DNA of 33,788 nt from Ignavibacteriota bacterium (GTDB lineage: Bacteria > Bacteroidota > Ignavibacteria > Ignavibacteriales > Melioribacteraceae): contig PAAX01000025.1 of NCBI GenBank assembly GCA_002698995.1, forward strand, positions 1 through 33,788, read 5' to 3'. The notes below the pieces were generated by a model. The model ran no database searches. It had not been told where the DNA came from and saw only the letters and a program-made list of their open reading frames with translations. This document shows positions 1 to 33,788 of the stretch, in pieces. Position numbers and translations under genes: made by a program. Position 1 is the first letter of the stretch. Each line of letters starts with the position of its first letter.

Positions 1-2
1 GG

Positions 3-122
3 CAGCGATCTTTTTACGATAGAATAATAAGAAATGAAACCGAACTTTTTAACATCAGAAAATATATTGAACAAAATCCGTTAAAATGGGACTTGGAAAA
101 TGAGCTTGAAAATTTATACTAA
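3..122 (+). pseudogene. C-terminal end of a RAYT (REP-associated tyrosine, Y1) transposase, cut by the window edge
   Basis: Frame 3 is open from the window edge to a TAA at 120-122. It encodes 39 residues beginning QRSFYDRIIRNETEL and containing NIRKYIEQNPLKWDLE. The WQRSFYDxIIRxExEL...IxxYIxxNPxKW pattern is the characteristic C-terminus of RAYT transposases (Y1_Tnp, IS200-like HUH superfamily). The catalytic HUH and Tyr residues would lie upstream, outside the window. The gene may therefore be intact; it is listed as partial only because of the edge. A hairpin that could belong to its REP family follows at 208-226. The family call rests on motif recognition. Confidence 0.75.
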
Positions 123-207
123 AAAAATTAGGGCGGTCATAAAAATATATTAACAAAAACAATTTTATTTAATTTATTGAAGTTACGAAATGGTTCTTAA
201 CTTCCTA

Positions 208-226
208 GTAAACCACGGAGGTTTGC
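208..226. repeat. REP-like hairpin downstream of the RAYT gene
   Basis: GTAAACC (208-214) pairs with GGTTTGC (220-226) across the loop ACGGA, giving a 7-bp stem with one G-T pair. Short GC-capped palindromes beside a RAYT gene are the usual arrangement of REP elements. Only one copy is visible in this window, so repeat status is inferred from position. It could alternatively act as a weak terminator. The rest of 123-261 is AT-rich with no coding potential seen. Confidence 0.35.
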
Positions 227-261
227 ATTATAAAACACCAAGATGATTAAGTAAAAGCTAT

Positions 262-1269
262 TTAATTTGCCTTTACGCCAATTAATTTTTGAATTGGTTC
301 TCCGATTAATTTTTCGGAATTCCAATTATACGATTTTTCGAAAGGATATTTCCTCACTTTACAATTTGAAAATCTGCAGAATGGACATAATTCCTCAGAA
401 CAATAATCAAAATGAATCCTTACCTGAACACTGGTAAAATCTTCATTTAATCTTTTTTCAATTTCCTGCTCAATTTCATGTGATTGCTGAATTGAATAAT
501 AATAGGGAAGAGTTAGGTGAAAATCGGCAAAAAGATGTTCAGCCGACTGCCAAAACCTCAGATGATGAAGATCAATCCAATCATCTTTTTTGATCATATC
601 AAATTTCATAGATAATTTATTTAGAAGCTCAACATCAGTTTCATTCATTAATCCGCCGATGGATTCTCGTATTAACTTAAATCCGGTAAATAAAATATTA
701 AGTGCAACAATAATTGCAAATATCGGGTCGATTACTTCAATTCCCGTTAAGAGAACTATAATCAATCCAATCATAACACCGATACTTGTATAAGAATCGG
801 TTAAAACATGTTTGCCATCTGCAACAAGAGCAAGTGAGTTAGTCTGTCTCCCTTTTTTAATTAAGTAGAATCCCAATACTAAATTTACTATACCGGCAGC
901 AGCAATTATAATTGTTCCATAATCAAGAGCCTTTAGTTCAATCCCGGTAATTAATCCTTCAATTGAGGTGTAAATAATTACAAGTGCGGCAAGAATGATA
1001 AGAAGTCCTTCAATACCGGCAGAAAAATATTCAACATTTCCATGTCCGTATAAATGAGATTTATCTGGCGGACGAGAACTTAAAATAATACTGTAAAGTG
1101 CCATTGAAGTTGCAAGAACATGCACTACTGATTCAGCAGCATCAGAAAAAATAGCTTTGGAATCGGTGAGAAAATAAGCAGTAATTTTCCCGATAAACAT
1201 TAGGATACCAACAATAAGAGAGATATAAGCAGCTTTTCTTTTGAGATGAATGTTTTCTTCTAAGGTCAT
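262..1269 (-). CDS. Cation diffusion facilitator (CDF) family metal transporter
   Basis: This is an inner-membrane exporter of divalent metals (Zn, Fe, Mn or Cd), probably working as a proton antiporter. Several hydrophobic segments fill the N-terminal two thirds, followed by a soluble CDF dimerisation domain. The transport site expected in TM2 and TM5 reads ExxxH (E46, H50) and HxxxD (H154, D158), a variant of the DxxxD/HxxxD of YiiP. The extreme C-terminus carries C-x4-C-x2-C-x4-C (CSEELCPFCRFSNC), a possible extra metal site. I chose the start MTLEENIHLK at 1269; an in-frame extension to 1305 adds twelve residues with no family match. The gene is divergent from the hydrogenase operon. The family is clear; the metal is not known. 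Confidence 0.9.
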   Translation of the reverse strand: MTLEENIHLKRKAAYISLIVGILMFIGKITAYFLTDSKAIFSDAAESVVHVLATSMALYSIILSSRPPDKSHLYGHGNVEYFSAGIEGLLIILAALVIIYTSIEGLITGIELKALDYGTIIIAAAGIVNLVLGFYLIKKGRQTNSLALVADGKHVLTDSYTSIGVMIGLIIVLLTGIEVIDPIFAIIVALNILFTGFKLIRESIGGLMNETDVELLNKLSMKFDMIKKDDWIDLHHLRFWQSAEHLFADFHLTLPYYYSIQQSHEIEQEIEKRLNEDFTSVQVRIHFDYCSEELCPFCRFSNCKVRKYPFEKSYNWNSEKLIGEPIQKLIGVKAN

Positions 1270-1444
1270 TTCATAATTTAAGATTGTTAAGACAAATATA
1301 ACCATTAAATATGAATTACTATCAAATTATCCTATATATATCAAATTTTGGAAAGAATAAAATGGTAATTCTTAGAAATAGGAAAGAAAATGAATTAATA
1401 AGGAAATAATTCTCCATTTCAATCGATAAATAAATCTTTATATA

Positions 1445-1460
1445 TGGCACATTCTTTGGT
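1445..1460 (+). promoter_or_regulatory. Candidate sigma-54 (-24/-12) promoter of the hydrogenase operon
   Basis: TGGCACATTCTTTGGT matches the sigma-54 consensus TGGCACGNNNNTTGCW. The -24 TGGCAC is perfect and the spacing is correct, but the -12 element reads TTGG instead of TTGC. Transcription would begin near 1470, leaving a leader of about 25 nt before the SD GAAGGGG and the ATG at 1495. This fits the chosen start of the first gene. A mismatch at the -12 C is a real weakness. No sigma-54 activator is encoded in the window. Confidence 0.4.
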
Positions 1461-1494
1461 AATTGATAGAATATCCAAAAATGAAGGGGCAATA

Positions 1495-1983
1495 ATGCAT
1501 CACAAAATATTTGAAAACTACCATTCAAAAGATAAAAGCAGTCTAATTGCATTACTTCAAGATGTTCAGGAAGTTTATGGGTATTTACCTGAAAAAGCGA
1601 TAAAAGATGTTGCGGAATTTGTAGGAATGCCGGTCAGTGGTGTTTATGGCGTAGCAACATTTTATAATCAGTTCAGGTTAACCCCGCTCGGAAAAAACAT
1701 TATTAGAGTCTGCCGCGGAACTGCTTGTCATGTTAAAAATTCAGCTAATATTTTAACTGCATTAGAAAATGAACTTGGAGTTAAATCGGGAGGAACAACA
1801 AGGGATAAGTTGTTTACTTTGGAAACAGTAGCCTGCATAGGTGCTTGTTCAATTGCTCCGGTTATAAATGTAAATGAAGATTATTTTGGTAGAATTGCAG
1901 TAAAAGATATTCCAAAAATTCTTCAGAAATACAAAAGTGAAGCAAAATTAGAAAAGAATACTATAGAAAAAATTAATGCGTGA
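1495..1983 (+). CDS. hydC: NuoE/HydC-like [2Fe-2S] thioredoxin-fold subunit of [FeFe]-hydrogenase, module 1
   Basis: This is a small electron-transfer subunit of a cytoplasmic multimeric [FeFe]-hydrogenase, equivalent to HydC/HndA/NuoE. It is 162 residues long, the usual size. An N-terminal helical domain contains GVATFYNQF, typical of NuoE. The thioredoxin-like [2Fe-2S] domain has all four ligands: C73 and C78 (CRGTAC), then C114 and C118 (CIGAC). I chose the ATG at 1495 because GAAGGGG lies just upstream. The upstream ATG at 1444 has no SD, adds 17 unrelated residues and overlaps the promoter-like element. The stop lies seven bases before hydB1, whose SD GAGGGG overlaps this stop codon. It is first in a long operon. 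The symbol is by role; hndA is equally possible. Confidence 0.9.
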   Translation: MHHKIFENYHSKDKSSLIALLQDVQEVYGYLPEKAIKDVAEFVGMPVSGVYGVATFYNQFRLTPLGKNIIRVCRGTACHVKNSANILTALENELGVKSGGTTRDKLFTLETVACIGACSIAPVINVNEDYFGRIAVKDIPKILQKYKSEAKLEKNTIEKINA

Positions 1984-1989
1984 GGGGAA

Positions 1990-3960
1990 ATGAAAAGCTT
2001 TTTAGAAATAAAAATTGATAACGAATTTCATTCACCTGAAAGCCCCAAGGGTGAATTTATAGCTCATTGTACTAATCCTTCACTCTCTCCTAACCAAGAG
2101 GGTGATATTGTGCAGTATAATAAGATGTTAAGATACGAAGTTCATGATAATCCGGTAATTTTTATTGGAATGGGAACCTGCGGTTTAGCTTCAGGTGCAG
2201 ATAAAGTTAAAGTAGCAATTGAAAATGAGTTGATAAAGAACAATATATTTGCCGAAATTATTCCAACCGGCTGTATTGGTTATTGTGCAAAGGAAGTAAT
2301 TGTTGATATTAAACTTCCAAACGGAGAAAGAATTTCATACTGTGAAGTAACCCCTAAAGATGTTCCTGCATTAATAAAAACAACATTGGTTGATAACGAG
2401 GTTTATCAAAAGAATTTACTCGGAAGCCACGGCGAAGGAAATGAAAATGTACCTAGATTAAATGATCTTCCTTTCTTCAGAAAACAGAAAAAAGTTGTAT
2501 TGGAAAATTGCGGTATTATAAATCCGACTTCAATTGATGAATATATAGCAAACGGCGGATTTAAGGCGTTAGATAAAGCAATTAGAATTATGAATCCCGA
2601 AGCTGTTGTAAATGAAGTATTAGAAAGCGGCTTAAGAGGAAGAGGAGGCGGAGGATTCCCAACCGGTAAAAAATGGCAGTTTGCTCATCAGCAGAAGAAT
2701 GATCAAAAATATATAATATGTAACGCAGATGAAGGTGATCCGGGAGCTTTTATGGATCGTTCAATCCTAGAAAGCGATCCATTTAGATTAATAGAAGGAA
2801 TGATAATCGGCGCTTATGCAATAGGTGCTAATTTCGGTTATATATACTGTCGTGCTGAATATCCTCTTGCAATTCAAAGATTAGAAAATACAATCAAAAA
2901 ATGTAAAGAATATGGATTGCTCGGTAAAAATATTTTAGGAAGCGGATTTAATTTTGATCTTAAGATAAAAAAAGGTGCCGGTGCTTTTGTATGCGGTGAA
3001 GAAACAGCATTAATCGCATCAATAGAAGGAAAGAGAGGAATGCCTTCTCCTCGTCCTCCTTATCCGGCTGTATCCGGCTTATGGGGTAAACCTACAATTA
3101 TAAATAATGTTGAGACACTTGCAAATATTCCAACGCTAATAAATAAAGGAGCAGCTTGGTTTTCTTCAATTGGTACGGAATCAAGTAAAGGAACAAAAGT
3201 ATTTGCAATATCAGGTAAAATTAAATACAGCGGACTTGTAGAAATTCCAATGGGAATTTCTTTAAGAGAAGTAGTATTTGATATTGCTGGTGGAATTCCA
3301 GATGGTAAAAAATTCAAAGCAGTTCAAATTGGCGGTCCTTCCGGTGGCTGTTTACCGGAAGAAGTTATGGATACTCCGGTTGATTATGAATCATTGAAAT
3401 CTGTCGGTGCAATGATGGGTTCCGGTGGATTTGTAGTAATGGATGAAGATACATGTATGGTTGATGTTGCTAAATATTTCTTAACATTCATTCAAAATGA
3501 ATCATGCGGAAAATGTGTTCCATGCCGTGAAGGAACGAAAAGAATGCTCGAAATAATTGAAAGAATTCCGAAAAAATATAATGGAGATAAATTAGAACAG
3601 CTCCAAAGATTTAAAGGAATTATTCACTTAAATAGATTAGCAGAAGTAATTAAAGATACATCATTGTGCGGATTGGGACAAAGTGCTCCAAATCCGGTTT
3701 TATCGGGATTAAGATATTTCAAAGATGAATATGAAGAGCATTTATTCGATAGAAAATGTAATGCCGGTGTTTGTAATGAGTTATTAACATTTACAGTTGT
3801 AGCTGAAAATTGCAGCGGCTGCGGATTGTGTGCGCGTAAATGCCCGAGTGAAGCAATTATTGGGGATAAAAAACAGCCTCATACTATAATTCAAGCTAAA
3901 TGTATAAAATGCGGTATGTGCGTAGAAACATGCCGATTCGATGCTATTTCTACAAACTAA
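1990..3960 (+). CDS. hydB: NuoF/HydB-like flavoprotein subunit of [FeFe]-hydrogenase, module 1
   Basis: This is the NAD(P)-binding FMN diaphorase subunit of a multimeric, possibly electron-bifurcating [FeFe]-hydrogenase (HydB/HndC type, 656 aa). Domains in order: an N-terminal thioredoxin-like domain (about 50-135; C64, C95, C99); the FMN/NADH-binding NuoF core with GLRGRGGGGFPTGKKW (214-229) and NADEGDPGAFMDR; an SLBB domain; the NuoF [4Fe-4S] site C506, C509, C512 and C560; a C-x4-C pair at C590/C595, a likely Zn site in HydB; and two C-terminal ferredoxin clusters (C608-C611-C614-C618 and C638-C641-C644-C648). The full complement is what bifurcating HydB proteins carry. GAGGGG sits only two bases from the ATG, which is close. 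hydA1 follows after 37 bases. Confidence 0.93.
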   Translation: MKSFLEIKIDNEFHSPESPKGEFIAHCTNPSLSPNQEGDIVQYNKMLRYEVHDNPVIFIGMGTCGLASGADKVKVAIENELIKNNIFAEIIPTGCIGYCAKEVIVDIKLPNGERISYCEVTPKDVPALIKTTLVDNEVYQKNLLGSHGEGNENVPRLNDLPFFRKQKKVVLENCGIINPTSIDEYIANGGFKALDKAIRIMNPEAVVNEVLESGLRGRGGGGFPTGKKWQFAHQQKNDQKYIICNADEGDPGAFMDRSILESDPFRLIEGMIIGAYAIGANFGYIYCRAEYPLAIQRLENTIKKCKEYGLLGKNILGSGFNFDLKIKKGAGAFVCGEETALIASIEGKRGMPSPRPPYPAVSGLWGKPTIINNVETLANIPTLINKGAAWFSSIGTESSKGTKVFAISGKIKYSGLVEIPMGISLREVVFDIAGGIPDGKKFKAVQIGGPSGGCLPEEVMDTPVDYESLKSVGAMMGSGGFVVMDEDTCMVDVAKYFLTFIQNESCGKCVPCREGTKRMLEIIERIPKKYNGDKLEQLQRFKGIIHLNRLAEVIKDTSLCGLGQSAPNPVLSGLRYFKDEYEEHLFDRKCNAGVCNELLTFTVVAENCSGCGLCARKCPSEAIIGDKKQPHTIIQAKCIKCGMCVETCRFDAISTN

Positions 3961-3997
3961 TTTGAAATTATGAACCGCATTGGCGGAAGGAGATTAA

Positions 3998-5725
3998 ATG
4001 ATTGAATTAACTATAAATAACATCAAGGTTAAAGCAGAAGAGGGAATGACAATTCTTGATGCTGCTAAATCAGTTGGAATTAAAGTTCCAACTCTCTGTC
4101 ATATGAAAGATTTATTCCCAACAGGAGCATGCAGAATTTGCGTTGTTGAAGTTGATGGAATGAAGGGACTTGTACCAAGCTGTGCTTTTCCGGTTTCAGA
4201 GGGAATGAAAGTAGATACAAATTCTCCTAGAGTAAGAAGATCGAGAAAAACTATTGTTGAACTTCTTATTGAAAATCATCCGCAGGACTGTCTGGTTTGT
4301 GTTAGAAACAAAAATTGTGAATTACAGGATTTATCTGAAAGATATAGTGTAAGAGAACATAGATTCAGCGGAGAAAAGAAAGATCATGCGATTGATATTT
4401 CAAGTGCATCAATGGAAAGAGATCCGGCTAAATGTATTTTATGCGGAAGATGCGTTAGAACCTGTAACGAAGTTCAGCAAGTTGGTGCAATCGATTTTAC
4501 AAACCGCGGATTTAAAACTAATGTAACTACTCCTTATAATAAAGGATTGAACGTAAGTGATTGTATTTTATGCGGACAATGTATTTTAGTTTGTCCTACT
4601 GCAGCTTTAAGAGAAAAGAGTCATGGCAAAGAAGTACAAAATGCAATAAATGACAAAAAGAAATTTACAGTAGCACAAATTGCTCCAGCTGTAAGAGCTA
4701 CTTTAGGGGAAGAGTATAATCTTCCTTTGGGTACAAATGTAACCGGACAATTAATAACCGGTTTAAGAAGATTAGGTTTTGATAAAGTATTCGATACAAA
4801 TTTTGCAGCCGATTTAACAATCTTGGAAGAAGCTACAGAATTAATTGACAGAGTTACAAACGGGAAAACACTTCCAATGTTTACAAGCTGCTGCCCTGGC
4901 TGGGTTAAATATATTGAACAAAACAGACCATCTCTTCTAAAGCATGTATCTTCTTGTAAATCACCTCATGAAATGGAAGGGGCTGTTTTAAAAACTTATT
5001 ACGCAAAGAAAATGGGACTTGATCCGAAAGATATTTATGTAGTTTCTATAATGCCGTGTACTGTTAAGAAATTTGAATCGAGCAGACCCGAATTATCTGA
5101 AAATCATATTAAAGATGTGGATGCAGTTCTAACTACAAGAGAATTAGTAAGGTTGTTCAAAATGGCCGGTATAGATTTTAATGATATCCCAGAAAGTGAA
5201 TTTGACAATCCTTTAGGTGAATCTACCGGAGCAGCTGCGATATTCGGTACAAGCGGTGGAGTTATGGAAGCTGCAGTTAGAACAGCTTATTATAAAGTAA
5301 CAGGTGAAGAGTTAGAAAACTTAGAACTTTCTGATATAAGGGGAATGAGCGGAATTAAAGAAAGTTCACTTGATTTAAAAGGAACTACTGTAAATGTTGC
5401 AGTCGTAAATGGAATTGGAAATGTAGATCAGATTTTGGATGAGATTGAACATGGCGAATCAAAATATCACTTTATAGAAGTAATGGCTTGCCCTGGCGGA
5501 TGTATAAATGGCGGCGGTCAGCCAATTCATCAAAAACCTGAAAAACTTAAGAAGAGAGTTGAAGCTTTATATACAATAGATAATAAGATGAAGAACAGAA
5601 GATCGCATGAAAATAAATCAGTACAAAAACTCTATGATGAATTTTTGGAATATCCTAATAGTCATAAGGCACATGAAATATTGCACACAACATATGTTGA
5701 TAGAAAAGCAATTTTAAATTCATAA
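3998..5725 (+). CDS. hydA: [FeFe]-hydrogenase catalytic subunit HydA1 (canonical H-cluster)
   Basis: This catalyses reversible H2 oxidation and proton reduction in the cytoplasm. Domains over 575 aa: plant-type [2Fe-2S] (C34, C45, C48, C62); His-Cys [4Fe-4S] (H94, C98, C101, C107); two [4Fe-4S] clusters (C146/149/152/156 and C189/192/195/199); the H-cluster domain; and a C-terminal small-subunit domain with RRSHENKSVQKLYDEFL. All three H-cluster motifs are canonical: L1 TSCCPGW (shuttle C298, ligand C299), L2 MPCTVKKFE (C354) and L3 MACPGGCINGGGQP (C498, C502). These ligands are each one position lower than the ones I recall for Clostridium CpI. A strong SD (GGAAGGAG) precedes the ATG. It forms module 1 with hydC and hydB upstream. 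No signal peptide or Tat motif is seen. Confidence 0.96.
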   Translation: MIELTINNIKVKAEEGMTILDAAKSVGIKVPTLCHMKDLFPTGACRICVVEVDGMKGLVPSCAFPVSEGMKVDTNSPRVRRSRKTIVELLIENHPQDCLVCVRNKNCELQDLSERYSVREHRFSGEKKDHAIDISSASMERDPAKCILCGRCVRTCNEVQQVGAIDFTNRGFKTNVTTPYNKGLNVSDCILCGQCILVCPTAALREKSHGKEVQNAINDKKKFTVAQIAPAVRATLGEEYNLPLGTNVTGQLITGLRRLGFDKVFDTNFAADLTILEEATELIDRVTNGKTLPMFTSCCPGWVKYIEQNRPSLLKHVSSCKSPHEMEGAVLKTYYAKKMGLDPKDIYVVSIMPCTVKKFESSRPELSENHIKDVDAVLTTRELVRLFKMAGIDFNDIPESEFDNPLGESTGAAAIFGTSGGVMEAAVRTAYYKVTGEELENLELSDIRGMSGIKESSLDLKGTTVNVAVVNGIGNVDQILDEIEHGESKYHFIEVMACPGGCINGGGQPIHQKPEKLKKRVEALYTIDNKMKNRRSHENKSVQKLYDEFLEYPNSHKAHEILHTTYVDRKAILNS

Positions 5726-5737
5726 AAGAAGATTAAT

Positions 5738-7732
5738 ATGACAGCGGGAATTGTAAGTACAATTGGGCAGAAATGCAAAAGATGCTATTCATGCATTCGA
5801 GAATGTCCCGCCAAAGCAATTAGAGTTATCAACGGTCAAGCCGTTGTTATTGAAGAAAGATGTATAAGCTGCGGACACTGCGTAAAAGTATGTTCGCAGC
5901 ATGCTAAAAATACTCTTTCTGATGTTGATAAAGTATTGTATGATCTTCTCCCTTCACATAATACAGTTGCAGTTTTAGCTCCTTCATTTGTAGTATCTTT
6001 CCCTGAAATCTATCCAAAAGTAATTTCTGCATTGCGAAAAATTGGATTTAAGCAGGTTGTAGAGGTTGCATTTGGAGCTGACTTGGTTGCAAAGTATTAT
6101 GAATCATATTTTGAAAAAGAGAATTTTGATAAGACCATTATTAGTTCTCCATGTCCCGCAATATTCAATTTTATAGAAAAATATTATGTTGATTTGGTTC
6201 CTAATATTGCAGAGGTTGTTTCTCCAATGGTTGCAATTGGGAGATACTTAATGAAGAATTATGGCTCTGATACAAAAGTTGTTTTTATTGGACCTTGTAT
6301 TGCAAAAAAGGATGAATATAAAGATGATGAAGTTCATGATGCCATTGATTCAGTAATTACATTTATTGAATTAAAAGAAATATTTGAACTGCTTCATATA
6401 GAATTAGAATCATTAGAAGATTCATCTTTCGATCCCCCTTATTCTTTCTTGGGCAAATCATTTCCATTAACCGGTGGTTTATTAAAAACAGCCAATATTA
6501 ACAATGATATCCTTGAGAAAAAAGTAATTATAGTTGATGGTAAAGATAAAGCAGAAGAAATAATTGTAGATATCTTTAAGAATAAAATCAAAAATAAGTT
6601 TGTTGATATTCTCTTCTGTGAAGGATGCATAAATGGTCCTGCAATTGATTCCGATATGAATTACTATTCCAAAAGAGAAGCGCTAATTGATTACATTGAA
6701 TCGAATAATCCTCATATCGATAAACAAATTTGGATGAGTGAAATTTATAACAATAGAGATCTTGATCTGTCAAGAAAATTTAGACCAAATAACCAACGCA
6801 GACCAATGCCTTCGGAAGAAAAGATTAGAGAAATTTTAGCCAGAACAAATAAGTTCAATCCGGAAGATGAATTGAACTGTGGAAGCTGCGGTTATCCAAC
6901 TTGCAGAGAATATGCAGTTGCAATTGCTAAAGGACTTGCAGAAGAGGATATGTGTCTTAATTATTTAATTGATAGGCTTGAAACGGCATACAGCGAACTC
7001 AAAAATGCACAAGAGCAGCTGCAGAGTGCAGAAAAGCTTGCTTCTATAGGTCAGCTTGCAGCTGGTGTAGCACATGAAATTAATAATCCTTTAGGAACAA
7101 TAATGTTATATGCTAATATGCTTATTAGAGATGTTCAAAAGAAAGGATGTAATACAAATATTCAAGATATTCAAACAATAATTGAAGAAGCTAATCGATG
7201 TAAAAATATCGTATCAAATTTATTGAATTTTGCTCGGCATGGTAAATTAAAACTTGCTAAGACAAACATTCACAAAATACTTGAGATGATTGTAAAAGGA
7301 ATAAAACTAAAAGAAGAAAACAGCGATATAATAATTAACATAAATAACAATTCGGAAGTTTTAGAAATAGAAGGTGATTCCGATCAGCTTAAACAGGTTT
7401 TTATAAATTTAATTTCTAATGCTGTAGAATCACTAGAATTTAGTGTTATAAAAAATATCAACATTAATTTAAGAAATGATGAGAATAATTTAATAGTAGA
7501 TATAATAGATACCGGATGCGGTATTCCTCAAGAAAATATGAACATGTTGTTTACTCCATTCTTTACTACAAAAAAAATGGGAAGAGGAACCGGCTTAGGT
7601 TTAGCGATATCATACGGTATAATTAAAATGCATAAAGGGGATATCAAAGCTAAAAGCAGCATTGATCATGGTTCTACTTTTACGGTTAAGCTCCCTATAA
7701 AACTGAATATTACAAAAACAAATATGAACTAA
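5738..7732 (+). CDS. Hydrogenase-like sensor histidine kinase (ferredoxin + H-cluster domain + Fe-S + kinase)
   Basis: This is a cytoplasmic sensor kinase whose input is a degenerate [FeFe]-hydrogenase. Domains over 664 aa: two ferredoxin [4Fe-4S] clusters (C13/16/19/23 and C42/45/48/52); an H-cluster domain (about 75-330) with L1 SSPCPA (C139), L2 GPCIAKKDE (C187) and L3 FCEGCINGP (C294, C297); a PF04060-type Fe-S site (C381, C384, C389, C406); a short coiled coil; HisKA with phospho-acceptor H446 in GVAHEINNPLG; and HATPase_c with DTGCGIP and GRGTGLGL. The proton-shuttle Cys position is Pro, and L3 is CxxC instead of CxxxC, as expected for a sensory rather than catalytic enzyme. It probably senses H2 or redox state and phosphorylates a neighbouring receiver. 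There is no membrane segment. Confidence 0.9.
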   Translation: MTAGIVSTIGQKCKRCYSCIRECPAKAIRVINGQAVVIEERCISCGHCVKVCSQHAKNTLSDVDKVLYDLLPSHNTVAVLAPSFVVSFPEIYPKVISALRKIGFKQVVEVAFGADLVAKYYESYFEKENFDKTIISSPCPAIFNFIEKYYVDLVPNIAEVVSPMVAIGRYLMKNYGSDTKVVFIGPCIAKKDEYKDDEVHDAIDSVITFIELKEIFELLHIELESLEDSSFDPPYSFLGKSFPLTGGLLKTANINNDILEKKVIIVDGKDKAEEIIVDIFKNKIKNKFVDILFCEGCINGPAIDSDMNYYSKREALIDYIESNNPHIDKQIWMSEIYNNRDLDLSRKFRPNNQRRPMPSEEKIREILARTNKFNPEDELNCGSCGYPTCREYAVAIAKGLAEEDMCLNYLIDRLETAYSELKNAQEQLQSAEKLASIGQLAAGVAHEINNPLGTIMLYANMLIRDVQKKGCNTNIQDIQTIIEEANRCKNIVSNLLNFARHGKLKLAKTNIHKILEMIVKGIKLKEENSDIIININNNSEVLEIEGDSDQLKQVFINLISNAVESLEFSVIKNININLRNDENNLIVDIIDTGCGIPQENMNMLFTPFFTTKKMGRGTGLGLAISYGIIKMHKGDIKAKSSIDHGSTFTVKLPIKLNITKTNMN

Positions 7733-7742
7733 GGAGTTATAA

Positions 7743-8138
7743 ATGGATATCAAAAAAATTCTAATTGTGGATGATGATATTGATCTATTAGACCAGCATA
7801 AAATACTTATGGAATCTAAAGGATTTGAAGTTGTTACTGCAGAAAGTGCCGAGGCAGGCTTTCAAGTATTTCAAAAAGAAAAACCGGATGCAGTAATTGT
7901 TGATTTAATTATGGAAGAATATGATTCAGGTTTTATTCTTTGTCATAAAATAAAAAGAACAGAACTTGGTAAAAAAATTCCGGTTTTAATATTAACTTCA
8001 GCAACTTACGAAACTGGATTTAAATTTGATGCTTCAACTATGGAAGAAAAGGAGTGGATAAAATGCGATGGGTTTTTAAATAAGCCTGTTGTGGTTCATG
8101 AATTATTGGCAAAGCTTGAAGATTTTTCAAACAATTGA
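7743..8138 (+). CDS. Stand-alone response-regulator receiver protein (REC only)
   Basis: A single CheY-like receiver domain fills all 131 residues. Visible features are the acidic pocket D10/D11, phospho-acceptor D54 in VDLIMEEYDSGF, the switch Ser in LTSA and the conserved Lys in LNKP. No DNA-binding or enzymatic output is attached. The SD AAGGAG precedes the ATG by six bases, and the gene starts ten bases after the sensor kinase, so that kinase is the likely partner. It resembles the second lone receiver at 9704 in the acidic, DSGF/DDGF-containing loop after the phosphorylated Asp. It probably acts by protein contact or as a phosphorelay intermediate. Confidence 0.9.
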   Translation: MDIKKILIVDDDIDLLDQHKILMESKGFEVVTAESAEAGFQVFQKEKPDAVIVDLIMEEYDSGFILCHKIKRTELGKKIPVLILTSATYETGFKFDASTMEEKEWIKCDGFLNKPVVVHELLAKLEDFSNN

Positions 8139-8207
8139 TAAAATAATTGTACATAAATTTATTATTTTTAGTAATATATATAAAGATATTTTAATCTTAT
8201 TAAGGCT

Positions 8208-9686
8208 TTGGAAAAACAAAAAATTAACATATTAATTGTAGATGACGAAAAAGGTTTAAGAATCGGTACTCAGCGTCTTTTAGAAGACGAAGGTTACTAT
8301 GTTGATGTTGCAGAAAACGGAACAGAGGGTATTAAACTTGGATCTTCAAAAGATTATGATCTAGCTGTAATTGATCTTAAAATGCCTGATATAGAAGGAA
8401 TTGAGGTTTTAAGGGAAATTAAAAAAGTTCATCCTAATACTATATGTTTTATTGCGACGGCATTTGCAAGTTACGATACTGCAATTGAAGCTACAAGAGA
8501 AGGTGCATTTACTTATATACCAAAACCTTTTTCTCCTGAAGAAATATTGCAGAATTTAGAACAAGGTTATAAACAGAGAGTTCTTCTTCAAGAATCGGAT
8601 AAATTGAAAAAAGAACGAGAAGAAAAACTATTAGAACTTGCAAATGAAAAGAGCAGATTAAACACAATTGTAAAAACAATTGCCGATGGTGTACTGGTTA
8701 TAAACAAATCAACTGAAGTTGTCTACTATAATTATGCTGCAATTAAATATCTCGATTTGGAATCGATAAAAATTGGCGAGAAAATTCTTGATAAATGTCC
8801 AAAGAAAATTAATGATTTAGTAAGATCATTTATTGATTCGGAAAACAAGAAGCAGAAATCAATTTTAAAACAGATTGAGATTAAACCGAAGGGAGAACTT
8901 TTTGTAGAATGTATCTGCAGCAGTGTTGAAAATCCGGATGGGACATTTGCCGGAGTTGTTCTAGTAATCAGAAATATAACTGAGCTGAAGAAAATTGAAT
9001 TGATTAAATCTCAGTTTGTTTCTATGGTGGCGCATGAATTAAAAACTCCGATGGCTGCAGTATTAGGATTTCTAAAAATTATATTAGATAAGTCAATTCC
9101 GGTTTCACAAGATAAACTTGATGAATTCTTAAACAGATCGGTTGTTAGATTAAAGGGATTATTAGATTTAGTAAATGATTTACTTGATATATCAAGAATG
9201 GAATTACAAACTAAGCAGAGAGAAATTATAGAAATAAATATTGAAGAAATTATTGATACAACAATACAATTTTTAGAAATAGAAATTCAGAAAAGAAATA
9301 TAGAAGTAACAAAAGAATATCAAAAAAACTTACCAATCATAAAAGCAGATCAAAACGAGATTATTCGGTTATTCACAAATATTCTAAGCAACGCAATTAA
9401 ATATAATTCCGAAAATGGTAAAATAAATATAAATATATGTACTACGGATAATTACCTCTCTGTAGCAATTAAAGATACCGGCATTGGTTTAAAGCCGGAA
9501 GAAAAAGAAAAACTTTACCTGGAATTTTACCGGGCTAAAAATGAAAAGACGAGAGGAATAAGCGGTACCGGATTAGGATTAACAATAGTTAAAAGAATTG
9601 TTGATTCTTATCATGGTAAAATTGAAGTAGAATCAGAATATGGTGAAGGAACAAACTTCAAAGTCTTTTTACCATTAAATAAATAA
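8208..9686 (+). CDS. Hybrid REC-PAS-histidine kinase
   Basis: A soluble signalling protein of 492 aa. It begins with an NtrC-like receiver (acidic pair D12/D13, phospho-acceptor D56 in VIDLKMP, T84, K106). A coiled linker and a PAS domain (about 150-262) follow. HisKA has H276 in MVAHELKTPMAAVLG, and HATPase_c has NILSNAIKY, DTGIGL and GTGLGL. A receiver ahead of the kinase suggests that it takes phosphate from, or is controlled by, the upstream kinase. The start is TTG at 8208. No ATG or GTG exists before the REC core, an in-frame TAA lies at 8181, and the only SD-like AAGG is two to three bases away. Translation may therefore be weak. A 69-base AT-rich gap precedes it, the largest inside the operon. 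Confidence 0.88.
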   Translation: MEKQKINILIVDDEKGLRIGTQRLLEDEGYYVDVAENGTEGIKLGSSKDYDLAVIDLKMPDIEGIEVLREIKKVHPNTICFIATAFASYDTAIEATREGAFTYIPKPFSPEEILQNLEQGYKQRVLLQESDKLKKEREEKLLELANEKSRLNTIVKTIADGVLVINKSTEVVYYNYAAIKYLDLESIKIGEKILDKCPKKINDLVRSFIDSENKKQKSILKQIEIKPKGELFVECICSSVENPDGTFAGVVLVIRNITELKKIELIKSQFVSMVAHELKTPMAAVLGFLKIILDKSIPVSQDKLDEFLNRSVVRLKGLLDLVNDLLDISRMELQTKQREIIEINIEEIIDTTIQFLEIEIQKRNIEVTKEYQKNLPIIKADQNEIIRLFTNILSNAIKYNSENGKININICTTDNYLSVAIKDTGIGLKPEEKEKLYLEFYRAKNEKTRGISGTGLGLTIVKRIVDSYHGKIEVESEYGEGTNFKVFLPLNK

Positions 9687-9703
9687 CAAACTAGGAGAAG
9701 GAA

Positions 9704-10072
9704 ATGAAGTTAATTGCACTTATTGATGATGATCCGGATATCATCGAAGCAAGTAGTTTAGTCCTGCAGTCCAAAGGTTATGAAGTTGTAACCGCAAACA
9801 ATCCAGATGATGGTTACAAAATAATTAAAGAAAAAAATCCAGATTTAATAATACTTGATGTAATGATGGATGAACCAGATGATGGATTTTTCTTAGCTCA
9901 AAAATTACGTAGAGAAAAAATCAGCACTCCAATTTTAATGTATACTTCAGTATCTAAAACAATTGGATTTGATTATGGTCAGAGTGAAATGGTTCCTGTT
10001 GATGATTTTGTAGAAAAACCAATTTCTCCTGATGAACTTGTAGCTAAAGTAACAAAATTGTTAAATAATTAG
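9704..10072 (+). CDS. Stand-alone response-regulator receiver protein (REC only)
   Basis: This 122-aa receiver domain has the acidic triad D8-D10, phospho-acceptor D52 in LDVMMDEPDDGF, the switch Ser in YTSV and Lys in EKP. No output domain follows. The SD AGGAGAAGG lies just before the ATG. It starts 17 bases after the hybrid kinase and ends 11 bases before the second hydrogenase module, so it is translated as part of the operon. Its similarity to the receiver at 7743 suggests duplication or two parallel arms of one relay. Its direct target cannot be read from the sequence. Confidence 0.9.
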   Translation: MKLIALIDDDPDIIEASSLVLQSKGYEVVTANNPDDGYKIIKEKNPDLIILDVMMDEPDDGFFLAQKLRREKISTPILMYTSVSKTIGFDYGQSEMVPVDDFVEKPISPDELVAKVTKLLNN

Positions 10073-10083
10073 GGGGTGCTGTT

Positions 10084-10557
10084 ATGCTGGTTTTAGAAAA
10101 AAATGCCATAACCGAAGAGATTGAAGAATCAATAAAACTTCATGGCAATAATAGATCTGCTCTTATTCCAATACTTCAAGATATTCAAAGAAAGCACAGC
10201 CATATTTCTGATTTTGCTCAACAAGAAGTAGCAAGATTATTAGATATTCATCCCGTAGAAGTTTATTCCGTCGTCTCCTTCTACGCATTTCTAAACACTA
10301 AGCCAAAAGGAAGAAACATTGTTCGTTTATGCCAAACAATAACATGTGATCTTCAAGGAAAAGCTGCAATTGCAAAAGCAATTGAGAGAGAATTAAACTG
10401 CAAATTTGGTGAAACTACTCAAGATAAAAAGTTCTCGCTTGAATTTGCCAACTGTTTAGGAATGTGCGATCAAGGTCCGGCTATGATTGTGAATGATAAA
10501 GTATATTCACATTTAACACCGGAAAAAGCTGTCCAAATATTAAGTAATATTAAGTAG
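10084..10557 (+). CDS. NuoE/HydC-like [2Fe-2S] subunit, module 2
   Basis: A second NuoE-type electron-transfer subunit, 157 aa. The helical N-terminal domain contains VYSVVSFYAFL, and the thioredoxin-like domain has C83 and C88 (CQTITC) and C124 and C128 (CLGMC), a complete [2Fe-2S] set. It is clearly a diverged paralogue of the 1495 gene rather than a recent copy. AGGGGGTG lies upstream of the ATG. It is followed after nine bases by a NuoF-like gene and then a HydA-like gene, repeating the order of module 1. It most likely serves the HydA2 complex; exchange of subunits with module 1 is possible. Confidence 0.92.
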   Translation: MLVLEKNAITEEIEESIKLHGNNRSALIPILQDIQRKHSHISDFAQQEVARLLDIHPVEVYSVVSFYAFLNTKPKGRNIVRLCQTITCDLQGKAAIAKAIERELNCKFGETTQDKKFSLEFANCLGMCDQGPAMIVNDKVYSHLTPEKAVQILSNIK

Positions 10558-10566
10558 GAGAAAACA

Positions 10567-11772
10567 ATGACGACTAATAAACAAAAAAGAGAAGGTGCTG
10601 TAATTTTCTCTGAATACGAAAGAGGAAGTGCCATCAAAAAAGCTCTTTCTATGGGAAGAGATGATATACTTTTTGAATTGCGTGAATCAAAATTAAAGGG
10701 AAGAGGGGGAGCTGGATTTCCTACTTCTACTAAATGGATGCTTGTTGCAGCAGCAAAAGCTGAAGAGAAGTATTTAATTTGCAATGCCGATGAAGGTGAA
10801 CCCGGTACATTTAAAGATAGAGTTCTACTTCTTGAATATCCTGAATTAGTTTTTGATGCTATGGTTGTTGGAGGTTACACTTTAGGTGCAAAACATGGCG
10901 TTGTATATTTACGCGGTGAATATGAATATATGAAAAAATCTCTGGAAGATTACTTGGAAGCAATGAGAAAAGATAATCTTCTTGGAAATAATATCTTAGG
11001 AAAAGAAGGATTTAATTTTGACATTAGTATTTTCTTAGGATCAGGAGCTTATGTATGCGGTGAAGAGACTGCATTAATTGAATCGATGGAAGGACAAAGA
11101 GGTGAAGCCCGCAACAAACCTCCTTACCCGGTTAATACAGGATTTATGGGAATGCCTACTGCTGTTAATAATGTAGAAACTTTAGCTGCCGTTTCTCATA
11201 TTGTAGTTAAAAGCGGAGCTTGGTTTAAGCAGCATGGTACTGATAAATCAACCGGTTCTAAATTGTTGTCAATTTCAGGTGACTGTAAAAAACCCGGAGT
11301 TTATGAATTGCCTTGGGGAACTAAAATTTCTGAATTACTTGAACTGGTTGGAGCTGAAAATACTAAAGCAGTTCAAGTTGGCGGTGCATCGGGAATATGT
11401 CTTTCAAGATCAGAATTTGATAGAACTTTAGCTTATGAAGATGCTGCAACCGGCGGATCAATAATGATATTTAATGAAAACAGAGATATGTTGAAAGTTC
11501 TAAAAAACTTCATGGAATTCTTTGTTGAAGAATCATGCGGACAATGTACACCTTGCAGAATTGGTAATGTTAAGCTTCTTGAAGGTATTGAAATGATAGA
11601 AAGAGGTGAATATACTTTCTCATATATTAAGAAACTTAAGGATCTTGGTAATACAATGAAAGTTGCTTCCAAATGCGGGTTAGGGCAGTCAAGTCCAAAC
11701 TCATTCATATCAATTCTTGATAATTTTAGCGATGAAATATTTAATAATGTAAACGGAGGCAGCCATGCATAA
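10567..11772 (+). CDS. Minimal NuoF-like FMN diaphorase subunit, module 2
   Basis: A 401-aa NuoF homologue with an FMN/NAD(H) core: KGRGGAGFPTSTKW near residues 44-57, NADEGEPGTFKDR and the CGEETALIESMEGQRG loop. An SLBB domain and the [4Fe-4S] site C324, C327, C330 and C370 follow. Unlike the 656-aa HydB1 it has no N-terminal thioredoxin domain and no C-terminal ferredoxin or Zn site, so its electron routing must differ. The SD GTAGGAG precedes the ATG. Its end overlaps the start of hydA2 by eight bases, which implies translational coupling and a tight HydA2 partnership. Candidate roles are NAD(P)H-linked oxidoreduction with HydA2; nucleotide specificity is not evident. Confidence 0.92.
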   Translation: MTTNKQKREGAVIFSEYERGSAIKKALSMGRDDILFELRESKLKGRGGAGFPTSTKWMLVAAAKAEEKYLICNADEGEPGTFKDRVLLLEYPELVFDAMVVGGYTLGAKHGVVYLRGEYEYMKKSLEDYLEAMRKDNLLGNNILGKEGFNFDISIFLGSGAYVCGEETALIESMEGQRGEARNKPPYPVNTGFMGMPTAVNNVETLAAVSHIVVKSGAWFKQHGTDKSTGSKLLSISGDCKKPGVYELPWGTKISELLELVGAENTKAVQVGGASGICLSRSEFDRTLAYEDAATGGSIMIFNENRDMLKVLKNFMEFFVEESCGQCTPCRIGNVKLLEGIEMIERGEYTFSYIKKLKDLGNTMKVASKCGLGQSSPNSFISILDNFSDEIFNNVNGGSHA

Positions 11773-13681
11773 AAAAGAAGAATTAAGAGCTCCGGTAAGT
11801 CAAAAACCTCACGTAGTTGAAAAACCAGAAAATATAGATACTATTGGGGGAACAGTAACTCTTGAATTAAATGAGAAAAAAGTAACTGTTCCGTTAGGTA
11901 CTACAATTTTAGATGCTTGTAAAGAAAACAATATTCATATACCAACTCTATGTCATCACGAAGATTTATGTGTTGCCGGTGTATGCAGACTTTGCGTTGT
12001 TGAAGTTGAAGGAATGAGAACACTTCAAGCATCATGTGCTTATCCTATTACATCTCCAATTAAAGTTCATACATCCACTCCAATGGTTCGTCAAGCAAGA
12101 AAACATATAATCGATTTATTAATAAGCGAACATTACGGTGAATGTTATTCATGTTTTAGAAATAACAATTGTGAATTACAATCATTAGCAAAAGAATATG
12201 GTGTTGATCATTATAATTTCGGTCATATCGAAAAACCTAGATATGAAGTTGATAAATCGTCATACTCGGTTATTAGAGATATGGATAAATGTGTACTTTG
12301 CAAAAGATGTGTAAGAACATGTATTGATCTTCAAGAAGTTGGTGTGCTTGAAGCTGTGGGAAGAGGAGATCAAACTAGAATAAGTACATTTTTAGATAAA
12401 CCATTAGCTGATGTAGTATGTATAAATTGCGGACAATGTATAAACCGCTGTCCAACCGGGGCATTAAGGGCTAACGATCCTAGAGATGAAATATGGGAAG
12501 CAATTGATGATCCTAAAAAGCATGTTATAATTCAAACAGCACCATCACCTAGAGCTGCAATAGGAGAAGAATTTGGACAGGAACCTGGTTTATCATATAC
12601 AAAAGAAATGACTACAGCTTTAAGAAGAATTGGTTTTGATAAAGTATTCGATACAAACTTTACAGCTGATCTTACAATTATGGAAGAAGGGACTGAATTA
12701 ATTTTACGATTATATAAAGCTCTTGTTGAAAAAGATAATTCTGTTAAAGTACCTCAATTTACTTCTTGTTCTCCGGGCTGGGTAAAATATTTAGAGCATT
12801 TCTATCCAGAATATATAGACAATTTAAGCTCTGCAAAATCACCACAGCAGATGTTTGGTGCATTGATCAAAACTTATTATGCGGAAAAGAATGGTATAAA
12901 TCCTGAAGATATAGTATCTGTAGCTTTAATGCCTTGTTCAGCTAAAAAGTTTGAATGCAACAGACCTGAAATGCACGACTCCGGCTTTAAAGATGTTGAT
13001 TATGGTTTGACTACAAGAGAGTTAGCACAAATGATTAAAGAAGCCGGAATATTTTTGCCTGAAATGCCAAAGAGCAATTTCGATAATCCATTCGGCGAAG
13101 CATCAGGTGCCGGACTTATATTTGGTGCTACAGGTGGAGTTATGGAAGCAGCAATAAGAACTGTATATGAATTGATAACAGGAAAGAATGTAGAAGATTT
13201 CTTCGAAAATATGAATGTTACACCTGTTAGAGGTTTTGAAGGAGTTAAATATGCAGAACTTCCGATAACAGAAGTTGGACCAGTACCCGACATTTTAAAA
13301 CCATTAGTTCCAAATTGGGATTGGGTTAAAGGAGCAACTCTAAAAGTTGCAGTAGTTCACGGAACAGCCAACGCTAAAAAGGTTATGGAAGATATTAAAG
13401 CCGGTGGTAAATTTAGTGAATGTCATTTTATTGAATTTATGGCTTGTCCTGGCGGATGTTTAGGAGGCGGCGGTCAGCCAATTCCAACAAACAAAGAAAT
13501 AAGAGCAAAAAGAGCTCAAGCTATTTATAATGAAGATGAATCTTTAACTCTTAGAAAATCACACATGAATGAAAATGTATTGAGATTATATGAAGAATTT
13601 TTACCTGAAGGACCTTGCAGTCATAAGTCTCATAAACTCTTACACACTCATTATACCGAAAGAGGAAAATACATAGCATAA
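11765..13681 (+). CDS. [FeFe]-hydrogenase-like subunit HydA2 with Ser in the L1 motif (TSCSPGW)
   Basis: A 638-aa M3-type [FeFe]-hydrogenase homologue. It has about 30 extra N-terminal residues, then [2Fe-2S] (C63, C74, C77, C91), His-Cys [4Fe-4S] (H123, C127, C130, C136), two [4Fe-4S] clusters (C176/179/182/186 and C219/222/225/229), the H-cluster domain and the small-subunit tail (RKSHMNENVLRLYEEFL). L2 MPCSAKKFE (C391) and L3 MACPGGCLGGGGQP (C561, C565) are normal. L1 reads TSCSPGW: C335 is the proton-shuttle position, and S336 replaces the Cys that ligates the H-cluster [4Fe-4S]. The codons act-tct-tgt-tct-ccg-ggc-tgg are unambiguous. It may be an active variant, a tuned-potential enzyme or a non-catalytic electron-transfer or sensing subunit. 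GGAGG precedes the ATG. Confidence 0.92.
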   Translation: MHKKEELRAPVSQKPHVVEKPENIDTIGGTVTLELNEKKVTVPLGTTILDACKENNIHIPTLCHHEDLCVAGVCRLCVVEVEGMRTLQASCAYPITSPIKVHTSTPMVRQARKHIIDLLISEHYGECYSCFRNNNCELQSLAKEYGVDHYNFGHIEKPRYEVDKSSYSVIRDMDKCVLCKRCVRTCIDLQEVGVLEAVGRGDQTRISTFLDKPLADVVCINCGQCINRCPTGALRANDPRDEIWEAIDDPKKHVIIQTAPSPRAAIGEEFGQEPGLSYTKEMTTALRRIGFDKVFDTNFTADLTIMEEGTELILRLYKALVEKDNSVKVPQFTSCSPGWVKYLEHFYPEYIDNLSSAKSPQQMFGALIKTYYAEKNGINPEDIVSVALMPCSAKKFECNRPEMHDSGFKDVDYGLTTRELAQMIKEAGIFLPEMPKSNFDNPFGEASGAGLIFGATGGVMEAAIRTVYELITGKNVEDFFENMNVTPVRGFEGVKYAELPITEVGPVPDILKPLVPNWDWVKGATLKVAVVHGTANAKKVMEDIKAGGKFSECHFIEFMACPGGCLGGGGQPIPTNKEIRAKRAQAIYNEDESLTLRKSHMNENVLRLYEEFLPEGPCSHKSHKLLHTHYTERGKYIA

Positions 13682-13697
13682 TTAATATTTCTTGATT

Positions 13698-13735
13698 AAA
13701 GGTCATACTTTGCTTAGTCTTAGTATGACCTTTTT
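13698..13735 (+). terminator. Rho-independent terminator after the hydrogenase operon
   Basis: AAAGGTCATACT (13698-13709) pairs perfectly with AGTATGACCTTT (13722-13733), a 12-bp stem with a 12-base loop. It ends in a run of five Ts and then TTAATTA. It begins 17 bases after the hydA2 stop and should end the transcript. It separates the operon from the two membrane kinases downstream. Confidence 0.9.
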
Positions 13736-13749
13736 AATTATTGGTAATC

Positions 13750-15120
13750 ATGAAATTACTTCCTAAATCTGCTTATCACTACAATGAATATTGGAAATCG
13801 ATTGTTAAATACAACAACTGGTTTATCAAACTTCGTTTTATTGCATTTGTTTCATTAATAAATTTTATTCTTGCAATAAAATACTTCTTCAGATTTGAGC
13901 TTACAGATATTCAACTCTATTCATTTATAATTGTTACCGGATTTATTCTTGCATATAATATTCTATTTGACAGAATAAAAGATCAAATTACAGACTTAAA
14001 TTCGAAAATAACTCCAATTCATTTTTCTCTTCTGCAAATATTATTAGATTTATTTTCCCTAAGTATATTAGTCTATTTTACCGGGGGAATTGAAACTCCT
14101 CTCTTCATGTTTTTTATTTTCCACATGATTATTGGAAGTTTAATTTTACCTTCTACAATAATGTATTTTATTGCCGGAACTATGATCATCTTTTTTTCAT
14201 CATTTAGTTTATTAGAATACTTTGAAGTAATTCCGCATCAAAGCATAGTAGGCTTGTATAAGTATGAACTTTATAATGATCTTAATTTCGTAATAGGATT
14301 CTTATTCTCATTTTCATTCGTTGTATTTGTAAGCATATTTTTAACTTCAAAAATTGTACATGATTTATATTCTCGAGAGTCACAATTAAAGTTAGCTTTA
14401 GATGATTTGCATAGTGCCGAAGAATCTAAACAGAAATATATAATTGCTGTAGTACATGAACTTAAAAGTCCAATTACCGCAATGATATCAAATATAGAAT
14501 TGATTACAGGCAATTACCTAGGTGAAGTTCCCGATAAAATTATGGATAAAGCTTTACGCGCAAAGGAAAGGGGAATTGATGCAATAAATAGTATTAATTC
14601 AATTCTGCATGTATCCAGATTCAAACTGTTGAATAAAATTCACAAGGATGAAATATCTTTGGTTAAATTGTTTCAAAAGGTTATAAATAAATATCATGAT
14701 ATTGCATCAAGAAAAAATATAGAAATTAGAATTAAGAATGACGATTCGATTGATAAAATTATAGCTGATGAAATCTTACTCGAACTTGCATTTTCTAATA
14801 TAATTAGTAACAGCATAAAGTATACTCCTGAAAACGGAAATATTGAAATAGAATATGAAAGAAAAAATGATTACTTATTTATTTCTTTTTCGGATGATGG
14901 AATTGGAATTCCAAAGAATGAATTAGAAAAAATATTTGAAGAATATTTTAGAGCATCAAATGCAAAGAAAAATAAAATTGAAGGAACAGGAACCGGATTA
15001 AATATTGTAAAACAAATAATTGATAAACATAACGGTATTATTGAAGTTGATTCTCCCTCAAAACTAAGTTCTAATAACAGACCAGGTGTAGAATTTACAG
15101 TTAAACTTCCGATTGAATAA
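13750..15120 (+). CDS. Membrane sensor histidine kinase, tandem copy 1
   Basis: An integral-membrane histidine kinase of 456 aa. About six hydrophobic segments occupy the first 210 residues, with short loops and no periplasmic sensor domain. HisKA follows with H236 in VVHELKSPITAM, then HATPase_c with NIISNSIKYTPENG, DDGIGIP and GTGTGLNIV. The start ATG at 13750 gives MKLLPKSAYHYNEYW, which aligns with MIKLAPKWAYHYDEFW of the next gene. A TTG nine bases upstream is less likely. No clear SD is seen, unlike the hydrogenase genes. Signals are probably sensed within or near the membrane. No response regulator is adjacent; the lone receivers upstream are possible partners. Confidence 0.9.
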   Translation: MKLLPKSAYHYNEYWKSIVKYNNWFIKLRFIAFVSLINFILAIKYFFRFELTDIQLYSFIIVTGFILAYNILFDRIKDQITDLNSKITPIHFSLLQILLDLFSLSILVYFTGGIETPLFMFFIFHMIIGSLILPSTIMYFIAGTMIIFFSSFSLLEYFEVIPHQSIVGLYKYELYNDLNFVIGFLFSFSFVVFVSIFLTSKIVHDLYSRESQLKLALDDLHSAEESKQKYIIAVVHELKSPITAMISNIELITGNYLGEVPDKIMDKALRAKERGIDAINSINSILHVSRFKLLNKIHKDEISLVKLFQKVINKYHDIASRKNIEIRIKNDDSIDKIIADEILLELAFSNIISNSIKYTPENGNIEIEYERKNDYLFISFSDDGIGIPKNELEKIFEEYFRASNAKKNKIEGTGTGLNIVKQIIDKHNGIIEVDSPSKLSSNNRPGVEFTVKLPIE

Positions 15121-15177
15121 TCTTTACTTTATAAGGAGATATTATTATATTTTTTAAGCATTAATCAGGTTAAGAAC

Positions 15178-16605
15178 ATGATTAAGCTTGCACCCAAATG
15201 GGCATATCATTATGATGAATTTTGGACTGCCATAAAAGTAAGAAATTTATGGCTGATAAAATTACGTTATCTTTTTGTAGCTGCACTTATCCTATTTTTT
15301 ATAATTGGTGAATTTTTATTTGAATTTGATTTTTCTGAAAAACAAGCAATCATCCTATTCATAATTGTAATCTCAATTTTATGCTATAATATTATACTGG
15401 ATAAAATCAGAAAGTATGTTGGATGCACACCAGGTAAATTTAATAGTCTTCACTTATCTCTAATTCAAAGCACTTTGGATTTAGGAGCACTGCTTGTTTT
15501 AGTTTATTACACTGGAATTATACATTCTCCGTTATATTACTTTTTTGTCTTTCATACAATTATTGGGAGTTTAATTTTACCTGTAAAAGTTATTTATTTC
15601 TTATCGACTATTTGTCTGTTCATTTTTAACTCATTAATTCTTTTACAACATTATTCATTTATTCCAACGCATAACATAAATGGAATTGTTATGCTTCCTC
15701 AAAACCATTCTATTAATTATGATTTAGTTTTCATAATAATCTTTAACATTACGATATTATTCAGTATATACTTAGCAAATTATATCGCCTCACAATTATA
15801 TAAGAGGGAACAGCAGCTTAGAAATTCATTAGAAAAATTAAAAGATACTGAGATTGCAAAACAGAAATATATTATGGGAATTGTTCATGAAATTAAAACT
15901 CCAATCTCAGCAGTAATTTCTTTGCTTGATATTTTACTGGGTAACTATCTTGGTCCCATAGACGTTAAAATTGAGGATAAATTAAAACGGGCAAAATCTA
16001 GAAGTGATGAAGCAATTAACATGATCAATAATGTATTAAGGATTTCTAAATTAAAATTACTAGACTTAACAACAGTAGAAGATATTGCCGTTGAAGAAAT
16101 TATAAAATCTGCTTTAGAAAGGTTTGCCGATAAAGCTGCAGAAAGACATATTGATTTCTCAACTCAGGATAATAGAAAATATAAATATCATTTTTACGGT
16201 GACAGACTATTAATTGATCTTGCCTTTTCTAACATAGTTAATAATTCTATAAAGTATATTGGCTTTGAGGGGCATATCAATATTGAGATTTACGAATCTA
16301 AAGAATTTATTACAATAATCTTTGAAGATGATGGAATTGGAATTCCTAAAGAGGATTTGGAAAAAGTTACGGAACAGTTTTTCAGAGCTTCCAATACAAA
16401 TAAAAATCAAACTGAAGGAAGCGGAATGGGATTATCTTTAGTTAAAGAAATAATCGAAAAACATAAAGGACATCTTCATATTGACAGTCCATCTAGAATT
16501 AAAACTGAAAAAAGACCGGGAACCGTTGTTATTATTGAACTTCCGCTAAATTCAAAAAAGAAGAAATCAGAAATCACCTTCGAGGACCATGCTGAGATAT
16601 TTTGA
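15178..16605 (+). CDS. Membrane sensor histidine kinase, tandem copy 2
   Basis: A paralogue of the preceding gene, 475 aa, with the same plan. It has a short YHYDEFW-containing N-terminus, about six membrane segments, HisKA with H237 in IVHEIKTPISAV, and HATPase_c with NIVNNSIKY, DDGIGIP and GSGMGLSLV. The two differ throughout, so the duplication is not recent, yet they keep the same spacing of membrane segments. AGG occurs ten bases before the ATG; a better AAGGAG at 15132 is too far away to serve this start. The last 39 bases overlap the 3' end of ispE on the other strand. No output protein is encoded nearby. Confidence 0.9.
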   Translation: MIKLAPKWAYHYDEFWTAIKVRNLWLIKLRYLFVAALILFFIIGEFLFEFDFSEKQAIILFIIVISILCYNIILDKIRKYVGCTPGKFNSLHLSLIQSTLDLGALLVLVYYTGIIHSPLYYFFVFHTIIGSLILPVKVIYFLSTICLFIFNSLILLQHYSFIPTHNINGIVMLPQNHSINYDLVFIIIFNITILFSIYLANYIASQLYKREQQLRNSLEKLKDTEIAKQKYIMGIVHEIKTPISAVISLLDILLGNYLGPIDVKIEDKLKRAKSRSDEAINMINNVLRISKLKLLDLTTVEDIAVEEIIKSALERFADKAAERHIDFSTQDNRKYKYHFYGDRLLIDLAFSNIVNNSIKYIGFEGHINIEIYESKEFITIIFEDDGIGIPKEDLEKVTEQFFRASNTNKNQTEGSGMGLSLVKEIIEKHKGHLHIDSPSRIKTEKRPGTVVIIELPLNSKKKKSEITFEDHAEIF

Positions 16606-17409
16606 AGGAAAAGATTTTCTTACTTTTTCAGCAGTTCCAATATCTTTAAAAATACCATAAACAGTCGAACCGCTTCCACTCATCAAAGAAAAGAGAGCAC
16701 CATTGTCAGTCATTATTTTTTTTATATCACTTATCTCAGGATAAGTTTTAAATACATACTCTTCAAAGTCATTTTTAAATAGCTTATTAAACAATGAAAT
16801 ATTATTCAAATCATTTTCATTAATAGCTTTAAAATCAATTTTACTTTCTTTTGGTTGGATATTTGCAAATGCCTCTTTTGTTGAAATGTGAATACCGGGA
16901 TTTACAATTAAAAAAGGTTTTGTAATATTAAGTTTTACCTCAATTAAAATTTCTCCTCGGCTTTTACCAATTGCCGGTTTAGCTTTAATAAAAAAAGGAA
17001 CATCACTACCAAGTTCTAATGCATAGCGAATTAAAATATCCTTTTTCATTCCCAAATTAAACATATCATTAAGAGCTAATAACACTGAAGCAGCATTTGA
17101 ACTGCCTCCTCCTAAACCTGCACCGACCGGGATATTCTTTTCAAGATGAATATTTACCGGAAGTTTTCTGCTGAATTTCTTTTCAAGTAAATTTTTCGCC
17201 TTAACTATAAGATTGTTATCATCATTTAATTCTTTTTTTGATGAAGTAAAACTAAATTCATGCGAACGTTCAATTTTAATTATATCATATAGTTCATATA
17301 AAGGATAAAATATTGTTTGAAGATTATGATATCCATCAGCTCTCTTTGAAACAATATCAAGACCAATATTTATTTTAGCCGGACTTTTAATCTCTATATA
17401 CTTCACCAA
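16567..17409 (-). CDS. ispE: 4-diphosphocytidyl-2-C-methyl-D-erythritol kinase
   Basis: This enzyme phosphorylates CDP-methylerythritol with ATP in the non-mevalonate (MEP) isoprenoid pathway. It is a GHMP kinase of about 280 aa, a normal size. Motifs are SPAKINIGL near the start (K12), the GHMP phosphate loop PVGAGLGGGSSNAAS (94-108), the catalytic Asp in LGSDVPFF (D136) and a C-terminal LMSGSGSTVYGIF. The start is either TTG at 17409 or GTG at 17406; the AAGGAA upstream is spaced slightly better for GTG. The start lies inside the end of the upstream methyltransferase-like gene (23-base overlap), so it is the last gene of an overlapping operon. Confidence 0.95.
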   Translation of the reverse strand: MVKYIEIKSPAKINIGLDIVSKRADGYHNLQTIFYPLYELYDIIKIERSHEFSFTSSKKELNDDNNLIVKAKNLLEKKFSRKLPVNIHLEKNIPVGAGLGGGSSNAASVLLALNDMFNLGMKKDILIRYALELGSDVPFFIKAKPAIGKSRGEILIEVKLNITKPFLIVNPGIHISTKEAFANIQPKESKIDFKAINENDLNNISLFNKLFKNDFEEYVFKTYPEISDIKKIMTDNGALFSLMSGSGSTVYGIFKDIGTAEKVRKSFPSKYLSMVLEGDF

Positions 17410-18265
17410 TTAATTTCCTTATTTCCTTAGTGTGATTATAATAAGAACCACAGCAGCTTCCAATTACTTTGGGATTTATATATAAATACTTATTAACAAA
17501 TTGAGAATAACTTTCCGGAGTTACTCCGCATGTAATATTCTTATCTGTATAATTTCCGGAACCACAGTTTAAGTAAAATCCAAAATATATTTTTTTTAGA
17601 TCAACAGTATTAACTAAGTTTTCAAAACTATTTAATGAGATGCAGTTAAAAGAAATTAGAATCGGATTATAACTTTGAAGCTCTTCAATTATATCTATTA
17701 ACTTTTCACGGCTTAATAATGTTAAATCGTTATTAAAAAATAGGGAAGTGATAAAAGGAATCTTATTATTGTTGCAATATTGTGCAGTAAAAATAATTTC
17801 ATCTTTATGACTCAATGTTTCATTAAGAATGAAGTCAACTCCATTTTCCCATAGAGTATTGATATGAAATTGGTGATTAATCTCTAATTCATTTTGCGAG
17901 ATTTCTCTTTTTGATTTATAAGAATCTTCTGCCGGAGGGTTACATCCCGCAATTAATGTGTTTTTAGTTTTTACTGATTTTGCAATATCAACTGCTGATT
18001 TGATAAAATCTTTATTCGATACTTTCAAATAACTTTTGTTATATATTGCCGGATTTGTTCTGAAAGTATTAGTAGAAATAATATCAGCACCGGCACTTAT
18101 ATAATTCTCATGAATATCTTTTACAAGATTAGGATTACTAATATTAGCTTTTGCAGTCCACAAATATTCATCAAAAGGAATTCCTTTCTGTTGCAGTAAA
18201 CTTCCCATTGCTCCATCTAGAATCAAAGGTTTATTAGAATTCCTAATGAATGAAGTAATATCCAT
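17387..18265 (-). CDS. Homocysteine S-methyltransferase-family protein (MmuM/BHMT/MetH N-domain type)
   Basis: A stand-alone 292-aa Zn-dependent homocysteine methyltransferase barrel. It opens with LILDGAMGSLLQQKG and DIISTNTFRTNP, diagnostic for the family. The three Zn ligands appear intact: C208 in SFNC, and C271 with C272 in GSCCGS. The methyl donor (S-methylmethionine, betaine or methylcobalamin-linked) cannot be read from the sequence. A MetH N-terminal domain made as a separate protein is one option. It lies between GT9 genes and ispE in one overlapping operon, with no evident functional link to either. Confidence 0.88.
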   Translation of the reverse strand: MDITSFIRNSNKPLILDGAMGSLLQQKGIPFDEYLWTAKANISNPNLVKDIHENYISAGADIISTNTFRTNPAIYNKSYLKVSNKDFIKSAVDIAKSVKTKNTLIAGCNPPAEDSYKSKREISQNELEINHQFHINTLWENGVDFILNETLSHKDEIIFTAQYCNNNKIPFITSLFFNNDLTLLSREKLIDIIEELQSYNPILISFNCISLNSFENLVNTVDLKKIYFGFYLNCGSGNYTDKNITCGVTPESYSQFVNKYLYINPKVIGSCCGSYYNHTKEIRKLIGEVYRD

Positions 18266-18270
18266 TGCTT

Positions 18271-19401
18271 TTATTTGTTATGAATATTATCGAAATAATT
18301 CAGAGTCTCTTTTTCTATCTTTTCCAAATCAATCATTTGGATACATTCTAAATTATAAGGACAAACCTTTTTCCAGCAAGGAGCGCAGTGTAAACCTTCG
18401 GGATAAAGTTTTATTCCTCTGCCGTACATTTCAATTTCTGTCCAGCAGCTTAAACCAAACCAGGCAATAACATATTTCTTTAAAGCAATTGCCATGTGCA
18501 TTCCGAAAGAATCACCGGTAATTATAAGATCAGGAACATTTTCATAACAAGCCCCTTTTCTTATTCCCTCATTTGTAGGAGTATTTATAATTTTACCGGG
18601 GAATTTATCTTCTAAATATTTATTTCTTTCATAATCTTCCGGTCCGCCTACAAGAACAATCTTAAATCTATTGTAACTCAAAAATCTTTCAATCAATACT
18701 TCGTGCTGTTCCAATGTCATCTTTTTATTTGGAAATGTATTTGAACATCCCGTATTAAATCCAATTACTTCATCATTATTAGATAAACCGACTTTAGCTT
18801 TATATTCATCAATAAATTTCAATTCATCATCTGTAAAATGAAAAACATAATCATCTTTTTGATAATCAATTTCAAAAGTTTCAGCTAAATAATCTTGTCC
18901 TGTTCTCTGATTCACTTTGAATTTCAGATGATCATCCATTCCAAGTAAATAATTGTAATTAGCCCCTTCATTAAAAGGATATATTTTACCATTCTCATTT
19001 ATTCCGAAACCAAGTTTTTCTTTTGCTTTCATCTTCATTGCAATTGCACCGGAACGTTGAGATTTATCAACATTCATAACAACATCAAATTCAATCTGCT
19101 CTAATATTAAAAGACTTTCAAAAGAATAATCAAAGACATGATCTATTAATGGATTGTTATGCAAAAGAGGAGCAGCTATTTTAAGGGTAATCCAATATAT
19201 AGTTGATTCGGGATATTTTCTTTTTAGTCCATGCAATTGAGCAGTTGTCATAACTACATCGCCCATTGCATCTAAATTAATTATTAAAAGTTTCTTTCCG
19301 CCGGGCATACAGTCTTTACATCCATCTTCCCAGCAGTTATGATCAGGAAAACAAGGTTTATAACCGGTAAATCGTTTACAATTAGGAATTTCTTTTGCCA
19401 T
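18271..19401 (-). CDS. Glycosyltransferase family 9 (heptosyltransferase-like) with Cys-rich ends
   Basis: A 376-aa GT-B glycosyltransferase of the GT9 (lipopolysaccharide heptosyltransferase) family. The core begins at KLLIINLDAMGDVVMTTAQL (about 37-56). The C-terminal donor-binding part has VLVGGPEDYERN and ITGDSFGMHMAIAL. Before the core is an unusual extension with five cysteines (C8, C17, C23, C28, C31). The C-terminal part has CAPCWKKVCPYNLEC, a cluster common in GT9 proteins. The start overlaps the preceding GT9 gene by 20 bases. It is third of three consecutive GT9 genes, presumably building the surface polysaccharide or LPS core. Acceptor and donor sugars are unknown. Confidence 0.88.
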   Translation of the reverse strand: MAKEIPNCKRFTGYKPCFPDHNCWEDGCKDCMPGGKKLLIINLDAMGDVVMTTAQLHGLKRKYPESTIYWITLKIAAPLLHNNPLIDHVFDYSFESLLILEQIEFDVVMNVDKSQRSGAIAMKMKAKEKLGFGINENGKIYPFNEGANYNYLLGMDDHLKFKVNQRTGQDYLAETFEIDYQKDDYVFHFTDDELKFIDEYKAKVGLSNNDEVIGFNTGCSNTFPNKKMTLEQHEVLIERFLSYNRFKIVLVGGPEDYERNKYLEDKFPGKIINTPTNEGIRKGACYENVPDLIITGDSFGMHMAIALKKYVIAWFGLSCWTEIEMYGRGIKLYPEGLHCAPCWKKVCPYNLECIQMIDLEKIEKETLNYFDNIHNK

Positions 19402-20455
19402 AATAATTTTGCTCGAAAAATATTTTTAATTTGTTAATTACTGTTTCAAATTCCAATTCGTTGAAAGTAGGTTTTTCAGTTATAACCATTTCATGAATTG
19501 TATTATAAGGATACCAAACTACATGATCGGTATCAAAGTTTATGTATATACCAAATATAGGTATCTTAAATCCGGATGCAAGATGAACTACTGAAGTATC
19601 GGGAGAGAATAGGAAATCAAGATGAGTTAATACCGCTGCCATCTTATCATAACTAGGTTCGGCGGATATTTTTGTTTTATTATTACATATTTCTTCTGCA
19701 AGACTTAAATCATTTGGTGAAGCAAAAAGTAAAATATCTACATCATAATTTTCGAAAAACTGAATAATATTTTTATAATTCTCTACACCCCAAAATCTTG
19801 CTCTGCTTCCGGCAGAGATATTTATTCCTACTAAATATTTTTTATTCTGAAAAACTTTTTGAATGTATGATTCTGCATATTCCTTTGACTCATCCGATAT
19901 TTTATAATTTACTCCAATCGTATTCTTATCATAAGGTATATTTAGAAACTCTAAAAACTGAAGATATCTCTCAATTATGTGGTGTTTTGTCGGATCAATA
20001 TATGGAATTAAATGAGTAAATATTTTTCTGGATTGTTTATTGTAACCGATTTTATTTTTAATCTTTAATCCGCCGATAAAAAAAGTAACAGTAGTAGAAA
20101 CATCATCATGAAGATCAAAAACTGTCGTATAATTGCTGCTGTTAATTTGGTTTGCCAGTTCTTTTATTTCTTTAATCTTTTTTGGAAAGATTAAAGTCTT
20201 ATCAATATTTTTATCATTTTCAAAAATGAAGAAATTCTTTTTATCTGCAAGGACATGAATTTCACATCCGGTATGCTTTTTAATGCTTTCCATTAAATGC
20301 GTAGTAACAAGGGCATCACCAATTCTATTTAATCTCACAAATAGAATTTTATCTTTTTTTGTTAATTCTAAATTATCCTTTTTCTTTTCATCCCTTCTAA
20401 AAAATAAGTAGAGTGATAAAAGTAATTTTCTTAAATAGATTTCAATCTCTTTCAT
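19382..20455 (-). CDS. Glycosyltransferase family 9 protein
   Basis: A 357-aa GT9 (heptosyltransferase-like) protein with about 32 basic N-terminal residues before KILFVRLNRIGDALVTTHL. The C-terminal domain has FSPDTSVVHLASGFKIPIFG, the GT9 donor-site signature. It lacks the Cys cluster of its two neighbours. It overlaps the upstream GT9 gene by four bases and the downstream one by 20, so the three are translationally linked. It is likely cytoplasmic and membrane-associated, transferring a sugar onto lipid-linked core oligosaccharide. The sugar is not predictable. Confidence 0.88.
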   Translation of the reverse strand: MKEIEIYLRKLLLSLYLFFRRDEKKKDNLELTKKDKILFVRLNRIGDALVTTHLMESIKKHTGCEIHVLADKKNFFIFENDKNIDKTLIFPKKIKEIKELANQINSSNYTTVFDLHDDVSTTVTFFIGGLKIKNKIGYNKQSRKIFTHLIPYIDPTKHHIIERYLQFLEFLNIPYDKNTIGVNYKISDESKEYAESYIQKVFQNKKYLVGINISAGSRARFWGVENYKNIIQFFENYDVDILLFASPNDLSLAEEICNNKTKISAEPSYDKMAAVLTHLDFLFSPDTSVVHLASGFKIPIFGIYINFDTDHVVWYPYNTIHEMVITEKPTFNELEFETVINKLKIFFEQNYYGKRNS

Positions 20456-21486
20456 ACGGCAATACTATTTTTATCAAGAAGAAGTTGTACTTTCTGCATA
20501 ACTAAATTCACATCAAGATCCATAAAACATTCGTGATTTCTTGGACACGTTAATAAATTACATTCAATGCATTCCAATTCATCTAATCTCAACCATTCAT
20601 GTTTACTTCCGTAAGGTCCTTGCAGTCTTGGATTTGTAGGTCCGTGCAGACTTAAAACCGGAGTTCCAACAGCAGTTGAGATATGCATGGGGCCGCTGTC
20701 ATTTGCAATTACAAATGAACATTTTTTTAGCAAAGCAGCCATTTGAATTATTGAGGAATCGGGAGCAAAAATAGATTCATGTTTCATTAAATTTTTTATT
20801 TCTACGGCTTCTTTCTTATCACCTGGTCCCCACAAAATAAGAATTTTAGCATTAAATCTTTTTACACATTCATCAGCAATTTCAGCAAACTTAACCGGAT
20901 CACATTTTTTTGATTCCCAGCCTCCACTCGGACTAATACCGCAAACCAAATCATTTTTATCAAATGTTTTATTGAAAAAATCTTCTGCAAATTTCTGAGA
21001 TGATTCATCAATTCCAAAGTGAAGATTATTTGAAGTTACTTCTAATCCTATTTTTTCTAAGAATTTTAAATGAAGTTCTCCGGCATGATATTTATCTCTT
21101 TCTTCCGGACCAAAAATATTATATGCGTAAGTTCTTCCTTTATAAGGATAACCGGCTTTATATTTTGCTCCACTAAAAAATGTAACTAAAGCAGTAGCCG
21201 GATTACTGAAGAAATCTATAATGAAATCATATTTTTTTGATCTGATTTCGAATAACTGTTTAAATCTTGCCCAAGTACTTTTTCTATTAAATAAAATAAC
21301 TTTATTAATAAAATGAAGATTATTCAAGAAATCATAACTTGGTTTTTCAGTTAGGAAATCAATTTCTGCATTTGGGAAACTATTTTTAAGGTTTTCAAAT
21401 GTTGTTGTGGATAAAACAACATCACCAATTCCACGAAGCTTTATAAGAAGGATTTTCTTTACTTTATCTCTTTCAATATTAATCAC
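20452..21486 (-). CDS. Glycosyltransferase family 9 (heptosyltransferase-like)
   Basis: A 344-aa GT9 protein, the most heptosyltransferase-like of the three. Its N-terminal motif is KILLIKLRGIGDVVLSTTTF. The C-terminal part has FVIANDSGPMHISTAVGTPVLSLHGPTNP and the Cys cluster CIECNLLTCPRNHEC usual for this family. The start codon is GTG at 21486, directly after the TAA of the preceding gene. Its end overlaps the next GT9 gene by four bases. Role: sugar transfer in LPS core or a related surface glycan. The substrate is unassigned. Confidence 0.9.
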   Translation of the reverse strand: MINIERDKVKKILLIKLRGIGDVVLSTTTFENLKNSFPNAEIDFLTEKPSYDFLNNLHFINKVILFNRKSTWARFKQLFEIRSKKYDFIIDFFSNPATALVTFFSGAKYKAGYPYKGRTYAYNIFGPEERDKYHAGELHLKFLEKIGLEVTSNNLHFGIDESSQKFAEDFFNKTFDKNDLVCGISPSGGWESKKCDPVKFAEIADECVKRFNAKILILWGPGDKKEAVEIKNLMKHESIFAPDSSIIQMAALLKKCSFVIANDSGPMHISTAVGTPVLSLHGPTNPRLQGPYGSKHEWLRLDELECIECNLLTCPRNHECFMDLDVNLVMQKVQLLLDKNSIAV

Positions 21487-21909
21487 TTATTTCTCACCAA
21501 ATAAATAAACATAAACCGAAAGAGTTAAAAGCCCGACATTCTCAAGTATTTTCATCCAGCCGACTCTCGTTGCGTCATTTGTTCCAAAACAACCGCATTC
21601 AAAATCTAATCCTCTAAAAATTGCACTCATAACTAAAATTATAAATGCTGCCATAAGTACCGAATAAATTAAAGCATTTTCCTTAACATATTTTCCAAAG
21701 ATTAAAAGAATGCCGCTTATTAATTCTATCCATGGTAAAGTTATTGCAATGTAGTTAATTGATACTAAAGGAAATATTCTGTAATTCATTATTGATTCTG
21801 CAAATCCATTTGGATTAATAATTTTTTGCGCTCCGGCAATAATAAAAATTAAACCGAGAAAAAACTGGACTGAGATCAGCAAATATTTATTCTGTAAAAC
21901 TTTTATCAT
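21487..21909 (-). CDS. MauE/DoxX-like four-helix membrane protein
   Basis: A 140-aa inner-membrane protein with four hydrophobic segments. It begins with FFLGLIFIIAGAQKIINP, the DoxX/MauE first-helix pattern, and has the CGCFG motif (FECGCFGTND) seen in MauE-like proteins linked to thiol and disulfide handling. It overlaps the rhodanese gene upstream by four bases, suggesting the two work together, possibly moving reducing equivalents or sulfur across the membrane. The same pairing occurs in some Bacteroidota-type genomes as far as I recall. The exact function is not established. Confidence 0.8.
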   Translation of the reverse strand: MIKVLQNKYLLISVQFFLGLIFIIAGAQKIINPNGFAESIMNYRIFPLVSINYIAITLPWIELISGILLIFGKYVKENALIYSVLMAAFIILVMSAIFRGLDFECGCFGTNDATRVGWMKILENVGLLTLSVYVYLFGEK

Positions 21910-22412
21910 TCTTCAACTTTCTGAATAGGCAAATTATTTTCTAGCCAGATTGAAAATCCATCTAAGTAAACAAAAGTGTTTTTAAATCCATCTGACTGCA
22001 TTTTTTTATAAACACGTTTACTCAAATCACAATCATCGCCGCCGCAGTATATAATAATTAGTCTATCTTTAGCAATATTTTCTAACTTGGATTTATCTTC
22101 CTCATATTTGTATTCTGCAACATTAAGTGCACCGGAAATATGTCCTTCACCAAATTCCCATTTATCTCTTGCATCAATAAAAACTGCTTTCTCTTGATCA
22201 AATAATTCTTTTACTGTTTTTGTATCTAAGGCTCTAATTTCAGTTGAGGTACTGTCAGGATTAAGATCAGTAATATTAGTAAACAATATTTCTTCTTTAT
22301 CTCTTATTAAAGGAATTCTTTCTGAAGAAAATGAATTGAATATCAATCCTATTACCGAAGAGATAATCACAATTGAAAATAGAACTTTTATATTTATTTT
22401 TGTTGAAAACAT
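21906..22412 (-). CDS. Membrane-anchored rhodanese-like protein
   Basis: A 168-aa protein with one N-terminal hydrophobic segment (about 8-27, signal anchor), then a rhodanese domain facing the periplasm. Motifs are FIDARDKWEFGEGHISGALN and the active-site loop CGGDDC, with catalytic Cys C123 and a second Cys at 128. The loop holds a Cys where many rhodaneses have Arg or Ser, so it may act in redox or persulfide chemistry. It is the first gene of the seven-gene minus-strand operon and overlaps the MauE-like gene by four bases. The 46-base divergent gap to the SDR gene must hold both promoters. Confidence 0.85.
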   Translation of the reverse strand: MFSTKINIKVLFSIVIISSVIGLIFNSFSSERIPLIRDKEEILFTNITDLNPDSTSTEIRALDTKTVKELFDQEKAVFIDARDKWEFGEGHISGALNVAEYKYEEDKSKLENIAKDRLIIIYCGGDDCDLSKRVYKKMQSDGFKNTFVYLDGFSIWLENNLPIQKVEE

Positions 22413-22458
22413 ATTGCTAAGTTAACGAAATGATTTCAAACAATAAATTGGAAATGAA

Positions 22459-23283
22459 ATGAGTCTTAAAGGAAAAACTGCATTAGTTACCGGCGGTGCA
22501 ATGGGAATTGGTCTTGCTACTGTTAAAAGACTTCTAAAAAATGGAGTAAAAGTTACAATTTGGGATTTGAATCAACTGCACTTAGAAAAAGTTAAAGAAG
22601 ATTTATCAAATTATAGTGAATCTTTATTCGTTCATGTCTGCGATGTTACTGATTATAATAGGGTTGATGAACTTATTGAAAAAGCTTTCTCTGAAATGAA
22701 CAGAATAGATTATTTAATTAACAATGCGGGATTTGTAAAAGAAGGAGAATTAATTGAAAGAGATTATAATGATTGGGAGAAAACTATTGAAATAAATCTT
22801 AACAGCATAGTTTATCTTACTCAAAAAGTTCTACCAAAAATGTATGATAATAATTTTGGACATGTTGTAAATATTAGTTCAGCTTCTTCTACTTTAGGTG
22901 TTCCGAATTTAGCTGTTTATACAGCTACTAAATGGGGAGTTTGGGGATTTACAGAATCGATGAGATTTGAAGCACAGAAAAGAAATAAGAATGTAAAGTT
23001 TTCTTCGGTTCATCCGAGCTACATAAAAACCGGAATGTTTGAAGGTGCAAAACTTGGTTTCCTAGGAAACTTAATTGTTCCGTTAGTTAAAGACCATGAT
23101 GTTATTGCAAAGGGAATAGTTGAAGATGCACTAAAAAAAGGGAAGTATGCAGTGTTAAGACCAAGAACATTAAGATTATCAATTCTCTTAAGAGGAATTT
23201 TACCGGATAAATTATTCCAGCAATTAATGAAAATTATGGGAGTTCACAATAGTATGAGTTCATTCAAAGGAAGAGGAAATTAA
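22459..23283 (+). CDS. Short-chain dehydrogenase/reductase (SDR)
   Basis: A classical SDR oxidoreductase of 274 aa with an NAD(P)-binding Rossmann fold. It shows TGGAMGIG (11-18), CDVTD (61-65), NNAG (88-91), catalytic S141 and the YxxxK pair Y154/K158. The Asp-36 end of beta-2 (TIWDLN) favours NAD(H). The substrate is unknown. The basic, hydrophobic C-terminus resembles that of SDRs acting on lipid substrates, which is only a hint. GGAAATGAA precedes the ATG. The gene stands alone, divergent from the rhodanese operon, and ends two bases from the convergent rqcH stop. Confidence 0.9.
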   Translation: MSLKGKTALVTGGAMGIGLATVKRLLKNGVKVTIWDLNQLHLEKVKEDLSNYSESLFVHVCDVTDYNRVDELIEKAFSEMNRIDYLINNAGFVKEGELIERDYNDWEKTIEINLNSIVYLTQKVLPKMYDNNFGHVVNISSASSTLGVPNLAVYTATKWGVWGFTESMRFEAQKRNKNVKFSSVHPSYIKTGMFEGAKLGFLGNLIVPLVKDHDVIAKGIVEDALKKGKYAVLRPRTLRLSILLRGILPDKLFQQLMKIMGVHNSMSSFKGRGN

Positions 23284-23285
23284 AA

Positions 23286-24902
23286 TTATTCTTCATTTTC
23301 CATTACTGCATTTGCTGGTATTTCAGGCTTAACAAGTATTGAGCTTTCTTTAAGCAATAATACTTTTCCCGGTTCCATTCCTTTCTTTTTGATAACAAAC
23401 TTTTTGAAAGTATAAGAAACCGGTACAGTTCCGGCTGTCTTTGCTTTACTGTAAAACGCAGCTATAGAAGCGGCAGATTTAATAATATTTTTTGGAACTG
23501 CTTCTTTCGTATTTTCAATCCGAAGTACAACATGAGAACCTGGTAATCCTCTTGCATGAAACCACAAATCATTCTGCTTAGCAAATTTAAGTGTAAGAAG
23601 ATCATTACTCTTGCTGTCTCTTCCAACATAAACGTGATATTTATCTTCCAGTATAAAGTGATAATATTTTATATTTATTTCTTCTTTATTCATTTTGGGC
23701 AGATGCTTTTCTTTTATTTTTAGATAATCTTTTATTTCTTTTAATTCATTAATATTATTCAAAGTTGATAACTTATTTTTTACTTTCAATAAAGATTCAT
23801 ATTCAATTTTTGATTTATTATAAAGATCCACAGATACAGCATAATTTTTTCTTTCATCTTTTGCTTTGTCAAAATATTTATTCGCATTTTCAGAAGGGGA
23901 TAATTGTTTATCTATCTTTATTTTTATTTGCGAATCAGTCTCGTAATCTGTCAATTCGATAATATCTTCATCAGTTTTTATTGAATAGATATTGCTAAGA
24001 ATTAAATTGCCGAATTTGTAATACTCATTTTCTTTAGAACCATTATTAATCCTCTGCTCAAGATTATAAATTTTATTAGATAAAAATGAGAGTCTTTTTT
24101 CCAATTCATTATTTACTGTTTTATAAACTTCATCAAATTTATCTTTCTTAAAATTTGATGTTAGGAAGTAATTTAAAGCATCAAAATAATTTTCGAATTC
24201 ATTTACTTCGGTCAATTCTTTAGAAACTACAAGGTCATTTGGAAAAAATCTAAGTTTACCATCAAGATAACCGACTGAAATATCACCGGAAATAAATGAG
24301 TAAAATATTTCATTAATTACCTGAGTAAAGGAATTATTTTCATTCGATCTAATCTTTATTTCATTTAAAATAATATTATTGACGAAAGGGAATTCATTTT
24401 TAATAATTGTTTTATCATATTCTTTAATATCTGTAACAATTGTTTTAAATAGGGATGTAAACCGTAATTCATTCAATTCTTCATTAAATTTTTGTATTTC
24501 TGATTCATCAGTTTTCTTAAATGATTCTAATAAATCATTTCCCTTAAATAAAAACAAATTTGTTTTAGCACCTCTGATAGAAAATATAATTTCATATTCA
24601 TTTAGAACTAATTTAATTATTCTGTCACTTTCGGCTATCAATACTTTTTCAACTGATTTATAAGAAGTATCTCTAAAGAAATCATAAGTATTCTTTTTAG
24701 CTTTTGAATATTTATTACGAAGAAGCAAATAGGGGAGATTTGCAGTTGTATTTATAATTAAAAAAACATCTTGATTGTTTTTCTGCAGAACAATAACTGC
24801 TTTATCTTTTTCTTGAGAAAAAACATCGACAATCTTGCATCCAATTATTAATTCATTTAATTCTATTACAGCTCTTTTAAGGTAAAGATAATTATTAAAC
24901 AT
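23286..24902 (-). CDS. rqcH: NFACT-family ribosome quality-control protein (RqcH/Rqc2 homologue)
   Basis: This family binds obstructed 50S subunits carrying peptidyl-tRNA and recruits tRNA-Ala to add C-terminal alanine tails that mark stalled peptides for decay. The 538-aa protein has NFACT-N with the conserved Asp-Arg pair in ESDRIIKLVLNE, a central HhH/coiled-coil part, and C-terminal NFACT-R with DLWFHARGLPGSHVVLR and the downstream basic stretch KKGMEPGKVLL. All landmarks of the bacterial form are present, so function is likely conserved. It is last in a three-gene minus-strand unit with nagB and a nucleotidyltransferase; two bases separate it from the latter. Confidence 0.88.
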   Translation of the reverse strand: MFNNYLYLKRAVIELNELIIGCKIVDVFSQEKDKAVIVLQKNNQDVFLIINTTANLPYLLLRNKYSKAKKNTYDFFRDTSYKSVEKVLIAESDRIIKLVLNEYEIIFSIRGAKTNLFLFKGNDLLESFKKTDESEIQKFNEELNELRFTSLFKTIVTDIKEYDKTIIKNEFPFVNNIILNEIKIRSNENNSFTQVINEIFYSFISGDISVGYLDGKLRFFPNDLVVSKELTEVNEFENYFDALNYFLTSNFKKDKFDEVYKTVNNELEKRLSFLSNKIYNLEQRINNGSKENEYYKFGNLILSNIYSIKTDEDIIELTDYETDSQIKIKIDKQLSPSENANKYFDKAKDERKNYAVSVDLYNKSKIEYESLLKVKNKLSTLNNINELKEIKDYLKIKEKHLPKMNKEEINIKYYHFILEDKYHVYVGRDSKSNDLLTLKFAKQNDLWFHARGLPGSHVVLRIENTKEAVPKNIIKSAASIAAFYSKAKTAGTVPVSYTFKKFVIKKKGMEPGKVLLLKESSILVKPEIPANAVMENEE

Positions 24903-24904
24903 AA

Positions 24905-26164
24905 TTAGAAAGGCATTCCTCTTTTACGTCTTTCCTCTGACGTAAAATCATAAACTGCGGCAAAGAGATTTTTATCGATATCCGTAAAAGGAATATTTCT
25001 TCTTAACATCACTCTCTCTGCAACTTCTTCGGCTTTATCAATATTATAAGTTGTTAACATTTCTTTCCCGCCCCAACTGAAAGATGGAATATATTTAGGA
25101 GGAAATCCTTCGCCAAAAATATTGCATGAAACTCCAACTACAGTTCCGGTATTGAAAATAGAATTGATTGAAGCTTTTGAGTGATCTCCCATAGTTAAGC
25201 CGACAAACTGCTGACCGGAATCAATCTGTTCATTATTAATAATTACTTTAACACTTCCGTAATTATTTTTTAGATCGCTGTTTGTAGTTGAAGCACCGAG
25301 ATTTACCCAGGAACCCAAATATGAATGACCGAGAAAACCGTCGTGCTGCTTATTTGAATATCCATGAATTATACTGTCTTCAATTTCTCCGCCAACTTTG
25401 CAGACTTTTCCAATACTTGTGTTCTTATAGATTGCGGCATTGACTTTTATTATTGATTTATCACCAATATAACATGGACCTTGAATATAAGCGTTCGGAT
25501 AAATAGTTACATTTTTACCTATATAAACGGGTCCTTCTTCTGCATCAATAGTTACACCCGGTTTAATAGAGGTTCCTTCGCCAATATAAATCGAATCTTT
25601 ATTTAATAAGTAAACTCCATCATAAATCTTTGCATTTTCTAAATTATTTGACTTATCGATTAATTTGAAATCATTAATAATTTGGTCTCCGTTTGTGTGT
25701 ACAAGATCCCAAGGATATTTTATTAATTGAACATCGACTTCTTCCTTAATTAATCCCTCAAAACTTTCATGATCTAACAGACCATGTAAAGCTCTTTTAA
25801 TTTCTTTTAATTTGCTTCCGCTAATTCTTGCAGCAACAATATCATCACCGTTAACATAAAGTCTGTCAGTCCCCTTTAAAGGAATCATTTCAGAAAAATT
25901 TTCTTTGGCAATTACTCTTCCGTTAATAAATAAAATGTTATTGCCCTCAAAATTATTAACAACCAAAGATGGATTATTCTGCTGAACTACATCTTTTAAG
26001 TAATCTCTTGCATGAAGAACTATTGGTGTATTCGGATAATTTCTTTCTATCTTTTCTCTTAATGAAAGGATTCCGGTTCTTAAATTATAAACAGGTCTAA
26101 AATGAACCAAAGGGAGTAAATTTCTATAATTAATCCCTTCAAAAATACAGATTTTATTCGCCAT
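24905..26164 (-). CDS. GlmU-like sugar nucleotidyltransferase with left-handed beta-helix
   Basis: A 419-aa protein. The N-terminal domain (about 1-200) begins with CIFEGINYRNLLPLVHFRPVYNLRTG and fits the PF13562-type sugar nucleotidyltransferase found widely in Bacteroidota and relatives. The C-terminal part has hexapeptide repeats of a left-handed beta-helix (IGKNVTIYPNAYIQGPCYIG and following). It likely transfers UMP or a similar nucleotide to a sugar phosphate, or has a GlmU-like acetyltransferase role. Its position eight bases after nagB supports amino-sugar metabolism. It lacks the classic GlmU N-terminal LAAGxGTRM loop, so it is not called glmU. Confidence 0.82.
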   Translation of the reverse strand: MANKICIFEGINYRNLLPLVHFRPVYNLRTGILSLREKIERNYPNTPIVLHARDYLKDVVQQNNPSLVVNNFEGNNILFINGRVIAKENFSEMIPLKGTDRLYVNGDDIVAARISGSKLKEIKRALHGLLDHESFEGLIKEEVDVQLIKYPWDLVHTNGDQIINDFKLIDKSNNLENAKIYDGVYLLNKDSIYIGEGTSIKPGVTIDAEEGPVYIGKNVTIYPNAYIQGPCYIGDKSIIKVNAAIYKNTSIGKVCKVGGEIEDSIIHGYSNKQHDGFLGHSYLGSWVNLGASTTNSDLKNNYGSVKVIINNEQIDSGQQFVGLTMGDHSKASINSIFNTGTVVGVSCNIFGEGFPPKYIPSFSWGGKEMLTTYNIDKAEEVAERVMLRRNIPFTDIDKNLFAAVYDFTSEERRKRGMPF

Positions 26165-26172
26165 AATAATTC

Positions 26173-26940
26173 CTATTCAAAAATTACTGATTCCCAATTA
26201 TCAACATAATCACCAATTAATAATTCAGATGCATCTTTATCTGCAAACAAATATGCTCTCTGATGCATTTGAATAATAGAAGCCGGACACATTGCCGTAA
26301 TCGGACCTTCGGCAGCAGCTTTAACAGCATTGGCTTTTCCTTTACCATTTGCAATTAAAACAATTTCTTTTGAGTCCATTATAGTTCCAACACCCATTGT
26401 AATAGCATACTTTGGAACTTCATCCATGTCTGCAAAAAATCTTGCATTATCCAATCTTGTTTTTTCAGTTAAAGTTTTAATTCTAGTTCTTGATCCTAAG
26501 GAAGACCCGGGTTCATTAAATGCAATATGCCCATTTGAACCGATTCCTAAAATTTGTAAATCAATTCCGCCGGCATCTTTAATTCTCTTTTCATACCAAC
26601 TGCAGAATTTATCAATATCTTTTGCCATTCCGTGTGGAACATGAACAAATCTTTCATCAACATTAATATGATCAAAAAGATTTTGTTTCATAAAATAATG
26701 GTAGCTTTGATTATGAGTAGGGGGAAGTCCAATGTATTCATCCAGATTAAAAGTTGTAATTTTAGAAAAATCGAGTCCTTCTTCTATGTGCATTCTAATC
26801 AATTCTTTATAAATACCTAAAGGTGAACTTCCGGTTGCAAGTCCAAGAACTAGATCAGGTTTTTTTCTAATTTTAGCCGCAATTAATTTTGCTGCCTCTT
26901 TACTTACTTCTTCATATTTTTCTTTAACTATTACTAACAT
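26173..26940 (-). CDS. nagB: Glucosamine-6-phosphate deaminase
   Basis: This converts glucosamine-6-phosphate to fructose-6-phosphate and ammonia, linking amino-sugar and glycolytic pools. It is 255 aa, slightly shorter than the E. coli enzyme. Motifs are LGLATGSSPLGIY (phosphate binding), TTFNLDEYIGL with the catalytic Asp, HNQSYHYFM, and LGIGSNGHIAFNEPGSS with the catalytic Asn-His pair. The E. coli-type allosteric C-terminus appears reduced. It is the first gene of the nagB-nucleotidyltransferase-rqcH unit. The next gene upstream on the same strand region is 82 bases away. Confidence 0.93.
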   Translation of the reverse strand: MLVIVKEKYEEVSKEAAKLIAAKIRKKPDLVLGLATGSSPLGIYKELIRMHIEEGLDFSKITTFNLDEYIGLPPTHNQSYHYFMKQNLFDHINVDERFVHVPHGMAKDIDKFCSWYEKRIKDAGGIDLQILGIGSNGHIAFNEPGSSLGSRTRIKTLTEKTRLDNARFFADMDEVPKYAITMGVGTIMDSKEIVLIANGKGKANAVKAAAEGPITAMCPASIIQMHQRAYLFADKDASELLIGDYVDNWESVIFE

Positions 26941-27022
26941 TTATTTTCTCTTATTGATAAAAAATAATCGTAAATATAATTAAAGATAAGATTTTCTGTT
27001 CAATTAAGATTTATTTAACGGT

Positions 27023-27985
27023 TTATTCATCAATGTGAATTATCATGGTATTCTTGTTATTAGTTCTATCAACTGATATCAGAAAATATTTTAGAATATC
27101 TATTCCAATTTCAATTCCCATTTCGTAATTGTTTTCAATATTTCTTTTTAGCGATTTTACTCTAGGGTATTCAATATCAAAATTAATTTTACCGAAAGAA
27201 ATATTTACTTTTCCGTCATAAAAACTTCCGCTTTTATCAGTCAATATTTTTTCATTAGGGAATAAATCTCTATTTAAGGCTGTGTGACTTTTTCCGGTAT
27301 CAAAATAAAATATTCTCTTTTTATTGTTGATTTCCCCGACAAAATGAATACCGTAAGGATGATAAGCAAAATTAAGTAAATCTATTATGACTGCTTTATT
27401 ACTGTCTATTTTTTCTGCAATTGATTCAGATGAAATGATTAATTGTTTGGATTCATTATCGAGTGTAAATGATTTATCTGTAAGATATTTTAAGCCGATT
27501 AAACCGTTAAATGGATTTGTTGAAAATGTATTCCAATCAACTAAAGCACTTTCTTCGTTATAATAATCTTTGTCAAATACATTAAAATAGGGAATGATTA
27601 TTTCTAATACTTTATCTCTTATCGATCCATCCGGATGATATGTAAATGATGTATCAATAAAATTGTATTCAACTAAATTTTGCAACTCGCTCGTAATGAT
27701 AATATTCTTACTATTCCCAAAATCAAAGTGAAGCGGAGAAGAGTTATTCTTAAATTTTACTTCAACCTCCGGAATGCCAAAAATATTATTGTAAGTAAGT
27801 GAGTAAGTTTTGTAATTATTATAATGCTCTGTGATTTCAAAATCAGTCGGATAGTAATTATCGAGATTAATATAATTCGTTTTATCCCTTAAATATTGTG
27901 CTTCAGCAATGGAATAAAGGGAGAAAAAAAATATTAATATAAAGACATAGTTATAACTTTTAGTAATTATTTTTATTTGCATCAT
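27023..27985 (-). CDS. Exported two-lobed aspartyl-protease-like protein
   Basis: A 320-aa protein with a signal peptide or anchor (hydrophobic 13-27, ending AEAQ). It has two retropepsin-like lobes. The first has HFDFGNSKN (D88) followed by FNGLIGLKYL, and the second has FYFDTGKSH (D229-T-G) followed by GIEIGIDILKYFLISVD. This order matches pepsin-like or bacterial gag-asp proteases. Lobe 2 keeps the exact DTG, whereas lobe 1 has DFG with Asn after it, so activity is uncertain. ATG codons at 27985 and 27982 are both possible starts. It stands downstream of the POT gene terminator. Function in the periplasm or at the surface is inferred. Confidence 0.7.
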   Translation of the reverse strand: MMQIKIITKSYNYVFILIFFFSLYSIAEAQYLRDKTNYINLDNYYPTDFEITEHYNNYKTYSLTYNNIFGIPEVEVKFKNNSSPLHFDFGNSKNIIITSELQNLVEYNFIDTSFTYHPDGSIRDKVLEIIIPYFNVFDKDYYNEESALVDWNTFSTNPFNGLIGLKYLTDKSFTLDNESKQLIISSESIAEKIDSNKAVIIDLLNFAYHPYGIHFVGEINNKKRIFYFDTGKSHTALNRDLFPNEKILTDKSGSFYDGKVNISFGKINFDIEYPRVKSLKRNIENNYEMGIEIGIDILKYFLISVDRTNNKNTMIIHIDE

Positions 27986-28014
27986 GAGTTAGGTATTTTT
28001 GTTAGGAAATAAAA

Positions 28015-28045
28015 AACCCCCAGATGAGCTTATCATAAGGGGGTT
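28015..28045 (-). terminator. Rho-independent terminator of the POT transporter gene
   Basis: Read on the minus strand, AACCCCC (28045-28039) pairs with GGGGGTT (28021-28015), followed by a T run into 28011. The 17-base loop contains a further partial pairing (GATAAGCTCATC). It lies 21 bases past the POT stop codon and 30 bases before the protease-like gene, so it insulates the two. Confidence 0.88.
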
Positions 28046-28065
28046 ATAAAAAGAAGTATTAAAAT

Positions 28066-29568
28066 CTATCTTGTTGCATGTTTTAATTTTTTCAAGAATA
28101 ATTTTATTAATCCTGCTGCCAAAAGAGAAGTAGTAACCAATAACAAGAAGAACTGCCATACTTCCCAGTTTTGGTAGAATCTGCCTACGAAACCTGATAA
28201 ATAATTACCAACTGCAGTAGCACCAAACCACAATCCCATCATCAATCCTTTCATCTTTGGAGGAGCAACTTTTGATACAAATGATAATCCCATTGGACTT
28301 AAGTGAAGCTCACCTATTGTTACAACAAAATAAGTCATTATTAACCAATATGGACTAACAGTAACTGGGCTTACTCCTTCATTTAAAGTATAAACACCCG
28401 GTAAACCATAAGAAGCCGCTACCATAACCATAAATGCAGCAGCAGTTAAAAGCATTCCAATTCCAATTTTAGCCGGAGATGAAGGCTCTTTTCCTTTTTT
28501 ATTAAGATGATTAAAATATCCAACCACAACAGGTGTCATTAAAACAATAAACATCGGATTGAAATATGCGAACTGTTCAGGAGAAATACTGTTTTCAGCA
28601 GGTAGACTTATATATTTATAAACTAATACTGCTGCACCGGCAACCGCCGCAATTCCGGAATACATTTTAGCTTTTGATGAACTTTTTTTGTTTAATAAGA
28701 ATGCTCCGCCGAATACAACTGCTAATAAAGCATGAAGTCCAACAACATCAAATAGAATGTATGTGATGCTTCCTACAATTGCATGAGTATAATCTCTTGC
28801 AAATAATGTTAAAGCTGCACCATTTTGATGGAATGACATCCAGAAGAAAATTACAATTGCAAATATTATAAGTAGTGCTGTAATTCTATCTTTTTCTTGT
28901 TCCTTAGTTAAAACAATATCTTTGTCATTATTAACTTGATTCTTCGATTGATAGTCCGCATCCTTGTAATATTTTTTGAATATCACAAAAATTAAGATTG
29001 AGATTACCATACCGATTGCCGCAACTGCAAATCCGGCATTATAACCATAAGAAAGGGAAGTACCAAAATTATTAACCATAAAGTTTTTAATTCCGGATGC
29101 TGCCATTGGAGCATAAAATGCACCTATGTTAATACCCATATAAAATATATTATAACCGGCATCTTTAATTGAGCCGTCTTTATGAGCATATAAATTACCG
29201 ACTAACACGGAAATATTAGCCTTAAATAAACCGTTACCAACAGCAACTACACCTAGTGCAACATATAATTGGAATGAAGATTCAGTTGGAATTGCCATTA
29301 ATGCATAACCAACCCCCATCGTAATAGCACCAATTATAATTGTTTTTCCATATCCAAGAACATTATCAGCAATCCAGCCGCCAAGAATTGGAGTGAAATA
29401 TACTGCGGCTAAAAATATACCGTAAACGTTTGTTACAGTTGCAGTATCCCATTTGAAGTTTTCTTGAAGATATAAAACAAAAATTGCCAGCATAGTGTAG
29501 AAACCGAATCGTTCCCACATTTCAGTAAAGAATAAAACCGGGAGTCCTTTCGGATGATTTTTGAACAT
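28066..29568 (-). CDS. POT/PTR2-family proton-dependent oligopeptide transporter
   Basis: A 500-aa major-facilitator inner-membrane importer that couples proton entry to uptake of di- and tripeptides. The N-terminus has FFTEMWERFGFYTML, containing the ExxERF proton-coupling motif. It also has PILGGWIADNVLGYGKTI (PTR2 signature region) and the later MGLSFVSKVAPPKMKG motif. About 14 hydrophobic segments are visible, including the two extra central helices of bacterial POTs. The SD AGGAG lies eight to twelve bases before the ATG. Inverted repeats upstream (29608-29622 and 29689-29702) may be operators. It is a single-gene unit with its own terminator. Peptide rather than nitrate specificity is assumed from the bacterial family. 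Confidence 0.92.
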   Translation of the reverse strand: MFKNHPKGLPVLFFTEMWERFGFYTMLAIFVLYLQENFKWDTATVTNVYGIFLAAVYFTPILGGWIADNVLGYGKTIIIGAITMGVGYALMAIPTESSFQLYVALGVVAVGNGLFKANISVLVGNLYAHKDGSIKDAGYNIFYMGINIGAFYAPMAASGIKNFMVNNFGTSLSYGYNAGFAVAAIGMVISILIFVIFKKYYKDADYQSKNQVNNDKDIVLTKEQEKDRITALLIIFAIVIFFWMSFHQNGAALTLFARDYTHAIVGSITYILFDVVGLHALLAVVFGGAFLLNKKSSSKAKMYSGIAAVAGAAVLVYKYISLPAENSISPEQFAYFNPMFIVLMTPVVVGYFNHLNKKGKEPSSPAKIGIGMLLTAAAFMVMVAASYGLPGVYTLNEGVSPVTVSPYWLIMTYFVVTIGELHLSPMGLSFVSKVAPPKMKGLMMGLWFGATAVGNYLSGFVGRFYQNWEVWQFFLLLVTTSLLAAGLIKLFLKKLKHATR

Positions 29569-29607
29569 AAACTACTCCTTAATTTGTTTGGCTCTCATTA
29601 TCGTATA

Positions 29608-29622
29608 GTTCTTATTAAGAAC
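29608..29622. promoter_or_regulatory. Inverted repeat upstream of the POT gene, candidate operator
   Basis: GTTCTTA-T-TAAGAAC is a perfect 7-bp inverted repeat 40 bases before the POT start codon. A related TTCTTA-TT-TAAGAA occurs at 29689-29702. Two spaced copies of one dyad ahead of a transporter suggest a regulator site. The arms are AT-rich, so chance cannot be excluded. Confidence 0.35.
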
Positions 29623-29688
29623 AATTTTCTAAAATAATTATTTACTTACAAAGTCAAAAGTAAAAACGGATTTCTTAATCCCAAAAAC

Positions 29689-29702
29689 TTCTTATTTAAG
29701 AA
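29689..29702. promoter_or_regulatory. Second TTCTTA/TAAGAA dyad upstream of the POT gene
   Basis: TTCTTA-TT-TAAGAA shares its six-base arms with the dyad at 29608-29622 and lies about 80 bases further upstream. It could be a second operator half of one control region. Confidence 0.25.
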
Positions 29703-29755
29703 TTATTATTGGTAATATTGGCTGTATATCTATAAGTTAATTAGAGTCATTAAGA

Positions 29756-29771
29756 AATTCGTTAACGAATT
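29756..29771. promoter_or_regulatory. 16-bp perfect palindrome in the 29569-29851 gap
   Basis: AATTCGTTAACGAATT is self-complementary over all 16 bases. It lies 81 bases past the arsC stop and about 190 bases ahead of the POT start. It shares TTCGTTA/TAACGAA with the ArsR-site candidates but has overlapping rather than two-base-spaced arms. The rest of the 283-base gap shows no gene. Confidence 0.35.
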
Positions 29772-29851
29772 ATGCTTTGAAGAGTAGTGAGGAGATGTTA
29801 ATAGTTCGAAAATTAAATTTATTTTAATCGATTAAGTAGGATTAGGTTCAT

Positions 29852-30475
29852 TTACCCTTCATTTACATTTGAAAAAAGATAAAGCATCTCTCTGCCAATT
29901 TCTTCAAATCTTTCTTTATACATCTTTGCTTCCAAATCAGTATTATCATATTCCTTCGGATCTTTATAGCGTATAGGAAATCTTGCTTCAGCACCAAAAA
30001 CAACTGGACAATTTTCATCCGCATCCGAGCATGTCATTATTGCGGCAAAATTATTCTGGGGATTAAATTCATCATTATAAACTTTTGAAAAACATATCAA
30101 AGGTTCTTTTTCATCAGAATACTTTACTAAGTATAACGGATTGCCGCTATTATCTTTTTGAATAATTTCATATCCATAATCTCTAATTGCATTTACTGCT
30201 CTGGGATTAAAAGCTGTTGCTTCTGTTCCGCCGGAAAAACATTTAACATTTTCTATTCCATAATATTCGGCTGCTGTTTGTCCCCATATTTGTCCCATAT
30301 GACTTCTTCTGGAATTATGTGTACAGATAAAATTTAGATTAACTTCATCACCGGCTTTTACTTTTTCGGATATATATCGGGCAAGTTCATTTAATAATTC
30401 CTTTCGTTCATTAGAAATTAATGCGAAAGTATCATTTAATTTTATAATGTTGTTTTCTATTTCCTTAATCACCAT
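29852..30475 (-). CDS. arsC: Arsenate reductase, low-molecular-weight phosphatase (thioredoxin-coupled) type
   Basis: This cytoplasmic enzyme reduces arsenate to arsenite for export. It is 207 aa, with about 45 residues ahead of the catalytic core, longer than the Staphylococcus pI258 type. The active site is CTHNSRRS with nucleophile C51. The two relay cysteines C149 and C156 (CSDADENC) have the same seven-residue offset as C82/C89 of pI258 ArsC, supporting thioredoxin-linked reduction rather than plain phosphatase activity. The general-acid region is RYKDP. It starts 18 bases after the acr3 stop and is third in the arsenic operon. Confidence 0.92.
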   Translation of the reverse strand: MVIKEIENNIIKLNDTFALISNERKELLNELARYISEKVKAGDEVNLNFICTHNSRRSHMGQIWGQTAAEYYGIENVKCFSGGTEATAFNPRAVNAIRDYGYEIIQKDNSGNPLYLVKYSDEKEPLICFSKVYNDEFNPQNNFAAIMTCSDADENCPVVFGAEARFPIRYKDPKEYDNTDLEAKMYKERFEEIGREMLYLFSNVNEG

Positions 30476-30493
30476 AAATAAATTCCTTTTAAG

Positions 30494-31579
30494 TTACGGA
30501 CAAACATTTGGAGATTTAATATCAGCTTCTGCCACATTTCCTTTAAAGTATTTTTTCTGAAACCACAAAGCTACATTTACAAGAGCTATTAAAACCGGAA
30601 CTTCTACTAAAGGACCGATTACAGCCGCAAATGCTTCACCGCTGTTAATACCGAATACTGCTATTGCAACAGCTATTGCCAGTTCAAAATTATTACTTGC
30701 CGCAGTAAAAGAAAGTGTTGTTGTTTTTGAATAATCTGCACCAATCTTTTTTCCCATATAGAATGATACAAGAAACATTATTACAAAATAGAGGAGAAGA
30801 GGAACTGCAATTCTAACTACATCTAAGGGAATCTTTATTATATATTCTCCCTTAAGTGAAAACATAACTAATATTGTAAAAAGTAATGCTATTAATGTTA
30901 GGGGACTAATACGCGGTATAAATTTCTTCTCATACCATTCTTTAGATTTATATTTTAATGCAAGATACCTTGTTATCATTCCGCCAATAAAAGGGATACC
31001 CAAATAAATAAAAACACTTTCGGCTATTTGTCCGATTGTAATATCTACTGCAAATGTCTGCAATCCCAGCCACTCTGGTAAAATTGTTAAAAAGAGATAA
31101 GCATAAAGAGAAAAGAAAAGGACTTGGAAAATAGAGTTAAATGCTACAAGACCGGCTGCATATTCGGTATCTCCTTTAGCTAATTGATTCCAGACAATAA
31201 CCATAGCTATGCAGCGTGCAAGTCCAATTAAAATTAATCCGGCCATATATTCCGGGTAATCTTGCAAAAACAATACTGCAAGAGCAAACATCAACAAAGG
31301 TCCAATTAACCAGTTTTGAACAAGTGATAAAACGAGAATTTTTACATTTCTAAAAACATCAGGGAGTTCTTCATATTTTACTTTTGCTAAAGGGGGATAC
31401 ATCATAAGGATTAACCCGATTGCTATTGGGATATTTGTAGTTCCAACACTAAATGAATCCCAGAAAACTGCAACGGAAGGAAATAAATGCCCAGAAAAAA
31501 CACCGATAAACATTGCGGTAAAAATCCACAATGTTAAATACCTGTCTAAAAATGAAAGTTTCTTAGTTATTCCGCTCAT
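30494..31579 (-). CDS. acr3: ACR3-family arsenite efflux permease
   Basis: A 361-aa inner-membrane exporter of arsenite, with about ten hydrophobic segments. Diagnostic features are [20 protein letters not shown] sequence holding the essential Cys (C123), [14 protein letters not shown], and [17 protein letters not shown] with the conserved Glu near the end. The family is ACR3 (BART superfamily), not ArsB. The neighbours are ArsR upstream and ArsC downstream. A 72-base gap from arsR holds an ArsR-like dyad at 31627-31646, which may allow separate control. The start [16 protein letters not shown] has GGATATC-type spacing but a weak SD. Confidence 0.94.
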
Positions 31580-31626
31580 TTGATATCCTTAATTAAAGAG
31601 AAACAATAATTTTTATATTTATTCTT

Positions 31627-31646
31627 TATTCGATAAGTAACGAAAT
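31627..31646. promoter_or_regulatory. Candidate second ArsR operator, upstream of acr3
   Basis: TATTCGATAAGTAACGAAAT matches the stronger dyad at 32001-32020 at 14 of 20 positions, including the complete right arm CGAAAT and central TTCG. It lies between the arsR stop and the acr3 start, in the right place to repress an internal promoter. Confidence 0.45.
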
Positions 31647-31651
31647 ATAAA

Positions 31652-31993
31652 CTACTTGCAAACTATATTTCTATCTACTTTCAATAATATTTCAGAATCT
31701 TTTTTAATAATTGAATCATCACCAATCCAAAAATCTAATGAAGATAATAATGCAGAAATTCTTTGATCTTTTGGAGTTGGATTGATTTGATAATTAACCC
31801 ATCTTCCTTCTTTTTGCTCAGTAATAAAGCCGTTCTCCTTTAAAATACTTAAATGTTTTGAAACAGTAGAAGCAGCCAAATTAAGAACTGCAGTAATTTC
31901 ACAAACACATAAATGTTTTCTTTGAAGCATTTTAAGAATTCTTAAACGATTCATATCCGATAAGGCTTTAAATATTTTTGTATTCTCTGTCAT
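31652..31993 (-). CDS. arsR: ArsR/SmtB-family arsenic-responsive repressor
   Basis: A 113-aa winged-helix repressor that leaves DNA when arsenite or antimonite binds. The metalloid site is HLCVCEI (C29, C31) at the start of the recognition region, the E. coli/R773-type ELCVCDL position. The helix-turn-helix is AASTVSKHLSILKENGFI, followed by the wing QKEGRWVNY. A further Cys sits near the C-terminus (IVCK) and could be a third ligand. It leads the arsR-acr3-arsC operon, and a palindromic site lies eight bases before its ATG, implying autoregulation. Confidence 0.93.
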   Translation of the reverse strand: MTENTKIFKALSDMNRLRILKMLQRKHLCVCEITAVLNLAASTVSKHLSILKENGFITEQKEGRWVNYQINPTPKDQRISALLSSLDFWIGDDSIIKKDSEILLKVDRNIVCK

Positions 31994-32000
31994 CTAAATC

Positions 32001-32020
32001 ATTTCGTTATTTAGCGAAAT
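32001..32020. promoter_or_regulatory. Candidate ArsR operator at the arsR start
   Basis: ATTTCGTTA-TT-TAGCGAAAT is a 9+2+9 inverted repeat with a single mismatch, placed seven bases upstream of the arsR start codon. Position, size and symmetry fit an ArsR-family operator. The remainder of the gap up to 32207 is AT-rich with no gene or clear promoter boxes. Confidence 0.6.
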
Positions 32021-32207
32021 ATAATAATTGTTGTATTAAGTTATTATTAAGAATTGTGTTATTTCTCCGGTACTTTTATAATTTTTTCAAAGTAACTAAT
32101 AAAAAACTAAAAGAAATTTATTTCAGCGTAATTTTTTATATCACCTTTATTATATTAACTACTTAAAAATGAACTATTCTTTTTCACATTAATTATTAGA
32201 GTGATTA

Positions 32208-32630
32208 ATGAAAAACCGGCTTATTCTTGAATACTACAACAAAGTAAAATCTGCTAATAAAGAGCATACCAAAAAAGAAGCATTTAAAGACCTTTTAAAT
32301 AGGCTTTACACAGGGGATAAAGAAATATTAAAACTTATCGATAAAATTACTCTCGGTGCAGAAAGTACAATTGTTAATATCCCAAGAAAAGATAAACTCC
32401 ACAAAGGTAGTGCCGATACTCTTTACAATAAAGTATTAATTGAATTTGAAAATAATCTAAGCACTACTCTTAATCATGCTAAAGAACAACTTGCCGGTTA
32501 TTTATTAGGACTTCTTAAAAGTGGTGAAGGGTATAACTTTACTTTAATTGCATCCGATTTTATTAACTGGAAAATATTTGCTCCTTCGGTTGACTGTATT
32601 GAGAAACTAGAATCTCTTAATGTGTACTAG
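32208..32630 (+). pseudogene. N-terminal fragment of a nuclease/R-M-like protein, cut by an IS element
   Basis: 140 codons run from an ATG to a TAG at 32628-32630 that lies at the edge of the IS terminal repeat, so the natural reading frame is interrupted. The middle has GSADTLYNKVLIEFENNL followed by AKEQLAGYLLGLL and LIASDFINWKIFAP. The layout Asp...Ile-Glu-x-Glu with a downstream Lys/Gln helix resembles the PD-(D/E)xK-like N-terminal domain of type IIG or Eco57I-type restriction-modification proteins. That assignment is tentative. The missing C-terminus, which would hold the methylase, should lie beyond the IS outside the window. Confidence 0.55.
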
Positions 32631-33782
32631 TCATTACTTAATCTGACAACTTCAATTGTAAGTTACATATTAAGTGTAAGATTATAACCAATCATTTTAT
32701 TCTTAGCCATGTGCTTTGTTTGTAAAAACGTTTCCATAGGTGTTCTACCGTCACAGTGTTTACCAGAATGCGGTCTTTGTTGATTGTAATGATTAATCCA
32801 AAGATCAACATCATTTTGTAATTCTTCAAGAGTTTTGTAAACTTTTTTTCTGAAGGCAATTTGATAAAATTCATTCAGTATCGTTTTATGAAAGCGTTCA
32901 CATATCCCATTTGTCTGTGGATGTCTAGCCTTGGTTTTACTATGGTCGATATTTTCAACAGCAAGATAAAGCTCATATTCATGATGTTCTGGTCTTCCAC
33001 AATACTCTGTACCTCTGTCGGTTAATATTCTCAACAGTGGTATTGCTTGATCTTCATAAAACGGTATTACTCGATCATTGAGCAAATCTGCTGCTACAAG
33101 TGCGTTCTTACGGTCATAGAGCTTTACGTGAGCTACTTTAGCATAAGTATCAATAAATGTTTGCTGATAGATTCTCCCAACTCCTTTAAGGTTTCCAACG
33201 TAGTAAGTGTCCTGTGCTCCTAGATAGCCAGGATGTTCGGTTTCTATTTCGCCGTGAGCTTCTTTGGTTTCTTTGCGTCTTTCCATGGCTACTAATTGAG
33301 CTTCCGTTAATATTAAATTCTCTTTTGCCATTTTCTCTTCAAGCTTTAACAGACGTTTATTAAAGGTCTCTATATTATGTCTTAACCAAATATTTCTTAC
33401 TCCTCCCGGGGAAATTAATATTCCTTGTTTCTTCAATTCATTTGATGCTCTTTGTTGACCATAGGCTGGATATTCTACTGCCAGGGTTACTACTGAGGCT
33501 TCTACTTCTTCTGATACTCTGTTTTTTAGGTTTGGTTTCTTTCGACTTATTTCTAGTAAGGCTGACTCTCCTCCTTCTTCATATAGTTTCTTAAATCGAT
33601 AGAAACTATCTCGGGAATATCCAAATATTTTACAAGCTCTGCTTACATTACCCAAATGGTTTGATAATTCTAGTAAGCCTATTTTGTTTTTTATTACTTT
33701 TTCTTCTGTACTCATCTGACTTCTCCTTCTGTTATTCTAATTTATCATCTTTTTTACAGAAGTGTCAGATTATATCATGACT
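32629..33782 (-). mobile_element. IS481-family insertion sequence with imperfect terminal inverted repeats
   Basis: The left end (32629-32648) AGTCATTACTTAATCTGACA and the reverse complement of the right end (33763-33782) AGTCATGATATAATCTGACA agree at 17 of 20 positions. They enclose one transposase gene. The size, about 1.15 kb, suits IS481. The conservative boundary is the inner ten-base TAATCTGACA (32639 to 33772). A target-site duplication cannot be verified: only six bases follow the right end, and they do not match the left flank. The element interrupts the gene beginning at 32208. Confidence 0.8.
32663..33715 (-). CDS. IS481-family DDE transposase
   Basis: A 350-aa transposase with an N-terminal helix-turn-helix (NVSRACKIFGYSRDSFYRFKK), then EYPAYGQQRASNEL, and an rve integrase core. 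The acidic residues are D169 (GAQDTYYVG), D233 (LTDRGTEYCG) and E273 (NGICERFHKT), followed by NHYNQQRPHSG and GRTPMETF, the usual IS481 tail. The frame is intact, with GGAGAAG four bases before the ATG, so the element may still be mobile. It fills the IS between its terminal repeats. Confidence 0.95.
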   Translation of the reverse strand: MSTEEKVIKNKIGLLELSNHLGNVSRACKIFGYSRDSFYRFKKLYEEGGESALLEISRKKPNLKNRVSEEVEASVVTLAVEYPAYGQQRASNELKKQGILISPGGVRNIWLRHNIETFNKRLLKLEEKMAKENLILTEAQLVAMERRKETKEAHGEIETEHPGYLGAQDTYYVGNLKGVGRIYQQTFIDTYAKVAHVKLYDRKNALVAADLLNDRVIPFYEDQAIPLLRILTDRGTEYCGRPEHHEYELYLAVENIDHSKTKARHPQTNGICERFHKTILNEFYQIAFRKKVYKTLEELQNDVDLWINHYNQQRPHSGKHCDGRTPMETFLQTKHMAKNKMIGYNLTLNM

Positions 33783-33788
33783 ATCTCA

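Follow-up and report, generated by a model that had tools for sequence, protein, structure and literature searches.

A serine at one H-cluster cysteine position of HydA2, a predicted NADH-dependent [FeFe]-hydrogenase of an Ignavibacteriota bacterium, is a common natural variant

In the textbook H-cluster of [FeFe]-hydrogenases, there are four cysteine ligands. Cys300 of CpI is named in passages of PMC4284687 as a position involved in H-cluster coordination, and the same passages describe its replacement by serine as commonly observed in HydA fragments from Great Salt Lake and Guerrero Negro, screen the L1 motif as TSC(C/S)P and suggest, already in 2014, that the serine coordinates and may stabilise an oxidised state when O2 is present. 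According to passages of PMC3787301, two of the three trimeric hydrogenases of the Melainabacterium ACD20 have TSCSPGW in place of TSCCPAW. The structure 7Q4V is given in a passage of PMC10671435 as an Fe hydrogenase of Acetobacterium woodii, the HydABC of which is described in parts of PMC6288185 and PMC11208171 as a bifurcating hydrogenase that works reversibly and oxidises H2. PMC11208171 places two hydrogenases in this genome, HydABC and the HDCR subunit HydA2. For Melioribacter roseus, passages of PMC3534657 report three [FeFe]-hydrogenases (Mros0634, Mros2482 and Mros2488), two of which are close in gene numbering, and H2 detected among the fermentation products. A literature search, which mostly did not reach subscription papers, found no test of the 2014 proposal on serine coordination and O2, and no match for C300S or C170S together with hydrogenase and H-cluster.

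The window analysed here is a stretch of 33,788 nucleotides of contig PAAX01000025.1 from an Ignavibacteriota bacterium, and it contains two hydrogenase gene sets:

1444..1983, + strand: hydC1, NuoE-like subunit
1990..3960, + strand: hydB1, long subunit of 656 aa with C-terminal 2x[4Fe-4S]
3998..5725, + strand: hydA1, paralogue with the canonical TSCCPGW (4883-4903)
5738..7732, + strand: HydS-like sensor between the two gene sets (H-domain, FeS and histidine kinase)
10084..10557, + strand: hydC2, NuoE-like [2Fe-2S] thioredoxin-like subunit
10567..11772, + strand: hydB2, short NuoF-like subunit of 401 aa without C-terminal 2x[4Fe-4S]
11765..13681, + strand: hydA2, [FeFe]-hydrogenase catalytic subunit of 638 aa, Ser type (open reading frame, PF02906, TIGR02512/NF040763 and PDB match)
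12761..12781, + strand: L1 motif TSCSPGW of HydA2, residues 333-339 (alignment to references)
12824..12844, + strand: LSSAKSP of HydA2, proton-path Ser (CpI S319) retained, Ala at CpI 321
12929..12958, + strand: L2 of HydA2, MPCSAKKFEC, Cys ligand (CpI C355) retained, extra Cys398 at CpI position 362
13436..13480, + strand: L3 of HydA2, FMACPGGCLGGGGQP (CPGGC), Cys ligands (CpI C499 and C503) retained

HydA2 matches PF02906 in a profile search (E=2e-87) and passes both the group A [FeFe]-hydrogenase model TIGR02512, with 486 bits against a cut-off of 406, and NF040763 ('NADH-dependent [FeFe] hydrogenase, group A6'), with 814 bits against 765. HydA1 is likewise over the cut-off for both models and, therefore, NF040763 cannot separate the two paralogues and leaves the question of an NADH-only reaction unsettled. 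The best PDB match of HydA2, at 626.8 bits, is 7q4v_A, 'Iron hydrogenase HydA1', the L1 of which is also TSCSPGW. From its name, we take this chain to be the catalytic subunit of A. woodii HydABC. Given that it also has a serine in L1, four cysteines are unsound as a defining feature of group A. The references of the Cys type read TSCCPSW (8a6t, presumably T. kivui), TSCCPAW (7p5h, presumably T. maritima) and TSCCPGW (CpI), and the L1 of HydA2 fits the natural C300S variant pattern TSC(C/S)P(G/A/S)W, with Ser.

The first-pass annotation had reported TSCSPGW in HydA2 against TSCCPGW in HydA1, at 12759-12782; the codons are as reported and the exact span is 12761-12781. Cys335 (codon TGT, 12767-12769) aligns to the shuttle cysteine C299 of CpI and Ser336 (codon TCT, 12770-12772) aligns to C300. 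The alignment of HydA2 with four reference hydrogenases has no gap across L1, which places Ser336 on C300 and shows that no cysteine is supplied one residue away, a possibility that the annotation had raised against itself. Of the four ligand positions of the [4Fe-4S]H cluster, three are cysteine in HydA2 and the one in L1 is serine. The claims that the shuttle cysteine and the cysteines of L2 (MPC) and L3 (CPGGC) are kept, and that the change is specific to the ligand position and not part of a general decay, also hold in the alignment, where the shuttle cysteine and the proton-path residues (CpI C299, E279, S319 and E282) are all present and the remaining residues of the cluster and proton path are intact.

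Other features of the window and its surroundings were noted on the way. The stretch between E282 (CpI numbering) and L1, at 12698-12760 of the window, is 20-22 residues long in the HydA2 clade, and has 15 residues in 95 of the 130 rows outside this clade and its near outgroups. The HydS-like sensor has SSPCPAI as its L1, with Pro at the shuttle cysteine and Cys at the ligand position, which is the mirror of HydA2, and its L3 is CEGCINGPA. Another H-domain protein of the HydS sort adjoins a third HydA (L003) on contig C19. Towards the contig end, at 29852-31993 and 32663-33715, translations point to arsenate-reductase-like, ACR3-like transporter and ArsR-like genes, followed by a transposase-like open reading frame.

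Relatives were collected by similarity to HydA2. Matches at E <= 1e-60 occur in 51 of 395 genomes of the source phylum, 25 of 282 in the phylum of G395 and 48 of 294 in that of G396. Among the best 80 of 283 loci, most are titled Ignavibacteria, Melioribacter or Bacteroidetes, the other titles being Planctomycetota, Hydrogenedentota, Sumerlaeota and Armatimonadota. From 279 candidate open reading frames, 276 matched a reference over at least 400 aa, and the 241 distinct ones among these were counted, the rest being dropped beforehand; with 4 references, the alignment has 245 rows, which stand for distinct sequences rather than genomes, given that the two source collections overlap. The alignment count replaced a search for L1 by regular expression, which had missed L087, L091 and L108 (all TSCSPGW) and had taken a spurious string in 7 open reading frames.

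Of the 241 natural sequences, 156 have Ser and 85 have Cys at position 300 (157 and 88 in the 245 rows with references), and no third residue occurs. This Ser fraction is not that of all HydA, since sampling by similarity to HydA2 over-counts Ser: none of the sample is centred on Bacillota, and A. woodii, T. kivui and C. pasteurianum are present as reference rows only. The cysteines C299, C355, C499 and C503 are conserved in 245 of 245 rows, and E279, E282, S319, S323 and K358 are likewise invariant. In the HydA2 clade, Ser occupies position 300 in 107 of 107 rows, HydA2 itself being one, and just outside it a single Cys row (L210) lies amid Ser sisters. The Ser-type L271 reads TSCSSGW, with the proline that follows the serine also substituted. 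That the change would be rare or new is thus not borne out, given 156 Ser among 241 sampled HydA and a variant already published in the passages of PMC3787301 and PMC4284687.

A sequencing or assembly error, or a recoded codon, could in principle stand behind Ser336, and the one-base difference between TGT and TCT is all that speaks for it. The 107 distinct clade rows with Ser show that Ser336 is not a sequencing slip, and the codons of the 156 natural Ser rows belong to both serine families (TCG 60, TCA 47, TCT 27 and TCC 12, that is 146 TCN, and AGC 10), which leaves this explanation with a negligible probability. A tree of 136 representatives, made by a quick method with column 300 excluded and with SH-aLRT support only, requires 7 changes between Ser and Cys, 6 of which are forced by well-supported branches. 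The pattern looks like long conservation with repeated interchange and not like decay.

Taken together, we favour, with a probability of roughly 0.7, the reading that HydA2 serves as the catalytic subunit of a HydA2-B2-C2 [FeFe]-hydrogenase that depends on NADH and is probably non-bifurcating, and in which Ser336 is a normal inherited residue; the complete H-cluster, the turnover of H2 with NAD(H) and the cubane held by serine are the inferred parts of this reading. HydA2 would contain the whole H-cluster and use NAD(H) in the turnover of H2; three cysteines and the serine oxygen, or three cysteines and a site shared by serine and water, would bind the [4Fe-4S]H cubane, and the exchange of a thiolate for serine would shift the potential of [4Fe-4S]H.

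From the alignment, the serine probably replaces one thiolate ligand in HydA2. The strict use of Cys or Ser at this position, with all else in place, points to a side chain that is capable of acting as a ligand, which makes ligation of one cubane iron by the serine oxygen the likeliest arrangement, with a three-cysteine cluster and a water held by the serine as the main alternative. Serine is a weaker Fe-S ligand than cysteine, and its hydroxyl could hold a water, so that one cubane iron might carry only water or hydroxide, which would tune the potential or act as a switch, while the serine is not bound to iron. We consider this unlikely, given that no Ala, Gly, Thr or Asp is found at position 300 in the 241 natural sequences.

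It was also considered that another cysteine takes the role of the fourth ligand, at CpI position 362 or 491 in HydA2 and at 321 in A. woodii. All 107 rows of the HydA2 clade have Cys at position 362, seven residues past the L2 ligand, and 100 of the 107 have it at position 491, against fractions of 0.05 and 0 in the Cys type. Nonetheless, among the 50 other Ser-type rows, 38 have Ala at position 362 and 7 have Cys, and the extra cysteine is, therefore, not general to the Ser type. Position 321 is Cys in 47 of these 50 rows and in 78 of the 88 Cys-type rows; as it is Ala in 103 of the 107 rows of the HydA2 clade, the cysteine of LSSCKSP was ruled out as the substitute ligand of HydA2. A search for alignment columns that switch together with Ser, with 1260 tests of low power over 6 independent pairs, gave nothing usable, and no residue state was consistent (at best 2.8 of 6 pairs with and 3.1 of 6 against). 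A substitute cysteine is, for these reasons, decidedly improbable, and ligation by the serine oxygen remains the preferred arrangement.

The reaction of the complex can be approached from HydB. Passages of PMC7311640 give as criteria for a bifurcating HydB the residues Ala/Glu-x-Met, Phe and GGPSG with extra [Fe-S] domains, and for a non-bifurcating NADH-dependent HydB Thr/Ser-x-Lys/Ser/Ala, Tyr and the absence of GGPSG. With the T. maritima HydB positions of that paper matched to the motifs by eye, the Phe/Tyr position being the least certain, HydB2 reads GTFKD, GAYVC and GGASG, which is the non-bifurcating signature, and HydB1, mapped in the same way, reads GAFMD, GAFVC and GGPSG, the residues of the bifurcating type. 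By these signatures, its 401 aa and the absence of the C-terminal 2x[4Fe-4S], HydB2 differs from the HydB of bifurcating HydABC. Where the upstream HydB could be read, it is non-bifurcating in 97 of 97 cases in the HydA2 clade and in 2 of 2 in the nearest outgroup; in the 5 other Ser-type cases and the 9 Cys-type ones it is always bifurcating, as it is in one row with a misread L1. From the HydB2 signatures and this clade-wide pattern, we predict that HydA2-B2-C2 is an NADH-only H2 enzyme encoded beside a bifurcating one.

A general tie between the serine and bifurcation, or its absence, was ruled out, as Ser is found with both HydB types. Given that the Ser-type HydA of A. woodii belongs to a bifurcating complex and that a HydB of the bifurcating type accompanies 5 of the 104 Ser-type HydA for which HydB could be read, the serine by itself does not predict the reaction.

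The first-pass annotation had asked whether TSCSPGW marks a clade in which a canonical partner is never missing, and had proposed that HydA2 may not turn over H2. Partners were examined in 48 genomes, 43 of which have a group A HydA, the L1 of each HydA in a genome being read until the first Cys type or until all were done. The Ser type stands alone in 12 of the 43 (G047, G070, G078, G113, G306, G318, G144, G176, G353, G172, G192 and G310), so a canonical partner is not always present; in the remaining 31 the Cys type is present too. The maturase HydG is over the cut-off in 8 of the 12 Ser-only genomes and in 20 of the 31 with both types (Fisher p=1); the 5 genomes that lack HydA have no HydG over the cut-off. 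HydF is also over the cut-off in 7 of the 8 Ser-only genomes with HydG, the eighth being G310, with 309 bits against a cut-off of 325.6. In these 8 genomes every PF02906 match is a Ser-type HydA, which leaves these HydA as the only known clients of the maturases there. The full-length HydS sensor of the window, searched against ten Ser-only genomes, gave no H-domain match at E <= 1e-30.

These counts bear on the possibility that HydA2 is a non-catalytic paralogue, or one for electron transfer only, in which the serine marks the loss of H2 chemistry. HydG and HydF are indeed absent from some Ser-bearing genomes, with neither over the cut-off in the Ser-only G113, G318, G144 and G176, and no HydG match was found in six further Ser-type genomes of the class (G039, G116, G074, G089, G240 and G014). 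In such genomes, maturation of the enzyme may not follow the known route. However, HydG is missing in 11 of the 31 genomes with both types and in 4 of the 12 Ser-only genomes (Fisher p=1), and this similar absence indicates that it does not track the serine. The 8 Ser-only genomes that keep HydG with no other H-domain protein, the A. woodii enzyme, which works according to the passages cited above, and the invariance of all other active-site residues checked also stand against a non-catalytic HydA2, which we regard as improbable. As an A. woodii enzyme with the same motif works and Ser-only genomes exist, a HydA2 without H2 turnover appears unlikely, and a catalytic HydA2 remains the favoured reading.

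HydG is below the cut-off in 15 of the 43 genomes with a group A HydA (G031, G051, G120, G128, G152, G180, G212, G259, G263, G290, G369, G113, G318, G144 and G176), where the HydG protein of the source genome finds at best weak matches, of 1e-12 or worse. The listed completeness of these 15 genomes is 99-100%, and G120, G128 and G290 are single contigs. HydF is present in G128 and G290 despite the absent HydG, and HydG is also missing in G347 (Cys type), G402 and G406. The HydA genomes without HydG may have either another maturation route or enzymes that work without the full H-cluster. G176 has one additional H-domain protein (92 bits) and G113 an H-domain fragment close to its HydA. In G144, which has no HydF over the cut-off, a short HydF-like match (134 bits, profile positions 3-171) lies in an open frame of 186 aa at C13:25032-25535, within L167, approximately 3 kb before hydA2.

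The observation of a serine at this position is confirmed, and its explanation is largely ordinary and already in print. Serine at one ligand position is common and stable among the relatives of a predicted NADH-linked enzyme, and a strict L1 motif risks mislabelling Ser-type genes as broken. What remains of interest is the serine ligation proposed in 2014 (in passages of PMC4284687) together with a neat natural pair of HydA1 and HydA2, which is well suited to testing how a single ligand tunes the H-cluster. We suggest only tentatively that a serine-ligated H-cluster is a regular alternative to the Cys form, exchanged at least six times in the sample and found with a non-bifurcating HydB in the HydA2 clade, in which the serine oxygen would tune the potential of [4Fe-4S]H. 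If so, HydA1 and HydA2, encoded approximately 6 kb apart, would form a Cys/Ser pair provided by nature, and their H-cluster potentials would differ.

Among the known systems, the closest is A. woodii HydA1 (PDB 7q4v, 7q4w and 8a5e), which has the same TSCSPGW and can be aligned with HydA2 over residues 31-635. It differs from HydA2 at CpI position 321 (Cys against Ala in HydA2) and at 362 (Val against Cys), and in the tree it falls outside the HydA2 clade, at the end of a long branch of unsure placement. Its complex is described in passages of PMC6288185 and PMC11208171 as bifurcating, whereas that of HydA2 is predicted to be non-bifurcating. For HydB2, the likeness is to Syntrophomonas wolfei Hyd1ABC and Syntrophus aciditrophicus HydAB, which have the non-bifurcating NADH-dependent signature in passages of PMC7311640; this likeness covers HydB, and the S. 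aciditrophicus HydB differs from HydB2 by a fused gamma-like part. The Great Salt Lake and Guerrero Negro sequences of PMC4284687 are PCR fragments, likened to HydA2 here by their published description, and some of those from Great Salt Lake have, according to its passages, a large insertion just upstream of L1, where the loop of HydA2 is also longer. According to the passages of PMC3787301, the two Ser-type HydA of ACD20 have Ile for the cysteine of motif 3, whereas HydA2 retains its L3 cysteine. For M. roseus, the passages of PMC3534657 liken all three enzymes to the bifurcating T. maritima enzyme and do not mention the serine; assembled genomes under this title (L044, L054 and L064) hold HydA with TSCSPGW and with TSCCPGW at one locus, as in the window. 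The first-pass annotation had allowed that TSCSPGW could turn out to be a common, already characterised active variant, and in the main this is so, since A. woodii HydA1 has the same motif and its HydABC oxidises H2 in the passages cited. The serine of HydA2 is, thus, a common natural variant that is already published; it does not mark HydA2 as broken or unique, and HydA2 is most likely a working enzyme.
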